From: Cryobacterium sp. CG_9.6
GTDB lineage: Bacteria; Actinomycetota; Actinomycetes; Actinomycetales; Microbacteriaceae
DNA length: 64,000 bases
Assembly (NCBI RefSeq): GCF_029893365.1
Contig: NZ_JARXUZ010000001.1
Span: 186,001 to 250,000 of the forward strand
Direction of reading: 5' to 3'
Of this stretch, positions 1-64,000 are shown piece after piece. The position numbers and the translations under genes are program-made. Every line of letters starts with the position of its first letter. Position 1 is the first letter of the stretch. Under the pieces are notes generated by a model. That model searched no databases. It worked only from the letters and a program-made list of their open reading frames with translations, and was not told where the DNA came from.

Positions 1-1
1 C

Positions 2-307
2 ACGGTCCCCGTCACGGCTGCCGTGGGTAACGGAGAAGTGGTCCTGCGGGTCACCATGTTCTCCCCGGCGGGCGTTTCAGTCGGGCAACCGGCCGTTATC
101 GCCGTGAATGTGCACGCCGATTGGGAGGGGATCGGGGCGTGGGTGGTGGCATCCATCGCCTTCCTGTTCTTCGGCTTTGGTATTTGGCGCAACATTGCCC
201 GCCGCCGGAAAGAACGCAGGGCCGAGTCGACGCCACGCAGTGTTGAGCCGACCCTCGCTGCACCGACGCCCCCCGCTGCGCGACCACTTGCGGGCACGAA
301 TGACTGA
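2..307 (+). CDS. DUF6049-like membrane protein, C-terminal part
   Basis: The reading frame is open from the left edge, so only the C-terminal ~100 residues are visible. They hold a beta-rich stretch, one hydrophobic segment (about 20 residues beginning GAWVVASIAFLFFGF) and a basic, proline-rich cytoplasmic tail. In Actinobacteria the gene directly before murJ normally encodes a large secreted and membrane-anchored protein of the DUF6049 / Rv3909 type with exactly this tail-anchored end; that is the basis for the name. Its stop codon overlaps the murJ start by 8 nt, suggesting translational coupling. The specific function of the family is not known to me. A GTG at 23 could be misread as a start, but the frame clearly continues upstream. 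Confidence 0.7.
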   Translation, partial: TVPVTAAVGNGEVVLRVTMFSPAGVSVGQPAVIAVNVHADWEGIGAWVVASIAFLFFGFGIWRNIARRRKERRAESTPRSVEPTLAAPTPPAARPLAGTND

Positions 308-1922
308 CACGGCCACGTCGGGGGGCATTGGCCGCGCCAGCGCGTTCCTCGCATCGGGCACCATTGTGAGCCGCATTCTGGGCTTCGTGAAGCTCATTGT
401 GCTCGCGGGTATCATCGGCCAGTTCGGGGCGAGCGCCAACACCTTCGCAATCGCCAACCAACTGCCTAATACCGTCTACGTGATTGTTGCCGGCGGTATT
501 CTCACCGCGGTTCTCGTGCCACAAATTGTACGGGCCAGCCTGCATACCGACGGCGGCACCGGCTACATCAACAAACTCATCACTCTGGCCCTTCTCGTGC
601 TGGCCGTGACGACCATTGCCGCCACCCTGCTCGTGCCAGTTATTACCGGCATCATTGGTGTCAATCTGCCGCCCGATCAGCTGCAACTCGCCATTGCGTT
701 CGCCTACTGGTGTGTGCCACAGATGTTCTTTTATGGGCTCTACACGCTGCTCGGGGAGGTATTGAACGCCCGCAAGTCATTCGGCCCGTTCACATGGGTA
801 CCCGTTCTCAACAACGTTGTGGCCATTGCCGGCCTCCTCATCTTCGCGGCCCTCTACGGTGCCGATCCCATCGGAACGCGCACGCCCGCCGACTTCACCG
901 GGGCAATGATCGGTGTGCTCGCCGGCAGTGCCACGCTCGGTGTGGTGGCACAGGCCGTGGTGCTGTTCTATTTCTGGCACCGAATCGGACTGCGCTACCG
1001 ACCTGACTTTCGCTTTCGCGGTGTTGGCCTCGGAGCGGCGGGCAAGATGGCCGGCTGGACCTTCGGCATGCTGCTCCTCACCACCACAGCCGGCATCATC
1101 GAAACGCAGGTCGTCACGTTGGCCGGCGAGAAGGCATCCGTTGCCGTACTTGCCACCGCGTGGCTCATCTTCATGCTGCCGCACTCGGTCATCACCGTCT
1201 CGGTCGCCACGGCGTACTTCACACGCATGAGCGAGCATGCCTCCGTGGGCAAGCTTGACCTCGTGAGAACGGATGCCTCCAGCGCCATTCGCGGCACCGC
1301 CCTGCTGATCGTGCTGGCGACCATGGTGATTGCCGTGTGCGCGTACCCCTTCGCCCGCGTCTTCGTGCAGCCATTCGAGCAGGTTCAGGGCATCGGAAAC
1401 GTGATTGTCGCGTTCATTCTGGGCCTCGTGCCGTTTTGTATTCTCTTCGTGCTCCAGCGCACGTTCTACGCGCTCGGCGACACCCGCACGCCCTTCTTCT
1501 TCACACTGTTCCAGGTCGTTATTCTCATCGTGGGCGTGCTGGGCTGTGCGTTGCTGCCCGCAGAGTGGATCGCGGTGGGTATCGCCCTCGTCATCACCAT
1601 TTCCGGCGCGTTACAGGCAGCTCTGGCTGCTCTGCTGCTGAGCCGGAGACTCGGTGGGATCGACGGCCGTCGCGTCACGCGCAGCCTGGTGAAGTATCTC
1701 GTGGCAGCCGTGCTCCCTCTCATTCTCGGTCTGACGCTGCTCGTGCTTCTCGGGGGTCTTGCGGAAGACGGATTTGCCGTGCTGAACCGTATGACCGCGA
1801 TCGTGTCAATGCTCATCATTGGCACCGTGATGGCCACGTCCTACTTTGGTGTGCTGCTCGTCATGCGCAGTGCAGAGCTCAGTGCCTTCCTCACGCCCGT
1901 CGCGGCCCGTCTCCGCCGCTAA
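300..1922 (+). CDS. murJ: Lipid II flippase MurJ (MviN family)
   Basis: The predicted 540-residue polytopic protein has roughly 14 hydrophobic segments and matches the MurJ/MviN family in length and texture (start MTDTATSGGIGRASAFLASG, followed by GTIVSRILGFVK, the conserved first-helix motif). MurJ flips lipid-linked peptidoglycan precursor across the cytoplasmic membrane. I chose the ATG at 300 rather than an upstream start in the same frame because the upstream residues are low-complexity and overlap the previous gene, and because ATGACTGA gives an 8-nt overlap with that gene's stop. Mycobacterial MurJ homologues carry a long C-terminal pseudokinase; none is present here. The sigM gene found downstream in mycobacteria is also absent. 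Confidence 0.93.
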   Translation: MTDTATSGGIGRASAFLASGTIVSRILGFVKLIVLAGIIGQFGASANTFAIANQLPNTVYVIVAGGILTAVLVPQIVRASLHTDGGTGYINKLITLALLVLAVTTIAATLLVPVITGIIGVNLPPDQLQLAIAFAYWCVPQMFFYGLYTLLGEVLNARKSFGPFTWVPVLNNVVAIAGLLIFAALYGADPIGTRTPADFTGAMIGVLAGSATLGVVAQAVVLFYFWHRIGLRYRPDFRFRGVGLGAAGKMAGWTFGMLLLTTTAGIIETQVVTLAGEKASVAVLATAWLIFMLPHSVITVSVATAYFTRMSEHASVGKLDLVRTDASSAIRGTALLIVLATMVIAVCAYPFARVFVQPFEQVQGIGNVIVAFILGLVPFCILFVLQRTFYALGDTRTPFFFTLFQVVILIVGVLGCALLPAEWIAVGIALVITISGALQAALAALLLSRRLGGIDGRRVTRSLVKYLVAAVLPLILGLTLLVLLGGLAEDGFAVLNRMTAIVSMLIIGTVMATSYFGVLLVMRSAELSAFLTPVAARLRR

Positions 1923-2011
1923 CGATGAGGCATCCGCTCTCTGGGCCACCCCAGGTTTCGGGCGCGGCAGGCGACCTCGCTGTGTGCCCGCTGTGCCACG
2001 AAGCCAGCGTA

Positions 2012-2037
2012 GGAATACCTGCCGATTAGGATGTGTT
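2012..2037 (+). promoter_or_regulatory. SigR/SigH-type promoter of trxBA (GGAAT-N18-GTT)
   Basis: GGAAT at 2012-2016 and GTT at 2035-2037 are separated by exactly 18 nt, matching the consensus of actinobacterial thiol-stress sigma factors (SigR of Streptomyces, SigH of mycobacteria). It lies about 70 nt before the trxB start. In Streptomyces trxBA is a classic SigR target, so sequence and context agree. Confidence 0.65.
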
Positions 2038-2107
2038 ATACCGGGCAATGGGCTATTCGGGCCCATAAAGTCTCAGATTTTTCACCGAACGCAAGGAGTG
2101 TGTGCGC

Positions 2108-3082
2108 GTGCGCCAGATCATCATTATCGGTTCGGGTCCGGCCGGTTACACGGCTGCCATCTACGCCGCTCGAGCCAACCTGAAGCCGCTGCTCATCGCG
2201 AGCTCGGTCGAGGCCGGCGGCGAGTTGATGAACACGACCGACGTCGAAAACTTCCCGGGCTTCCCGGATGGCGTGCAGGGTCCGGATCTCATGACCAAGA
2301 TGCAGGAACAGGCCGAGCGCTTCGGCACCGAGGTTGTCTACGACGACGTCACGTCACTTGATCTCACGGGGTCGACGAAGACCATCACGCTGGGTTCCGG
2401 CGAGACCCATGAAGCACTCTCCGTGATCTTCGCTACGGGCTCGGCGTACCGCAAGCTCGGCCTTCCCGACGAGGATCGACTCTCGGGCCGCGGCGTGTCG
2501 TGGTGTGCCACCTGCGATGGCTTCTTCTTCAAGGGCAAGACGATTGCCGTCATCGGCGGTGGCGACTCAGCCATGGAGGAAGCAACCTTCCTCACCCGGT
2601 TTGCCGAGAAGGTGTACGTAATTCACCGTAAGGATGAACTGCGTGCCTCGAAGATCATGCAGGACCGTGCCTTTGCCAACGAGAAGATTGAGTTCATCTG
2701 GAACTCGGAAGTCGTGGGTATCACTGGTGCGGAGGCCGTTGACGGCGTGCAGCTCCGCGACACGGTCACGGGCGCCGAGACCAGCCTTCCCCTGGGCGGC
2801 ATGTTCATCGCCATCGGAAACGACCCCCGCACGCACCTGATTCACGGCCAGCTGGACCTCACCGCAGAAGGCACCATCGCGGTCGCCGGCCGCTCGGCGA
2901 AGACCAGCCAGACCGGTGTCTTCGCCGCGGGCGACGTCATTGACTCCAGCTACCGTCAGGCCGTCACGGCTGCCGGTTCAGGGTGTGCTGCCGCGCTCGA
3001 CGCGGAACACTACCTCAGCACCCTCCCCGAAGACCTGCTGGCTTCGGCCAGCGACACCGAACTCGCAACAGCAACAAACTAA
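2108..3082 (+). CDS. trxB: Thioredoxin reductase
   Basis: This 324-residue flavoprotein transfers electrons from NADPH to thioredoxin. It shows the N-terminal FAD motif GSGPAG (about residues 8-13), the redox-active CATC pair (Cys133, Cys136) and the NADPH-binding GGGDSAMEEA stretch near residue 152, followed by a C-terminal FAD motif GVFAAGDV. Length is standard. The start is taken as GTG at 2108 because AAGGAG at 2093-2098 is 9 nt upstream; the alternative GTG at 2102 would leave only 3 nt. It is followed after 11 nt by trxA, so the pair is an operon, probably driven by the SigR-type promoter at 2012-2037. Confidence 0.96.
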   Translation: MRQIIIIGSGPAGYTAAIYAARANLKPLLIASSVEAGGELMNTTDVENFPGFPDGVQGPDLMTKMQEQAERFGTEVVYDDVTSLDLTGSTKTITLGSGETHEALSVIFATGSAYRKLGLPDEDRLSGRGVSWCATCDGFFFKGKTIAVIGGGDSAMEEATFLTRFAEKVYVIHRKDELRASKIMQDRAFANEKIEFIWNSEVVGITGAEAVDGVQLRDTVTGAETSLPLGGMFIAIGNDPRTHLIHGQLDLTAEGTIAVAGRSAKTSQTGVFAAGDVIDSSYRQAVTAAGSGCAAALDAEHYLSTLPEDLLASASDTELATATN

Positions 3083-3093
3083 GGAGAACCATC

Positions 3094-3417
3094 ATGACTG
3101 CACGCTCAGTAACAGAGGCCAACTTCGATCAGGAAGTCATTAACAACGAAAAGACCGTTCTGGTGGACTTCTGGGCCGAGTGGTGTGGCCCCTGCCGCGC
3201 CGTCAGCCCCATCCTTGACCAGATCGCCGCAGAGCACTCCGACAAGCTCGACATCGTGAAGCTCAACGTTGACGACCACCCGGCCCTTGCTGCCAAGTAC
3301 CAGATCACCTCGATTCCCGCCATGAAGGTCTTCCAGAAGGGCGAGGTCGTCAAGACCGTTATCGGCGCCAAGCCGAAGCCTGCCCTCGAAGCAGACCTGG
3401 CCGCCTACCTCGCGTAG
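3094..3417 (+). CDS. trxA: Thioredoxin
   Basis: A 107-residue cytosolic thioredoxin with the canonical active site WCGPC (Cys31, Cys34) and the cis-Pro loop in SIPAM. It reduces protein disulfides and is recycled by the adjacent TrxB. An AAGGAG ribosome binding site lies 7 nt before the ATG. The gene ends shortly before a strong terminator, closing the trxBA operon. Confidence 0.97.
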   Translation: MTARSVTEANFDQEVINNEKTVLVDFWAEWCGPCRAVSPILDQIAAEHSDKLDIVKLNVDDHPALAAKYQITSIPAMKVFQKGEVVKTVIGAKPKPALEADLAAYLA

Positions 3418-3437
3418 TCGCCGAGTTGAATAACGGA

Positions 3438-3467
3438 CCCGCCCGGCTCACGCCGGGCGGGTTTTTT
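3438..3467 (+). terminator. Rho-independent terminator of trxBA
   Basis: A perfect 9-bp stem, CCCGCCCGG / CCGGGCGGG, with a 6-nt loop is followed directly by six T residues, 20 nt after the trxA stop. Confidence 0.93.
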
Positions 3468-3535
3468 GTTGCACGGTGTTCCCAGGCTCTCAGTGACACC
3501 CCATACGATGAAGACTTGACCAGATCGGACGTGAC

Positions 3536-4855
3536 GTGACGAAGCAGGGCTCCAACCAGGCCGGAAATAACCTCGACCCGTGGTATCACCACTACGCCGA
3601 ACGAGCCGCGGGGCTCAAGGCCTCCGAGGTGCGCGCCCTGTTCGCCGTGGCCAGCCGGCCCGAGGTGGTCTCCCTCGCGGGCGGCATGCCCTTCGTTGCC
3701 GCACTACCGCATGACCTGGTGACGGATGCCATGTCTCGGGTGATGACCGAGCAGGGCGCCACTGCACTGCAATACGGCTCTGGTCAGGGAGTTCCCATTC
3801 TGAGAGAGCAGATTACCGAGGTCATGGCGCTGGAAGGCATCCGCGCTAACGCCGACGATGTGGTGGTAACCACCGGGTCCCAGCACGCCCTCGAACTCGT
3901 CAGCAAACTCTTTCTCAACCCGGGTGATGTCGTTCTCGCCGAGGGCCCGAGCTATGTCACGGCCATGGTTATTTTTCGTTCCTACCAGGCCGATGTTGAC
4001 CATATCCCGATGGATGCCGATGGCATGATTCCGGAAGCCCTCCGGCAACACATTGCGCGCCTGAAGGCTGCCGGCCGCACCATCAAGTTTCTCTACACAA
4101 TTCCCAGTTTTCACAACCCGGCCGGAGTTACCCTCTCCTGGGCACGACGCCTGGAAATTCTCGAGATTTGCCGCACCAACAACATTCTCGTCTTGGAAGA
4201 CAATCCCTACGGCCTCCTCTACTTTGATCGACCAGCACCGGATGCGATCCGCTCAGTTGAGCGTGACGGCGTTGTGTACCTGGGAACATTCTCTAAAACC
4301 CTGGCTCCCGGCTTTCGTGTGGGTTGGGCCCTGGCCCCGCACGCCATCCGCGAGAAACTCGTGCTGGCCAACGAAGCCGCGGTGCTCTCCCCCAGCTCGT
4401 TCACCCAACTCATCATCTCGGAATATCTGTCCACCGCCGATTGGAAGGGGCAGATCAACACCTTCCGCGGCGTGTATCACGAGCGTAAAGACGCCATGTT
4501 GGCCGCCCTGCAGGAGTACCTGCCGGAGTTGACCTGGACCAACCCCAACGGCGGCTTCTACGTGTGGGTCACGTTGCCGGAACGCCTCGATTCCAAAGCC
4601 ATGCTCCCCCGGGCGGTGAAGGAACTCGTGGCCTACACGCCGGGAACCGCGTTCTTTGCCGACGGAGCAGGTCGTCAGAATATGCGTCTGTCGTTCTGCT
4701 ACCCCACAGCGGACAATATTCGGGTAGGCATTCGTCGCCTCGCCACCGTCATCCGCGGTGAGCTGGACCTTCTGGACACCTTCGCTGGAACCGGCTCACT
4801 CAACCCATTGCACGACGGCCAGCGTTTTGCGGCCGGCCCACCGAACATCTCTTAG
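3536..4855 (+). CDS. PLP-dependent aminotransferase (class I/II, LysN/MocR-type fold)
   Basis: The 439-residue protein has the fold-type I aminotransferase signature: a SLAGGMP start region, the substrate/cofactor segments IPSFHNPAGVTLS and EDNPYGLL, and the Schiff-base lysine in TFSKTLAPGFRVGW (Lys254). It lacks the N-terminal GntR helix-turn-helix of MocR regulators, so it should be an enzyme, most like 2-aminoadipate / aromatic / valine-pyruvate type transaminases. The substrate cannot be told from sequence. The GTG start at 3536 has no clear ribosome binding site. A gene of this type commonly sits between trxA and parB in Microbacteriaceae. Confidence 0.88.
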   Translation: MTKQGSNQAGNNLDPWYHHYAERAAGLKASEVRALFAVASRPEVVSLAGGMPFVAALPHDLVTDAMSRVMTEQGATALQYGSGQGVPILREQITEVMALEGIRANADDVVVTTGSQHALELVSKLFLNPGDVVLAEGPSYVTAMVIFRSYQADVDHIPMDADGMIPEALRQHIARLKAAGRTIKFLYTIPSFHNPAGVTLSWARRLEILEICRTNNILVLEDNPYGLLYFDRPAPDAIRSVERDGVVYLGTFSKTLAPGFRVGWALAPHAIREKLVLANEAAVLSPSSFTQLIISEYLSTADWKGQINTFRGVYHERKDAMLAALQEYLPELTWTNPNGGFYVWVTLPERLDSKAMLPRAVKELVAYTPGTAFFADGAGRQNMRLSFCYPTADNIRVGIRRLATVIRGELDLLDTFAGTGSLNPLHDGQRFAAGPPNIS

Positions 4856-4925
4856 GTGTTCGCTGGCTCGGTCAACGCGTCCGCTACAGTAACTGCGTCA
4901 TAGAGTTCAAGGAAAAGGCCTGATC

Positions 4926-5918
4926 ATGACTGAAAAAAGTGACATCGCATCACCTGATGAGAGTGCTCTGCCCGTACTGGATATTGTCGTGCTCGCCGGT
5001 GGAATCTCTCACGAGCGCGATGTTTCGATGCGCTCAGGACGACGCGTAGCCGATGCGCTTACCGACGTGGGTCACCGGGTCGTAATTCTGGATCCCGGAG
5101 CCGGCCTGCTCGCGGAATTAGCGGAACGACGTCCTGACGTAATTTGGCCGGCGCTCCATGGTGCCACGGGAGAAGACGGCGCTCTCCGATCCCTGCTCGG
5201 CACCACCGGCATCCCGTATGTCGGGTCGAGAGGTGAAGCCGCAGCGCTGGCCTGGTCGAAGCCCGTTGCGAAGGAGCTGGTGCGCCGAGCGGGGTACGAC
5301 ACTCCCCTGTCGATCGCACTATCGAAGGAAACCTTTCGTGACCTGGGTGCCTCAAGCGTGCTCGAGCACCTGCTCGGGGCCCTCAACCCTCCCGTGGTCG
5401 TCAAGCCGGCCCAGGGAGGGTCGGCGCAGGGCGTTACTATTGTGGCCTCTGCCGGGGCTCTGCCGCGCGCAATGGTCGACGCCTACACCTATGCCGATGT
5501 AGCCCTCGTTGAGTCCCAGGTGCAGGGCACAGAGCTGGCTGTGGCTGTTATTGACGGCCCCGACGGCCCTGTAGCGCTTCCAGCCGTAGAAATCGTACCG
5601 GTGAGCGGTGTGTACAGCTTTGAGGCGCGTTATAACGCCGGTGAGACGGACTTTTACACGCCTGCACGCATTCCAGCGGATGTTGCCGCCCGCGTCAGTG
5701 CCACCGCCGTCGCCATCCACACATTGCTGGGATTACGGCACCTGTCACGAATTGACCTGATTGTGGATGCCGCCGGCACACCATGGTTCCTCGAGGCCAA
5801 CGTGTGCCCAGGCCTCACGGAAACGTCGCTGGTACCTCAGGCGATTGAGGCCTCCGGTCAGACGCTCGGCGACGTCTACACCGCGCTCGCTCGCGCAGCC
5901 ATCGCCGACGCCGCCTAA
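4926..5918 (+). CDS. ddl: D-alanine--D-alanine ligase (ATP-grasp)
   Basis: The 330-residue enzyme makes the D-Ala-D-Ala dipeptide of peptidoglycan. It shows the N-terminal motif GGISHERDVS (residues 25-34), WPALHGATGEDG, the ATP-grasp lysine strand VVVKPAQGGSAQGV, and the C-terminal metal/active-site region FLEANVCPGLTETSLVPQA. The ordering matches Ddl, although the N-terminus is slightly shortened relative to long Ddl forms. A second ddl may exist elsewhere in the genome, so this could be a paralogue. An AAGGA sequence 9-14 nt before the ATG serves as ribosome binding site. Confidence 0.88.
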   Translation: MTEKSDIASPDESALPVLDIVVLAGGISHERDVSMRSGRRVADALTDVGHRVVILDPGAGLLAELAERRPDVIWPALHGATGEDGALRSLLGTTGIPYVGSRGEAAALAWSKPVAKELVRRAGYDTPLSIALSKETFRDLGASSVLEHLLGALNPPVVVKPAQGGSAQGVTIVASAGALPRAMVDAYTYADVALVESQVQGTELAVAVIDGPDGPVALPAVEIVPVSGVYSFEARYNAGETDFYTPARIPADVAARVSATAVAIHTLLGLRHLSRIDLIVDAAGTPWFLEANVCPGLTETSLVPQAIEASGQTLGDVYTALARAAIADAA

Positions 5919-5961
5919 CTAGCCGCGGGTCGCTCCCTGCACCATTTGCGGCCCCGCGAAT

Positions 5962-5975
5962 GTTTCACGTGAAAC
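5962..5975. promoter_or_regulatory. parS: parS site 1
   Basis: GTTTCACGTGAAAC, the universal ParB-binding palindrome, perfect over 14 bp. It lies in the gap after ddl, about 4.5 kb beyond the parA start. ParB nucleates here to build the segregation complex. Confidence 0.95.
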
Positions 5976-6039
5976 GGTGAGCGGCCGGCAGGCCCCCCAG
6001 GCAACTGACCCGCGACCACTGCTCACGCCCCCAGCCCGC

Positions 6040-6710
6040 TGATCGAGCTTGTCGGGAGCCTACACGGGGTGTCTACTACGTTAAAGCGGTGTCGTGGCAC
6101 ATACCCCCAAACCCCTCCCCCAACGCACAGGGGTCTCGACAGGCTCGACCAACGACGTGGGAACCCCCCATGGACCAACCCAGCTCCAACCCCACTCCCC
6201 CTCCCCCCCGCTGATCGAGCTTGTCGAGATCCCCACACAGGTCCCGGCGCGCTCAGCAACGCACGCACCACCCACGGACACTAACCGCGAAGTGCTGCAC
6301 CCGCTACACAGGGGTCTCGACAGGCTCGACCAACGACGTGGGAACCCCCCATGGACCAACCCAGCTCCAACCCACTCCCCTCCCCTCCCCCCGCTGATCG
6401 AGCCTGTCGAGATCCCCACACAGGTGTCTCGGCACGCTCGACCAGCGACGCACGCACCACCCACGGACACTAACCGCGAAGTGCTGCACCCGCTACAAAC
6501 CCATCTCGACAGGCTCGACCAACAACGTGGGAACCCCCCATGGACCAACCCAGCTCCAACCCCACTCCCCTCCCCCCGCTGATCGAGCCTGTCGAAATCC
6601 GCACACAGGTGTCTCGACACGCTCGACCGGCGACGTGGGAACCCCCCATGGACCAACCCAGCTCCAACCCCACTCCCCTCCCCCGCTGATCGAGCCTGCC
6701 GAGATCCCCA
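6040..6710. repeat. Array of four palindromic repeat modules (array A)
   Basis: The gap between ddl and the GIY-YIG gene holds four near-identical modules of about 100-113 bp at roughly 6130-6241, 6311-6423, 6503-6607 and 6609-6708, plus a single arm near 6040. Each has a left arm TCTCGACAGGCTCGACCA and a right arm TGATCGAGCCTGTCGAGA, which are inverted copies matching at 17 of 18 positions. The arms flank a pyrimidine-rich core of about 60-70 bp. The spacers after modules 1 and 2 share an identical stretch of about 50 bp. Open frames in this array are artefacts of the repeats. The pattern resembles a REP/MITE-type element rather than CRISPR, since spacers are not unique. Confidence 0.9.
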
Positions 6711-6735
6711 CTGGCCTCAATTCACATCACGCTTC

Positions 6736-7032
6736 CTAGGTAGGACCTCCTGCTCCATGACTCAACCCGGGCAAATCACTAAGTCGACCATCAATGAGGG
6801 CCTCACGCTTCTTGCGACCCCAGTTCTGAACCTGCTTCTCACGCGCATAGGCATCCGCTACCAGCTCGTATTCTTCGAAGTAAGCAAGCGTTACCGGACG
6901 TCGATTTTCGGTGTACTTCGCACCGCCTCCATGGTTGTGCTCCCACACTCGACGCATCACGTGCCAGGTGCTTCCCACGTAGTACGACCCATCTGAACAT
7001 CTCAGAATGTACATGTATGGCATGCCTGCCAT
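6736..7032 (-). CDS. GIY-YIG domain protein (YhbQ/UPF0213-like)
   Basis: The 98-residue protein begins MPYMYILRCSDGSYYVGST after three residues, giving the paired Y-I-L and Y-V-G of the GIY-YIG nuclease domain, followed by the conserved arginine/histidine (RRVWEHN) and a YEE glutamate region. Stand-alone proteins of this size (UPF0213) are structure-selective or unassigned nucleases. The start could be the ATG at 7032 or the one at 7023. It is isolated between a repeat array and a parS site and is probably transcribed alone. Confidence 0.85.
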   Translation of the reverse strand: MAGMPYMYILRCSDGSYYVGSTWHVMRRVWEHNHGGGAKYTENRRPVTLAYFEEYELVADAYAREKQVQNWGRKKREALIDGRLSDLPGLSHGAGGPT

Positions 7033-7059
7033 GGTGCCACCGAACAGCCGATTAAGCAG

Positions 7060-7068
7060 TTATCCACA
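7060..7068 (+). promoter_or_regulatory. DnaA box (TTATCCACA)
   Basis: Perfect match to the consensus DnaA box, 40 bp from parS 2. It lies outside the dnaA-dnaN origin. Confidence 0.6.
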
Positions 7069-7107
7069 GAGTTGTACCCAGGCCTGTTTTAAACAGGTTC
7101 GGGCAAT

Positions 7108-7121
7108 GTTTCACGTGAAAC
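7108..7121. promoter_or_regulatory. parS: parS site 2
   Basis: GTTTCACGTGAAAC, perfect; flanking T and A make the full 16-bp consensus palindrome (7107-7122). Confidence 0.95.
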
Positions 7122-7259
7122 AACGAGAAAAGCATCGAACCACCACCAAACGGAGCCCTAGAACCCAGTGAATGAGCGGAATCAGTGCTGGGCGGTTGAT
7201 CACGAGCATTCTGACGGCATGAAAAGGGCGCCTCGAGTGGTCACCATAGACGGGCTAAG

Positions 7260-7268
7260 TTATCCACA
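7260..7268 (+). promoter_or_regulatory. DnaA box (TTATCCACA)
   Basis: Second perfect DnaA box in the segment between parS 2 and the insertion sequence. Confidence 0.55.
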
Positions 7269-7407
7269 GGTTGCGCCTGCTCTTCTGGAGGAGATGAGAC
7301 CGGCTGCAGAAGAAGAAAGCGCATAGATAGGACTAGTACGACTGGTGTCTTCAGGGAACGTTAAACCATTCGGTAGGGTCACGAGGAGTGTAGACCGCAC
7401 CCCTTAG

Positions 7408-9056
7408 CCTCGATCCACCGGTCGAGTTAGGGTCGTAGCGGCGCGTTAAACAGAGAATGCCACTCGGATCAGGAAAAATAGAACTTACTTAGGGTTCATT
7501 TCAACCGATTCGAGAGGCATCTCGTAGATGCAACTTTTCCACAGTTCCAGCCGCTTGTCAGCCACCTTCGATGACACAAATCTCGTGTCGGCCGCGGGGC
7601 TTGTCCCCGCGATGGCCTTGGCGGTGAAAACCGGCCTCAGCGACCTCGCCGACGCGTGGCTGACACTGCCGGGGTACTTCGGCGCGAACTCGGGGTTGAA
7701 AGTCACCGCGTTGGTCGCGGGGATGCTCGCTGGTGCCGATTCGATCGATGACATGGCGTTGCTGCGGCACGGCGGTATGAAGAAACTCTTCGTCGGGACG
7801 TATGCCCCGTCGACGTTGGGGTCGTTCCTGCGGTCGTTCACGTTTGGTCACGTCCGGCAGCTGGACGCCGTCGCCTGGCGGTGGCTGGTCAACGTCGCCG
7901 CACACACCCCGATCGTGACGGGAATCGACGACTATGCGCTGGTGGACATCGACGACACGATCAAGGAAGTCCACGGTTACCAGAAGCAAGGCTCCGGTTA
8001 CGGCTACTCCGGAGTGCGCGGTTTAAACGCCCTGATCGGCATCGTCTCCACACGCAAGGCGGCGCCGATCATCATCGGGTCCCGACTGCGGAAAGGCGCG
8101 GCCGGTTCCCCGCGCGGCGCGGGAAAGTTCGTCGGGGATGTCCTCGCCACCGTGAAACGCCTCCGCAGCCAGACGGCCGGCGGCCTGGTGCTGCTGCGCG
8201 CGGACAGCGCGTTCTATGGGCACGCGGTCGTCGCCGCCGCGCACCGGGCTGGCGCAAAAGTGTCCATCACAGCCCGCATGGACCCGGCCGTTAAGCGCGC
8301 CATCGGCACGATCACCGATGACCAATGGACGACCATCAACTACACCGATGCGATCCGGGACGAGGCCACCGGCGCGTGGATCTCGTCCGCCGAGGTCGCG
8401 GAAGTCGTGTTCACCGCTTTCAGCTCACGCAAAAAGGCCGAACGCATCGTGGGGCGCCTGGTCGTGCGCCGGATCCCGGAGCTGAATCAGAAGGCCACCG
8501 AAGGGCAACCGACGCTGTTCGACACGCACCGGTTCCACGCGTTCTTCACCACCAGCGACCTGGACACCGTCACCGCGGACCAGACCCACCGGCAGCACGC
8601 CATCATCGAGCAGATTAACGCCGACCTTAAGGACAGCGCGCTGGCGCACCTGCCATCAGGTGTGTTCACGGCCAACGCGGCCTGGCTCGTGCTGGCCACG
8701 ATCGCCTTCAACCTTTCGCGCGCCGTTGGTTCGCTGGCCGGCAGCGATCTCGGCAAGGCACGCAGCGGCACCATTCGTCGCAAACTCATCAGCATCCCCG
8801 CCCGCATCTCCACCTCGGCACGCAGGATCACCCTGCACCTCCCCGCCAACTGGCCATGGAAACCCGGATGGACGACCGCGTTCGCGGCGGCCTGCGGCCC
8901 GCCGCAAACCGCCACCACCTAACCACCAGCCACCCGGCGAACGAAGACTTGGAACACCACCGGCAGCAAGGCCGGCAGCCTCGCCCTGCCCGCCACCAAA
9001 AACCACGATCTGAATTCAGTGACGCCGATCAGTCAAGGCAGACCGGTGGATCGAGG
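7408..9056 (+). mobile_element. IS1380-family insertion sequence, complete
   Basis: The element is 1649 bp. Its left end CCTCGATCCACCGGTC (7408-7423) is the perfect inverted copy of its right end (9041-9056). Both ends are flanked by the direct repeat CTTAG (7403-7407 and 9057-9061), a 5-bp target duplication. Size, CC-starting ends, duplication length and the transposase inside all fit IS1380. Because the ends, duplication and gene are intact, the insertion looks recent and potentially active. Confidence 0.93.
7528..8922 (+). CDS. IS1380-family DDE transposase
   Basis: The 464-residue protein is full length for the family. Candidate catalytic residues are the Asp in VDIDDTIKEVHG, the Asp in RADSAFYG and the Glu in HAIIEQINADLK, in the order and spacing expected of an IS1380 DDE domain. 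The C-terminal end is basic, as in DNA-binding tails. The ATG at 7528 lies about 105 bp inside the left end, leaving room for a promoter. No frameshift or stop interrupts the gene. Confidence 0.95.
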   Translation: MQLFHSSSRLSATFDDTNLVSAAGLVPAMALAVKTGLSDLADAWLTLPGYFGANSGLKVTALVAGMLAGADSIDDMALLRHGGMKKLFVGTYAPSTLGSFLRSFTFGHVRQLDAVAWRWLVNVAAHTPIVTGIDDYALVDIDDTIKEVHGYQKQGSGYGYSGVRGLNALIGIVSTRKAAPIIIGSRLRKGAAGSPRGAGKFVGDVLATVKRLRSQTAGGLVLLRADSAFYGHAVVAAAHRAGAKVSITARMDPAVKRAIGTITDDQWTTINYTDAIRDEATGAWISSAEVAEVVFTAFSSRKKAERIVGRLVVRRIPELNQKATEGQPTLFDTHRFHAFFTTSDLDTVTADQTHRQHAIIEQINADLKDSALAHLPSGVFTANAAWLVLATIAFNLSRAVGSLAGSDLGKARSGTIRRKLISIPARISTSARRITLHLPANWPWKPGWTTAFAAACGPPQTATT

Positions 9057-9061
9057 CTTAG

Positions 9062-9500
9062 ACGGGCTTGTCGGGACCCAAGCTGTGGCACTGGCGGGGA
9101 TCTCGACAAGCTCGCTCACCGTGAAGGCACTAGGGCGCGACATATCTTGGACACGGACAACCCCGCTGGTCGAGCCTGTCGCGACCCGGACTCTGGCGCA
9201 CTGGCCGGGATCTCGACAAGCTCGATCATCGGAAAGAGTGCAGAGGCGCACGCCAGCCTCGGCACTAACAACGGCGCTGGTCGAGCTTGTCGAGACCCCG
9301 GTTCTGGTGAGCTCGCGGGGATCTCGACAAGCTCGATCAGCGTGGAGTGCGGCGGTCGAGCTTGTCGAGACCCACTCCGTGGTGAGCTCGCGGGGATCTC
9401 GACAAGCTCGATCAGCGTGGGGTCCGGCGGTCGAGCTTGTCGAGACCTAGAGCAAGCTTCTGCGCGGAGATTTTGACAAGCACGATCAGCGTGGGGTGCG
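9062..9500. repeat. Array of palindromic repeats (array B)
   Basis: Between the insertion sequence and parS 3 the two orientations of one motif alternate. TCTCGACAAGCTCGATCA-type copies start near 9101, 9211, 9322 and 9397, and GGTCGAGCTTGTCGAGACC-type copies near 9168, 9279, 9354 and 9429. A decayed copy lies near 9471. The two best units repeat with a period of about 75 bp (GTGAGCTCGCGGGGATCTCG near 9307 and 9382). The motif core TCGACAAGCTCGA is shared with recF and, with one changed base, with array A. No gene is credible here. Confidence 0.9.
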
Positions 9501-9525
9501 CTGGTCGAGAGCACGCCGCACGCAT

Positions 9526-9539
9526 GTTTCACGTGAAAC
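9526..9539. promoter_or_regulatory. parS: parS site 3
   Basis: GTTTCACGTGAAAC, perfect, only 8 bp beyond the parB stop codon. Confidence 0.95.
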
Positions 9540-9547
9540 GTTGAAGA

Positions 9548-10501
9548 TTAGCCTACGTTGGGACCGTAGCCGGGCTCCCCAAGGGATCCGAGAATGCGGT
9601 TGAGGTCGCCAATGGTCGCGAAATCCACCGTAATCTGGCCTTTGCGTGCTCCCAGATTGATCCTAACGCGCGTATCGAGGCGGTCCCCGAGGTGCTCGGC
9701 GATCTCATCGAGGTGTCCTTGGCGTCTTCCGGGCAACGGTTTCGCCTTTTCGACCTTCGGCCCAGCCGCGGCAGCAGCTTCAGCAGCGCGTACAGACAGG
9801 TCTTCGTTCACGATCTTGTCCGCGAGACTCAACATGCCTGCCGTATCAACCACAGACAAAATGGCGCGCGCGTGACCCGCACTCAGCACACCAGCTGCAA
9901 CCCGTAACTGAACTGACTCCGGCAGCTTGAGCAACCGAATCGTATTAGTTATCTGTGGGCGTGAGCGGCCAATGCGCGTCGCCAGCTCATCCTGCGTAAT
10001 ACCAAAATCAGACAGCAACTGCTGATACGCGGATGCCTCTTCCAGTGGATTGAGCTGGGCGCGATGCAGGTTCTCCAAGAGGGCGTCACGAAGCATGTCT
10101 ACATCAGCGGTGTCACGCACAACGGCCGGAATCGTGGCCAGGCCGGCTTCTTTGCTGGCCCGGAGACGCCGCTCCCCCATGACAAGCTCATACTTCCCCG
10201 GTGATTCAGGAAGGGGGCGAACAACAATAGGCTGCAGAACGCCGACTTCACGAATACTGTGAATCAGTTCTGCAAGGTCGCCCTCATCAAAGATCGTGCG
10301 CGGCTGCTGAGCGTTGGGGACAATATCAGCAAGATTCAGGTGCGCAAGGTGTGCCCCAGGAACGGGAACCAGTACAACATCCTCAACCTCGGGGGTTGAC
10401 CGCGGGAAAAACACGTCAACGGGACGGTCAACCGAGGGATTATCCTGGATCGGAATCAGCGCACCAATTCCGCGACCCAAACCCGTGCGTTTTGCTGCCA
10501 T
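9548..10501 (-). CDS. parB: Chromosome partitioning protein ParB (CTPase)
   Basis: The 317-residue protein loads onto parS and slides as a CTP-dependent clamp. It shows the ParB/Spo0J N-terminal domain with the CTP-binding motif GERRLRA (residues 109-115), followed by ENLHRAQLNPLEEA, a helix-turn-helix around residues 166-190 (TQDELATRIGRSRPQITN) and a C-terminal dimerisation domain. The N-terminus RTGLGRGIGALIP is the usual ParA-interacting stretch. It follows parA with a 2-nt gap, so the two are cotranscribed. Four parS sites lie within about 5.5 kb. Confidence 0.97.
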   Translation of the reverse strand: MAAKRTGLGRGIGALIPIQDNPSVDRPVDVFFPRSTPEVEDVVLVPVPGAHLAHLNLADIVPNAQQPRTIFDEGDLAELIHSIREVGVLQPIVVRPLPESPGKYELVMGERRLRASKEAGLATIPAVVRDTADVDMLRDALLENLHRAQLNPLEEASAYQQLLSDFGITQDELATRIGRSRPQITNTIRLLKLPESVQLRVAAGVLSAGHARAILSVVDTAGMLSLADKIVNEDLSVRAAEAAAAAGPKVEKAKPLPGRRQGHLDEIAEHLGDRLDTRVRINLGARKGQITVDFATIGDLNRILGSLGEPGYGPNVG

Positions 10502-10503
10502 TG

Positions 10504-11439
10504 CTAGTGTTCCCCTGTTTTCGGTGCTCCGCGACGAGCAATTTCTGCGGCTGCCTCGAGGTATGAAAGAGATCCGGCGGAGTTCAGGTCGTAACTGATC
10601 ACACTCTGACCATAGCTCGGCGCCTCAGACACCCGCACGGAACGAGGAATCAGCGTGTCAAGAACCTGCTTCGGGAAATGTTCCCGAACATCCTGAGCCA
10701 CTTGATTCGCCAAGTTGGTGCGACCGTCATACATCGTGAGCAGAATTGTCGATACGGTCAGTTCAGGATTGAGGTGCTTCTCAATCAGCTGAATATTCTT
10801 GAGCAGCTGGCTCAAGCCCTCGAGAGCGTAGTACTCGCACTGAATCGGAATCAGAACCTCACGAGCCGCAACGAAAGCATTGATGGTGAGCAGGCCCAAG
10901 GACGGTGGGCAATCAATAAAGACGTAGTCGAAAGGGTCGTCAAGACTCTTCAGGTAGAGATCCAACGCGCGGTGCAGCCGTTGTTCACGCGCCACGAGTG
11001 ACACGAGCTCGATCTCTGCGCCAGCCAGGTGAATCGTTGCGGGCACGCAGTACAGAGAACCAAATTCTGGGCTCTTCTGAACGACGTCCTCCATGGGAGT
11101 ATCGCTGACGATCACGTCATAGACACTCGGCATGTCCGCGTGGTGCTCGACACCCAGCGCTGTCGATGCGTTGCCCTGAGGATCCAGGTCAATAACAAGC
11201 ACGCGGGCACCTTGGCGAGATAATGCAGCAGCCAGATTCACCGCTGTCGTGGTCTTGCCAACACCACCCTTTTGGTTGGAAATCGTGAGAATGCGCGTCT
11301 TCTCGGGCTTCGGCAGGCTGTCGGATGCAATAACCTGTCGCCTCCGGGTTAGCTCGGCGATTTCTCGTGCGAGCGGCGGCAGCCCATCCGCTTCCAGTCC
11401 CGTACTGCTGACTTGCTGGTCTTCACCAGGATGTTTCAC
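10504..11439 (-). CDS. parA: Chromosome partitioning ATPase ParA (Soj)
   Basis: The 311-residue Walker ATPase has the deviant Walker A motif KGGVGKTT (residues 57-64), the DLDPQGNAS motif and FIDCPPSLG. It has an N-terminal extension of about 45 residues, common in Actinobacteria. The start is GTG at 11439, which sits in the centre of a perfect parS; the first residues M-K-H are encoded by the palindrome. No ATG, GTG or TTG codon is seen just upstream in frame, and AAGG precedes the GTG by about 7 nt, supporting this start. It is downstream of rsmG in the rpmH-to-parB gene run. Confidence 0.96.
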   Translation of the reverse strand: MKHPGEDQQVSSTGLEADGLPPLAREIAELTRRRQVIASDSLPKPEKTRILTISNQKGGVGKTTTAVNLAAALSRQGARVLVIDLDPQGNASTALGVEHHADMPSVYDVIVSDTPMEDVVQKSPEFGSLYCVPATIHLAGAEIELVSLVAREQRLHRALDLYLKSLDDPFDYVFIDCPPSLGLLTINAFVAAREVLIPIQCEYYALEGLSQLLKNIQLIEKHLNPELTVSTILLTMYDGRTNLANQVAQDVREHFPKQVLDTLIPRSVRVSEAPSYGQSVISYDLNSAGSLSYLEAAAEIARRGAPKTGEH

Positions 11440-11446
11440 GTGAAAC
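11433..11446. promoter_or_regulatory. parS: parS site 4, overlapping the parA start
   Basis: GTTTCACGTGAAAC, perfect; the parA GTG start codon is complementary to 11437-11439, inside the palindrome. ParB bound here would cover the parA translation start region and could affect transcription of parAB. Confidence 0.95.
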
Positions 11447-11481
11447 CTTACGTTTATGATTCGTGAGAGTGGTCATCAGGA

Positions 11482-12117
11482 CTACCTCACTGTAGCCCTA
11501 ATTACCCGGGTGGCATCGGCCAACAGGCCCTCACCCAAGGTGAGAATTTCCACGTCGTGCACCCGGTATTTCTGTATAGCCTTCGCTGCGCCATCCACTT
11601 CAGCGGATGCACGCTCACCCTTCATCAGGAGAAGCTCCCCGCCCGCGCGCAAGAGCGGCGCGGTCAGGGGGATGAGGTTACGAAAAGCACTCACGGCTCG
11701 AGCGGTGACCTGATCGAGGGGCTGTGCCAATTTCACGTCCTCCGCTCGAGAACGTACAACTGTGACGTTGGCTAAGCCTAAAGCCTTAACTTGATCATTG
11801 AGCCACGCCACACGACGTTCCATTGGCTCAATCAAGAAGAATGTAACGTCCGGCCTCGCGATGGCTAGCACGAGACCGGGGAGACCAGCTCCTGACCCGA
11901 CATCGCCCACTCGTCCGGGCCGCAGCAAAGTTGCCATTGCAGCACAGTTGAGGATGTGGCGGCTCCAGAGCCTGGGTAGCTCTAATGGCCCAATGAGGCC
12001 CAGTTCTTCACCCTGATCAGCGAGATTTTTCGTGAATGACCGGGCAACCTCTAACTGGTCCCCAAAAAGAGTCGCAGCGGCATCGGGTTCAGCCTCAAGT
12101 ATCACTGTCACAAGCAC
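11482..12117 (-). CDS. rsmG: 16S rRNA (guanine-N7)-methyltransferase RsmG
   Basis: The 211-residue enzyme methylates G527 of 16S rRNA (E. coli numbering). It shows RLWSRHILNCAA, the SAM-binding loop VGSGAGLPG (residues 73-81) and the ARAVSAFRNLIPLTAPLL motif of the GidB family. The GTG start lies 3 nt after the jag stop, so it belongs to the rpmH-parB gene run. Confidence 0.95.
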   Translation of the reverse strand: MLVTVILEAEPDAAATLFGDQLEVARSFTKNLADQGEELGLIGPLELPRLWSRHILNCAAMATLLRPGRVGDVGSGAGLPGLVLAIARPDVTFFLIEPMERRVAWLNDQVKALGLANVTVVRSRAEDVKLAQPLDQVTARAVSAFRNLIPLTAPLLRAGGELLLMKGERASAEVDGAAKAIQKYRVHDVEILTLGEGLLADATRVIRATVR

Positions 12118-12120
12118 AAA

Positions 12121-12741
12121 CTAGATCGCGGTGATGACCGTGTGACGGTCACGGCCCTCACCCTGGGAAACTGACTTGTAACCGCGAGCTGCAACAAGAT
12201 CGTGTACCAGCTTGCGCTCATACGACGACATCGGCGGCAGAGACGCCTCGGCAGCGCCCCCCTCAATTCTCTCCGCGGCGCGCGATACGAGGGCGGCAAG
12301 CTCGTTTTCACGGACATTGCGTGACCCGCCGATGTCCAAGATAAGACGGGAAAACGATCCGGTCTTATTCTGAACAGCCAGACGTGTGAGCTCTTGCAAC
12401 GCATTGACGGTCTCGGGCTTACTGAGGACCCTCAAGTTGTCCCCGTCAGACGCATTGACGGACAAATACGCACGTCCATTGTGCGCGTCAATGTCAATAT
12501 CACCGTCAAGGTCGCAGATGTCGAGAAACTCCTCGATGTAGTCGGCGGCAATGTCGCCTTCCTGCTCCAGCTGGCTCTGCGTTCGAACATCGTCAGTCGG
12601 TGCAGTCTGGCTGACCGTACTCTCCGCAGGAACGACGGGAGCCTCGAGACCAGCTGCCGCGTGGGCCGCTGCATTGGCCACGCCAGCACTCGACGCATTC
12701 GCGAGTGCGTCACCCTTGATCACATCAAGCTTCTCAGTCAC
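12121..12741 (-). CDS. jag: RNA-binding protein Jag/KhpB (KH and R3H domains)
   Basis: The 206-residue protein has an alanine-rich N-terminal stretch, a central KH-like domain (about residues 65-130, with LSVNASDGDNLRVL and LTRLAVQNKTG) and a C-terminal R3H domain (about 140-206, ending LVAARGYKSVSQGEGRDRHTVI). The pattern is diagnostic of Jag/SpoIIIJ-associated proteins, which bind RNA and influence cell division and wall growth. It lies between yidC and rsmG, its usual position. Confidence 0.94.
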   Translation of the reverse strand: MTEKLDVIKGDALANASSAGVANAAAHAAAGLEAPVVPAESTVSQTAPTDDVRTQSQLEQEGDIAADYIEEFLDICDLDGDIDIDAHNGRAYLSVNASDGDNLRVLSKPETVNALQELTRLAVQNKTGSFSRLILDIGGSRNVRENELAALVSRAAERIEGGAAEASLPPMSSYERKLVHDLVAARGYKSVSQGEGRDRHTVITAI

Positions 12742-12757
12742 GAGGTCTCATCTCTCT

Positions 12758-13741
12758 CTACTGCTTGGGTCCGGTTTGCTTCTTGGCACGGTTCTTACTG
12801 ACCGGCTGCTGACGCTGAATCGGCTTCTTGGGCTCGTCTACGACAATGATGTCGCCATCCGTCGCCAACAGTTTTCCCTTACGGGCAAGACGCTCTTCGC
12901 GTGCCTTGGCAGCCTCACTACCGGGCGTCGGCATGTTCCGGATCACGATGAACTGCTGAATCATCGTCCAGAAGTTCGATGTCAACCAGTAAAACATGAC
13001 ACCCAGTGGGAACGCGACACCGGAGAATGCGAAGACGAGGGGAAGCAGGTACAGCATGATGCGCTGCTGCTTGAACATGGGGCTTGCCTTGGTCTCCGGA
13101 GACATGTTCTTCGAGACGATCTGCAGCTGCGTGATGAACTGAGACGCGGTCATCAGCACCACCATGATGGCGGCAATAATCATGACCGTGCCGTTGAAGT
13201 CCGTCCCGGCCAGCATCTTGGTCCACTGGGATGCGAAGGTGTCGTGTAAAGGTGCGTTACCAAACAGCGTGGCGTTACCAAAGCTCTCGGCCAGGCTCTG
13301 ATCAAGAGGACCGACGCCGGCGTTGGACCTCTGTGCGGCGTTCAGCACGGAGAAGAGCGCGAAGAAGATTGGCATCTGCAGCAAGAGCGGCAGACAGGAG
13401 CTCAGCGGGTTCGTACCGGTCTTCTTGTACATGGCCATCGTCTCGCGCGACATGGCTTCGCGAGAGAACTGGTCTTTCTTGCCCTTGTACTTGTCCTGAA
13501 TCTTCTTGAGCTGCGGCGCAACCTCGAGCATCTTGCGCTGGCTCTTGATCTGCTTGACGAAGATGGGGATGAGCGCAGCGCGAACGACGAGGACGAGTCC
13601 GACGATAGACAGCACCCAAGTGAGGCCGTCATCGTAACCCATGCTCGGGATACCCAGGGCAGAGAACAGACTATGGAACGTAACGAGCAGAAGCTCGACG
13701 GCCCATTTGAGTGGCCAGAGGATCGTATCTATGAAACCCAT
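12758..13741 (-). CDS. yidC: Membrane protein insertase YidC/Oxa1
   Basis: The 327-residue short (Gram-positive type) YidC has five to six hydrophobic segments. It carries the insertase core KQIKSQRKMLEVAPQLKKIQ...YKKTGTNPLSSCLPLLLQMPIFFALF and the C-terminal helix pair with FPLGVMFYWLTSNFWTMIQQ. A basic tail (KKQTGPKQ) may contact ribosomes. It inserts inner-membrane proteins with or without Sec. It is directly downstream of yidD (8-nt gap). Confidence 0.97.
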   Translation of the reverse strand: MGFIDTILWPLKWAVELLLVTFHSLFSALGIPSMGYDDGLTWVLSIVGLVLVVRAALIPIFVKQIKSQRKMLEVAPQLKKIQDKYKGKKDQFSREAMSRETMAMYKKTGTNPLSSCLPLLLQMPIFFALFSVLNAAQRSNAGVGPLDQSLAESFGNATLFGNAPLHDTFASQWTKMLAGTDFNGTVMIIAAIMVVLMTASQFITQLQIVSKNMSPETKASPMFKQQRIMLYLLPLVFAFSGVAFPLGVMFYWLTSNFWTMIQQFIVIRNMPTPGSEAAKAREERLARKGKLLATDGDIIVVDEPKKPIQRQQPVSKNRAKKQTGPKQ

Positions 13742-13749
13742 ACTTCGGA

Positions 13750-14061
13750 TCAGCCCTTTCCGTGGCTTGGTAAGACGACAAAACCAAATGACGTCACGGA
13801 ATAGCGACGTTTACGTTTGAGAGGAACATCATCTATTCCACCTTCGGCCCATGGATGGCATCGTGCCAACCGACGGGCGGCCAGCACTGATCCAATAATA
13901 AGTCCGTGTTCCTGTATAGCGGCCAATGCATAGCCCGAACAGGAGGGGTAATACCGGCAAACATTGCCGTAAAGCGGTGAGATCAACGCACGGTAGGCGC
14001 GAAGGAGAATTACACCCACGTTTCGGGGAATGAGCCACACGGTCGCAACGACGACGTTCAT
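13750..14061 (-). CDS. yidD: Membrane protein insertion efficiency factor YidD
   Basis: The 103-residue protein carries the family signature YRALISPLYGNVCRYYPSCSGYALAAIQEHG and RLARCHPWAEGGIDDVP, each visible in part, with conserved cysteines. It has an N-terminal amphipathic or hydrophobic helix. It helps YidC-dependent insertion. Its start overlaps the rnpA stop by 4 nt, so translation is coupled. Confidence 0.96.
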   Translation of the reverse strand: MNVVVATVWLIPRNVGVILLRAYRALISPLYGNVCRYYPSCSGYALAAIQEHGLIIGSVLAARRLARCHPWAEGGIDDVPLKRKRRYSVTSFGFVVLPSHGKG

Positions 14062-14435
14062 CGCTTCGACGTTCCTCGATGACCGGCAAGGGGTTGACGA
14101 ACAACCGTGCCGAGTTCGCGCTTCAAAGTGAGCCAGCTGGCGTCATGAGCTGCCGGCAACGCCCGCACCACAATGTCCATGCCGGACTCAACCTCAGACA
14201 ACAGGTCGTAGCTGGCTGCTTTGAGCCGACGACGAACACTGTTTCGTTTCACAGCATTGCCAACATTTTTCGCCACGATAAAACCAAAACGTGCGGGAAC
14301 ACCCTCTGCACCAGCAGGCACATCAGGGTTTTTCCGCACGTATATGACCGTGTGTGCGCCAACGCGGCGCACACCACGCCGAACGACACCTTGATAGTCG
14401 CTCCCCCTCGTAATGCGATTCACGTGAGCGAGCAT
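14058..14435 (-). CDS. rnpA: Ribonuclease P protein component
   Basis: The 125-residue basic protein cooperates with RNase P RNA in tRNA 5' maturation. It shows the diagnostic RNR-type motif KRNSVRRRLK (about residues 63-72) preceded by FIVAKNVGNAV. It follows rpmH by 8 nt and overlaps yidD, as in most bacteria. Confidence 0.96.
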   Translation of the reverse strand: MLAHVNRITRGSDYQGVVRRGVRRVGAHTVIYVRKNPDVPAGAEGVPARFGFIVAKNVGNAVKRNSVRRRLKAASYDLLSEVESGMDIVVRALPAAHDASWLTLKRELGTVVRQPLAGHRGTSKR

Positions 14436-14443
14436 CAGAGACC

Positions 14444-14581
14444 CTAGGCGGAGAGTTCGGTGCGACCCTTACGACGGCGGGCACCGAGGATAGCGCGACC
14501 CGCACGGGTGCGCATACGCAAACGGAATCCGTGCACCTTGGCGCGACGGCGGTTGTTCGGCTGGAACGTTCTCTTGCTCAT
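14444..14581 (-). CDS. rpmH: 50S ribosomal protein L34
   Basis: The 45-residue, highly basic protein starts [20 protein letters not shown] and ends with the usual RKGRTELSA. It is a structural protein of the large ribosomal subunit. It is the first gene of the minus-strand run leading to parB and is preceded by a good promoter at 14671-14699. Confidence 0.98.
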
Positions 14582-14907
14582 TATTCAATCTCCACGTGAT
14601 TGGATCTCCGCTGGCCAGAACAGCGGCTGCGAAAGAAGTCTGTAGCCCACGGGATGGGGTCAACTGATTAAAACTACGGCCTCGACCAACTTTGGTCAAA
14701 CTGAGCACCACAAAGTCGTGAGTTTCCACAATAATATGCACAGCCTAATCACGGAATTACAGAGCTGAATTGGCCTCAGTGACCGGGATTGGCTACCGTG
14801 AGGAGAAGTTATCCACAGCCTGTGCACTATTCCTGAGATTTGCACTGTTTTTACACACAGGTGGTGGATAACTTTGTGAAAAGTCGAAAATAGAGATTGA
14901 AGGAACC
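14582..14907. other. rpmH-dnaA intergenic region with DnaA boxes
   Basis: This divergent region holds the rpmH promoter, a perfect DnaA box TTATCCACA (14809-14817) and a one-mismatch inverse box GGTGGATAA (14863-14871). A possible dnaA promoter is TTGGCC (14770-14775) - 18 nt - TACCGT (14794-14799), just before the box, which would permit DnaA autoregulation. The segment from 14818 is AT-rich, including TTTTTACACACAGG. No gene is seen. Confidence 0.65.
14671..14699 (-). promoter_or_regulatory. Promoter of rpmH-rnpA operon
   Basis: On the minus strand TTGACC (14699-14694) and TAGTTT (14676-14671) are separated by 17 nt, close to the housekeeping sigma consensus, about 90 nt before the rpmH start. 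Confidence 0.65.
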
Positions 14908-16326
14908 ATGGCGGACGGCGAACAGCCCATTGCCCAGACGTGGCAGTCGGTACTCACCACATTGGAGTCTGATGCCACCATCACCCCCATGCTCTACGGC
15001 TTTTTGAGCCTAGTAGAACCAAAGGGCATCGCAGCCGGGACTTTCTATCTTGAAGTTCCCAACGAATTCACCGCGAGCATGCTCAATCAGCGGATGCGTG
15101 TCCCCCTCCTCACTGCGATGGGCCAGCTCGACGAGTCCAGCGCCGTCTCCACGTTCTACGTCGTGGTGAATCCGGAACTCGAGCAGGAATCGCTCCGCCC
15201 GCTGCACCAGGCATCAACTCCGCCCGATACAACGACCACCGCGTCGTCGCAATCCGTCTTTGAGGGCGCGGCGCCGGCCCCCGCGCACGAAACTCGGCTG
15301 AACCCGAAATATAGTTTCGACAATTTCGTGATCGGGCAGTCCAACCGGTTTGCACACGCGGCGGCTGTTGCTGTGGCCGAAGCCCCGGCCAAGGCCTACA
15401 ACCCGCTCTTCGTTTACGGCTCGTCCGGCCTCGGAAAAACTCATCTCCTGCACGCCATCGGCCACTATGCAATGAGCCTTTACCCCGGGATCCGTGTTCG
15501 CTACGTAAGTAGCGAAGAGTTCACCAACGATTTCATCAACTCGATCGCCAATAACCGCGGCTCGGCATTTCAGGCCCGGTATCGAAACATCGACATCTTG
15601 ATGATTGACGACATTCAGTTCCTTCAGGGGAAAGCCGAGACCCAGGAAGCCTTCTTCCACACCTTCAACACCCTGCATGACCACAACAAGCAGGTGGTCA
15701 TCACTAGTGACCTCCCGCCAAAACACCTCACCGGATTTGAAGATCGCATGCGGTCGCGCTTTGAGTGGGGCCTGATAACGGATGTCCAGGCTCCCGACCT
15801 CGAGACTCGCATCGCCATTTTGCGCAAGAAGGCGCAGAGCGAAAAGCTTCAGGTACCCCACGACATCCTGGAATTCATGGCCTCTAAGGTCTCGTCCAAT
15901 ATTCGTGAGCTCGAGGGAACCCTTATTCGGGTCACCGCGTTTGCCAGCCTGAACCGCACCCCGGTGAATATGGAACTTGTTCAGACCGTGCTGAAGGACC
16001 TGATCACCCTGGACGATGACAACGTCATTGCTCCGGTGGACATCATCACGAATACTGCGAACTACTTCAAGCTTTCCGTGGATGACCTCTACGGATCATC
16101 TCGCAGCCAGGCCATTGCCACTGCCCGCCAGATTGCTATGTACCTGTGTCGAGAGCTGACAAACCTGTCACTGCCCAAGATCGGACAGCTCTTTGGTAAC
16201 CGCGACCACACCACCGTGATGTACGCGAACAAGAAAATCAGCGAGCTGATGAAAGAACGTCGCTCGATCTACAACCAGGTCACTGAACTGACTAACCGCA
16301 TCAAACAGGACCACCGATACAAGTAG
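14908..16326 (+). CDS. dnaA: Chromosomal replication initiator DnaA
   Basis: The 472-residue protein has an N-terminal DnaB/DciA-interacting domain, a short variable linker (about residues 90-125, rich in T, S, A and P), an AAA+ domain with Walker A GSSGLGKTH (about 171-179) and Walker B DILMIDDIQF, and a C-terminal box-binding helix-turn-helix with GNRDHTTVMYANKKI (about residue 430). It melts oriC and recruits the helicase. The ATG at 14908 is preceded by GAAGGAA. DnaA boxes lie on both sides of the gene. Confidence 0.98.
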   Translation: MADGEQPIAQTWQSVLTTLESDATITPMLYGFLSLVEPKGIAAGTFYLEVPNEFTASMLNQRMRVPLLTAMGQLDESSAVSTFYVVVNPELEQESLRPLHQASTPPDTTTTASSQSVFEGAAPAPAHETRLNPKYSFDNFVIGQSNRFAHAAAVAVAEAPAKAYNPLFVYGSSGLGKTHLLHAIGHYAMSLYPGIRVRYVSSEEFTNDFINSIANNRGSAFQARYRNIDILMIDDIQFLQGKAETQEAFFHTFNTLHDHNKQVVITSDLPPKHLTGFEDRMRSRFEWGLITDVQAPDLETRIAILRKKAQSEKLQVPHDILEFMASKVSSNIRELEGTLIRVTAFASLNRTPVNMELVQTVLKDLITLDDDNVIAPVDIITNTANYFKLSVDDLYGSSRSQAIATARQIAMYLCRELTNLSLPKIGQLFGNRDHTTVMYANKKISELMKERRSIYNQVTELTNRIKQDHRYK

Positions 16327-16713
16327 AAAGTGATTTTTTCCACTTTCACACCTGTGTATAACCCTGTGGAATTTAACTCTTAAACGTGTGAAACCCTGTT
16401 GAAACACGGCATGGGCCTGTGGAAACTCCAAATAACTTAACATCGCTGGCGCCCAGCTTTAGTTAACTTCTCCACAAGCTGCCAACAAGTTACATTCGTG
16501 TAGTTCCCAGCGTTTAACAGAGATCCACAGAGTTATCCACAGTTTCCACAGCGGTTAAGAACATTAACGTTTAACTTAAATTTCTCTCCATTCGACAACC
16601 TTGAAGAGCTGGCGGGCGCATCCACGCACGCTCTCAGAACCGGGCTAGGGTTGAGGCCCACCCCGCAAAATACCCGTGCCACTCCCGGCCTTTCATCGAA
16701 CAGGAGCCCCTTC
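16327..16713. other. oriC: Probable chromosomal replication origin oriC
   Basis: The 387-bp dnaA-dnaN gap is AT-rich. It holds a perfect DnaA box TTATCCACA (16533-16541) flanked by near matches at 16521-16529 (AGATCCACA) and 16542-16550 (GTTTCCACA), giving three closely spaced boxes. Other near matches are 16353-16361 (TGTGTATAA), 16417-16425 (CTGTGGAAA) and 16468-16476 (TTCTCCACA). The pentamer TTAAC occurs six times (16373, 16437, 16463, 16514, 16564, 16571). A 7-bp hairpin GAAAGTG / CACTTTC follows the dnaA stop. Location and content are those of an actinobacterial oriC. Confidence 0.85.
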
Positions 16714-17862
16714 GTGAGATTTCAGGCCAACCGTGATGTCTTCAGTGAAGCTGTGTCATTCGCTGTGAAGCTTCTGCCGCAACGAACGACGCTCCCGATC
16801 TTGAGCGGCGTGCTCATCGAGGCCACCGAAAATGGACTGGTCCTGTCGTCGTTTGACTACGAGGTTTCTGCGCAGACCGAAATCGCTGCAGACGTTGAAG
16901 AGACAGGCAAGGTGCTTGTGTCCGGGCGACTCCTTGCCGAGATCGCAAGTCGTTTGCCGAACGCTCCCGTTCGTTTCAGCACAGAAAACTCGCGCATCAA
17001 GGTGAGCTGCGGGTCCGCAAGCTTCACCCTGTTGTCTATGCCTGTTGAGGAATACCCGAGCATTCCCCAGATCAGCGCCGAATCTGGGCTTGTTCCGGCT
17101 GAGGAATTCGCGGCAGCAGTCGCTCAGGTAGCCGTGGCGGCATCGCGTGACGACGTCACGCCGGTGATCACCGGCGTTCAGCTTGAAGTGACCGAAAACA
17201 GCCTGAGCCTCGTGGCTACAGACCGATACCGGGTCGCGGTGCGCAGCATCGATTGGGATCCGGGTAGCAACGCCGGCCAGGGAACCATCACTGCACTCGT
17301 ACCTGCCCGAACACTTCAGGAGGTTGGTAAGACCTTCGGCCACAGCGGCACAATTTCGGTCTCCATCACCAACAGTGACGACCGGGAACTGATCGCCTTC
17401 ACGGCGAACAAGAAGACCGTGACATCCCTGCTGATCAAGGGGAATTTTCCTCCCGTGCGCCGCTTGTTCCCCACGGCCGTGGATAACTACGCCGTAATGA
17501 ACACCGCAGAGTTGATTGAGGCGACACGACGCGTGCAGCTCGTTCTGGAGCGCGAAGCAGCACTTCGGTTTACCTTCACAGCTGACGGGCTTACCCTTGA
17601 AGCAGTCGGCTCCGAACAGGCACAAGCCTCGGAATCCATCGACGCAATCCTCTCCGGTAGTGACACCGTCGTGTCACTCAAGCCCCAGTTCCTGCTCGAT
17701 GGCCTGGGAGCGGTGCACTCCGAATTTGTACGAATTTCGTTCACGAAGACCGAAAACCCGAACAAGCCTGGCCCTGTTCTTATTACGAGTCAAACCTCGC
17801 GTGAACAGTCCGGTGCCGACAGCTACAAGTACCTGCTGCAGCCTAATTTGCTGTTGCGCTAG
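16714..17862 (+). CDS. dnaN: DNA polymerase III sliding clamp (beta subunit)
   Basis: The 382-residue protein starts MRFQANRDVFSEAVSFAVKLLPQRTTLPIL, typical of actinobacterial DnaN, and comprises three similar clamp domains. The GTG at 16714 is chosen because CAGGAG lies 7 nt upstream and because homologues begin at this residue; a longer in-frame start at 16651 adds only low-complexity residues. It confers processivity on the replicase. It follows oriC directly and precedes gnd and recF. Confidence 0.97.
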   Translation: MRFQANRDVFSEAVSFAVKLLPQRTTLPILSGVLIEATENGLVLSSFDYEVSAQTEIAADVEETGKVLVSGRLLAEIASRLPNAPVRFSTENSRIKVSCGSASFTLLSMPVEEYPSIPQISAESGLVPAEEFAAAVAQVAVAASRDDVTPVITGVQLEVTENSLSLVATDRYRVAVRSIDWDPGSNAGQGTITALVPARTLQEVGKTFGHSGTISVSITNSDDRELIAFTANKKTVTSLLIKGNFPPVRRLFPTAVDNYAVMNTAELIEATRRVQLVLEREAALRFTFTADGLTLEAVGSEQAQASESIDAILSGSDTVVSLKPQFLLDGLGAVHSEFVRISFTKTENPNKPGPVLITSQTSREQSGADSYKYLLQPNLLLR

Positions 17863-17885
17863 TCGTCACAATCACGGAGAACACC

Positions 17886-18773
17886 ATGCACATTGGAATT
17901 ATTGGTCTGGGCAAAATGGGCGCGAACATGCGCGACCGCCTACGTAACAAGGGCATTGAGGTCACGGGATATGACCGTAACCCCGACGTAACGGATGTCG
18001 CATCCACGTCGGACCTGATCGCGGCGCTTCCCGCTCCTCGCCTGGTCTGGGTCATGGTTCCGTCCGGTGCCATCACCGATTCCGTCATCGCGGAACTCTC
18101 GGAGAAGCTCGACGCCGGCGATCTTGTTGTGGATGGTGGCAACTCACGCTTCACCGATGACTTCACCCACGCCGCTCTGCTGGCGGAGAAAGGCATCAAT
18201 TACATTGACGTTGGTGTCTCCGGTGGCGTGTGGGGTGTGGAAAACGGTTATGGCCTGATGGTCGGTGGCCACGCAGATCAGGTCGAACGGGCAATGCCTG
18301 TTTTTGATGCGTTGCGCCCCGAAGGTCCGCGCGACGAAAGCTTCGTGCACGCCGGCGAAATCGGTGCCGGTCACTACGCGAAAATGGTGCACAACGGAAT
18401 CGAATACGCCCTCATGCAGGGGTACGCCGAGGGGTATGAGATGCTCGCGAAGCGCAGCGACCTCATTAAGGATGTCACCGGAACGTTCAAGTCGTGGCAG
18501 CGCGGCACGGTCGTGCGGTCCTGGCTACTTGAACTGCTCGTGAATGCGCTGGAAGACGACCCTGCGCTGGAGAGCATCGAAGGATTTGTCGATGATTCCG
18601 GAGAGGGTCGCTGGACCATCGAGGAAGCGCTGTCGAACGCTGTTCCCGTTCCCGCCATGAGTGCGGCAATCTTCGCGCGGTTCGCGTCGCGTCAGGAGGA
18701 CTCCCCCGCAATGAAGGCCGTCGCTGCGCTGCGCAACCAGTTCGGCGGGCACGCCGTCAAGAAGGCCGACTGA
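17886..18773 (+). CDS. gnd: 6-phosphogluconate dehydrogenase, short (decarboxylating) type
   Basis: The 295-residue enzyme oxidises and decarboxylates 6-phosphogluconate to ribulose 5-phosphate. It has the dinucleotide-binding motif GLGKMG (residues 7-12), VVDGGNSRF, GVSGGVWGVENGYGLMVGG and the catalytic KMVHNGIEY. The length matches the short Gnd form (about 300 residues) rather than the 470-residue classical form; short forms often use NAD. A gnd between dnaN and recF is typical of Actinobacteria. Its ribulose 5-phosphate product is also the acceptor for HxlA encoded at 63307. Confidence 0.94.
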   Translation: MHIGIIGLGKMGANMRDRLRNKGIEVTGYDRNPDVTDVASTSDLIAALPAPRLVWVMVPSGAITDSVIAELSEKLDAGDLVVDGGNSRFTDDFTHAALLAEKGINYIDVGVSGGVWGVENGYGLMVGGHADQVERAMPVFDALRPEGPRDESFVHAGEIGAGHYAKMVHNGIEYALMQGYAEGYEMLAKRSDLIKDVTGTFKSWQRGTVVRSWLLELLVNALEDDPALESIEGFVDDSGEGRWTIEEALSNAVPVPAMSAAIFARFASRQEDSPAMKAVAALRNQFGGHAVKKAD

Positions 18774-18778
18774 TCTGA

Positions 18779-20305
18779 GTGCGCGTTACCCACCTGTCGC
18801 TGACTGACTTTCGTAATTACACGGAAGCAGAGGTTCCCCTTCGCGCGGGAGCCAACCTCATCGTGGGTCGCAACGGGCAGGGTAAGACCAACCTGGTGGA
18901 AGCCCTCGGCTATCTCAGCACGCTGGGCTCCCACCGGGTCTCCGATGACAAGGCCATGATCAGGGCCGGGCAACCGTCAGCAATCATTCGCGCCCGCCTC
19001 GAATACAACGGGCGCGAGATCCTGACAGAGGTGCAACTCAACCGCGTTGGACTCAATCGGGCACAGGTAAACCGGTCAGCGATTCGCACCCGGGATCTTC
19101 CGCGGTATTTTTCCAGTGTTGTTTTTGCCCCTGAGGATCTCGCGCTGGTTCGCGGCGACCCGTCGGGGCGGCGCCGGTTTCTGGACCAGCTGCTCGTGCT
19201 GCGCTCCCCCAGAATGTCGGGCGTGATTGCCGACTATGAACGTGTATTGAAGCAACGAAACAGCCTGTTGAAGTCGGCCCGTGGTTCTATGGCCAAGCAG
19301 AATCAATTGAGCACTCTTGACATCTGGGATGAGCGGCTGATTGGGCTGGGCTCGGAGATCATTGACGCGCGCAGCGAGCTGGTTTGGTTACTCGGTGAAC
19401 CTCTGCGCGCTGCCTATCGTGCGGTAGTTGGGGATGATCACGGCCCCCAGCTTGTGGAGTTGCTGAGCGTGTTTGGCGCAGACGGTGACGCGGGGGTTTC
19501 TGCACGCGGTGTCCCAGGTGGGCGAGGGGTCTCGACAAGCTCGACCAGCGAAATGGGGGCGTCGCAGGGGATAGAGGCGCGTGAGACTACGGTTGGGGCC
19601 GGCGCTGTGAGTGATGATGCGGTTCGCGGGGTCTCGAGCGGCGAGGGCGGCTCGAGTAGTGGGGCCGCGGCGACCGCAGACGGTGACGCGGGGGTTTCTG
19701 CACGCGGTGTCTCGGGTGGGCGAGGGGTCTCGACAAGCTCGACCAGCGAAATGGGGGCGTCGCAGGGGGTAGGGGCGCGTGAAACAACGGCTGGGGCTGG
19801 CGTTGTAAGTGATGATGCGGCTCGCGGGGTCTCGAGCGGCGAGGGCGGCTCGAGTAGTGGGGCCGCGGCGACCGGCGACGGTGAGGCGGGGTGGAGCGGG
19901 CGAGACGGGACGCGGGAAGCTTTTCGGGAAGCGTTGGCCGGAGTTCGCGGCAAAGAACTGGAACGCGGAATCACACTCGTGGGTCCGCACCGGGACGATC
20001 TGATTTTCATCCTCAATGATCTGCCGGCCAAGGGCTACGCCAGCCACGGAGAATCGTGGTCATTCGCACTGTCGCTGAAACTTGCATCCGCTGAGCTATT
20101 GCGTCGTGATTCAGCCACCGGCGACCCCGTTTTGATTCTCGACGACGTGTTCGCCGAGCTCGATCAGTCGCGTCGGCGTCGTCTGGCCGAGGCCATCAGT
20201 GAGTACGAGCAGGTTCTGATTACGGCTGCGGTGCTGGACGATGTTCCCGAGGCATTCACGGCCCACACGATTCATATTCGAGGCGGTGCCGTCGTCGATG
20301 CCTGA
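18779..20305 (+). CDS. recF: DNA replication and repair protein RecF with a repeat-derived insertion
   Basis: RecF helps load RecA at gaps and is an SMC-like ATPase. The protein has Walker A GRNGQGKTN (residues 30-38), the YRAVVGDD region of lobe II, GPHRDDL, the ABC signature region SHGESWSFALSLKLA and Walker B DPVLILDDVFAELD. At 508 residues it is about 130 longer than usual homologues (370-400). The excess is a Gly/Ser/Ala-rich insertion at residues 234-365 made of two 66-residue repeats that differ at six residues, plus a short third start. The insertion sits between conserved blocks, in a loop that varies among RecF proteins, and keeps the frame. GTG at 18779 is 3 nt after the gnd stop; the 3' end overlaps dciA by 8 nt. 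Confidence 0.95.
   Translation: MRVTHLSLTDFRNYTEAEVPLRAGANLIVGRNGQGKTNLVEALGYLSTLGSHRVSDDKAMIRAGQPSAIIRARLEYNGREILTEVQLNRVGLNRAQVNRSAIRTRDLPRYFSSVVFAPEDLALVRGDPSGRRRFLDQLLVLRSPRMSGVIADYERVLKQRNSLLKSARGSMAKQNQLSTLDIWDERLIGLGSEIIDARSELVWLLGEPLRAAYRAVVGDDHGPQLVELLSVFGADGDAGVSARGVPGGRGVSTSSTSEMGASQGIEARETTVGAGAVSDDAVRGVSSGEGGSSSGAAATADGDAGVSARGVSGGRGVSTSSTSEMGASQGVGARETTAGAGVVSDDAARGVSSGEGGSSSGAAATGDGEAGWSGRDGTREAFREALAGVRGKELERGITLVGPHRDDLIFILNDLPAKGYASHGESWSFALSLKLASAELLRRDSATGDPVLILDDVFAELDQSRRRRLAEAISEYEQVLITAAVLDDVPEAFTAHTIHIRGGAVVDA
19478..19890 (+). repeat. 198-bp tandem duplication inside recF carrying the palindromic repeat core
   Basis: Copy 1 is 19478-19675, copy 2 is 19676-19873, and a third copy begins but stops after about 18 bp. 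By eye the two copies differ at about 11 of 198 positions. Each contains GGTCTCGACAAGCTCGACC (about 19530 and 19728), the same motif found in array B. The unit length is exactly 66 codons, so the frame is preserved, and the motif is read as GVSTSSTS. Confidence 0.95.
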
Positions 20306-20810
20306 GCCGATCGACCCGCCCGAACGCCATCTCAGTGAAGCGGCGCAGGTCTTCCTCAGATTTAAAAATATTTTTGGCGATCCAAATGCTCGGCGGAGCC
20401 GAGGTAAGCGCCGACTGCGAGACGAGCAGGGGTCGAGCGTTCCCTATGGTGTGGGACGGGATCCGCGGGGAATCGGCGACACGATCAATTCCCTCACCAT
20501 GCAACTCGGGTGGAATTCGCCGCTTGCCCAGTCCGAGCTCCTCGCATCATGGTCAGAACTTGCGGGTGAAGAGACGGCCAGACACTCCAATCCGGCCGGT
20601 ATCGACGAGGGAGTGCTCACCGTGCACTGTGAGTCGACGGCCTGGGCGACGCAACTTCGGCTGATGCGCAATGAAATCATGAACCATATCGCCAACAAGT
20701 ATCCCGATGCGGGTATCGAGTCGATCCGTTTCCAAGGACCCAACGCGCCATCCTGGAAAAAGGGTCCCAGATCAATTCCAGGGCGTGGTCCGCGCGATAC
20801 CTACGGGTAA
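20298..20810 (+). CDS. dciA: DciA-like protein (DUF721)
   Basis: The 170-residue protein has the DUF721 domain in its C-terminal half (WSELAGEETARHSNPAGIDEG, then GVLTVHCESTAWATQLRLM). DciA is the ancestral replicative-helicase loader/operator in bacteria that lack DnaC or DnaI, which includes Actinobacteria. The N-terminal half is basic and probably disordered. The ATG at 20298 overlaps the recF stop by 8 nt (ATGCCTGA), supporting this start over an upstream one inside recF. Confidence 0.88.
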   Translation: MPEPIDPPERHLSEAAQVFLRFKNIFGDPNARRSRGKRRLRDEQGSSVPYGVGRDPRGIGDTINSLTMQLGWNSPLAQSELLASWSELAGEETARHSNPAGIDEGVLTVHCESTAWATQLRLMRNEIMNHIANKYPDAGIESIRFQGPNAPSWKKGPRSIPGRGPRDTYG

Positions 20811-20930
20811 CCCAACAAATTAGGTCTCCGATCGAAAAAAAGCCGTCAAACGGCGATATTGGACCGGACATCACGCCCCGTTTGGTAAACTGAATGGTCG
20901 CCCGTGCGATGGTCAGGAGCCAAATTTCAC

Positions 20931-22907
20931 ATGACAGTTGAATCTACGCCCGTGCCGGAGCACGAATATGGTGCCGACGACATCCAGGTTCTCGAAGGGC
21001 TTGAAGCCGTTCGCAAGCGCCCGGGAATGTACATCGGTTCCACTGGGCCCCGTGGTCTTCATCATCTCGTCTACGAAATTGTTGACAACTCTGTCGACGA
21101 AGCTCTCGCTGGACACTGCGACCTGATCGACATTCGCATCCTTGCCGACGGCGCAGTCCGTGTTGAAGACAACGGCCGCGGTATTCCGGTTGACATTCAC
21201 CGCACAGAGGGACGCTCGACCGTTGAGGTCGTACTCACCGTTCTGCACGCCGGTGGAAAGTTTGGTGGCGGCGGCTACTCGGTTTCTGGTGGACTGCACG
21301 GCGTGGGTAGCTCCGTCGTGAATGCGCTCTCGTCGCGCCTCGAGGTTGAGGTGCGTCGACAGGGCCACGTGTGGCGGCAGTCGTTTGCCGACGGCGTTCC
21401 GAACGCTCCCCTGGCTAAGGGTGAGGAATCAGGCGAAACCGGAACAACCATCACATTCTGGCCGAGCGCCGAAACGTTTGAGACCACGGAATTTGACTAC
21501 GAGACGCTGCGAGCACGATTCCAGCAGATGGCGTTTTTGAACAAGGGTCTGCACCTCAAGCTCACCGACGAGCGCGCGGGTCACGAAGACGACAACGGTG
21601 TCGCCGTCACGAATTCATTCATGTACGAGCAGGGTCTCGTTGACTACGTGCAGTACCTCAACCGCTCCAAAAAGGCCGAACTCGTCAACGACGACATCAT
21701 CTCCTTTGAGTGGGAGGACAACGACAAGAAGATGGCGTTGGAAGTGGCCATGCAGTGGACCACGGCGTACACCGAAAGTGTGCACACCTACGCGAACACC
21801 ATCAACACCCACGAGGGTGGCACGCACGAAGAGGGCTTCCGTTCCGCTCTCACCACCCTCGTGAACAAGTACGCGCGTGAGAAGGGCATCCTGAAAGAAA
21901 AGGATGACAACCTCACCGGTGACGACGTGCGCGAAGGCCTGACTGCCGTGGTGTCGATCAAGCTCGCTGAGCCGCAGTTCGAGGGCCAGACAAAGACCAA
22001 GCTGGGTAACACTGAAGCGAAGACGTTCGTGCAGCGTGTGGCCGGAGAACAGCTGGCGCACTGGTTCAACATGAATCCCAATCCCGCACGGGAGATCATT
22101 CGTAAGGCGCTCCAGGCGAGCAACGCCCGCATGGCGGCTCGTAAGGCGCGTGAGACCGCGCGCCGCAAGGGCCTCCTTGAGGGTGGCGGCATGCCCGGCA
22201 AGCTCAAAGATTGCCAGAGCAAAGACCCCTCTCTCTCCGAGATCTTCATCGTTGAGGGTGACTCAGCCGGCGGCTCGGCTGTTCAGGGACGTAACCCCGA
22301 GACGCAGGCCATCCTGCCTCTGCGTGGCAAGATCCTCAACGTGGAGAAGGCGCGTCTCGATCGCGCCCTCGGCAATAACGAGGTTCAGGCCATGATCACG
22401 GCCTTCGGTGCCGGCATCGGCGAGGACTTCAACCCCGACAAGGTGCGCTACCACAAAATCGTGCTGATGGCCGATGCTGATGTTGACGGCCAGCACATCA
22501 CGACCCTGCTGCTGACGCTGCTCTTCCGCTACATGCGCCCTCTGATCGACCTCGGGTACGTGTACCTCGCGCAACCGCCGCTGTACCGACTCAAGTGGGC
22601 AAACGCACCGCACGAGTATGTGTACTCCGACCGTGAGCGCGACGCACTCCTGGCCGATGGTGCTGCCTCCGGGAAGCGCATCCCCAAGGACAACGGAATC
22701 CAGCGCTACAAGGGTCTCGGCGAGATGGACTACAAGGAGCTGTGGGAAACCACGATGGCACCCGAGTCCCGCACCCTGCTGCAGGTCACGCTTGATGACG
22801 CTGCCGCTGCCGACGAAATTTTCTCCACCCTGATGGGCGAAGACGTCGAATCCCGACGTAACTTCATCCAGAAGAACGCGAAGGACGTGCGTTTCCTTGA
22901 CATCTGA
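20931..22907 (+). CDS. gyrB: DNA gyrase subunit B
   Basis: The 658-residue ATPase subunit of gyrase shows the GHKL ATP-binding motifs [10 protein letters not shown] and [25 protein letters not shown], and the TOPRIM motifs EGDSAGGSA and DADVDGQH. The start at 20931 ([18 protein letters not shown]) is preferred because homologues begin here; AGGAG lies 11 nt upstream. It overlaps gyrA by 11 nt. With GyrA it introduces negative supercoils. Confidence 0.97.
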
Positions 22908-25515
22908 TGACACCAACCTCCCCACGGGTGCGAGTTCTGAGCCCGGTAACACGGTTGAGGCAGCGGATGCCGCGGCTGCGGCCGCGCACCTGACTCGCCA
23001 CGGCAAAATCGATCAGGTGGATCTCCAGCTGGAGATGCAGCGGTCCTACCTCGACTACGCCATGAGCGTCATCGTGGGCCGCGCACTGCCGGACGTTCGT
23101 GACGGCATGAAGCCCGTGCACCGCCGTGTGATCTACGCCATGTTCGATGGTGGCTACCGCCCCGACAAGGCCTTCTCCAAGTGTGCTCGTGTCGTCGGCG
23201 ACGTGATGGGCCAGTTCCACCCGCACGGTGACTCGTCCATCTACGACGCCCTTGTGCGTCTCGTGCAGCCCTGGAGCTTGCGTTACCCCCTCGCCCTCGG
23301 CCAGGGGAACTTTGGCTCCCCCGGCAACGACGGCGCTGCTGCGCCCCGATACACCGAAACAAAGATGGCGCCGCTCGCCCTCGAAATGGTTCGCGACATC
23401 GACGAGGACACCGTCGATTTTCAGGACAACTACGACGGCCGCACACTGGAGCCAACGGTGCTGCCCGCGCGCTTCCCGAACCTGCTGGTCAATGGCTCGG
23501 TCGGTATCGCGGTGGGTATGGCCACCAACATCCCCCCGCACAACCTGCGCGAGGTCGCCTCGGGCGCCCAGTGGTACCTCGACAACCCCGAAGCCAGCCG
23601 CGAGGAACTCCTCGAAGCGCTCATTCAGCGCATCAAGGGCCCGGACTTCCCCACCGGCGCACAGATCCTGGGCGTAAAGGGCATTCAGGATGCCTATCGC
23701 ACGGGCCGTGGTTCCATCACGATGCGTGCCGTTGTGAGTATCGAAGAACTGCAGGGTCGCACCTGCCTCGTGATCACCGAACTGCCGTACCAGGTGAACC
23801 CCGACAACCTTGCCATCAAGATCGCTGATCTGGTGAAGGACGCCAAGATCACCGGCATTGCCGATATTCGTGACGAGACCAGTGGTCGCACCGGCCAGCG
23901 CCTCGTGATCGTGTTGAAGCGCGATGCCGTGGCCAAGGTTGTGCTCAACAACCTCTATAAGCACACGCAGCTGCAGGAGAACTTCGGCGCGAACATGCTC
24001 GCTATCGTTGACGGCGTGCCGCGCACGCTCGCTATCGATGGCTTCATCTCCGCCTGGGTTGCACACCAGATCGAGGTCATTGTTCGGCGCACCCAGTTCC
24101 GCCTCAACAAGGCAGAGGCTGAGGCGCACATTCTGCGCGGTTATCTGAAAGCCCTGGACGCCCTCGACGAAGTGATTGCCCTCATCCGTCGGTCCAACAC
24201 TGTTGATGACGCGCGTGAAGGCCTGATGGCCCTGCTCGACGTGGACAAGCTGCAGGCCGATGCGATCCTCACCATGCAGCTGCGCCGTCTCGCCGCACTG
24301 GAACGTCAGAAGATCATTGATCAGGCCGCCGAGCTCGAACTTCAAATCGCTGAATTCAAGGCGATTCTGGCAAGCCCGGAGCGTCAGCGCACCATCATCA
24401 AGGAAGAGCTGGCCGCGATTACCGACAAGTTCGGTGATGACCGTCGTACCGAAATCATGTTCGGGTTCGATGGCGATATGTCGGTCGAAGACCTCATCCC
24501 TGAAGAGGAGATGGTGGTGACGGTTACCCGCGGTGGCTACATCAAGCGCACCCGCAGCGATAACTACCGCAACCAGCACCGTGGTGGCAAGGGCGTCAAG
24601 GGTGCGCAGCTGCGTGCCGATGACGTTGTCGAACACTTCTTCGTGACCACGACCCACCATTGGCTGTTGTTCTTCACCAACACCGGGCGCGTCTACCGTG
24701 CCAAGGCGTACGAGGCGCAGGAGTCGGGACGCGATGCCAAGGGTCAGCACGTTGCGAATCTGCTCGCCCTGCAGCCGGGTGAGGAAATCGCGCAGATTCT
24801 TGACATTCGCGACTACGGAGTTGCCCAGTACCTCACCCTCGCCACCCGCGATGGGCTAATCAAGAAGACCGCCCTGAGCGAGTACGACACCAACCGTACC
24901 GGTGGCATTATTGCGATCAAGCTGCGCGAGGGTGACGAGCTCGTCTCCGCACTGCTCGTCAACGATGATTCCGACCTGCTGCTCGTGTCCCACAAGGGCA
25001 TGTCGATCCGTTTTCGAGCGAGCGATGAAGCCCTGCGTCCCATGGGCCGCAGCACATCCGGTGTCATCGGAATGCACTTCCGCGGCGAGGACACCCTGCT
25101 CGATGCATCCGTGATCGACGATGATGGCTTTGTCTTTGTCGTGACCGAGGGTGGCTACGCCAAGCGCACCGCGGCCGACCAGTATCGACTGCAGAATCGC
25201 GGTGGTCTGGGCATCAAGGTGGCCAAGCTCAACGTGGACCGTGGCGATCTGGTTGGTTCACTGATTGTGAATGCCGAGGACGAGGTGCTCGTGGTTCTTG
25301 CCAGTGGCAAGGTGGTACGCTCTGACGTCGCGGAGGTTCCGGCCAAGGGTCGAGACACAATGGGCGTTGTCTTCGCAAAGTTTGCGACGGAAGACAGAAT
25401 CATTTCCATCGCCAAGAACAGTGAGCGTAATCTTGTTGTGGAAGAATCCGAAGTCACACCTGACACTGCAGCACCGAACGATGATTCGGGGAAAGTAGAA
25501 TCACCAGATGAGTAG
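22897..25515 (+). CDS. gyrA: DNA gyrase subunit A
   Basis: The 872-residue breakage-reunion subunit has the catalytic tyrosine in RYTETKM (Tyr152), the quinolone-resistance region [11 protein letters not shown], and the GyrA box QHRGGKG in its C-terminal DNA-wrapping propeller. Ser113 and Asp117, equivalent to E. coli Ser83 and Asp87, are the susceptible-type residues. The start is a TTG at 22897 inside the gyrB 3' end; no ATG or GTG follows in frame before conserved sequence, and AAGGA is about 11 nt upstream. The C-terminus is an acidic tail. It overlaps the next gene by 8 nt. Confidence 0.97.
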
Positions 25516-25912
25516 CGTTGCGGAAAAACTAGCCAAGAAATCGAATCGGCGACCGTCGACGAAGCAGGTTCGACTCAAACTGGTCTACATCGACTTCTGG
25601 TCGGCCGTCAAACTGTCCTTCCTGGTGGCCCTGTGCCTCGCGGTGGTCACCATCGTGGCCTCATTCCTCATCTATACCGTGCTGGCGCAGACTCAGATCC
25701 TCGACAAGGTGAACACGCTGTACACCGACATCTCGGGCGCCTCGGCTGACCTGTTGAGCATTCTGTCCGTGGGCAACGTGATGGGCTTTGCTGTGGTCGT
25801 CGCCATTCTCAACACGGTCGTGATCACGGCGCTCGGTGCAATTTATGCGGTACTCTATAACCTCAGCGTGAAAATCACCGGCGGCTTGCTCGTGGGCTTC
25901 ACCAACAACTAG
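25508..25912 (+). CDS. DUF3566 transmembrane protein
   Basis: The 134-residue protein has a basic N-terminus ([16 protein letters not shown]), the DUF3566 hallmark [13 protein letters not shown] and two hydrophobic segments (about residues 38-62 and 95-120). This family is found in Actinobacteria almost always right after gyrA. It overlaps gyrA by 8 nt and is therefore cotranscribed. Molecular function is unknown; a division- or topology-related role has been suggested for relatives by context only. Confidence 0.88.
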
Positions 25913-25988
25913 GTGTCACTCACCACAGGTGCATAACTAGTCGTTGACTTTCTGACACGCGCGGATGTTCCGCTCGATTTCAGGAATC

Positions 25989-26018
25989 GGGCAGATTCCG
26001 ATAGTCTCAAATCTGCCC
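25989..26018 (+). promoter_or_regulatory. Inverted repeat over possible tRNA-Ile promoter
   Basis: GGGCAGATT (25989-25997) and AATCTGCCC (26010-26018) form a perfect 9-bp inverted repeat ending 5 bp before tRNA-Ile. A -10-like TAGTCT lies in the loop (26002-26007); the -35 is poor. The role (operator, or end of the upstream operon) is unclear. The rest of the gap 25913-25988 shows nothing else I can name. Confidence 0.35.
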
Positions 26019-26023
26019 AACAG

Positions 26024-26097
26024 GGGGATATAGCTCAGTTGGTTAGAGCGCTTCACTGATAATGAAGAGGTCCCAGGTTCAAATCCCGGTATCCCCA
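26024..26097 (+). tRNA. tRNA-Ile (GAT)
   Basis: A complete 74-nt cloverleaf: acceptor stem GGGGATA / TATCCCC, D-loop TAGCTCAGTTGGTTAGAGC, anticodon arm CTTCA-CTGATAA-TGAAG (anticodon GAT), T arm CCGGG-equivalent CCAGGTTCAAATCCCGG with one wobble, discriminator A. CCA is not encoded. Confidence 0.97.
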
Positions 26098-26153
26098 CGC
26101 ACGTTGTTTTCTTTCTTCAGAAATAGGTTTTTCCTGAAGATTCTCGTCTTTTC

Positions 26154-26226
26154 GGGGCCATAGCTCAATTGGTAGAGCGCCTGCTTTGCAAGCAGGAGGT
26201 CCGGGGTTCGATTCCCCGTGGCTCCA
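26154..26226 (+). tRNA. tRNA-Ala (TGC)
   Basis: A complete 73-nt cloverleaf: acceptor GGGGCCA / TGGCTCC, D-arm TAGCTCAATTGGTAGAGC, anticodon arm CCTGC-TTTGCAA-GCAGG (anticodon TGC), T arm CGGGGTTCGATTCCCCG, discriminator A. It is paired with tRNA-Ile after gyrA as in other Actinobacteria. Confidence 0.97.
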
Positions 26227-26237
26227 CAGGAAAGATA

Positions 26238-26271
26238 AATGCCTGTTCACTTCGGTGGACAGGCATTTTTT
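26238..26271 (+). terminator. Rho-independent terminator after tRNA-Ala
   Basis: A 13-bp stem AATGCCTGTTCAC / GTGGACAGGCATT (one G-T pair) closed by a TTCG tetraloop is followed by a T run, 11 nt after the tRNA. Confidence 0.92.
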
Positions 26272-26431
26272 CGTTGGGGGCTGGCAACCACGTTCCGCAA
26301 GCAGGCCCTGCAGGGCCTGCTGGCGTTCTACAGCCTTAACGAGTGACGGCCCACATCCGAGTGACGGATGTGGGCCTTACGTGAGCTGGTGAGGCGCTCA
26401 GGCCCTTTATGGGCTCAGGCCTTTTGTGTGA
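26272..26431. repeat. Palindrome-rich convergent gap
   Basis: It contains a perfect 22-bp palindrome with half AGCAGGCCCTG (26300-26321) and a perfect 12-bp stem GGCCCACATCCG / CGGATGTGGGCC with loop AGTGA (26348-26376). Three GGCCTGA-type direct repeats lie near 26399-26430 on the minus strand. It separates the tRNA unit from the convergent hypothetical gene and may act as terminators, although T runs are poor. Confidence 0.6.
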
Positions 26432-26959
26432 TCAGGCCTCGCGGGTACTGTTCGACTCGGTTTCCTCGTCGGAAACCCACAGCTCGTCGTCGGCGCGGAA
26501 CGTCTGCCACACGGCGTAGGCAACTCCAACGGCTGCCGCGATGGCCAGACCAATGGCAACGTAGGTTGCTGCTCCGGTGGTCTTCTGCTTGACCACAATG
26601 GGCTTCTGCAGGTGAATACGGCCGAGGGCGGCACGAACGCGGGCGTCGCGAGCAACGTCACCGACGGACATAACCGTTCCAATAGCGGTGCCAATCCCAG
26701 GAAGAACGTCGTGCACGACGGCACGCTTCACTTCCGTGGCAAGTTGTTGTGTTGCGTCAACGCGTGGACGCACGTAGTGATCGTAACTTTCACGAACGCG
26801 GGGAACGACTTCTTCCCGAGTGAGCAGGCCGGCTTGCTGGCCCGCCTCTCGTGCGATGGCGTTGGCGCGTTCCAAGACTTCTGCCTGGTGGCTCCATAGT
26901 TCGTCTGCGCTCTTGCGAAGCCGAATGAGTTCCTTGCGGCGCTTGCGTGACAGGCTCAT
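26432..26959 (-). CDS. Conserved hypothetical membrane-anchored protein
   Basis: I do not recognise a named family. The 175-residue protein has a basic, coiled-coil-like N-terminal half (LSRKRRKELIRLRKSADELW, then helical repeats to about residue 95), a segment DVLPGIGTAIGTVMSV, and one hydrophobic helix (about residues 127-150, ATYVAIGLAIAAAVGVAYAV). It ends in an acidic tail (DDELWVSDEETESNS). A cytoplasmic helical protein tail-anchored in the membrane is the simplest reading. It is divergent from the PPIase gene, with 111 nt between starts. Confidence 0.8.
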   Translation of the reverse strand: MSLSRKRRKELIRLRKSADELWSHQAEVLERANAIAREAGQQAGLLTREEVVPRVRESYDHYVRPRVDATQQLATEVKRAVVHDVLPGIGTAIGTVMSVGDVARDARVRAALGRIHLQKPIVVKQKTTGAATYVAIGLAIAAAVGVAYAVWQTFRADDELWVSDEETESNSTREA

Positions 26960-27070
26960 CTGGACCCTTCATTGTTGTCGTACGGCGAATACGTCCATCT
27001 TGCCACTGAATCGACTGGGAGCGCTCTGCGTATCCGAATCCGGCAATTTGCCTGTGCAAGAATTGTCAGC

Positions 27071-27610
27071 ATGTCTAAGCACACGGCTGTAGCCACCCTA
27101 AACACCACCCTCGGACCCATCAAGGTCAACCTCTTCGGCAATCACGCGCCCAAGACGGTGAAAAACTTTGTTGGTCTCGCTACCGGCGAGATTGAGTGGA
27201 AGCACCCGGCCACGGGCGTCTCGTCCACCACTCCTCTCTATGACGGAACGATCTTCCACCGCATCATCAAGGACTTCATGATCCAGGCCGGCGACCCGCT
27301 CGGCCAGGGAACCGGTGGCCCCGGATTCCAGTTCGATGACGAGATCAGCCCCGACCTCGACTTCACCCAGCCGTATGTTCTGGCAATGGCGAACGCTGGC
27401 ATTCAGGGTGGCCACGGAACCAACGGTTCACAGTTCTTCATCACGGTCGTTCCCACGACCTGGCTGCAGGGCAAGCACACCATCTTCGGTGCCGTTGAGG
27501 ACGAGGACTCCCGTGCCATCGTTGCGAAGCTCGCGACCGTCGCAACGGATGGCCGCGACCGTCCGCTTGAGGACGTTGTCATCGAGAGTGTCACCGTCGA
27601 GTCCGTCTAA
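27071..27610 (+). CDS. ppiA: Cyclophilin-type peptidyl-prolyl cis-trans isomerase
   Basis: The 179-residue cytosolic cyclophilin shows the active-site arginine in IFHRIIKDFMIQAGDP, GGPGFQFDDE, the QFFIT motif and the WLQGKHTIFGAV segment. It has no signal peptide. The ATG at 27071 is preferred over an upstream in-frame start because homologues begin about here; the ribosome binding site is weak. It assists protein folding by isomerising Xaa-Pro bonds. It precedes the rhomboid gene by 20 nt. Confidence 0.93.
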   Translation: MSKHTAVATLNTTLGPIKVNLFGNHAPKTVKNFVGLATGEIEWKHPATGVSSTTPLYDGTIFHRIIKDFMIQAGDPLGQGTGGPGFQFDDEISPDLDFTQPYVLAMANAGIQGGHGTNGSQFFITVVPTTWLQGKHTIFGAVEDEDSRAIVAKLATVATDGRDRPLEDVVIESVTVESV

Positions 27611-27630
27611 GCAGAGCAGTCCCTACACAG

Positions 27631-28458
27631 ATGAGCGATCTGCCTGCCTCGGCGGCGAATACGTGTTACCGCCACCCGGGGCGGCAGAGCTTCATTTTGT
27701 GTCAGCGTTGTGGCCGGACGATTTGTCCGGAATGTCAAACGCAGGCGGCCGTTGGAGTCGTCTGTCCCGAATGCATGAAGGAGCAGCGTAAGAACGCTCC
27801 CCGCACGAAGCCTGCGCTGCTCACGCGCCTCACGGGCGCGGGTAGGCCCACCGTGACGTATGCTCTGATCGCCGTCACGGTCTTCGTCTTTGTCCTGCAG
27901 TGGATTCCTGGCCTCAACATTTACCAGAACTTCGCGTATATGCCGGCTCTCACCGTCTTTGAGCCGTGGCGCATGATCACCAGCGTGTTCTTGCACTCGC
28001 AGGGATTCATTTTTCACATTCTGCTCAACATGTACATGCTGTGGATCTTCGGCCCGATTCTTGAGGACCTACTGGGTCGCATCCGCTTCCTGGCGCTGTA
28101 CCTTGTGAGCGGTTTTGCGGGCTCACTGGGCGTTCTCCTGCTCTCCTCCCCCACCACCGTCGTTGTGGGAGCCTCAGGAGCCATCTTTGGCCTCCTGGGC
28201 GCGTACCTGGTGATTCAGCGACGCCTGGGTGGTAACTCCACACAGCTTCTGGTGTTGCTGGGCATCAACTTCGTCATCGGGTTCATCCCCGGGTTGAATA
28301 TTGCCTGGCAAGCACACCTCGGCGGGCTGATCGGCGGAGCCCTGATGGGACTCATTTTCGTGCAAACACGCCGGCTCAAGCACCAGGCGCTACAGATTCC
28401 GCTGGTGGCTGCTCTGGTACTCGGCTTGGCCGCAGTGACGGCACTGGTGGTGCTTTAA
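27631..28458 (+). CDS. Rhomboid family intramembrane serine protease with N-terminal cysteine-rich domain
   Basis: The 275-residue protein has an N-terminal B-box-like metal-binding module (Cys12, His15, Cys24, Cys27, Cys32, Cys35, Cys45, Cys48). It is followed by six to seven membrane helices with the rhomboid catalytic pair Ser182 in GASG and His229 in QAHLGG, and the HILLN asparagine (Asn133). It should cleave transmembrane substrates inside the membrane. The same zinc-finger plus rhomboid architecture is common in Actinobacteria. The substrate is unknown. It is probably cotranscribed with ppiA. Confidence 0.93.
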   Translation: MSDLPASAANTCYRHPGRQSFILCQRCGRTICPECQTQAAVGVVCPECMKEQRKNAPRTKPALLTRLTGAGRPTVTYALIAVTVFVFVLQWIPGLNIYQNFAYMPALTVFEPWRMITSVFLHSQGFIFHILLNMYMLWIFGPILEDLLGRIRFLALYLVSGFAGSLGVLLLSSPTTVVVGASGAIFGLLGAYLVIQRRLGGNSTQLLVLLGINFVIGFIPGLNIAWQAHLGGLIGGALMGLIFVQTRRLKHQALQIPLVAALVLGLAAVTALVVL

Positions 28459-28459
28459 G

Positions 28460-28489
28460 TTATCCACAGGTTATCCACACTGGGGATAA
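28460..28489. promoter_or_regulatory. Cluster of three DnaA boxes outside oriC
   Basis: Perfect boxes TTATCCACA at 28460-28468 and 28471-28479, 11 bp apart, are followed by an inverse near-match TGGGGATAA at 28481-28489. The cluster lies in the 89-bp convergent gap between the rhomboid gene and crgA, about 12 kb from oriC. Confidence 0.7.
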
Positions 28490-28547
28490 TTACACGGTTG
28501 TCATTACCCGTTCGGGATGCAACGCGTGGCGGGGGTGGAACGGGTGA

Positions 28548-28793
28548 TTAGCGCCAGCGTGTGGTCATCAGGAAGCCAACGAAGGCGATTCCGAAGCCAA
28601 CCATAATGTTCCAGGATCCCAGTGCGGCAATGGGCAGCTGACTCTGGCTCACGTAGAAGACGATGATCCAGGCGAGGCCGATGAGCATGAAGCCGAACAT
28701 GACCGGCTTGAACCAGACGGCGTTCGGAGCTTCCTCGCCCGAGCGGGCAACCTCGGTGCGGGCGGGCTTAGTGCGGGGATTCGATCGGGCCAT
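28548..28793 (-). CDS. crgA: Cell division protein CrgA
   Basis: The 81-residue protein has a basic, proline-containing N-terminus and two hydrophobic helices (about residues 29-47 and 59-77), ending in MTTRWR. The shape and the position next to the FHA/Pkn cluster identify CrgA, which interacts with FtsZ, FtsI and FtsQ and tunes septum formation. The ATG at 28793 (MARSNPRTKP) is chosen over a longer frame because homologues start here. It is divergent from the sortase gene. Confidence 0.9.
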   Translation of the reverse strand: MARSNPRTKPARTEVARSGEEAPNAVWFKPVMFGFMLIGLAWIIVFYVSQSQLPIAALGSWNIMVGFGIAFVGFLMTTRWR

Positions 28794-28905
28794 GCGTGTG
28801 ATCTTACCGTCATCGCCTGTGGCGCGTGGTGGTGACGCGGAAGCCGGCAAATCTTCGGGTTCTCCGAGACTGTGATGAGGAACGGACTCTCCCAAACAAC
28901 TTCAA

Positions 28906-28911
28906 TAGACT
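28906..28911 (+). promoter_or_regulatory. -10 element giving a possibly leaderless srtE transcript
   Basis: TAGACT lies 7 nt before the GTG start at 28919. No ribosome binding site is visible, so transcription may begin at the start codon, a common arrangement in Actinobacteria. No clear -35 is present. Confidence 0.4.
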
Positions 28912-28918
28912 CATTACC

Positions 28919-29752
28919 GTGACCAAGTCCCTGGAACCCGACGCCGCACCGTCCGTTCCGGGGCGCAGGGCGATACGCGCGGAGCGCAAAACCGCTCGTC
29001 GCAGCGTCACGGTCCTGGGGGTCGTGGGTGAACTGTTGGTCACCGCCGGAGTTCTGGTCATGCTGTTTATTGGATGGCAATTGTGGTGGAACGACATGAT
29101 CATGGCCAACGAGCAGTCCAGTGCGGCGAGTGACATCAGTCAAAACTGGATTGACGAGGCACGGCAGCAGAGCGAACAGGATGCGACGCCCGACCCGCCC
29201 ACGTCGACCGGTGCGCCCGACTACGGTGAACCGATTGTGGGTACCGCTCCGGCCGATGGACAACCCTTCGCTGTGCTCTATATTCCGAGGTACGGTGCTG
29301 ACTACACCCGCACGGTCGCTCAGGGAACGGGCCATAACGTGCTCAACAGCACCACCCTCGGCATCGGACACTATCCCGAGACTCAGATGCCGGGTGAGGT
29401 GGGAAACTTCGCTGTAGCAGCGCACCGCAGTGCCTATGGCGGCGGTATGCACCTGATCAATGAACTGCAGCTGAATGACGCCATCTTTGTGCAGACCGCT
29501 GACGGGTACTTCACCTACCGCTACCGGGATATGGAGTACGTGCCCCCGTCCCGGGTCGAGGTACTAGCCCCCGTGCCCAACGTGCCCGGTATGGCGCCTG
29601 TGGACCGCATCATCACCCTCACGAGTTGCAACCCGTTGTACTCCACAGCCGAGCGCATCATTGCGTACGGCGTCTTCGAATCGTGGCAACCGACATCCGC
29701 TGGTGCACCTACTGAACTCGCGCCCATCATTGCCGCCCAGGCGCAGGGCTAG
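28919..29752 (+). CDS. srtE: Class E sortase
   Basis: The 277-residue transpeptidase has a cytoplasmic basic N-terminus, one membrane anchor (about residues 35-57, VTVLGVVGELLVTAGVLVML) and a C-terminal sortase domain. The catalytic triad is visible: His169 in AAHRSAYG, Cys237 in TLTSC and Arg246 in STAERIIAYG. Class E sortases attach LAXTG-type surface proteins to peptidoglycan in high-GC Gram-positives. The GTG start at 28919 is chosen because the upstream frame overlaps crgA antisense and lacks conservation features. It is followed by a small membrane protein gene and pabA. Confidence 0.9.
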   Translation: MTKSLEPDAAPSVPGRRAIRAERKTARRSVTVLGVVGELLVTAGVLVMLFIGWQLWWNDMIMANEQSSAASDISQNWIDEARQQSEQDATPDPPTSTGAPDYGEPIVGTAPADGQPFAVLYIPRYGADYTRTVAQGTGHNVLNSTTLGIGHYPETQMPGEVGNFAVAAHRSAYGGGMHLINELQLNDAIFVQTADGYFTYRYRDMEYVPPSRVEVLAPVPNVPGMAPVDRIITLTSCNPLYSTAERIIAYGVFESWQPTSAGAPTELAPIIAAQAQG

Positions 29753-29761
29753 GAGGCTCCC

Positions 29762-29923
29762 ATGTATGCAGCACTCTGGCGTATTCTTCCGGGACCGGTG
29801 TGGGTTCGCCTGCTCCTGGTTCTTCTTCTCCTCGCGGCATCGCTTTATGCCCTCGCCACGTGGGTTTTTCCCTATATCGACCAATTTGTAAGCAACCAGG
29901 AAGCGACGGTGGGCAGTTCATGA
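29762..29923 (+). CDS. Small single-span membrane protein (53 aa)
   Basis: An open frame of 53 residues begins with ATG at 29762, 5 nt after a perfect AGGAGG. It encodes MYAALWRILPGP, then a leucine-rich membrane span (VWVRLLLVLLLLAASLYALA), then a short tail. It starts 9 nt after srtE and overlaps pabA by 4 nt (ATGA), so it is well placed in an operon. Small proteins of this type between the sortase and pabA genes occur in related genomes as hypothetical proteins. The function is unknown; a sortase- or division-associated membrane role is only a guess. Confidence 0.8.
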   Translation: MYAALWRILPGPVWVRLLLVLLLLAASLYALATWVFPYIDQFVSNQEATVGSS

Positions 29924-30558
29924 CCCGCATTCTTGTCATCGACAACTACGACAGTTTTGTGTACACCCTCAACGGGTACCTGATGGAGCTCGGCGCAGAG
30001 ACCGTGGTCATGCGCAATGACGCCTTCGACGTGAGTGAGGTCGCCGAGCGACTGTCGGAGTACGACGGGGTGTTGCTCTCTCCCGGACCCGGTAAGCCAG
30101 CGGATGCCGGAGTGTCGGTAGCCATGGTGCGTGCCGCCCTCGAGTCTGGCGTGCCGCTGTTTGGTGTGTGCCTCGGTCATCAGGCCATTGCTGAGGCGTT
30201 CGGGGCTACGGTCACCAACGCCGAAGAGCTCATGCACGGCAAGACCAGCCTGATCACCCACGATGACAGTGACTTTTACGACGGTGTTCCGCAGCCGTTC
30301 ACCGCAACACGGTATCACTCGCTCGCGGTCGTGGACACGACGGTTCCGAGCGACCTCGTGGTGACCAGTCGCACTCAGGGGGGCGTGATCATGGGCTTGC
30401 GACACGAGTCCGCGCCGATTCTCGGCGTGCAGTTCCACCCCGAATCGGTGCTCACCGAGGGCGGCTACCGCATGGTGGGTAACTGGCTCGCTCTCGCCGG
30501 TCTGCCGGAGGCGAAGGAGACGGCCAAGGGGCTGCATCCGCTCTTGCGTCTGAGTTGA
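29920..30558 (+). CDS. pabA: Anthranilate/aminodeoxychorismate synthase glutamine amidotransferase subunit
   Basis: The 212-residue class I amidotransferase supplies ammonia from glutamine for p-aminobenzoate or anthranilate synthesis. It shows DNYDSFVY, LSPGPGKPADAG, the nucleophile in GVCLGHQ (Cys84) and the His/Glu pair in VQFHPES. In Actinobacteria this locus near pknB is usually called pabA or trpG; the partner pabB/trpE is not in the window. The start overlaps the 53-residue gene by 4 nt. The gene ends 12 bp from the convergent pknB end. Confidence 0.93.
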   Translation: MTRILVIDNYDSFVYTLNGYLMELGAETVVMRNDAFDVSEVAERLSEYDGVLLSPGPGKPADAGVSVAMVRAALESGVPLFGVCLGHQAIAEAFGATVTNAEELMHGKTSLITHDDSDFYDGVPQPFTATRYHSLAVVDTTVPSDLVVTSRTQGGVIMGLRHESAPILGVQFHPESVLTEGGYRMVGNWLALAGLPEAKETAKGLHPLLRLS

Positions 30559-30570
30559 TGGCTGGTACAG

Positions 30571-32274
30571 CTAGCCGGTGCAGTACGTGAAGGTGATCTC
30601 CGAGTTCTGCGGAACGTCACCGGGGGCCAGTGACTGACTCGTCACCAGCGGGGAGCCGGAATTCGCCTCGCAACTGGGATCAGGCTGCGAATCAGTGACG
30701 ACGAGGAGCAGCGTGCTGCCGGAGACAAGGTCTGACGCTGCGTTGAGCGACTGCCCCGTCATGTCGGCGAGCGTGACCAGACCACTGGACACCACGAAGT
30801 TCACGGTGACCCCTTCGGTCTCGGCCGCGTCGGGTGCGGGGTCGGTGCTGATCACGATGTCAGGAGCCACGGTGGGGGAGTTCTCCGTGGTGACCGACCC
30901 GGAGACCAGACCTACGGCCTCCACGGCCGCTTGGGCATCCGCTATGGGCTGATTGAGCACGTTGGGCACGGCAACAGGCACGGCCCCCGTGGAGACGAAC
31001 ACCTTGATGACCTCGGCAGGCTGGACAACGGTGCCCACGGGGGGAACTGTGCGAATGACCTCGCCAGCAGGAACCGTGGGACTGCTCTCTTCGGCCTGGG
31101 TTGCCGCGAGGTCGAGATCTAGCAGGATGTTTTGGGCTTCGTCATACGTTTGGCTGGTGAGGAGCGGAATTCGGCGGGAGTTGTCGGGGATCTCCGTGGA
31201 CGGTGTAAGCGTGTACACCCAGAACATAACCGAAATGACAATGATGACAACGGCGACGATGCCGGCCCAGACCCACATGACCGGCGGGCGCCGCTGGGTG
31301 CGCACCATGGTGGGGTCTTCGGTGAGCTGCTTGATGGCCAGTACCGAACCCGACTCGAGAGTGGGGGCCAAACCAAAGAGGCCGGCGCCCGCATCGTCGG
31401 CAGAACGGCCGGTGGGAATGTGACCCTGCCCGGCGGTCGACACGTCGGCACGAAATTCGACAGCGCTCTGGTAGCGCGCGAAGCGGTCTTTGGCGAGGGC
31501 ACGCGCTACGACATAATCGAGGGCGGGGGAGACCTTGGGATTGACCGAGGAGGGTTTTACCGGCTTCTCACTCACGTGCTGGTACGCCACCGCCACCGGG
31601 GTGTCTCCGCGGAACGGTGTGCGCCCGGTGAGCATTTCAAAGAGCACCACGCCGGTGGAGTAAAGGTCTGTGCGGGCATCCACTGACTCGCCCTTGGCCT
31701 GCTCGGGTGAGAAGTACGATGCTGTGCCCAGGATGGCCGTGGTCTGGGCCACGGTCGTTGACGAGTCGGAGATGGCCCGGGCGATTCCGAAGTCCATGAC
31801 CTTCACCTGGCCGGCCTTGGTGATCATGATGTTGCCGGGTTTGATGTCGCGGTGCACGACGCCGGCCCGGTGGGAGTACTCGAGCGCCGTCAGAACGCCA
31901 TCGATGATGCGAACAGACTCGACGGAGTCGATCGGACCCTCACGGATGATGTCTTTGAGGAGGCGCCCATCTACGTGTTCCATCACAATGAAGGGAACCT
32001 GTGAAACTTCACCGCTCTCGTCGGTTACGGTCTCCTCGCCGGCGTCGAAAACGCGAACGATCGTGGGGTGCGCCATGCGTGCGGCCGCCTGCGCCTCCTG
32101 GCGAAAGCGCGTGCGGAATGCCGGGTCGGCCGCCAGGGAGGACTTGAGGAGCTTGATAGCAACCGTGCGTCCCAGGCGGGAGTCGGTGCCAATGTGCACG
32201 TCGGACATGCCGCCGCGACCAATAAGGGCACCCACGCGATAGCGACCAGCTAGCAATCGACCGTCATCACTCAC
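30571..32274 (-). CDS. pknB: Serine/threonine protein kinase PknB with PASTA repeats
   Basis: The 567-residue protein has an N-terminal Hanks-type kinase domain: the glycine loop GRGGMSDV, Lys41 in [12 protein letters not shown] (from residue 141) and DFGIA. A single membrane helix (about residues 335-357) is followed by about three extracellular PASTA repeats and a short C-terminal module with two cysteines. PknB senses muropeptides or lipid II and controls wall growth and division. It is the last gene of the fhaA-pknB cluster, 72 nt after pknA, so it may have its own promoter. Confidence 0.96.
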   Translation of the reverse strand: MSDDGRLLAGRYRVGALIGRGGMSDVHIGTDSRLGRTVAIKLLKSSLAADPAFRTRFRQEAQAAARMAHPTIVRVFDAGEETVTDESGEVSQVPFIVMEHVDGRLLKDIIREGPIDSVESVRIIDGVLTALEYSHRAGVVHRDIKPGNIMITKAGQVKVMDFGIARAISDSSTTVAQTTAILGTASYFSPEQAKGESVDARTDLYSTGVVLFEMLTGRTPFRGDTPVAVAYQHVSEKPVKPSSVNPKVSPALDYVVARALAKDRFARYQSAVEFRADVSTAGQGHIPTGRSADDAGAGLFGLAPTLESGSVLAIKQLTEDPTMVRTQRRPPVMWVWAGIVAVVIIVISVMFWVYTLTPSTEIPDNSRRIPLLTSQTYDEAQNILLDLDLAATQAEESSPTVPAGEVIRTVPPVGTVVQPAEVIKVFVSTGAVPVAVPNVLNQPIADAQAAVEAVGLVSGSVTTENSPTVAPDIVISTDPAPDAAETEGVTVNFVVSSGLVTLADMTGQSLNAASDLVSGSTLLLVVTDSQPDPSCEANSGSPLVTSQSLAPGDVPQNSEITFTYCTG

Positions 32275-32346
32275 TGCGTAAACTCCCGAGTTCTGTGCAC
32301 ACGAATATCAAGACTTTGTTGCGGCTGTAACGCTCCGGCGCGCTTC

Positions 32347-34053
32347 TCAACCGGTTGCGCCGGTTACCACAACCGTAGTGCCCGGTGAAGCACTGGACTC
32401 AACCTGACCGCAGAAGTACGTGTACGACGCCGTGAAGGTCGCCGCGCCAGTGGCCGGGCCCGACTGGACCTTAGCGCTGGTGACGTCGGCCGCTGTGGGG
32501 TTGGCCCCGGTTACTGTGGCACCGCCGTCAACGATCACCCGATAGCCGGATAGCGTCTGGCCACTCGGGCAGCGCTGTGCAGGCCAGGTGATCGTGACCT
32601 CGGTTGCCGGGGCCACCGGGTTCGGTGCGGCGGTCGGCGCGCTGGATGGCGTGGCGGGTGCTTCGGCGGCCGAATAGACCGTCACGGTGATGGTTTGGCC
32701 GGGAAGCACCGATCCGGTGGGATTGACTTCGTAGACCGTGCCGACCACCTGATCGGATGCCGCTGAGGCGTTCCCGTTCTGCACGTCGGCGACAAGGCCC
32801 ATCGTGTCGAGCTTGGCGCGGGCCTCGTCACTCGTGAGCCCCTTGAAGTCGGCGCTGTTCACGGAGACTCGGGTGCTCGTGGGTGTGGGTGTGGGTGTGG
32901 GTGACGGCGAGGGCGATGAGGACGGTGTGACCACGGGTGTGGGGGTGGCTGAGGTCTCCACGGGAACCGGGACGTCGTTGTTCTGATTGACCAGGGCAAA
33001 GATTGCGCCAACGAGCACGAGACCAAGAACCACGATCAGGGCAATGAGCGACCAGGACCACGGGCTCTTCTTCTTGTCTTTCGTCTCCGCCGCAACCGCG
33101 TCGGCACGAGTGCCTGGCAGCGCGGAGGGAAGCATGGTCGTGGCCTGGTCGTTACCACCGGGCATCAGCATGGTGGCGGCCGTAATGGTGGAACCACCGA
33201 GTACGCCGGGAACAGCCACGGCTGCCGCAGCCACGTCTCCGCGGCGGAGGGCAGAGGCGGCGCGGGCGAGGTGCGCCGCGGAGGCCGGACGCTCGGCCGG
33301 GTTTTTGGACAGGCAGGCGAAGACGAGGTTGCGAATCGGCTCCGACACGGTGGCCGGCAGATCGGGCGCGGTCTCGTTGATCTGCGCCATGGCGATGGCC
33401 ACCTGCGACTCACCCGTGAACGGGCGACGGCCGGCGAGGGACTCGTAGGCGACAATTCCGATCGAGTAGATGTCGGTGGTCGGTGAAGCAGGGTGTCCAC
33501 TGGCCTGCTCGGGAGACAGGTACTGCACCGTTCCCATCACCTGACCGGTAGCGGTGAGCGGTACCTGGTCGGCGATGCGTGCAATGCCGAAGTCGGTGAT
33601 CTTCACGCGGCCCTCGGGCGTGATCAGCAGGTTTCCGGGCTTAATGTCACGGTGAACGAGACCAGCGGCGTGGGCAGCATGGAGAGCGAGGGATGTCTGC
33701 GCCACAAAGTCGAGCACCTTGTCGGCGGGCAGCACGTGCTCGCGCTCCAGGATTGTGGACAGGGCCTCACCGGGCACGAGCTCCATTACCAGGAAGGCGC
33801 TGCCATCCTCTTCGCCATAGTCGAAGACGTTGGCGATTCCCTCATGATTGACCAGAGCGGCATGGCGAGCCTCGGCGCGAAAGCGCTCAAGGAACCCGGG
33901 GTCGCCGAGGTACTCATCCTTCAAGATCTTGATGGCCACGGTTCGACCAATAACCAGGTCGGTCGACTTCCAAACCTCGCCCATACCGCCGATGGCAATG
34001 CGGGACTGGAGCTCGTAACGACCACCGAAGGTGAGCCCTGCTGTGGGTCTCAT
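32347..34053 (-). CDS. pknA: Serine/threonine protein kinase PknA-like, with extracellular domain
   Basis: The 568-residue protein has a kinase domain (AIGGMGEV loop, Lys42, [18 protein letters not shown]), a membrane helix ([20 protein letters not shown]) and a Pro/Thr/Ser linker coded by TG-rich repeats near 32880-32930. One PASTA-like repeat and a C-terminal beta domain ending [11 protein letters not shown] follow. Mycobacterial PknA has almost no extracellular part, so this version is larger. It overlaps pbpA by 4 nt. Confidence 0.92.
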
Positions 34054-35501
34054 TTGTTAAGCACCGCCTCTAGAACCTGTTGTGCGACCGGCGCGGCAAG
34101 AAGGTTGCCGAACCCTGTTTGATCCATCCCGCCACCGTCTTCAATCAAAACGGTGATGGCATATTGTGGGTCATCTGCGGGGGCAAATCCGGTAAACCAC
34201 AGCGTGTACGGATCCGTAGACCCGTTCTCCGCAGTGCCCGTCTTTCCCGCCACTTGAACCCCGTCTATTCTTGCATTGCTCGCGGCACCATCCTGGACGC
34301 CGTTGACCATCATGGCATTCAGTGTGGCCGCCGTTTCGGTGCTCATCACCCGTCCGAACTCCTCCGGGCTGAAGCTTTGCAGGGGACTGAGGTCGGGGGC
34401 GAGTATCTCCTCCACCAGATTCGGCTTCATGGCAACGCCTCCGTTCGCAATGGCGGACGACACGACGGCCATCTGCAGGGGCGTTGCACGAACGTCTGTC
34501 TGGCCAAACGCGGAGAGAGCCGTTTGTGCATCGTTGAGCGATTCTGGGTAGACACTCTGCGTGGCCTTCAGGGGAGTGGTGAAGGTGGAATTGAAGCCGA
34601 ACTTCTCCGCCGTCTCGCGGATGGCGTCGTCACCCAGTTGCAGTCCGAGCTCCGCCATGGGGATGTTGCAGGAGAGTCGCAGTGCTGTGGCAATCGTCAC
34701 CGTCTCACCAGCACCGCAGGTGCCGCCGCCCGAGTTGGTCACCAACGAGGTAGACCCGGGCAGCTGAAACGTGGCTGGGTTCGGAAAAGTGCTCTCTGGG
34801 GTGAAATTACCCGACTCGAGCGCTGCGGTTACGACCACGAGCTTGAATACCGAACCGGGAGGGTTGAGGCTGTTGATGGCCCGGTTGATCAGTGGGTCCC
34901 CGGCATCGTCAAGGAGTGCCTGGTAGCTGTTGGAGACATCCGCATTGTTGTGCACGGAGAGCAGGTTCGAATCGAAGCTCGGCTTGGACACCATGGCGAG
35001 AATTCGCCCGGTCGTGGGCTCCATCACGACGACGGACCCCGTCTTGTCACCGAGAGCATCCCAGGCAGCCTGCTGGGCTACCGGGTCGATGGTGGTCTCC
35101 ACGGCCGCACCCTTGGGGTCAACTCCGGTCACGAGCGCGCTGAGCTTATCGAAGAACTGCGCATTCGAGGTTCCGGTCAGTTCGCCGTTCAGAGCGTGTT
35201 CCAGACCGGTTGGGGCGCCATTGATCGGGATGAAGCCGGTGATCGGGGCGTAGAGCGCACCGTTGCTGTAGGTGCGCAGAAACTTGAAATCGTCATCGGA
35301 CGGAAGCGACTGGGCGATGGGCTCACCATTGACCAGAATTGCTCCGCGTTCCACGGAGTAGCTGTCGAGCAGGGTGCGGGTGTTGCGGGCATCCGCTGAC
35401 AGGTTGTCGGCCTGAAACGCCTGCACGATGGAGGTGGAGGAGAGCAGGGCCACAAACATGAGCATCACCACAACGCTCACTCGCTTGAGTTCGCGATTCA
35501 T
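34050..35501 (-). CDS. pbpA: Penicillin-binding protein (class B transpeptidase, PbpA)
   Basis: The 483-residue protein has an N-terminal membrane anchor ([19 protein letters not shown]), a dimerisation region and a transpeptidase domain with the three motifs SVFK (in PPGSVFKLV), SCN and KTG (in AGKTGTAE). It cross-links peptidoglycan, working with the SEDS protein encoded immediately upstream. Its first base overlaps the last base of the ftsW/rodA gene, and its end overlaps pknA, so the cluster is translated as a tight operon. Confidence 0.95.
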
Positions 35502-36898
35502 TAGACCACCAGCCTGGGTTGATTGCGCACGGTGTCAGAGAGGCGCAGCAGGAGAGCTGCGATGATCCAGTTGGCGACCAGAGACGAGCCACCGGCAGCG
35601 AGGAATGGGGTGGTGAGCCCGGTGAGGGGAATGACGCGGGTGACGCCGCCAATCACGATGAAGCACTGTAAAGCCACCACAAATGACAGGCCCACCGCGA
35701 GGAGTTTGCCGAAGTCGTCCTGGCCGGCGAAGCCGATGCGGAAGCCGCGAGCCACGAAGAGCAGGTACAGGGCGAGTATGGCGAAGACTCCGGCGAGGCC
35801 GAGCTCCTCACCGAGACTGGCGATGATGTAGTCGCTCTGCGGAACCGGGGTGATGTCTGGGCGCCCCTGGCCGAGACCAGTGCCGAGCAGACCACCCTTG
35901 GCCAGCCCGAACAGGCCCTGCACCAACTGGAAGCTGCCGCCGTTCGCGTTGTAGACATCCGGGTTCATGGCGTCGAGCCAGTTGGTGAAGCGCCCGTTCA
36001 CGTAGGTGAGGGTCTGGCTGGCGAGGACGGCCCCACCGAGGAAGAGGGTCATGCCGAGCAGCACCCAGCTGAGGCGGCCGGTGGCGAGGTACAGCATCAC
36101 GAGGAAGAGACCGAAGTACAAAAGCGCCGTACCCAGGTCACGCTGGAAGATGATGACGGACATGGAGAGCGCCCACACGACGAGGATAGGTCCCAGATCG
36201 CGGAGTCGAGGAAAATGCATGCCGAGGAAGCGCTTGCCCACCATGGAGAGGCTGTCGCGGTTTCGTACCAGGTAACCAGCGAAGAATACGGCGAGGGCGA
36301 TCTTGGCGATTTCACCGGGCTGGAAGGTGGCGAATTGGCCGATGCCGATCCAGACCCGGGCGCCACTCACCTCGCGGCCGAGACCAGGTACGAGGGGGAG
36401 CAGAAGCAGAACGACGGCCACCAGGCCGGCTATATACGTGTAACGGAATAGGATGCGGTGGTTGCGAATGACCAGGATGACCGTGATGGCGCAGGCGATG
36501 GCGAGACCGCTCCAGGCCGTCTGCCGCACAGCCGCGCTGCTCCAGCCCTCGGCGCCGTCGGCAATGTCGATGCGATAGATCATGGCGATACCGAGGCCGT
36601 TGAGCAGGGTGGCGATGGGGAGGATGAAGGGGTCGGCATCGCGTGCCACGAAGCGCATCACGACGTGGAGCGCCAGAACGAGCAGGCTCAGGCTGGCGCC
36701 GAGCAGGATCAGAGTGGTGTCAATGCCGCCCAAGGCGCCGAGCTGCACGAGCACAACGGCAGCGGCGTTCAGTGAACACGCGATGATCAGTAGAAAGAGC
36801 TCCAGGTTGCGCAATTTCTGCGGCAGGTGCAGACGACGCACCTTCTCGGGCTTCGACGTGGTGCGCGTCGGAGCCTGCGTGCTGCTACTCGCTGGCAT
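35501..36898 (-). CDS. rodA: SEDS-family peptidoglycan polymerase (FtsW/RodA type)
   Basis: The 465-residue protein has about ten to twelve hydrophobic helices and the SEDS motifs GLGREVSGARVWIGIGQFATFQPGE (seen in parts), FQRDLGTALLYFG and VFAILALYLLF. It polymerises glycan strands and pairs with the neighbouring class B PBP. Whether it acts in elongation (RodA) or division (FtsW) cannot be settled from this sequence; in mycobacteria the gene at this position is called rodA. Its start lies within the last 14 nt of pstP. Confidence 0.93.
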   Translation of the reverse strand: MPASSSTQAPTRTTSKPEKVRRLHLPQKLRNLELFLLIIACSLNAAAVVLVQLGALGGIDTTLILLGASLSLLVLALHVVMRFVARDADPFILPIATLLNGLGIAMIYRIDIADGAEGWSSAAVRQTAWSGLAIACAITVILVIRNHRILFRYTYIAGLVAVVLLLLPLVPGLGREVSGARVWIGIGQFATFQPGEIAKIALAVFFAGYLVRNRDSLSMVGKRFLGMHFPRLRDLGPILVVWALSMSVIIFQRDLGTALLYFGLFLVMLYLATGRLSWVLLGMTLFLGGAVLASQTLTYVNGRFTNWLDAMNPDVYNANGGSFQLVQGLFGLAKGGLLGTGLGQGRPDITPVPQSDYIIASLGEELGLAGVFAILALYLLFVARGFRIGFAGQDDFGKLLAVGLSFVVALQCFIVIGGVTRVIPLTGLTTPFLAAGGSSLVANWIIAALLLRLSDTVRNQPRLVV

Positions 36899-38111
36899 TC
36901 TTCAACCGTTCGACTATGCGTTCTGCCTCGGCGACGGATGCCGCGCTGATGGTTTTCTCAACCTGCTGGCGATCATAGACGCGCAGGCTGGACAGCTCGA
37001 GATCGGTGTCCTGGTAGACACTCGACAGAGCAATCGGTCCGAGGTCCTGCTGCACACCCTGATAGATGGCCACCGTGGACCCCTCGGTACCCACAAAGTA
37101 GCGGGTCTGAGTCCACTGATACCCCGCGACGGCAGCGCCGGCGATCGCGACCACGAGCAGGATCACGCCTACGAGCCAGGTGAGCTTGCGGCGTCGTGCC
37201 CGGCGGGCATCCTCCTCGATGAGCTCGGAGAGGTAGTCCTGCGAGTCCGGTTCAAAGTGGGTCTCGCGCACCGGGTGCAAGCGAAGTGCCGGAATGCGCA
37301 GCGGTCGCTGGCGTGCGGGCTCGTCGCCCAGGGCGAGGGGATTAGCGGCAGATCCGACCACGGTGGGTGCGTCATCGCGCTCGGCGGGCTGGCCCACATC
37401 AACGATGACGACGGTCACGTTGTCTGGTGCCCCGCCGTCGAGGCTCTCCTTGACGAGCCGGTCGGCGACATCCGCTGCGCTGAGGCCGCTGGAGAGCGCG
37501 GCGGCCATGGCGGTGTGCGAGACGACACCGGTGAGGCCATCCGAGCAGATCAGCCAGCGGTCGCCGGGCAGTGTGGCCAAAATGGACGTATCGATTTCGG
37601 GGGAGGAGTCCACGTCACCCAGCACGCGCATGAGCACCGAGCGACGCGGGTGCACCATTGCCTCCGCCTCGGTAATGCGGCCGCTGTCGACGAGGCGTTG
37701 CACGAAGGTGTGATCGATGGTGATCTGCGACAGCTCGTCGTCACGAAGCAGGTAGATACGCGAGTCGCCGATGTGGGCAATGGCCACCTCGTCGTTGAGC
37801 ACGACCAGGGCGCTCACGGTGGTACCCATGCCCGTGAGTTCGGCGTGTTCGAACACGGTCTCGGCCAGCTGGGCATTGGCACCGATGAGGGCGGCCTGCA
37901 GGGCGAATTCAGCGTCGGCCGCCGAGGAGTATTCGGTGTCCGCTTCAATGATTCGCTTCACGGCGATGGAGGACGCTACGTCTCCGCCGGCGTGGCCGCC
38001 CATGCCGTCGGCAACCACAAACAGGTGGTGTCCGGCATACCCGGAATCCTGGTTGTTGGAGCGTACCCGGCCCACGTGGGACGCGGCTGCGCTATGGATC
38101 ACTGTTGCCAT
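36885..38111 (-). CDS. pstP: PP2C-type serine/threonine phosphatase
   Basis: The 408-residue protein has a PP2C domain with the metal-binding motifs RSNNQD and VADGMGGHAGGDVAS, HIGDSRIYLLR and ICSDGLTG. A membrane helix (about residues 300-325) and a short extracellular tail follow. It removes phosphates from the kinases PknA and PknB and their substrates. The ATG at 38111 (MATVIHSAAASHVGRVRSNNQD) is chosen because the fold begins here; a longer frame upstream overlaps fhaB. Confidence 0.95.
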   Translation of the reverse strand: MATVIHSAAASHVGRVRSNNQDSGYAGHHLFVVADGMGGHAGGDVASSIAVKRIIEADTEYSSAADAEFALQAALIGANAQLAETVFEHAELTGMGTTVSALVVLNDEVAIAHIGDSRIYLLRDDELSQITIDHTFVQRLVDSGRITEAEAMVHPRRSVLMRVLGDVDSSPEIDTSILATLPGDRWLICSDGLTGVVSHTAMAAALSSGLSAADVADRLVKESLDGGAPDNVTVVIVDVGQPAERDDAPTVVGSAANPLALGDEPARQRPLRIPALRLHPVRETHFEPDSQDYLSELIEEDARRARRRKLTWLVGVILLVVAIAGAAVAGYQWTQTRYFVGTEGSTVAIYQGVQQDLGPIALSSVYQDTDLELSSLRVYDRQQVEKTISAASVAEAERIVERLKNASE

Positions 38112-38116
38112 TGAAG

Positions 38117-38695
38117 CTACCGCCGAAGCTCGAAGCTGGTGGCACCAATTTTGACGGTGGTTCCGAGTGGAACAGGGGTGGGGACAGCAACACGCGTGCC
38201 GGCCAGGAATGTGCCGTTCGTCGAGTCCAGGTCCTGAATCATCCACTCATCATTCCAGAGCATGAGGCGGGCGTGGTGGGTCGACGTGTAGTCGTCACGG
38301 ATGACCAGGCTCGAGTCGGCCGATCGACCAATGGTGATCGTGTCGGTTCCCAGCGGAAATTCGGTTCCCGCCTTCGGGCCGGAGGTGATCACGAGGCGTC
38401 CGGTGTTGTGAGCGGTGGCCAGCCCCGTCGCAACGGGTGCTGCGGGAGCCTTCGGTCGTGAGAACTGCTCGGTGGGCGCGGCTGCGGCGGCAGCGGACGG
38501 CATCGACATGGCGGCCACGGGTGTCTGGAAGGCGGGGGATGCGGTGGGCGCGGCGGCGGCATCCGTGCTTAGCTTGCGGACCCGCTGGCCGAAGAGGTCA
38601 CTGCGAAGGGCGTACACAATGCCAAAGATGAACATCCAGAGCAGCAGCAGAAAGCCGATGCGCAGAACGAGCAGGGTCAGTTCGCTAACGCTCAT
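38117..38695 (-). CDS. fhaB: FHA-domain protein FhaB (FipA)
   Basis: The 192-residue protein has an N-terminal membrane helix (VLRIGFLLLLWMFIFGIVYAL), an Ala/Pro-rich linker and a C-terminal phosphothreonine-binding FHA domain with IGRSADSSLVIRDDYTSTHHARL and LDSTNGTFL. Homologues bind phosphorylated partners and support septal wall synthesis. It overlaps fhaA by 4 nt and precedes pstP by 5 nt. Confidence 0.95.
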   Translation of the reverse strand: MSVSELTLLVLRIGFLLLLWMFIFGIVYALRSDLFGQRVRKLSTDAAAAPTASPAFQTPVAAMSMPSAAAAAAPTEQFSRPKAPAAPVATGLATAHNTGRLVITSGPKAGTEFPLGTDTITIGRSADSSLVIRDDYTSTHHARLMLWNDEWMIQDLDSTNGTFLAGTRVAVPTPVPLGTTVKIGATSFELRR

Positions 38696-39417
38696 TTTGA
38701 GGGCCCCCAGAATCCGCCCATGTCATGGCGTTGGTTTGCGTCGCCGCTGGGTGTGCCCTGTGCAAGCACGCGGAAGACGATGCGGGTACGGCCGATGGTG
38801 ACGACCGAATCCGGTTCGAGAATGGACTGTGTCACGGGGGACCCATTGAGCTGCGAGCCATTGGTGGACCCGAGGTCTTTCACCTGAGCCCGGGCACCAT
38901 CCCAGATGATTTCCACGTGGCGCCGCGAGGTGCCGGAGTCATCGATCGTGATGTCGGCATCGCTGCCGCGACCAATGACTGTGCGGGATTTGATCAGGGG
39001 GTAACGCTTGCCGTTGATGTCGAGCACCGGCGCCCAGGCAACGTCGCCCTTGAACGTGCTGGAGTCGATCTGCACCATGCCCTCGCTGAGGCTGCGATCT
39101 TCAGAGAGAGTGATCGATACTCCGCCCGTGAACTGGTAGCGCTGCTCGGTGGCATGCTTTTTCACCAGCTGAGTGAGCTCGTCGATCAGGGTATCGCCCA
39201 GCGCATTCATGCGGGCGTGGTCGGTGTGGGACATGCGCACGGTAAAGCGGTTGGGAGCGAGAATGCGATCACGCGCGACGACCGCCGCCTTCGTGTCGAG
39301 CTCGCGACGCAGTGCCGAGGTGATCTCCACGGGCTGCAGTCCCGATCGAAAGGTCTTTGCAAAGGCGCCATTTACGGCGCGTTCGAGACCTTTCTCAAAA
39401 CTATCCAGAATGCCCAC
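38692..39417 (-). CDS. fhaA: FHA-domain protein FhaA (DUF3662-FHA)
   Basis: The 241-residue protein has an N-terminal DUF3662 domain (GILDSFEKGLERAVNGAFAK and following, residues 1-115) and a C-terminal FHA domain with IGRGSDADITIDDSGTSRRH and KDLGSTNGSQLNG. In mycobacteria FhaA binds phosphorylated MviN/MurJ, which is encoded at 300 in this window. It is much shorter than the mycobacterial protein (about 530 residues) because the long Pro/Gln linker is missing. It is the first gene of the operon. Confidence 0.94.
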   Translation of the reverse strand: MGILDSFEKGLERAVNGAFAKTFRSGLQPVEITSALRRELDTKAAVVARDRILAPNRFTVRMSHTDHARMNALGDTLIDELTQLVKKHATEQRYQFTGGVSITLSEDRSLSEGMVQIDSSTFKGDVAWAPVLDINGKRYPLIKSRTVIGRGSDADITIDDSGTSRRHVEIIWDGARAQVKDLGSTNGSQLNGSPVTQSILEPDSVVTIGRTRIVFRVLAQGTPSGDANQRHDMGGFWGPSK

Positions 39418-39621
39418 AGGTCTCCCGATCCGGTCCGATTGGCTATGAGCATGTTACTTGCCTCGGGTGTTAACCCGCCCGAAGGGCACAGACGGGCACG
39501 AAACGTTATCCTACCCGGGCCACCGGAGGGCGGCTAATTGGGGCGTAATCGAGCGGATGTGAGCCGGCCCGGTGTCTCGAATGGCGCCGGACCCCCGATC
39601 AGTGTTAGCATCGGTGAGTTC
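39418..39621. other. Divergent gap between fhaA and tRNA-Leu
   Basis: This gap must contain the fhaA operon promoter (minus strand) and the tRNA-Leu promoter. A -10-like TAGCAT (39606-39611) lies 11 nt before the tRNA. I see no clear -35 and no gene. Confidence 0.4.
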
Positions 39622-39705
<84 letters not shown>

Positions 39706-39717
39706 CAAGGCGAATGG

Positions 39718-39745
39718 AAAGGCCCCCGAGAAATCGGGGGCCTTT
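39718..39745. terminator. Terminator after tRNA-Leu (likely bidirectional)
   Basis: A perfect 12-bp stem AAAGGCCCCCGA / TCGGGGGCCTTT with a GAAA loop lies between tRNA-Leu and the convergent methyltransferase gene. A and T runs on both sides let it serve both strands. Confidence 0.88.
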
Positions 39746-39783
39746 CGTCGTTCTGCGAGCAGCCGATACAGCGAGGTCCGTAG

Positions 39784-41115
39784 CTAGGGTGTCCACCAGG
39801 GCCGCAGCGGCAGGCCGTTGGCGCCGGCATCGGGTTTTACCGCCAATATCTGGTGCAGCTGGATCCCGCCGGTCTCGAAAGCGAGCCGCGACCCGGCCAT
39901 GTACACGCCCCACACCTTGGCAGTCTGCAGACCCACTTCGGCCACCGCTTCGTCCCAGTGCTCCACGAGGTTGGCCCCCCAGTCGCGCAGCGTGAGTGCA
40001 TAGTGCTGACGCAGATTCTCTTCGTGCACTACCTCCAGGCCCATGTCCTGTGCTGCGCAGATGATCCGGCCCGAGCCGGTCAGTTCCCCGTCGGGGAAGA
40101 CATAGCGGTCGATGAACCCGCGAGTGGAGGCTTCGGATTGGTTGTCCGGCCGGGTGATGCAGTGGTTGAGCAGCAGCCCTCCGGGACGCAACCGGGATTG
40201 CAGGAAGCCGAAATAGGACGGATAGTTGCGCACCCCGATGTGCTCAAGCAGCCCGATCGACGACACGGCGTCAAAGCCAGTCTCCGCGATGTCGCGGTAG
40301 TCGCCGTAGCGCACCTCGGCCAGGTCGGTCAGGCCCTCCTCGACGATTGCCCGCTGTGCCCAGGCGGTCTGCGCGGCTGACAGCGTCACGCCGGTGGCGG
40401 TGACGCCGCGGCGGGCCGCGTAGCGCACCATGCCGCCCCAGCCACACCCCACATCGAGCAGTCGGTCGCCCGGCTTCAGGCGCAGCTTCTCGAACACCAG
40501 GCGGTACTTGTTCTCCTGCGCCTCGTTCAGTGTTGCGCCAGGGTGCGGGTAGCACGCGCAGGTGTAGGTCATCGACGGCCCCAGCACCCACTCGTAAAAG
40601 GTGTTTGATACGTCGTAGTGGTGGTGGATTGCGCTGGCGTCCCGGGTCTTGCCGTGTCGCAGGCCGCCGACGGCGCGGCGCCAGCGTGGCTGCGCCTCCT
40701 GCGGTGGCGGCGCGATCGGACGCAGATTCCGGGCACCGATGGAGCGGATGATGGTGGCCGTCACTCGCGGCGGAGGCAGTTTGAAGACCAGCTCGCTGGC
40801 CAGCGCCTTGAGAAGTTCATAGGGATCACCCGGGTGCACCCCGTGCATCTCGAGGTCACCGGAGATGTAGGCACGCGCCAGGCCCAGATCACCGCGGCCG
40901 GTGGCCAGATACGTCGTGCCGCGCGGCGTCTTCAGCTCGAGTCCGAGCGATGCATCAACCGGACCGGCGAAACTCCCGTCGTAGGCAGTGAATCTGAGCG
41001 GGAGCTGCCCACCGGCCAGGATCTGCAGGATCTCGGCGAGGGGGAGCTTTCCGCGCGCGTCGGGCATCCGCTCTGATTCTGTGCTCCTGGGCACACGTTC
41101 CCGGTATGTGGTCAT
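39784..41115 (-). CDS. SAM-dependent fatty-acid methyltransferase (CFA synthase-like; BfaB/TmsB candidate)
   Basis: The 443-residue protein belongs to the cyclopropane-fatty-acyl-phospholipid synthase family: HHYDVSNTFYEWVLG (about 165-179), MTYTCACYP, the SAM loop DVGCGWGGM (221-229) and a C-terminal FLQSRLRPGG region. Its start overlaps the stop of an FAD-dependent oxidoreductase by 4 nt. That pairing is the signature of the system that adds a methylene to C10 of oleoyl phospholipids and then reduces it to a 10-methyl branch (BfaB/BfaA, also called TmsB/TmsA). A plain cyclopropane synthase remains possible. Confidence 0.8.
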   Translation of the reverse strand: MTTYRERVPRSTESERMPDARGKLPLAEILQILAGGQLPLRFTAYDGSFAGPVDASLGLELKTPRGTTYLATGRGDLGLARAYISGDLEMHGVHPGDPYELLKALASELVFKLPPPRVTATIIRSIGARNLRPIAPPPQEAQPRWRRAVGGLRHGKTRDASAIHHHYDVSNTFYEWVLGPSMTYTCACYPHPGATLNEAQENKYRLVFEKLRLKPGDRLLDVGCGWGGMVRYAARRGVTATGVTLSAAQTAWAQRAIVEEGLTDLAEVRYGDYRDIAETGFDAVSSIGLLEHIGVRNYPSYFGFLQSRLRPGGLLLNHCITRPDNQSEASTRGFIDRYVFPDGELTGSGRIICAAQDMGLEVVHEENLRQHYALTLRDWGANLVEHWDEAVAEVGLQTAKVWGVYMAGSRLAFETGGIQLHQILAVKPDAGANGLPLRPWWTP

Positions 41116-42488
41116 CGTCGTTGCACCGCCTTCGCGTAGAGAGCAAGGAGACGTGAATCGGGGTCGTACCGCTTCTTCACGCTGCGATACGTTTCTCCGC
41201 CATAGAGTTCCCCGAATTCCTCGGGAGAATAATAGGAGTCCGAATACAGCGACTTGCGGCCACCGAGCTCACTGACTTCATGTTCGATCAGGCGGTTCGT
41301 CTCCCCGGTTATCAACCCCACGGGAACCGTCGACCAGAAGCCGACGTTCACGTAGGTGTGATTCGGCAAAATCGGGTAGAGCGGCCAGCCGTGGCCCCGC
41401 AGCCGCAGCGGGCACAGCCAGATGGGCTCAATGGGCACGTGCGCCAGAAACCAGTGCAGAAACTCTGCACACCGTTCGATCGGCACATCAACGTCTTGCA
41501 CAACGCGTTCCCGCGACGGACGGCCTCGCATCCGCTCGATGCGATCGCCGATGTGGAATTGCTGTTCGTAGCGCATCAGTGTGGAGTAGAAGCTGCTGCG
41601 CCGATAGCGCCGCGGCCAGAGGCGACGGATAACCGGACGCTGCACGCCGAAGGCCTCCGAGCACCAGAACCAGTCCGTGTCCCATCGCCACAGGTAGTCG
41701 TGAATAGTGAGTCGGTCCTCCGTGACGCCGTCATCGTGCTGAATGGATCGGTAGTAGATCTGCTGGCCGGTGTAGTCGCTCACCGGGCCGGCTGCCGCGG
41801 TCTGCGTGCCCACGCAGAGGTAGCTCTCGTCGGCGCTGAACACCACGCCGTCGAGGTAGTCCACGCGCTCACCGTTCATGCCACCGGTGGCCACGATGCC
41901 GTCCATCGCAGAGACCAGGTCGGTGAGGGAGTGGAACCGTAGATGCCGGAGCGCGACGAATGCTTCGACCGGCTCCAGTTCAATGCGGAGCCGCACCGCG
42001 TAGCCGAGGGTGCCGTAGGAGTTGGGGAAGGCGCGATAGAGGTCTTCGTGCTGGCTGGGCGAGGTGGTGACCACCTCGCCCGCGCCCGTGAGGATATCCA
42101 TCTCCAGCACCGACTCGTGTGGCAGCCCGTTTCGAAAGGACGTCGACTCGATGCCGAGGCCGGTGACGGCGCCGCCGAGGGTGATTGTCTTCAGCTGTGG
42201 TACCACGAGCGGCGCCAGCCCGTGGGGGAGCGTGGCGGCGACGAGCGTGTCATAGCTGCACATGCCCCCAACGTCGGCCGTTCGTGCTTGCGGGTCGACG
42301 GCGATGACGCCCGTCAATCCCGACGTATCAAGGCCCCCGGCGGTTGGCCGGACGCGGGACCGGAACAGGTTCGAGGTGGTCTTTGCAAGCCGAACGGATG
42401 CCGTTGGTGGCACCGCCCAATAGCTCGCCACGAGACGCTCCACGCCTGCGGTGTGAGCGGTGCGTGCGTCGGTCGCTTGGGGGGACAC
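41112..42488 (-). CDS. FAD-binding oxidoreductase (BfaA/TmsA candidate)
   Basis: The 458-residue protein is of the FAD-linked oxidase (PCMH fold) type. The FAD-binding half spans about residues 40-200 (ADVGGMCSYDTLVAATLPHGLAP and GGAVTGLGIESTSFRNGLPHE, each seen in part), and the C-terminal substrate half resembles the DHCR24-like reductases. Together with the overlapping methyltransferase it could reduce a 10-methylene to a 10-methyl acyl chain. I did not see a clear tmsC (DUF) partner next door. The start is a GTG at 42488. Confidence 0.78.
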   Translation of the reverse strand: MSPQATDARTAHTAGVERLVASYWAVPPTASVRLAKTTSNLFRSRVRPTAGGLDTSGLTGVIAVDPQARTADVGGMCSYDTLVAATLPHGLAPLVVPQLKTITLGGAVTGLGIESTSFRNGLPHESVLEMDILTGAGEVVTTSPSQHEDLYRAFPNSYGTLGYAVRLRIELEPVEAFVALRHLRFHSLTDLVSAMDGIVATGGMNGERVDYLDGVVFSADESYLCVGTQTAAAGPVSDYTGQQIYYRSIQHDDGVTEDRLTIHDYLWRWDTDWFWCSEAFGVQRPVIRRLWPRRYRRSSFYSTLMRYEQQFHIGDRIERMRGRPSRERVVQDVDVPIERCAEFLHWFLAHVPIEPIWLCPLRLRGHGWPLYPILPNHTYVNVGFWSTVPVGLITGETNRLIEHEVSELGGRKSLYSDSYYSPEEFGELYGGETYRSVKKRYDPDSRLLALYAKAVQRR

Positions 42489-42572
42489 GCCACCAAGCTA
42501 GTCCGGAACCTCCGTGAGCGCACCGGCTGGACGTGTAAACAGAAAATACTTTTCGGTAACTCGGGGCTATCG

Positions 42573-43205
42573 TCAGCTCTCCGCGCGCGGGCGTGCCCGG
42601 AAGTCGCCGGGCCAGTCGACCGTGCGGATGCGACTGATCTGCTTGACCGTGCCCAGTGTTCCCCACTCGTCGCGGCCCAAACGTGAGATGGGATCGAGCA
42701 GATCAATGCGCGGGTGATTACCGTCGAGTACGTCGGTGTTGACGACCGCGTGGGTGACGAGACCGAAGACCAGCGTGCTGTCACCCATGCGGATGATTTC
42801 GTGCAGACGGCACTCGAGGGCGCTGGGGGACTCCTTCACCCGCGGGGTCGCCACCGTGAGACTCGGCTCGCGCGTGAGTCCGGCACGGTCGAATTCGCTC
42901 ACCTCGGGGTCGAACGCAGTCCCCGTGGCATTGATCTCTGCCATGAGCGTCACCGGGCTGAAGTTGACGACAAAGTCCTGGGTGGCTTCAATGTTGCGCA
43001 GGGTGTCTTTCTCACCCACGGACGTGAACATAATAATGGGCGGGTCCACGGACGCCACGGTGAAAAACGAGTGCGGTGCAAGGTTGTGCACGCCGGTGGA
43101 CGAAGTGCTCGATACCCACGCGATGGGGCGGGGAACAACCACAGACGTCAGCAGGCGATAGAACTCTCGCGGAGGAACGGTGGACGGATCGAAGTGAGTA
43201 CGCAC
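42573..43205 (-). CDS. Flavin reductase-like domain protein
   Basis: The 210-residue protein has the FMN-binding split-barrel fold of flavin reductases (VVPRPIAWVSSTSSTGVHNLAPHSFFT, and the FVVNFSP strand). It belongs to the longer NtaB/DIM6-like group that supplies reduced flavin or acts as an FMN-dependent enzyme. A two-component monooxygenase partner is not adjacent; the DszA/NtaA- and DszC-like enzymes at 55-61 kb are possible clients. The GTG at 43205 (MRTHFDPSTVPPREFYRLLT) is the likely start. Confidence 0.85.
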   Translation of the reverse strand: MRTHFDPSTVPPREFYRLLTSVVVPRPIAWVSSTSSTGVHNLAPHSFFTVASVDPPIIMFTSVGEKDTLRNIEATQDFVVNFSPVTLMAEINATGTAFDPEVSEFDRAGLTREPSLTVATPRVKESPSALECRLHEIIRMGDSTLVFGLVTHAVVNTDVLDGNHPRIDLLDPISRLGRDEWGTLGTVKQISRIRTVDWPGDFRARPRAES

Positions 43206-43250
43206 GTCTCTCAGGCTAGCCGCTGCCCCCGCACACAACCTCTGAGGGAC

Positions 43251-43586
43251 CTAGTTGGTGTCCGACTGACGTTCGACAGCCTCTGTGGCCGCGTCAACGG
43301 CATCCGCTACCTGTGCCTGAGCCTTTTTGCTCACCTTGGTGACCTGTTCACGCGCGGTGTCCACGACCGAGGATGCCTGATCAACGAGGGTGGAAACGGT
43401 GCTCTCGGCGGCCGCTTTTGCGTCCTTTGCCGCCTGCTCGGTCTGAGAGATTGCCCTCTGCACGTTGGGATCTTTCCAGGCGCGGTCCGCCTTCTCGGAC
43501 AACTTCTTGAAGGTACGGCGGCTGGCTCGGGACGCGAGCAGCAGGCCGGCGGCGATGCCGGCGAGAAGGATAAAGGTGTTTTTCAT
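43251..43586 (-). CDS. Small membrane-anchored helical protein (YtxH-like)
   Basis: The 111-residue protein starts with a hydrophobic helix (MKNTFILLAGIAAGLLLAS) and continues as a charged, alanine-rich coiled coil with regular spacing (DQASSVVDTAREQVTKVSKK, then further repeats). AAAGG precedes the ATG by about 8 nt. It resembles YtxH/DUF-type envelope-stress proteins in design only. The function is unknown. Confidence 0.8.
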   Translation of the reverse strand: MKNTFILLAGIAAGLLLASRASRRTFKKLSEKADRAWKDPNVQRAISQTEQAAKDAKAAAESTVSTLVDQASSVVDTAREQVTKVSKKAQAQVADAVDAATEAVERQSDTN

Positions 43587-43720
43587 GGCGATACCTTTCG
43601 GAACGAGCGACCAAAAATGACTCTGTCACCGTACGGTCATCGCCTCATCTGCTCAAGGGATTGACAAGCAGAACATAATCTAAGAGTGGGCACCCGCTGA
43701 CTCACCAAATCTGGAGCCGA

Positions 43721-44359
43721 ATGACGCACTCGTATGACCTGCACGTGGACCTCCTGGCGCAATGCTTCTGCTGCCAGTCGCGACAGCCGTTCAATTTCAC
43801 GTCGGCGAGTGACCAGGTGGTGTGTTCGTTCTGCATCCGCCATGTGGGCGCCGAGAAAGCGGAGCGCCGCGACGCCGATCACGTGCGGCTCTGGGTAGAA
43901 CTGTTCCGTAATGAGCAGTCCATGCACCGTTCCTATGTTGCGGCCACGCAGCACACGCTCGCAGCCCGGGACGAGAGCATCGTTGACCTCACGGAACGGG
44001 TGCGGGAACTGGCCGCACTCGTGGCCGAACAGTTTGATTCCACCCCCAGCGCCGGTGTGCGGGCGGTGCTGCAAAACGACCTGGTCAAGCGCGCGGAACG
44101 CCGCACCGAGCTGGCATCACGCCAAATCGACTGGGCGATGGCCGTGGTCTGGCGCCTGGGCGTCATGCATCACGACGACCCACAGAAGCCCCTGTACTGC
44201 GTGTGTGGGCGGCGCAGCCTGAGCTGTGCGGAGTCGCTGGCCATCGATCCCGTGCGCACCGCCGTGAGTGACTGGGAGAAGAAGAACATGCTGCTGCTGC
44301 AGGCGGGTACGCGCCACGGACTGCCCGCTGATCACCCCGCGCTGATCAGTACGCGGTAG
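43721..44359 (+). CDS. Hypothetical cytoplasmic protein with cysteine motifs
   Basis: I do not recognise the family. The 212-residue protein has an N-terminal zinc-ribbon-like part (CFCC at about 15-18, then CSFC at 35-38), a central helical region (residues 60-150, likely coiled coil) and a second pair YCVCGRRSLSC near residues 164-174. The two cysteine pairs could bind zinc. It is flanked by oppositely oriented genes and is probably monocistronic. Its start has no strong ribosome binding site; GGAGC lies 7-11 nt upstream of the ATG. Confidence 0.75.
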   Translation: MTHSYDLHVDLLAQCFCCQSRQPFNFTSASDQVVCSFCIRHVGAEKAERRDADHVRLWVELFRNEQSMHRSYVAATQHTLAARDESIVDLTERVRELAALVAEQFDSTPSAGVRAVLQNDLVKRAERRTELASRQIDWAMAVVWRLGVMHHDDPQKPLYCVCGRRSLSCAESLAIDPVRTAVSDWEKKNMLLLQAGTRHGLPADHPALISTR

Positions 44360-44375
44360 TCAGCACCGGCATCCG

Positions 44376-45848
44376 CTAGAGACCTGCGGGGACGGCCAGC
44401 GGAACGCGGCGCACGAAGAATGCCAGTGGAATCCCGAACAGAGAGATGACGGCGCCGTACATGAATGCCGCGTGAACGCCGGCGGCCGTGGCGGAGACCT
44501 CCGTCACACCCTGAGCGAGCAGGGTGGTGGACTGTGAGGTCATGACGGCGATGAACACGGCCGTTCCGATCGCGCCAGCAAGCTGCTGAACCGTACCCAC
44601 CACGGCGCTGCCGTGCGAGTAAAGCTCGGGTGTCAACGACGCGAGACCGGCGGTGAACAGTGGCGTGAAGATGAGGGAGAGCCCGGCACTGAGCGTGATG
44701 TGAGCGGTCATCAGCAGTGCGGGAGCCGTGGTCTCGCCCATCAGGGTCATGGACCAGAGCGCCCCGCTCACCAGAGTCGTGCCGGGCACCAGCAGAACCG
44801 TGGGACCGAATCGATCGTAAATGCGACCCACGAACGGCGCCAAAACACCCATGGTGATGCCGCCGGGCAGCAGCAACAGACCCGTTGCCAACGCATCGAG
44901 GCCCAACACGGTCTGCATGTAGATCGGCAGCAGAATGATGGTTCCAAAAAGAGCGATCATGCTCAGACCGAGCATGATGATGGCGATCGAGAACGTTCGT
45001 GACCGGAAGGTGCGCAGATCGAGCAGAGCACGGTTGGCGCGCTGCAGATGAACCTGGCGGAGGATGAAGGTGAGCAGGGCAACCGCTCCAATGACCAACA
45101 GGAGGACACCCATGGCCACGCCAGACTCTCCGACGGAGCCGAGGTTACTGAGGCCGTAGATGAGTCCACCGAAGCCAAACGCCGACAGGATCACCGAGAA
45201 GGTGTCGATGGGAATCTTGCGCGGCGTTGTCACATTCTGAATGCGCGCGGCGCCGAGGAGCAAAGCGCTGAGGGCAATGGGCAAAACCAGGATGAACATC
45301 CAGCGCCAGTCGAGAACGCTCAGAATGATTCCCGAAATGGTGGGGCCAATGGCCGGGGCGACAGAGATGACGATGGAAATGTTGCCCATCGTCTTGCCGC
45401 GCGAAGCGGGCGCCACGACGGTCATGACCGTGGTCATGAGCAGCGGCATCATGATGGCTGTTCCGCTGGCCTGCACGATGCGACCCACCAGGAGAATCTC
45501 AAAACCCGGTGCACTCGCTGCAATCAAGGTGCCGAGGCTGAACAGTGACATGGCCGCAATAAACACCGGCCGGGTGTTGAAACGCTGCAGCAGGAATCCC
45601 GTGATGGGGATAACCACGGCCATGGTGAGCATGAACGCCGTCGTCAACCACTGGGCAGCGGATGCCGTGATGCTGAGATCGGTCATCAGGTTCGGCAGGG
45701 CCACACCCATGATCGTCTCGTTCAGGATGACGACGAAGGCGGACGCCAGCAGCAGGCCGATGACGAGGCTGTTGCGCTTCGAGTTATCAACGAGGGTGGC
45801 AGCGTCGACCGTGCCGGCGGCCGGCTGAGGCAGAGTGCGTTCGGTCAT
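44376..45848 (-). CDS. MFS multidrug exporter, DHA2 (14-helix) type
   Basis: The 490-residue protein has about 14 hydrophobic helices with the DHA2 motifs LNETIMGVALPNL, WLTTAFMLTMAVVIPITGFLLQRF, and GPTISGIILSVLDWRWMFIL. It should export drugs or other small molecules with proton exchange. The ATG at 45848 (MTERTLPQP) is preferred over a longer frame that overlaps the next gene. It lies 106 nt downstream of the class II uvrA gene on the same strand, so the two may be coexpressed. Confidence 0.93.
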   Translation of the reverse strand: MTERTLPQPAAGTVDAATLVDNSKRNSLVIGLLLASAFVVILNETIMGVALPNLMTDLSITASAAQWLTTAFMLTMAVVIPITGFLLQRFNTRPVFIAAMSLFSLGTLIAASAPGFEILLVGRIVQASGTAIMMPLLMTTVMTVVAPASRGKTMGNISIVISVAPAIGPTISGIILSVLDWRWMFILVLPIALSALLLGAARIQNVTTPRKIPIDTFSVILSAFGFGGLIYGLSNLGSVGESGVAMGVLLLVIGAVALLTFILRQVHLQRANRALLDLRTFRSRTFSIAIIMLGLSMIALFGTIILLPIYMQTVLGLDALATGLLLLPGGITMGVLAPFVGRIYDRFGPTVLLVPGTTLVSGALWSMTLMGETTAPALLMTAHITLSAGLSLIFTPLFTAGLASLTPELYSHGSAVVGTVQQLAGAIGTAVFIAVMTSQSTTLLAQGVTEVSATAAGVHAAFMYGAVISLFGIPLAFFVRRVPLAVPAGL

Positions 45849-45954
45849 TGAGGGTCCTGTTCCATGGTGCAGCGAAGATGGCGCGCTGCTCCAGTGCACG
45901 CACACTCCTACCCCAGCGCTCCCGAGGGTGGCGTTTATTCCTGATCTGGAATAA

Positions 45955-48510
45955 CTAGGCAAGCCTCAGGGCGAGGTAGGGAGCGGTGCGGCTGGTGGGA
46001 TGCGCCGCCACGGCGTGCGGGGTGCCCTCCGCCACGATGCGCCCGCCCTTGTCTCCGCCGGAGGGCCCGATGTCAATCACCCAGTCGGCCGCCGCCACCA
46101 CGTCCATGTCGTGCTCCACCACAATCACGGTGTTGCCGATGTCGACGAGGCGGTTCAGTTGCGTGAGCAGCAGCACGACATCGGCCGGGTGCAGCCCTGT
46201 CGTGGGCTCATCGAGCACATAGAGAGTGTGGCCCCGCCGCGCGCGCTGCAGCTCCGTTGCGAGTTTGATGCGTTGAGCTTCACCACCGGAGAGCTCGGTG
46301 GCTGGTTGCCCGAGGCGCAGGTAACCAAGCCCTACCTCCTGCAGGGTCTCCAGACTGCGGAGCGCCACGGGAACGTCGGCCAGGAAAGCGGCCGCAGCGT
46401 CAACGGTGAGCCCGAGGACATCGGCTACGTTCTTGTCGCGATAGGTCACCTCGAGGGTCTCCGGGTTGTAGCGCGAACCGCCGCAGTCGGGGCACGGGGC
46501 ATAGCTGCCCGGCAGGAACAGTAGCCCAACGGCGACAAATCCCTCACCGAGGCAGGTGGGGCAGCGCCCGCCGGCCACGTTGAAGGAGAATCGCCCGGCA
46601 TTGTAGGAGCGAGCGCGAGCTTCGGGTGTGGCCGCAAAGGTTGACCGCACGGCGTCAAAGAGCCCCGTGTACGTGGCCAGGTTGGAGCGCGGGGTGCGAC
46701 CGATGGGCTTCTGGTCCACTCGCACGATGCGGTCGATGACGTCGGCTCCGCTGATGGCCTGCACGGTTGTCGCGCCGCTCGCGTCGTCGTCCTCGTCGGG
46801 CGCGTCATCCTCTCCCGTGGCGGACCCCGTTGGTGCAGTGGATGTTTGTGCGTCCTGATCGGGGTGCAGATGCAGGCCAACCGCCTCGGCCAGCACCTGG
46901 CTCACGAGGGTGGATTTGCCGCTGCCGGACACGCCGGTGACCGCCGTGAGTACCCCGAGCGGGAATCGTGCGTCAAGGTTCTGCAGGTTGTGGCGGGTGA
47001 TGCCCTCCAGCGTGAGCCAGCCCAGCGGATGCCGCGGCGCGCGCTCCGCATCCTGCGCGCGCTGATCCGCGAAGAGGAACTCTCTGGTGACGGAGCTACT
47101 CACCTCGGCTAGGCCCTCCGTCGGGCCGCTGTAGAGTACCTGGCCGCCGTTGGCGCCGGCGTGCGGTCCCACGTCCACAATCCAGTCCGCGCGTCGCACC
47201 ACGTCCATGTTGTGTTCCACCACGAAAACCGAGTTCCCGGTGCTCTTGAGCTCCTCCAGCACAGCCAGCAGCGGCTCGGCGTCGGCCGGATGCAGCCCGG
47301 CGGAGGGCTCATCCAAAACGTAAATCACACCAAAGAGCCCGGCACGCAGCTGCGTGGCGATGCGGAGGCGTTGCATTTCACCCGGGGACAGGGTGGGTGT
47401 GGCGCGCCCCAGGCTGAGGTAGCCGAGACCCAGCTCCAGCAGAACATCGATGCGTCGCAGCAGGTCGGCGGTGATGGTGGCCGCAACCAGGCTGCGGGCG
47501 TCGGCGCGGCCCTCGTTAGCAACGCCCGTGTTGCCAGCATCGGTGGTCCCGCGGAGCACCGCAGCCAGCGTGGTCAGCGGAAGAGCGTTGAGTTCGGCGA
47601 TGGTGCGGGAGTCCACGGTGACAGCGAGTGCTGCTCGGGTCAAACCGCTGCCTCCACAGAGTGGGCACGGTCCCGATTCCACGTACTGCAGCACGCGGTT
47701 TCGCACCCCGGCGCTCTTGGAATCGGCCAGGGTGTGCATGACATAGCTCTGGGCACTCCAGAACTTGCCCTTGTAGGGCCTCGGGCGTTCTCGCTCCGGC
47801 ATGATGTCGACCACCGGTTGTTCGTCCGTAAAGAGAATCCAGTCCCGGTCGGCGCGGCTCATGGCGCTCCACACGGTGTCCACGTCGTAGTCGAGGGCGC
47901 GCAGAATGTCGCGCAGGTTCTTGCCCTGCCACGCGCCGGGCCACGCACTGATGGCACCCTCGCGAATCGTAAGTCCCGGGTCGAGGACCATGGACTCCTC
48001 GGTGACCGTGTGCGCCGTGCCGAGACCCTGGCAGGACGGGCAGGCACCCAGTGCGGTGTTGGGCGAGAAGGAGTCCGACTCGAGCCGCGTGGCTCCGTCT
48101 GGATACATTCCCGCACGAGAATACAACATGCGGAGGGAATTCGACAGCGTGGTCACGGTACCCACACTCGAACGTGAGCTGGGTGTGCCGCGACGCTGTT
48201 GCAGAGCAACCGCCGGGGGGAGGCCGGTGATCTCATCGACGCGGGGGGTGTGTCCCTGCTGAATCAGACGCCGAGCGTACGGTGCCACCGACTCGAAGAA
48301 CCGTCGCTGCGCCTCGGCAAAGATGGTGCCGAAGGCCAGGGATGATTTTCCTGAACCGGATACTCCGGTGAAAGCCACGATCGCATCGCGCGGAACATCC
48401 ACGTCCACGTTCTGCAGGTTGTTCTCCCGAGCACCGCGCACGCGAACAAAACCAGTCGTGTGGTGTGTCTCGGTCTCGGGCACGGAGACGGACGCGGATT
48501 CAGGCTGCAT
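45955..48510 (-). CDS. Class II UvrA-like ABC ATPase (UvrA2)
   Basis: The 851-residue protein has two ABC ATPase modules: first Walker [10 protein letters not shown] (about 49-57) and signature LSPGEMQRL; second Walker [10 protein letters not shown] and signature LSGGEAQRI. Zinc-binding cysteine sets CPSC / CPLCGGSG and CPTC / CPDCGGS are present. It is about 100 residues shorter than UvrA1 because the UvrB-binding region is missing, the mark of UvrA2. UvrA2 proteins give tolerance to DNA-damaging or intercalating compounds and often sit beside efflux pumps, as here. An acidic insert (roughly 46766-46861) follows the second Walker A. Confidence 0.9.
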
Positions 48511-48676
48511 CCACTCAATGCTACGCGAGCGGATGCCCCATTGTGGGGCCCTGCATGCGGGCGACTCTCCGCCCGCATGCCGGGAGGACTGCGCGGACGC
48601 GGTCGACGGTACCGTAATCTGGAACACACACCGTGTGGGTTCACCTCACGTGGTGGACCCGTCCGGAAAGGCCGTT

Positions 48677-49513
48677 ATGTGCCGGCTGCTCGCCTATGCC
48701 TCACCCACTCCACGCACCACCCGCGACGTGCTGGGGGGAAACCAGAGCGCCGTCTTCCAGGACATGACCGAGCTGCATAAAGATGGCTGGGGAAGTGCGT
48801 GGATCGTGGGCGATACGACTCGCCGCGTGAAAAAGGAACGATCCGCCCTCACCGGTGAGGGTGATCAGCGTTTGACCGAAGCTCTGTCGGAACGACTGTC
48901 CCGCGCTCAGCTTGTTCACCTGCGCATGGCCACGGACGGGATGGCCTGCCAGCCAGCCAACACGCATCCGTTTGTTCGGGATGGTTTCGCTTTCGCCCAC
49001 AACGGTTCACTGGCACCGGCCTCGGCCATGGATGACTACATTGCTCCCCACCTGCTTGCCGCGCTGGATGGTGACACGGACAGTGAGCGCTACCTCGCTG
49101 TTATTCGCACCAAGGTTGCCGAGGGAAATGACCTGTTCGAGGCTGTGTGTCAGACCGTTCTTGAGCTTCGACCGATTTTTCCCGACCTCAGCATGAACGC
49201 GATGATTCTCTCGCCCACCGAGCTCATTGCCGTGCACGCGAGTGAGGATGCCGACACCCCGCATGACATGTTCGACGCGAGTGGCCTGACGGAGCTCACC
49301 CTTCCCCAAGACCATCGCACCGCGTACTACCTCATGCGTCAGCGACGCTACGACGACGGCACCATTGTCTTCGCATCGAGTGGCCTCGACATTGTGGGCT
49401 GGGAACCGTTGCCGGCCGAGAGTGTGACCCGGGTGAACCTGACGACCCTGGAGTCCACGACGCGGCTACTCGACGTGGAACCCAGCGTTTTGGCCCGTCA
49501 CCGCCAGGCCTAA
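48677..49513 (+). CDS. Class II (Ntn-type) glutamine amidotransferase domain protein
   Basis: The 278-residue protein begins [14 protein letters not shown], placing a cysteine at position 2 as the N-terminal nucleophile after methionine removal. It has [23 protein letters not shown] and [13 protein letters not shown] typical of the YafJ/EgtC-like family. EgtC hydrolyses a gamma-glutamyl bond in ergothioneine synthesis, but no egtB or egtD lies here, so the substrate is open. The ATG at 48677 is fixed by the Cys2 requirement. Its stop overlaps the convergent acyl-CoA synthetase stop by 4 bp. Confidence 0.9.
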
Positions 49514-51177
49514 GCCCCGGCCGGCTCCGTCACCACCGCGGCAGCCTGCTCCTGCTCCTGGAGCGCTCGTAACGCCACCTTCATGATTTTCCCGGTGGCT
49601 GTGCGCGGGAGCGTTTCTACAAAGTCGATGTAGTCCGGAACCTTGAAGCTCGCGATCAGATACCGGGTGTGCGTCAGGAGGTCCACCTCGGTGACGGTCT
49701 GCTCGGGGCGGAGCACCACATAGGCCTTGGGGCGTTCGCCCCATTTGGCATGCGGGATGCCGACCACGGCAACATCGAGCACGGTCGGGTGCGCCAGGAT
49801 GGCGTTTTCGACCTCGATGGTCGAGATGTTCTCGCCACCCGAGATGATGATGTCTTTCGCGCGGTCCCGCAGTTCGATATAGCCGTCGGGATGCATCACG
49901 CCCAGGTCGCCGGTATGAAACCAGCCCCCACGGAACGCTTCGGCCGTGGCCGCGGGGTCCTTGTAGTACCCGGCCATCACGTTGTTGCCCCGCAGTACGA
50001 TCTCACCCATCGTGTGGGCATCGGCGGGAACATCGTTCATGTCCGCGTCCACGATGCGCGCGGATTCGGCCTGCAGCATACCGACACCCTGACGGGAGAT
50101 CTTCTGCGCCCGCTCGTTCTTGGGCAGGTCATCCCATTCGTGCTGGTATTCGCAAATCGTGTACGGGCCGTAAACCTCGGTGAGGCCATACACGTGCACC
50201 ACGTTGATACCGAGCGTATCGAGCTGCTCGATTACCGTGGGCGAGGGCGGAGCCCCAGCCGTGGTGATGCTCAGCGGGCGTTCCACCAGGTGAGCCTGCG
50301 GCGCGTTGGCGATGATGCCGCAGACGGTGGGAGCGCCGCAGAGGTTGGTGACGCCGAGGGTGTCGATGGCTGACCAGACGGCATCCGCTCGGACGGCACG
50401 CAGACACACGTGGGTGGCGCCGGCGCCCGTGACGGCCCACGGAGTGCACCAGCCGTTGCAGTGGAACATGGGCAGGGTCCACAGGTAGACGGAATCGCTT
50501 GTGAACTGGTTGTGGAAGATCTCGCCAAAGGAGTTGAGGTAGGCGCCGCGGTGGGTGTACATGACGCCCTTGGGTTTGCCCGTTGTGCCCGAGGTGTAGT
50601 TGATGGCGATAACCTCGCGCTCGTCCTCCACCTCCCAGCGGAGCGGTCGGTCGTCGGCGCTACCGGGCACGATGCGGTCGGCTTCGGCCAGAAAGGACTC
50701 GAAGCTCTGCTGTCCGAAGGCGAGCCCGCTTTCGGAGAGGCCGAACTCCGGGTCAGCGATTTCAATGACGTGCTTGAGGGCGGGGCTCGCGTCATACGCG
50801 TTCCCCACTGTGGCCACGAGCTCGGCGTCGAGGAACAGCAGCGTGGCGTCGGAGTGGGCGATGACGTAGTCAATTTCCGGCTTGGCCAACCGGGAGTTCA
50901 GCGCCACGAGCACGCCACCCGCGAGCGGGACGGCAAAGTGTGCGATCAGCATCTCTGGAATATTCGGTGCCAGGAATATAACGCGATCTCCCGGATTGAT
51001 CCGCGCCCGAATGGCCCGGGCCAGACGCTGGGCAATCGCAGAATACTCCGCGTACGTATAGCTGCGGTCGCCGTAGACAATTGCATTCTTGTTGGGGAAT
51101 ACTTCTGCGGAGCGCTGTAGAAAACGCATCGGGGTGAGCGGTGAATCGTTGGCTGAGCCGAGCTGGGGGTCAATCAC
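49510..51177 (-). CDS. Long/medium-chain acyl-CoA synthetase (AMP-binding)
   Basis: The 555-residue adenylating enzyme activates a fatty acid with ATP and CoA. It shows [44 protein letters not shown] and the C-terminal catalytic lysine in RTATGKIMK. The GTG at 51177 ([20 protein letters not shown]) is chosen because AAAGGAG lies 6 nt before it. It is the last gene of a TetR-linked beta-oxidation operon. Sequence style (FadD3.5/AlkK-like, short) suggests medium-chain substrates, but that is uncertain. Confidence 0.93.
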
Positions 51178-51238
51178 GACAGACTCCTTTGTCAGGGTGG
51201 TGGGGGGCTGGTGCAGTGGGTGATGGATGCCTGCCGGT

Positions 51239-52480
51239 TTACTTGAAGGCGCTGACGCCCGTGAGGTCACGGCCGATGAGCAGGGCTTGAACACTTTCCG
51301 TGCCCTCGTAGGTGTGAATGGCTTCGATATCGGCCATGTGTCGCACCACGTGGTTTTCGAGCAGGATACCGTTACCGCCCAGCATGTCGCGACCGAGGGA
51401 CGCGATTTCCCGGGCAGCGCGGGTGTTGTGGTACTTGGCGAGGGACGCCTGAATGGGCCGCAGTGTTCCGGCCGCGTCGAGGGTGGCGAGGTGCATGCAG
51501 TGCAACTGCATGGAGGTGAGGCGGGAGAGCATTACCGTGAGGCGTTCCTGCACGAGCTGGAAACCGGCCAGCGGCTTGCCGAACTGTGTGCGCAGGGTGG
51601 AGTAGTTGAGCGCCGCTTCGAAGATGGCCGTGGCGTGCCCGAGTGCCGACCATGCCACGCCGAGGCGTGTGGCATAGAGCACGGCGGCGGTGTCCTTGAA
51701 GGTATGGGTGCCCGGCAGGACCGCGTCGAGGGGAATACGCACGTTGTCGAATACGATCCGCGCCTGGTGAATGGCTCGAAGCGATCCTTTACCGGTCATC
51801 GTCTGGGCGAGGTAACCGGGCGTGGCCTGGTCAACGAGGAATCCGCGCACATCGCCCTGCTCGTCGCGCGCCCACACCACCGTGACGTCTCCCACGGAAC
51901 CGTTACCGATCCACATCTTCTCGCCGTTGATCACCCATTCGTCACCGTCATGGCGAGCGGAGGTTACGAGGCCCACGGAGTCGGAGCCGTGTTCGGGCTC
52001 CGTGAGCGCGAAGGCACCGAGCTTTTCGGCGCGGGCGAGGGGAACCAGCCAGGTGGCCTTCTGCTCGTCGCTGCCGAAGAGCGCAATGCTGCGCAGCGCG
52101 AGTCCGCCCTGCACGGCCACGACGGTTCCCATCGAACCATCGCCGCGGGAGATCTCCATGTTCACGAGCCCGGCTGCGAGCGGAGACATCGGTGTGAGGC
52201 CCGGGCCCTCGACCCCATCGGTGAGTAGATCCAGCTCTCCGAGTCGGCGCGCGAGATGCAGCGGGTACTCGCCCTTATCCCAGGCCTCGGTGAGTTCATC
52301 GAGTGTGTCTTCGGCGAAGCCGCGGGCGCGGGCCCAGAAGGCCCGGTCGGCCTCGGGAACGTCGGCGAAGACCGCGTAGTAGTCGGTGTCGAGTGGGGTG
52401 CTGACGTCATAGTCCGGCGTGCGGGTGGATGCCGGCGTGTTCACATTGCGTTCTTCGGCAATGACGGGGAGGGAATTCAT
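51239..52480 (-). CDS. Acyl-CoA dehydrogenase
   Basis: The 413-residue flavoprotein performs the first oxidation of beta-oxidation. It has the FAD/substrate motifs FALTEPEHGSDS and WINGEKMWIGNG-type VINGEKMWIGNG, the AALNYSTLRTQFGKPLAGFQ helix (in parts) and the catalytic glutamate near HTYEGTESVQ. It most resembles the glutaryl-CoA / ACAD9-like branch. It lies between the acyl-CoA synthetase and the bifunctional hydratase/dehydrogenase on the same strand. Confidence 0.92.
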   Translation of the reverse strand: MNSLPVIAEERNVNTPASTRTPDYDVSTPLDTDYYAVFADVPEADRAFWARARGFAEDTLDELTEAWDKGEYPLHLARRLGELDLLTDGVEGPGLTPMSPLAAGLVNMEISRGDGSMGTVVAVQGGLALRSIALFGSDEQKATWLVPLARAEKLGAFALTEPEHGSDSVGLVTSARHDGDEWVINGEKMWIGNGSVGDVTVVWARDEQGDVRGFLVDQATPGYLAQTMTGKGSLRAIHQARIVFDNVRIPLDAVLPGTHTFKDTAAVLYATRLGVAWSALGHATAIFEAALNYSTLRTQFGKPLAGFQLVQERLTVMLSRLTSMQLHCMHLATLDAAGTLRPIQASLAKYHNTRAAREIASLGRDMLGGNGILLENHVVRHMADIEAIHTYEGTESVQALLIGRDLTGVSAFK

Positions 52481-52524
52481 GGGTGACTCGCTTTCGGGTG
52501 TGGGGAGTGGAAGATCTGGTCTTT

Positions 52525-54645
52525 TCAGACGGAAACAGGGGCGTTTGCTACTCCGAGTGCATGAAATCTCACGCCATTGGCGGCAACGGAGGCGCCCGAA
52601 CGATCAAGTAGGGGGGTGAGACCACCAGTGTGCTGCGGATAGTTGGCACCGAGGATCATGCAGGCGTCGATGTCATCCGCGCTCTCGACCGTGCCCTCCG
52701 CAAGCATGCGCCACGCTTCATCGGCGAGACCTGTGAGCAGGAAGGCGCGAATGTCTGTGGGGGTGGTGGGGAGCATCCGCTTGGACACGGCATAGACCTG
52801 GTCGAGAATCGCCGTGACCTCGGGACTCGGGTATCCATCGTCACCGAGATAACCGGTGAGGTTGTTGGTCACGATGCGGCAGAGGCTGGGACTCACGCGG
52901 AACCGTTCGTTGGCGCCGGCATTCATGGTCTCCAGAATGTGCAGCTGCACCGCCGGGCCAATATATTCGAGCAGGGTCAGTGCGGTCATGGGCAGGCCGT
53001 CACTCACGAGGGCGCTGTCGACGGCGCGGGCATCCGTTCCCGCATCGATGAGTTCGAGGGTGTCACTGAATAGGCGGGTGAGCAGACGATTCACCACGAA
53101 TCCGGGGGAGTCCTTCACGAGTACCGCGGTTTTGCCGAGTGAACCGGCGAGAGCAAACGCGGCATCGACAGCAGCCTGGCTGGTGTGCACGGACCGCACG
53201 ATCTCCACGAGGGGAAGCACGGCCACCGGGTTGAAGAAGTGGAACCCAATGAGGCGCTCCGGGTGGCGCAAGCCCTCGCCCTGATTCGCGATCGACAACG
53301 AGGAGGTGTTGGTGAGCAGCACCGTGGTGTCAGCGACGACATCTTCAACGGATGCCCACACCGCACGTTTGACCGTGAGGTCTTCGAAGACCGCCTCGAT
53401 CACCATCTCGCACGGCGCATGCACGGTAGCGTCGGTGCCGGCGGTGACCAGGCTCGCAATGCGGTCGCGCTCGGTGGTGGTCATTCCGCGCTTCACCGAT
53501 CGGTCGAGCTGGCTGGACACCCGCTCGAGCGCGAGGTCAACGCGCTCGGCACTGAGGTCAATGAGGTGCGTGGGCACGTCCAGGCGGTCAGCGAACAGGT
53601 ACGCGAGTTGCGTGGCCATGAGGCCGCCGCCCACGACGCCCACGTGCGTGACGGGGGTGACGCCCGGCAGGTCGGTGGAGCGGGCCGGAGTGGGGCGGGA
53701 TCGTTTGCGCGCGGCCTGGACCGCGAAGAACGCGTAGATGCTGGCTCGACACTCATCGCTGTGCAGCAGGGTGCCGAAGGCGGCGATAGTGTCGGCCTCG
53801 AGTGCATCCCCGGCACGGGCCAGCCGTGCGGCGGTGCGGTTGCCGGCCACCGGAGCGGAATACCGGTCGTTCCAGGCGGAGAGCAACGTCAGGGCGGACT
53901 CGACGGCGGGAAGAACCCCCGGAATGCGCTTGGCCACCGCAGCCCGCACGGCGGCTGGGTTCCACGGCACGGGGGCGGGGCCGGTAGCGATGGGCAGCCG
54001 GGAGCCATTGAGCACAGCCGCCGCCCAGGAGAGGGAGGCAGCAAGAAAGTCATCGGACGGGAGCACCATGTCGGCAAGTCCGAGGCGTTCGGCCTCCTGC
54101 GCCGAGGCGTACCGCCCGGCGAGCGAACGGGTGATCGCCACATCGGCAGCGCCGGTGACCCCCACGAGTTCGCAGAGCGAGGTGAGACCACCCCAGCCGG
54201 GCAGCAGACCGAGGCGAACCTCGGGGAGGCCAATGTTCCGAGCGGATGCCGCCACGGTGCGGTAGTCGCAGCGCAGCGCGAGCTCGAGCGCTCCGCCCAC
54301 AGCCGCGCCATTGATGAAGGCAAAGGTGGGAACGGACAGGCGGCTGATGGTGGCGAACGCGAGGTACCCGTCCCGGGCGAGCTGTTCACCATCGGCTGCG
54401 GACTGGGCGGACTGAAATCCACCGAGGTCGGCTCCGGCGCCGAAGGCCGAACCGGTACCGACGAAGGCGACGGCATCCACGTGCGTGCTGCCGATCTTTC
54501 TCACGGCGGTGGTGAGAGCACGCAGGGCGTCGGGGGTCCAGGTGACCAGCGCACCCGGTGCCGGAACGAAGTTGACGACGGCAATGGTGTGGCCGGCGCT
54601 CACGTGCAGGCCGACCTTGATTCTGGTGTGTGCTGCACTAACCAC
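52525..54645 (-). CDS. Bifunctional enoyl-CoA hydratase / 3-hydroxyacyl-CoA dehydrogenase (FadB-like)
   Basis: The 706-residue protein fuses an N-terminal crotonase domain (GAGADLGGF, INGAAVGGALELALRCDYR, GLPEVRLGLLPGWGG) to a C-terminal NAD-dependent dehydrogenase (VGVVGGGLMA from about residue 343, then NTSSLSI, GFHFFNPVAVLPLVEIV and KDSPGFVVNRLL). It carries out the middle steps of beta-oxidation. The GTG start at 54645 has GGGAG upstream. It is the first structural gene after the operator at 54693-54723. No thiolase is found in the operon. Confidence 0.94.
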   Translation of the reverse strand: MVSAAHTRIKVGLHVSAGHTIAVVNFVPAPGALVTWTPDALRALTTAVRKIGSTHVDAVAFVGTGSAFGAGADLGGFQSAQSAADGEQLARDGYLAFATISRLSVPTFAFINGAAVGGALELALRCDYRTVAASARNIGLPEVRLGLLPGWGGLTSLCELVGVTGAADVAITRSLAGRYASAQEAERLGLADMVLPSDDFLAASLSWAAAVLNGSRLPIATGPAPVPWNPAAVRAAVAKRIPGVLPAVESALTLLSAWNDRYSAPVAGNRTAARLARAGDALEADTIAAFGTLLHSDECRASIYAFFAVQAARKRSRPTPARSTDLPGVTPVTHVGVVGGGLMATQLAYLFADRLDVPTHLIDLSAERVDLALERVSSQLDRSVKRGMTTTERDRIASLVTAGTDATVHAPCEMVIEAVFEDLTVKRAVWASVEDVVADTTVLLTNTSSLSIANQGEGLRHPERLIGFHFFNPVAVLPLVEIVRSVHTSQAAVDAAFALAGSLGKTAVLVKDSPGFVVNRLLTRLFSDTLELIDAGTDARAVDSALVSDGLPMTALTLLEYIGPAVQLHILETMNAGANERFRVSPSLCRIVTNNLTGYLGDDGYPSPEVTAILDQVYAVSKRMLPTTPTDIRAFLLTGLADEAWRMLAEGTVESADDIDACMILGANYPQHTGGLTPLLDRSGASVAANGVRFHALGVANAPVSV

Positions 54646-54692
54646 GGTGCTCCCTCGCGCCGAACCGACAGATACCCTTACTGTCTAACTGA

Positions 54693-54723
54693 GACTGAGT
54701 TTCATGTCAAGTGAAACTCAGTC
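54693..54723. promoter_or_regulatory. Operator-like inverted repeat before the beta-oxidation operon
   Basis: GACTGAGTTTCA (54693-54704) and TGAAACTCAGTC (54712-54723) form a perfect 12-bp inverted repeat with a 7-nt centre, 48 bp before the FadB-like start and just after the tetR gene. This is a convincing binding site for the adjacent TetR-family repressor. Confidence 0.75.
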
Positions 54724-54749
54724 CCAGTCAGGGTGTCAGGGGCGAACTG

Positions 54750-55448
54750 TCAGCCTGTGATCGCGCGAAGCCGTTCTTCGATCGCCCGGGCCAGGTCGTA
54801 GGGCGAGGTTGACGCGGGGAAGACCGCCACGACCAGGTCCGGTGACACTCCGGAGGTGGTGCTGGAATCGAACGTGGGGGAGAGAAGGCGACGCACCTCC
54901 ACAAGTTCCGCTGCAAGTTCCTCGGGTCCCACCCGGGCGTCGGAGCGGATGAGGCGGCGCAGCTCGAAGTTGTGGGTGGCCGTCACCGCAGACGCGAAGC
55001 GAATGGCCACGAGTGGGTCGAGCCGGGGAAGCATCTGCCGCAGATAGGTGGCAAAGGTCTTTTCGTACCGGGACACCATGACGGTTTCCCGGTCCCGCAG
55101 CACCTGCGACTCACGCACCACGAGGTCACGCAGGCGCACAATCTCGAGCCGCTCGCGAAAACGCTCGAATACCAGCGATGCCGCCTCACACACGGCCGTC
55201 CACGGATCCTCGTGCTGGCTGGCGAAATAGCTGGAAATCTGCTCGAGCAGCTCGTCGTGGTCCGCAAAGATCACGTCGTCCTTCGAGCCGAACTGCCGAA
55301 AGAAGGTGCTGCGGGACACGCCGGCGGCTTCGGCAATTTGGGTCGCGGACGTTGCCTCATAACCGAATTCATGAAAGAGCCGCACCGCAATGTCGGCCAC
55401 GTCGACGCGGGTGAGCGGAACAGGCACGGCAGCGGAGGCGTCAGACAT
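54750..55448 (-). CDS. TetR-family transcriptional regulator
   Basis: The 232-residue protein has an N-terminal TetR DNA-binding domain (VRLFHEFGYEATSATQIAEAAGVSRSTFFRQFGSKDDVIF, residues about 22-61, seen in parts) and an all-helical ligand domain. It lies upstream of, and in the same direction as, the beta-oxidation genes. The inverted repeat in the gap makes it the likely repressor of that operon and perhaps of itself, with an acyl-CoA as likely inducer (inference). Confidence 0.93.
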   Translation of the reverse strand: MSDASAAVPVPLTRVDVADIAVRLFHEFGYEATSATQIAEAAGVSRSTFFRQFGSKDDVIFADHDELLEQISSYFASQHEDPWTAVCEAASLVFERFRERLEIVRLRDLVVRESQVLRDRETVMVSRYEKTFATYLRQMLPRLDPLVAIRFASAVTATHNFELRRLIRSDARVGPEELAAELVEVRRLLSPTFDSSTTSGVSPDLVVAVFPASTSPYDLARAIEERLRAITG

Positions 55449-55516
55449 AGTGAGGTGAAATTAGCACAAAATGACACCCGGCCACATTCGGTGCCCGCTG
55501 GCACTACCCGCTGGCA

Positions 55517-56749
55517 CTAGGTGACCGGAGCAGCCCCAATCGACCAGATGCGCGGCGGCTGGGCCCCTGTCACCTCGAAGTCGCCCACGATTCGGGCCTT
55601 GAACACCCAGGGGTTGTGGTTCGCAGCCGTGCGCGCGTTGCGCCAGTGCCGATCGATGTTCTTGCTCGTGCTCACCCCGGAGGCCGCGAGGGCGTTGAAC
55701 ACAGTGCTGGTGGCGCGGGTAGCCAGTTCGCTCAGCACAACCTGCGCCTGCGCGGTCTGCAATTCGGCCACGTCGTTGAGGTGTTCCTCCTCCACCTCAT
55801 CGCCAAGAAACGCCGCGTCGTAGGCTGCCTGCAGCGCCCGAGCGGCGCTTTCGAGCGTCGCGGCGGCGGCGAATCCCTGAGCCGATGCCTCCCCCACCAC
55901 CTGCAGAATCTGCGGGTCGGTGGCAAACGAGTTGGTGTTTCCGTGCGAAAAAATGCGGGTGCGGTTGCGCACCTCGGTGGACACCTCACGCACGGCGGCC
56001 TGGATGGACCCAGCGAGGACGGCCAGCAGCACGGCCTGATAGAACGCGGTCTGGTATCTGAACCGGGTGCTGAAGTCGATAACGTTCTCGGCATCCACCA
56101 CCGCGTCGACAAACGTCGAGGTGCCTGATCCCGTCGTGCGCTGACCGAATCCGTCCCAGTCGTCGCCGTGTGTCACCCCGGGCTGATGGGCATTCACCAC
56201 CGCGATCACGTGCGCGCCCGTATCACTGCGCTGGGCATAGGTGTCGATCCAATCGGCGAATATGCTTCCGGTGGAATAGAACTTTGTCCCGTTCACCTGG
56301 AAGCGATCGGGCTGCCCGTCGAGGGGCCGCACCTTCGTATTCACTTCACCCACCGTGACGGCCCCGATCTCGGTCCAGGAGTTGCCCACGAGGTCGCCAG
56401 CCACAAAACGCGCCAGCCACACCGCGCGCTGGTCGCCGGTGGACACCAGACGATCTTCCACGAAGGCAAAGTGACCGCGCAGCGCCTGCGGAATGTTGGA
56501 GTCCGCGGCGGCGAGCTCGGTGAGCAGCCGGAAAAGCTGGGGAAGCGTGGCACCGGAGCCTCCGTCCGCCACCGGAACGCGAAGGGCACCGAAACCAGCT
56601 GCGGCCAGCTGTTTGATTTCGATATAGGGGAGCCGATGGTCCTGCTCGCGGGCCGAGGCATCCGCTGCAATCGAGGCAAACAGGGGCCGGAAACGAGCGG
56701 CAAGTACTTCGTAGTCGACGTCGGTGGAGGGTGTGGAGACAGTGGGCAT
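55517..56749 (-). CDS. Acyl-CoA dehydrogenase-fold flavin monooxygenase (DszC/SfnB-like)
   Basis: The 410-residue protein has the acyl-CoA dehydrogenase fold but matches the DszC/SfnB branch: NSWTEIGAVTVGEVNTKV, NGTKFYSTGSIFADWIDTYA and a C-terminal RHWRNARTAANHNPWVFKARIVGD, which is typical of reduced-flavin monooxygenases acting on sulfur compounds. The usual acyl-CoA catalytic glutamate region is replaced. It is divergent from the MetNIQ-like importer and close to a DszA/NtaA-like enzyme, which supports a sulfur-scavenging role. Confidence 0.85.
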   Translation of the reverse strand: MPTVSTPSTDVDYEVLAARFRPLFASIAADASAREQDHRLPYIEIKQLAAAGFGALRVPVADGGSGATLPQLFRLLTELAAADSNIPQALRGHFAFVEDRLVSTGDQRAVWLARFVAGDLVGNSWTEIGAVTVGEVNTKVRPLDGQPDRFQVNGTKFYSTGSIFADWIDTYAQRSDTGAHVIAVVNAHQPGVTHGDDWDGFGQRTTGSGTSTFVDAVVDAENVIDFSTRFRYQTAFYQAVLLAVLAGSIQAAVREVSTEVRNRTRIFSHGNTNSFATDPQILQVVGEASAQGFAAAATLESAARALQAAYDAAFLGDEVEEEHLNDVAELQTAQAQVVLSELATRATSTVFNALAASGVSTSKNIDRHWRNARTAANHNPWVFKARIVGDFEVTGAQPPRIWSIGAAPVT

Positions 56750-56965
56750 GTGAACGACCTTTCGTGGTTTTCGACACTAGAAGCACGCTCCGGATCCCGC
56801 CCGAATGAGTCTCGCTGTGACGCTCTGTTGCCTTGTGTCACACCGGGAGTCGCTTCGTGACGTGGCCCATTGCACAACCGTGCTCCGCCCTGAGATGGTG
56901 TGTCAGCGCACCAGCATCCGGTGCCAGCACCTCACCGAGCACGCCCTCTGCGGAGAAGAAACCCG

Positions 56966-58003
56966 ATGATTAGTCTGAACGCACTCACCAAGGTCTATGG
57001 ACACGGCGACCATGCCGTGACCGTTCTTGACCGCCTCGATTTTCAGGTGGCAACCGGAGAAATCTTCGCCGTTGTCGGCCCGAGCGGGGCCGGCAAGAGC
57101 ACACTCGCGCAGTGCATCAACCTGCTGGAGCGGCCCACGAGCGGCTCGATCGTGGTGAACGGGGAGGATCTCAGCAGCCTGCCCGAGCGTCGGCTGCGCG
57201 TGGCGCGGCGTCGCATCGGCACCATTTTTCAGTCGGACGGCCTGTTCAGTCGACGCACAGCGGCCCAAAATGTGGCCCTTCCGCTGGAGTACCTCGGCGT
57301 CACCGCGGCGGAGACAACGGCTCGAGTGGCCGAACTCCTCGACCGTGTGGGACTCAGCAACCGTGCCGACCACTATCCGCACCAGCTCTCCGGCGGACAG
57401 CGCCAACGCGTGGGAATCGCCCGGGCGCTGGCTCTTCGACCGTCGATTCTGCTCTCGGATGAGGCCACGTCGGGCCTTGACCCCGACTCGACGGCCTCGA
57501 TTGTGAACCTCCTCAAGGAGCTGCGTGATGACCTGAGCCTGTCGATTCTGTTCATCACCCACGAAATGGACACCGTGCTTCAGGTGGCCGATTCGGTGGC
57601 TCGACTGGACCACGGCCACATTGTGGAGTCCGGCCGTATCGTGGACCTGCTGCGCGATCCCGACTCGTCGCTCGGCCAGGCACTTCGCCCGCAGCGACGG
57701 CACGCGACAGGGACGGATGGTGCCCAGACCTGGTTCGTGAACTACACGTCCTCGACGGTTCCGGCCGACTGGCTGGCCCGGCTCTCTGCCGAGCTGGGCG
57801 AAACCGTATCACTGCTCGGGGCCTCCATCGAAACCATCGGCGGCGCCACGGTGGGTCACGCCACCATCAGCGTGCCGGTTGCGGAACCGGGCCGGCTGGT
57901 TTCGGTTGCGGCCAGCCTCGGGCTCTCCGCCCAGCCGCACGGCTCACACCCGGTGAAGACCGGGAGTCCAGCTGTTTCCCTCACTCTGGAGCGTGCCGCA
58001 TGA
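56966..58003 (+). CDS. metN: ABC transporter ATPase, MetN-like with NIL domain
   Basis: The 345-residue ATPase shows Walker A GPSGAGKST, Q-loop IFQSDGLFSRRTAAQNV, signature LSGGQRQRVGIARAL, the Walker B region LLSDEATSGLDP and the switch THEMD. A C-terminal NIL domain (about residues 250-335) is the methionine-sensing domain of MetN. The ATG at 56966 is chosen for its match to MetN starts and a GGAGAAGAA ribosome binding site. It overlaps metI by 4 nt. The substrate may be methionine or another sulfur compound given the neighbours. Confidence 0.93.
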   Translation: MISLNALTKVYGHGDHAVTVLDRLDFQVATGEIFAVVGPSGAGKSTLAQCINLLERPTSGSIVVNGEDLSSLPERRLRVARRRIGTIFQSDGLFSRRTAAQNVALPLEYLGVTAAETTARVAELLDRVGLSNRADHYPHQLSGGQRQRVGIARALALRPSILLSDEATSGLDPDSTASIVNLLKELRDDLSLSILFITHEMDTVLQVADSVARLDHGHIVESGRIVDLLRDPDSSLGQALRPQRRHATGTDGAQTWFVNYTSSTVPADWLARLSAELGETVSLLGASIETIGGATVGHATISVPVAEPGRLVSVAASLGLSAQPHGSHPVKTGSPAVSLTLERAA

Positions 58004-58770
58004 GCGCTGTCCTTGACTCCGTTCGCTTCGGTGGAGCTTTTGCCACCAGCGAAGTTCCCCTGCGCGACATTCCCGCCCTGGTCTTCCCGGCGCTGCTCGA
58101 CACGCTGATCATGGTGGGCATCGTCATGGCAATAGTGGTTCTCGTGGGTGTGCCGCTCGGCGCACTCGTGCATAATCTTGCGCCCGGCGGACTGTTTGAG
58201 AACCCGGCTCTGCACTCCGTGCTCAGCTGGATCGTGAGCATCGGACGCTCCCTGCCATTTCTCATTCTGATGGCCGCGATCGTGCCGTTCACCCGTTTCA
58301 TCACCGGAACCAACATTGGTATTGCTGCTGCCGTGGTTCCCATGACCATCGCGGGTATCGCCTTCTTCACTCGTATCGTGGAGAACTCGCTGCGGGGAGT
58401 GCCGCCCACCCTGGTGCGGGTGGCCAAGGCATCCGGTGCATCGCCGCTGCAGATCATTCGCACCGCTCAGCTCAGTGAGGCACTGCCCTCGATCATTGGT
58501 GGCCTCACCATCAACACCATCGCGATGATCGAGTACTCGGCCATCGCCGGCACAATCGGAGCCGGCGGAATCGGCTACGTGGCCGTCACCTACGGTTACC
58601 AGCGATTCGATCACACCGTGATGCTCGCCACCATCGTCATTCTCGTGGTGACCGTGGCCCTCGTGCAGATCACCGGAGACCGGCTCGTGCGCCTGGCCAC
58701 GCCCCACAGCGCTCCGACACGCACACGAATGCCCCGGCCGTCGCGTCCGAACACGCTCGTCGACGCGTGA
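58000..58770 (+). CDS. metI: ABC transporter permease, MetI-like
   Basis: The 256-residue protein has about five membrane helices and the permease coupling motif EASGA-like KASGASPLQIIRTAQLSEALPSII. It begins by overlapping metN (ATGA). MetI homologues are usually about 220 residues; this one has a longer polar C-terminal tail (HSAPTRTRMPRPSRP). It forms the membrane channel of the MetNIQ-type importer. Confidence 0.93.
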   Translation: MSAVLDSVRFGGAFATSEVPLRDIPALVFPALLDTLIMVGIVMAIVVLVGVPLGALVHNLAPGGLFENPALHSVLSWIVSIGRSLPFLILMAAIVPFTRFITGTNIGIAAAVVPMTIAGIAFFTRIVENSLRGVPPTLVRVAKASGASPLQIIRTAQLSEALPSIIGGLTINTIAMIEYSAIAGTIGAGGIGYVAVTYGYQRFDHTVMLATIVILVVTVALVQITGDRLVRLATPHSAPTRTRMPRPSRPNTLVDA

Positions 58771-58923
58771 ATTCGGGTGCCGCCGGCACCCCCCGCATCA
58801 GCTAGCCCCTGAACTACCCGCGCCGAGGCGTCGGGAATCCCCCCGCAGTCCCGTCATTCCGCGCGAGCGAACGATAGCCGCGCCCGCGGCACGCATCCAC
58901 AGCACCCCCGAAAGGTCTTTCCC

Positions 58924-59850
58924 ATGTCCCAGAACACGCCCCGCAGCACGCCCGTCACCACGCCAGAGACCGACCCGCACGGCTTCAACCTGAAGAAGCG
59001 CCGGCGCTGGCCCTGGATCGCCGGGGCCGGCGTGGTGGTGGTGGCTGTTGCCGCGGCCATTGCCATCCCCCTTCTCAACCCCACCCTCTCGCCCAACGAA
59101 ACGGCCGGGGCAACCCTGGTCGTGGCCACGGCCGAGGGAAGCGCCGCCGAGCAGGCGCTCGTGAATTTTGTCGCCGAGGAGGTTGCACCCCGGTACGGCA
59201 TCACGGTTGCCTTCAAGGGACTCTCCGACAGCAACACCATTAATCGCGCGGTGAGCGAGGGCGAGATTGCCGGCACCGTGTATCAGCACAAGCTCTGGCT
59301 GGGCCAGGTTCTCGAGGCAAACCCCGATTTCAAGGAGGAGGCGGCGACATCCGTTTTCCGTTGGGGCTTCGGGCTGTGGTCATCGAAGTGGGGCAGCGTG
59401 GCGGAGATTCCGGATGGCGCCACGATTTCGCTCTACTCCGACCCGGCCAATGAGGCCCAGGGTCTGTGGCTGCTTGAGAGCGCCGGGCTGATCACACTGA
59501 AGCCCGGGACGCCGACGGGTTCGGCCACCCAGGACGACATTGCCACGAACCCGAAGAACCTGAAATTCACGCTTCTCGACTTTGCGGCACAGTCCCGGGC
59601 GCTGCCCGACCTCGACGCGGCCGCCGGGTACACCGAGTACTACCTTGCCGCCGACATTCCGCTCGAGCAGCAGATCTTCGCCCCGGCCGCCCCGGACGAA
59701 TTCGCCGGCCAGCTCACGATCGGCAGCGACTACGCCGACACCGACAACATCAAGAAGCTCGTCGCCGCCTTCAAGGACCCCGCCGTGCAGGAGTTTCTCG
59801 CGACCGACCCCACGGTGAAGGGGATTCTGCTCCCCATCGACGCGCAGTAA
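58924..59850 (+). CDS. metQ: Substrate-binding protein, MetQ/NlpA family, membrane-anchored
   Basis: The 308-residue protein has a basic N-terminus and one hydrophobic helix (WPWIAGAGVVVVAVAAAIAIPLL, about residues 29-51), then a NlpA/MetQ-type binding domain (NTINRAVSEGEIAGTVYQHKLWL, TISLYSDPANEAQGLWLLESAGLI and so on). Unlike normal MetQ it has no lipobox cysteine; I see no cysteine at all, so it should be held by an uncleaved signal anchor. It lies 153 nt after metI, a gap with no other feature I can name. Confidence 0.9.
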   Translation: MSQNTPRSTPVTTPETDPHGFNLKKRRRWPWIAGAGVVVVAVAAAIAIPLLNPTLSPNETAGATLVVATAEGSAAEQALVNFVAEEVAPRYGITVAFKGLSDSNTINRAVSEGEIAGTVYQHKLWLGQVLEANPDFKEEAATSVFRWGFGLWSSKWGSVAEIPDGATISLYSDPANEAQGLWLLESAGLITLKPGTPTGSATQDDIATNPKNLKFTLLDFAAQSRALPDLDAAAGYTEYYLAADIPLEQQIFAPAAPDEFAGQLTIGSDYADTDNIKKLVAAFKDPAVQEFLATDPTVKGILLPIDAQ

Positions 59851-59883
59851 CGCCTCCACCGCGTCGCGGCGGAGCGCTCACGG

Positions 59884-61317
59884 TCAGGCGGATGCCGCCG
59901 CCTGGCGGTTCTCCGCCGCCGCGGACGACGCGGTGAACGCGCCGCGATAGGCCGACGCGGGGTGCCGGTCACTCAGGTGGGGGCCGTCAGCAAAGAGTTT
60001 CTCCCGCAGCGTGCCGGGTGCATATTCGGTTTGGGCAAGCCCGCGCTTGCGCAGTTCGGGCAGCACGCCCTGGATGAAGTCGGTGTAGGAACCCGGAATG
60101 GTCTGGTTGATGATGTTGATGCCGTCGATTCCGGCGTCCTGCCAGGCCTCGAGCTGATCAACGATCTGCTCGGGGGTGCCCGTAACCTGCTGCGCCTGAG
60201 CGCGATAGTGGGCCACGTCGGCGAGCGTGGGGTTGCCGCCGGGGGTGGAGTCGATGATGGCTTGCAGCAAACCCTGGCCGCCCTCGGTCTTCACGTCACC
60301 GAGAGGAGTGTCGAGCGGCAGGCCGCCCAGGTCGAGGCCCAGTCCGCCGCCAACGTGGGCCAGGATCATGTCAAGATCCAGGTACTCGTCGAGCTCGGCC
60401 TTCTTGGCCGCGGCTTCCGCCTCGGTGCTGCCCACCACGAAGGACAGTCCGGTGAAGAGCTTGATGTCGTCGGGGAGGCGGCCAGCCTGCACGGCCTGGG
60501 CACGAATGGCGGTGGAGACCCGGGCGGCGTAGGCGGTATTCGGCGCAAAGAGGAACGTGGCCTCGGCGTTCGCGGCTGAGAACTGCTGGCCGCGGCCGGA
60601 GCTGCCGGCCTGAAAGAGCAGCGGGGTGCGCTGCGGCGAGGGGGAGACCAGGTGGGGTCCTTCGATCGCATAGCGCTCACCGCGATGGTAGATCTTGTGC
60701 ACCTTCTCGGGGTCGGCATGCAGCCCGGTCTCCTTGTTCTGCACCAGTGCACCCTCGTCCCAGGACCCCTCCCACAGCTTGTAGACGGCGTCGGAATACT
60801 CGTCGGCCCAGTAGTAGCGGTCGGCGTGGGCCGTGAGGCCGTCGGATCCAAAGTTGCGGTGTGAGTTTTCGAGGGCACTGGTGACGATGTTCCACGCCGC
60901 GCGACCATTACTGATGTGGTCGAGGGTGGACATCTGCCGGGCGAACTGGAACGGGTGCGACTGCACGACGGAGCTGGTGGCAGCCAGGCCGATGTCTGTG
61001 GTGACGCTCGCGAGTGCGGCCAGCAGAATGAGCGGGTCGTTGGACGGGACCTGAAGCCCGCGGGCGATGTGCGATTCCCAGCCCCCGTTGTGGTCGCCGT
61101 AGAGGCCCACCACATCGGCCAAGAAAATTGCGTCGAATTTGGCGGCCTCAAGCTGTTTCGCGAGGTCGATCCACAACGGGAGTTCATTGAATCGGTGCTG
61201 TTGGGCATCCGGATGACGCCATTGGCCACCGAGGATGTGACTCGTGGTGTTCATGACGAAGGCGCTCAGAAGTAGGCGCGGGCGAGCGGTGGTGGTGAAG
61301 CGGGTTGACGCGGTCAA
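59884..61317 (-). CDS. FMN-dependent monooxygenase, NtaA/SnaA/DszA family
   Basis: The 477-residue luciferase-like flavoprotein shows the family hallmarks HILGGQWRHPDAQ, FLADVVGLYGDHNGGW, ISNGRAAWNIVTS, WADEYSDAVYKLWEGSW and FQAGSSGRGQQFSA. Members oxidise DBT sulfone, nitrilotriacetate, dimethyl sulfide/sulfone and similar compounds with reduced flavin from a partner reductase. The start is a TTG at 61317, supported by AGGGGGAA just upstream; an ATG at 61254 is the alternative. It is convergent with metQ. With the DszC/SfnB-like gene and the importer it forms a likely organosulfur-use module. Confidence 0.9.
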   Translation of the reverse strand: MTASTRFTTTARPRLLLSAFVMNTTSHILGGQWRHPDAQQHRFNELPLWIDLAKQLEAAKFDAIFLADVVGLYGDHNGGWESHIARGLQVPSNDPLILLAALASVTTDIGLAATSSVVQSHPFQFARQMSTLDHISNGRAAWNIVTSALENSHRNFGSDGLTAHADRYYWADEYSDAVYKLWEGSWDEGALVQNKETGLHADPEKVHKIYHRGERYAIEGPHLVSPSPQRTPLLFQAGSSGRGQQFSAANAEATFLFAPNTAYAARVSTAIRAQAVQAGRLPDDIKLFTGLSFVVGSTEAEAAAKKAELDEYLDLDMILAHVGGGLGLDLGGLPLDTPLGDVKTEGGQGLLQAIIDSTPGGNPTLADVAHYRAQAQQVTGTPEQIVDQLEAWQDAGIDGINIINQTIPGSYTDFIQGVLPELRKRGLAQTEYAPGTLREKLFADGPHLSDRHPASAYRGAFTASSAAAENRQAAASA

Positions 61318-61718
61318 TGTTCCCCCTAGATTGAGTTACGTGCGTGTGTCGAGGTGGCGCGACAGCCTGCCGCCGCTCACTTGCCCGATGTGTGGCAGGA
61401 CGCCGGAATCGACGGCAGCGAGTGGTCAGTTGGCTGCGTCGAATGGCACCAATATGTTGCGGATGTCGATCATGGGTCACGCTCCAGAGTGGTGGCGTCG
61501 CGCACAGCGGGGCTCCCCACGCGTCTTTTCACCCTACTAATTTGGGGCAGATGCCTCGTCCGTGTGACGTTATGTGGCCTATCGCACCTCGATCAGCTCG
61601 CTGAAGTCACTTCTGGCGCCGTGATCGGCCAACTTGCGCCCCATGAGGCGTCCTCAAGGGGCAGATGTTGGTCGGTCGCGATGGAAAGGGGCGCAAGTTG
61701 GCGGATCGCGTAGGAAAG
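61318..61718. repeat. Gap with inverted and direct copies of a short repeat
   Basis: No credible gene. CCAACTTGCGCCCC (61629-61642) and its inverse GGGGCGCAAGTTGG (61688-61701) are a perfect 14-bp inverted pair, 45 nt apart. A diverged direct copy beginning GGGGCAGATGTTGG lies at about 61659, with a shared downstream pattern ending in GGAAA. Another GGGGCAGATG is near 61545. These may be a small repeat element or regulator sites. Confidence 0.6.
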
Positions 61719-62552
61719 CTACCGTGCGAGGGAGGCGAGCTCGGCGCGTGTGGAGGCGCCCACCTTGCGCAGCAGATTAGCCACGTGAAACTTCACCGTG
61801 TTCTCGCTGATCACGAGCGACTCGGCAATCGCCTTATTGCGTGCGCCCGAAGCCACGAGAACGAGCACTTCACGCTCACGCGGGCTCAGCCCCCAGGCTA
61901 TTTCGGTCACAACGGATGCCGCGGGCGGGTCCAGCGGCAATGACACCGACATCTCGGATCCCCACCCGGGCGTCGCCTGCACGTCCAGTTGCCCGCTGAG
62001 GGAAACCACCCGGGCGGAGAGCTGCCGCACACTCGGCACCTCGGGGTTCAGGTCACCGGGACCATCGTCACGGATGCGAATGAGCAGGTTACTACCGTCG
62101 CAGTCCCACTGAACCCGAACCTTGGCGACACCGCTCTGTTCCACCAGCGCGAGCACCGCTCCACGCACGATGGCGCGGGCTTCGTGGGCCACCTCGCCCG
62201 GCAGTGCGCGCCCGTTAATCGGGGGCTCAATGAACTGCACGTCCAGGTCGCCGAAGCGCACGAGGGGTCGGAGGTCATCGCGCAGGCGCTCGAACGCGCG
62301 CGCCACGGGTTCTTCGGTGAGTGAGCGGTCACGGTCGCTCACCGCGCGCAGCGCCACCATGGCCGACGCCGCGAGATCGGTGGCCGTCTGCCGGGCCGCT
62401 TTGTCACTCGTTGAACTCGACCTCAGCACGGCGAGGAGTGACTCCAGGGTCGTTGCATGATTGTCGGTGAGATCGGCGATGATTCTGCTTCTCTCGGCGG
62501 CGGCCAGGCGTGAGGCCTGACCCGAGTCGTGGGCGGGTAGGGGGGAAGTCAT
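61719..62552 (-). CDS. LuxR-type regulator with degenerate histidine-kinase core
   Basis: The 277-residue protein has three parts. Residues 20-45 resemble a HisKA_3 dimerisation helix (ERSRIIADLTDNHATTLESLL) but carry Thr29 where the phospho-accepting His stands in DLHD. Residues 115-207 resemble a GHKL ATP-binding domain with RDDGPGD (161-167) and GWGSEMSVSLPL. Residues 222-275 are a LuxR/FixJ helix-turn-helix (LSPREREVLVLVASGARNKA and following). There is no receiver domain. It is divergent from hxlB and probably regulates it, perhaps sensing nucleotide or ligand through the GHKL fold (inference). Confidence 0.85.
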   Translation of the reverse strand: MTSPLPAHDSGQASRLAAAERSRIIADLTDNHATTLESLLAVLRSSSTSDKAARQTATDLAASAMVALRAVSDRDRSLTEEPVARAFERLRDDLRPLVRFGDLDVQFIEPPINGRALPGEVAHEARAIVRGAVLALVEQSGVAKVRVQWDCDGSNLLIRIRDDGPGDLNPEVPSVRQLSARVVSLSGQLDVQATPGWGSEMSVSLPLDPPAASVVTEIAWGLSPREREVLVLVASGARNKAIAESLVISENTVKFHVANLLRKVGASTRAELASLAR

Positions 62553-62560
62553 GAACCCAG

Positions 62561-62598
62561 CCTACCCGATAGGCGCTCTAACCACCCGAACGGGTAGG
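62561..62598. promoter_or_regulatory. Candidate operator between the LuxR gene and hxlB
   Basis: CCTACCCG (62561-62568) and CGGGTAGG (62591-62598) form a perfect 8-bp inverted pair with 22 nt between. The right half also forms the palindrome ACCCGAACGGGT (62584-62595). The position in the 102-bp divergent gap suits a binding site for the LuxR regulator. Confidence 0.5.
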
Positions 62599-62654
62599 TA
62601 ACCTAGCCATTAGGTGGGCGGCAGGCCCGCCCGAAGGAGTAGAGGATAGTAAAC

Positions 62655-63248
62655 ATGAACGCAACGACAACTACCCCGACTCACGTCGCGACAACAGACG
62701 CCCTTGGCGCTATTCTCGCCGAGAACGTGGGCGTCGTCGAGCAGCTGCAGTCGACATCCGCTGTTTCACTCGAAGCTGCGGCCGAGAGCCTGCGCACGGC
62801 GGATCGCATCTTCGTGCTGGGTGCCGGCCGCTCCGGTCTCGCACTGAAGATGACGGCCATGCGCCTCATGCACCTCGGTCTCGACGTGCATGTGGTTGGC
62901 GAAGTCACCGCACCGGCCATCACGGGTGGCGACGTGCTGCTCGTGGCCAGCGGCAGCGGAACAACGGGTGCCATTGTGCGCGCCGCTGAAACCGCGTCCG
63001 CGCTGGGCGTGACAATCGTGGCACTGACAACGGATGCCGCATCCACGCTGGCGAAGCTGGCGCAGGTGACGGTCGTTATTCCGGCTGCTGCCAAGCAAGA
63101 CCACGGTGGCCCCCTCTCGGTGCAGTACTCCGGTGGTTTGTTTGAGCAGAGCGTTCTTTTGGTTGGTGACTCTCTCTTCCACACGCTGTGGAAAGACTCC
63201 GGCGCTACGGCCGAGCAGCTGTGGCCCCGCCATGCCAACCTCGAATAA
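62655..63248 (+). CDS. hxlB: 6-phospho-3-hexuloisomerase
   Basis: The 197-residue SIS-domain isomerase converts hexulose 6-phosphate to fructose 6-phosphate in the ribulose monophosphate pathway. It shows FVLGAGRSGLALKMTAMRLMHLG, LVASGSGTTGAIVRAAETA and a C-terminal FEQSVLLVGDSLFHTLW, all typical of PHI. GAGG lies 9 nt before the ATG. It precedes hxlA by 58 nt, in the same operon. Confidence 0.95.
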   Translation: MNATTTTPTHVATTDALGAILAENVGVVEQLQSTSAVSLEAAAESLRTADRIFVLGAGRSGLALKMTAMRLMHLGLDVHVVGEVTAPAITGGDVLLVASGSGTTGAIVRAAETASALGVTIVALTTDAASTLAKLAQVTVVIPAAAKQDHGGPLSVQYSGGLFEQSVLLVGDSLFHTLWKDSGATAEQLWPRHANLE

Positions 63249-63306
63249 GTACAACACCCCCTAAATTTTCACACTCCACATTTACGAATAACAGAAAGAA
63301 GACACC

Positions 63307-63930
63307 ATGAAGCTTCAGGTAGCAATGGACGTACTGACCACCGAGGCCGCACTCGAGCTCGCCGCTCAGGTTGCACCTCACGTCGACATCATTGAGCTCG
63401 GCACCCCGCTGATCAAGGCTGAGGGCCTGCGCGCCGTCACCGCGATCAAGGCCGCGCACCCCGACAAGATTGTCTTCGCTGACCTCAAGACGATGGATGC
63501 CGGCGAGCTCGAAGCCGACATCGCCTTCGCCGCCGGCGCCGACCTCGTGACCGTTCTGGGCACCGCCGGAGACAGCACCATCATCGGTGCCGTCGCCGCC
63601 GCGACGAAGCACGGCAAGGGCATCGTTGTTGACCTGATCGGCGTCGCCGACAAGGTCACCCGCGCCCGTGAGGTCACCGCACTCGGAGCACAGTTCGTTG
63701 AGATGCACGCCGGTCTTGACGAGCAGGCCGAAGAGGGCTTCAGCCTCGACACGCTGCTGAACCAGGGCGAGACCTCCAAGGTTCCGTTCTCGCTCGCTGG
63801 TGGCGTGAACCTCTCCACCATCGCCTCGGTGCAGCGCGCCGGTGCAACCGTTGCCGTCGCCGGTGGCGCTATCTATGGTGCAGAAGACCCCGCAGCAGCA
63901 GCCGCAGCACTGCGCGCCGCGATCATCTAA
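63307..63930 (+). CDS. hxlA: 3-hexulose-6-phosphate synthase
   Basis: The 207-residue TIM-barrel enzyme joins formaldehyde to ribulose 5-phosphate. It shows the OMP-decarboxylase superfamily metal/substrate motif ADLKTMDAGELEADIAFAAGAD (in parts), VDLIGVADKVTRA, and the phosphate-binding AGGVNLSTI and VAGGAIYGA. With HxlB it detoxifies or assimilates formaldehyde. AGAAAG precedes the ATG. A strong terminator follows. Confidence 0.96.
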   Translation: MKLQVAMDVLTTEAALELAAQVAPHVDIIELGTPLIKAEGLRAVTAIKAAHPDKIVFADLKTMDAGELEADIAFAAGADLVTVLGTAGDSTIIGAVAAATKHGKGIVVDLIGVADKVTRAREVTALGAQFVEMHAGLDEQAEEGFSLDTLLNQGETSKVPFSLAGGVNLSTIASVQRAGATVAVAGGAIYGAEDPAAAAAALRAAII

Positions 63931-63949
63931 ATCGCACCACACGAAAAAT

Positions 63950-63980
63950 GCCGTCCTCACTCGTTGAGGGCGGCTTTTTT
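63950..63980 (+). terminator. Rho-independent terminator of hxlBA
   Basis: Stem GCCGTCCTCA / TGAGGGCGGC with a 5-nt loop (one G-T pair) is followed by six T residues, about 20 nt after the hxlA stop. Confidence 0.92.
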
Positions 63981-64000
63981 GTGTGCCGGCGCTCCGGGCA

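Follow-up and report, generated by a model that had tools for sequence, protein, structure and literature searches.

An exceptionally long recF gene in a member of the cold-adapted genus Cryobacterium raises two questions. First, where do the additional residues in the middle of its product come from? Second, do they record one accident in one strain, or has the same site been struck in other members of the genus as well? The starting point was the window, a stretch of 64,000 nucleotides (C1:186001-250000) from the genome of Cryobacterium sp. (G000; 3.54 Mb in 2 contigs).

Overall features of the window RecF

The recF gene is uninterrupted in the list of open frames, and its product scores 279.3 bits against TIGR00611, above the cut-off of 172 bits, and so passes the equivalog threshold. 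The first-pass annotation, made from the letters alone, had regarded RecF as intact apart from an insertion, and this holds. The neighbours of recF are presumably a 6-phosphogluconate-dehydrogenase-like gene on one side and, on the other, a short gene that is followed by gyrB. Many of the best named matches to the window RecF come from Cryobacterium, with that of Cryobacterium psychrophilum (P0003) being the nearest named RecF in the protein tree.

The linker comprises 154 residues in the window RecF versus 26–70 in the 60 other RecFs compared, and in D. radiodurans RecF (2O5V) about 20 residues are found at this position (204–224). Among the 120 proteins listed of 7,993 scored relatives, the window's own protein is the sole RecF longer than 424 aa. 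In an AF2 model based on 90 sequences (mean pLDDT 61), the linker runs from a strand (224–228) to a helix (375–396), and residues 237–373 have a pLDDT below 50 and no secondary structure; the model is a mediocre one, as the pLDDT also drops below 50 at four short stretches within the first 118 residues, which belong to the conserved core. The tolerant, disordered loop proposed at first is in agreement with this predicted disorder. Judged from the order of the structural elements, the linker would depart from domain II, which in TTE RecF contains the signature motif together with a pair of long helices that putatively line a DNA channel (PMC5794780).

Composition of the tandem units

The linker had been described as holding two 198-bp copies and the start of a third, derived from an intergenic palindromic repeat. 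Both copies were recovered with the same boundaries (Table 1), and TRF gives a period of 198, 2.1 copies and 93% matches. They are in codon phase, with neither frameshift nor stop. The third copy amounts to 18 bp, in which 8 of the first 10 bases match and 7 of the next 10, after which the similarity stops.

Exact copies of the 19-mer GGTCTCGACAAGCTCGACC are located at 19528 and 19726, with three more in the array at 9.28–9.45 kb; the motif thought to be common to the recF units and array B is thus identical in both. The 13-bp half copy is found twice in the window, where 0.01 would be expected. Taken together, the repeat-matching part makes up roughly 40 of the 198 bp of each unit. When unit 1 with its margins (221 bases) was searched against 57 genomes, the long matches among those listed were two, both being the units themselves; the others listed were short, mostly 26–50 bp around the 19-mer (window 19523–19564), apart from two further matches of greater length (80 and 76% identity). 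For most of the 198-bp unit, no outside match was among those listed from the 57 genomes. The start of the unit (GADGDAG.SAR) resembles the native linker of P0003 (GADDEAGSSAR), and each unit looks like a piece of native linker joined to one element and to a sequence that would have no recognisable source apart from the half element in it. The in-frame presence of a dispersed repeat in RecF stands, whereas most of the 132 residues in the two units are not recognisably repeat-derived.

It could be argued that the duplication is an assembly artefact, since among the 120 listed relatives there is no second independent sequence of this length. We find this hardly credible: the units differ from each other at 11 sites, the contig is 3.35 Mb long, and similar arrays exist at other loci of G000.

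Table 1. Positions of recF, its tandem units and the element-bearing arrays in the window.
Feature	Position	Strand	Description
recF	18779..20305	+	508 aa, GTG start, intact RecF core, 154-aa linker; TIGR00611, SMC_N, PDB RecF chains
Tandem unit 1	19478..19675	+	66 codons, residues 234-299; TRF and unit alignment
Tandem unit 2	19676..19873	+	66 codons, residues 300-365, 11 differences from unit 1; TRF and unit alignment
Partial third copy	19874..19891	+	18 bp, reads GDGEAG; TRF and unit alignment
REP-like element, unit 1	19523..19550	+	28-bp extended consensus with 1 mismatch; 19-mer core 19528-19546 exact; reads GVSTSSTS
REP-like element, unit 2	19721..19748	+	28-bp extended consensus with 1 mismatch; 19-mer core 19726-19744 exact
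Half copy of element, unit 1	19625..19637	+	13 bp; motif search
Half copy of element, unit 2	19823..19835	+	13 bp; motif search
Tandem array A with element, outside recF	6134..6711	.	periods 189 and 108; TRF and motif search
Tandem array B with element, outside recF	9279..9509	.	period 75; TRF and motif search

The dispersed repeat and its arrays

With up to three mismatches allowed, the 19-mer has 18 matches in the window against 0.05 expected. GGTCTCGACARGCTCGACC is present in 41 copies in G000, which makes it a high-copy, dispersed sequence; it occurs in 46 of 57 same-genus genomes with up to 419 copies per genome, and beyond the genus in 2 of the 43 other genomes searched. At up to two mismatches, all 57 places in G000 are located on contig 1. 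Contig C2 (~187 kb) holds none of them, with about 3 expected by its length.

The element is imperfectly palindromic, and inverted pairs of it are present in the window array. A single copy folds only weakly, with a 4-bp stem for the 19-mer and a z of −0.6 to −1.0. By eye, neither a GTAG nor a CGTC tag was found beside the core GGTCTCGACARGCTCGACCA[GAC]CG, and Rfam found three tRNAs only in the window. PF01797, the profile of the RAYT or Y1 transposase, matched none of the 36 same-genus genomes searched and 5 of 14 control genomes.

TRF detects three arrays with a period of at least 50 in the window (A, B and that of recF), all three of which hold the element. Arrays A and B contain copies in both orientations. 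At other G000 loci, chosen because they bear the element, 7 of 9 arrays hold it, and so do 24 of the 27 arrays with a period of at least 50 in 400 kb of G004, in stretches chosen around copies. Element-bearing tandem units (TRF periods ~51–303 bp) consist of elements plus other DNA, and the counts in the window and in G004 tie the REP-like repeat to tandem duplication. In G004 (L148–L167), with its 419 copies, many arrays have a period of ~52–54 bp, yet none lies in recF.

Of the 57 G000 copies (up to two mismatches), 15 fall in a 14-kb part of the window around dnaA and recF, a clustering which might mean that the repeat is maintained near the origin as a binding site or structure and that its translation in recF is incidental. 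Such a role at the DNA level is in our view very improbable. The 15 copies represent only three loci, whose tandem repetition raises the count; as a single strand, the repeat folds weakly; the single codon register described below would be unexpected if only the DNA mattered; and high-copy relatives such as G004 have no element in recF.

Recurrence of the element in recF linkers of the genus

Linkers were read from 61 sequences, namely those of 56 same-genus genomes, a second recF of G043 and four from other genera, with G050 excluded for having no single open frame in recF. The second recF of G043 is distant and possibly a contamination; the lack of a single open frame in the recF of G050, and likewise in the dnaA of G030, possibly reflects sequencing errors.

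At up to three mismatches, the motif was found in the recF linker of 14 of the 56 same-genus genomes, giving 22 matches in 6,600 bp, with none in the 60,183 bp of recF core and none in the 98,170 bp of flanks at the same 56 loci. The case described in the first-pass annotation is accordingly not an isolated one, as the motif is present in the same linker in all these genomes and in both orientations. All 22 matches are in register 2, decayed variants included, in which the forward orientation reads VST[S/G]ST-like and the reverse VEPVET-like peptides. As a control, 30 dnaA loci (from the best-scoring 30 of 57 genomes, G004 not among them, of which 7 belong to the 14 that carry the element) with a linker of 49–54 aa were searched, and gave no match in 130,346 bp.

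Could Gly/Ser/Thr linkers in GC-rich codons resemble the repeat simply by chance? The weakest matches, those of G008, G012 and G056 with 3–4 mismatches, speak for it, particularly as the ACA of the element corresponds to ACG or ACC in G008 and G056, and these three may partly be convergent low-complexity sequence. As an account of the whole pattern, convergence is most unlikely. Full 19-mers are present in the recF of 6 genomes, the match in the window spans 28 bp and thus extends past the core, and copies in reverse orientation exist. Fifteen of the 61 linkers fit the element at up to four mismatches, and the same fit was reached by codon-shuffled linkers in 0 of 300 trials for 13 of these 15 genomes, and at rates of 0.003 for G056 and 0.007 for G012. 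Codon use argues in the same direction: 9 of 12 VST-type rows have ACA as their first Thr codon, against 6% of Thr codons in the recF core, and all 5 VEPVE-type rows encode Pro by CCT, against 8% in the core, the rows having been chosen by peptide pattern with G003, G012 and both G032 copies uncounted. For the strong matches, low-complexity convergence was rejected on this rare codon use. G031 and G040 were excluded as carriers, with 6 mismatches and shuffle rates of 0.09 and 0.127.

Phylogeny of presence

On a DNA tree built from recF without the linker, the presence of the element changes 5, 6, 7 and 7 times at mismatch thresholds of 1, 2, 3 and 4, respectively, each change being a gain or a loss. 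In the 4-mismatch set, 5 of the 7 changes are forced by starred branches, and the number rises to 9 when orientation is counted too. Some joins in this tree are between long branches, mainly those of the outgroup and of other rows without the element. Separate recent gains of the element in recF would be the simplest reading of this distribution. If seven captures were independent, a single register in all of them would be expected by chance at about (1/3)^7, or 5 in 10,000, a rough figure that ignores relatedness. The load of repeats in a genome does not predict its residence in recF, since G004 has 419 copies and none there, and the element is absent from recF in all 12 genomes of the G004 clade.

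The protein tree (28 RecFs) places the window RecF together with P0003, P0004, P0005 and P0009, none of which has the element. The RecF of MLB-32 is nearest to that of P0006 (96% identical), which also lacks the element; the fork holding MLB-32 is drawn open. One shared insertion for G000 and MLB-32, in view of their similar STSE.GA.QG, was weighed and set aside as the less likely reading, because similar bases follow the element at other places in G000 and because the nearest relative of MLB-32 has no element.

Age and constraint of the duplication

Between unit 1 and unit 2, dN is 0.043 and dS 0.096 by NG86, computed on few sites, and 0.044 and 0.138 by LWL85. For the first 165 codons of recF in G000 and G016, dN is 0.044 and dS 1.27 (NG86, near saturation). 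With a dS of about 0.10 against about 1.27, the duplication is much younger than the split of G000 and G016. The comparison of recF across relatives thus bears out that the duplication came later, the four nearest RecFs being without the element altogether. The dN/dS between the units is about 0.45 (NG86, few sites), near a relaxed level, versus about 0.035 for the recF core against G016; judged from these rates, the linker is under far weaker constraint than the RecF core.

This difference weighs on the idea that the element has been exapted, that is, that its peptide or the length of the linker is selected and alters RecF dimerisation, DNA binding, contact with RecR or turnover. The recurrence at one site, the codon register shared by 22 of 22 matches and the two units free of frameshift and stop would all fit functional exaptation, as would the location in domain II, whose long helices form the putative DNA channel in TTE RecF in the part of PMC5794780 available. 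We nevertheless hold it to be unlikely, as the ratio between the units is near relaxed, the linkers of close relatives differ in sequence and length, and most genomes have no element. An equally doubtful, more far-reaching proposal is that the linker is a genus-wide docking site where the repeat has repeatedly been domesticated as a functional peptide (VST[S/G]ST or VEPVET) and itself promotes tandem duplication, so that the tether length of RecF evolves in a minisatellite-like manner.

Probable capture of the repeat by a permissive linker

Presence, position, both orientations, the single register, several changes on the tree and the 66-codon duplication were all observed. We consider it probable that the domain II linker of RecF is a permissive site at which a REP-like repeat of Cryobacterium, short, dispersed and imperfect as a palindrome, has been captured repeatedly, with wrong registers purged and, in G000, the unit duplicated. 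In such a mechanism, the element would have reached the linker by insertion or copying instead of arising in place, and purifying selection would have eliminated copies that fell into a different register or into another part of recF. A short repeat, GACGGTGANGCGGGG, could have given rise to the 198-bp duplication through slippage or unequal exchange. RecF would tolerate the resulting disordered tether and be affected little, if at all.

The locus amounts to a natural experiment that can be counted: the same repeat, in the same linker, several times, in both orientations and in one register. The set of recF linkers makes selection on repeat-derived peptides testable, and the window RecF illustrates that repeat and duplicated DNA can supply about one quarter of a repair protein's length.

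Element copies in other genes

Apart from recF, G000 has three element loci that fall inside or border on a Pfam-matched gene; coding status was judged by Pfam, the codon log-odds coding call being unreliable and mis-calling recF itself. A HAD hydrolase and a UbiA-family gene of uncertain start carry the same VST frame close to their beginnings, and a LysA-like decarboxylase has it in its tail. One 2-mismatch match inside a helicase gene of G000 is in another register (GLDGLEP) and may be due to chance. Copies are also located just upstream of two further G000 genes. In G004, copies are found near the start of a GH42 gene and within an alpha/beta hydrolase-AMP ligase fusion (L149:13597-16983), whose interdomain linker contains repeat-coded peptides in two registers and both orientations. 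Because other registers are seen outside recF, the register rule is established for recF and not beyond it. In both G000 and G004, an element lies just upstream of the start of the ribonucleotide reductase small chain (L125:2411-3448 and L154:4185-5237), a position that is possibly conserved.

Comparison with known systems

BIME/REP repeats are clustered in arrays. The Cryobacterium repeat is likewise arrayed, with the difference that its tandem units mix elements with other DNA and that one array is coding. Neither this repeat nor the recF case was found in the titles or abstract beginnings of open-licence papers, the repeat sequence strings were absent from the open-licence papers searched, and recF is absent from the available part of PMC7381226.

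By analogy, the precedents for repeat capture are REPs inside repair genes and the Rickettsia palindromic elements (RPE), both treated in the available part of PMC3733652. The intragenic GTAG/CGTC REPs described there in 2013 are short palindromes, mostly intergenic and some within genes, with many replication and repair hosts, and in two Xanthomonas species REPs occupy about the same recB site (PMC3733652). The Cryobacterium repeat is alike in being a short palindromic repeat present within a repair gene, and differs in sequence, in having no GTAG/CGTC tag by eye in its consensus, in the absence of a Y1 transposase from the 36 genomes of the genus searched and in residing in recF and not recB; as far as the available text of PMC3733652 goes, the recF case adds both orientations with one register, plus the tandem 66-codon amplification. 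RPEs are located inside protein genes and read as peptide, with many host genes and with RPE-1 being longer (as described in the same part of PMC3733652). The likeness lies in a palindromic repeat in coding frame with the host protein, here RecF, intact. In contrast to RPEs, which on that description are spread over many genes, the recF element has a core of 19–28 bp and one linker has been struck repeatedly. The recF case is real and known in kind, and unusual in its recurrence and its register.
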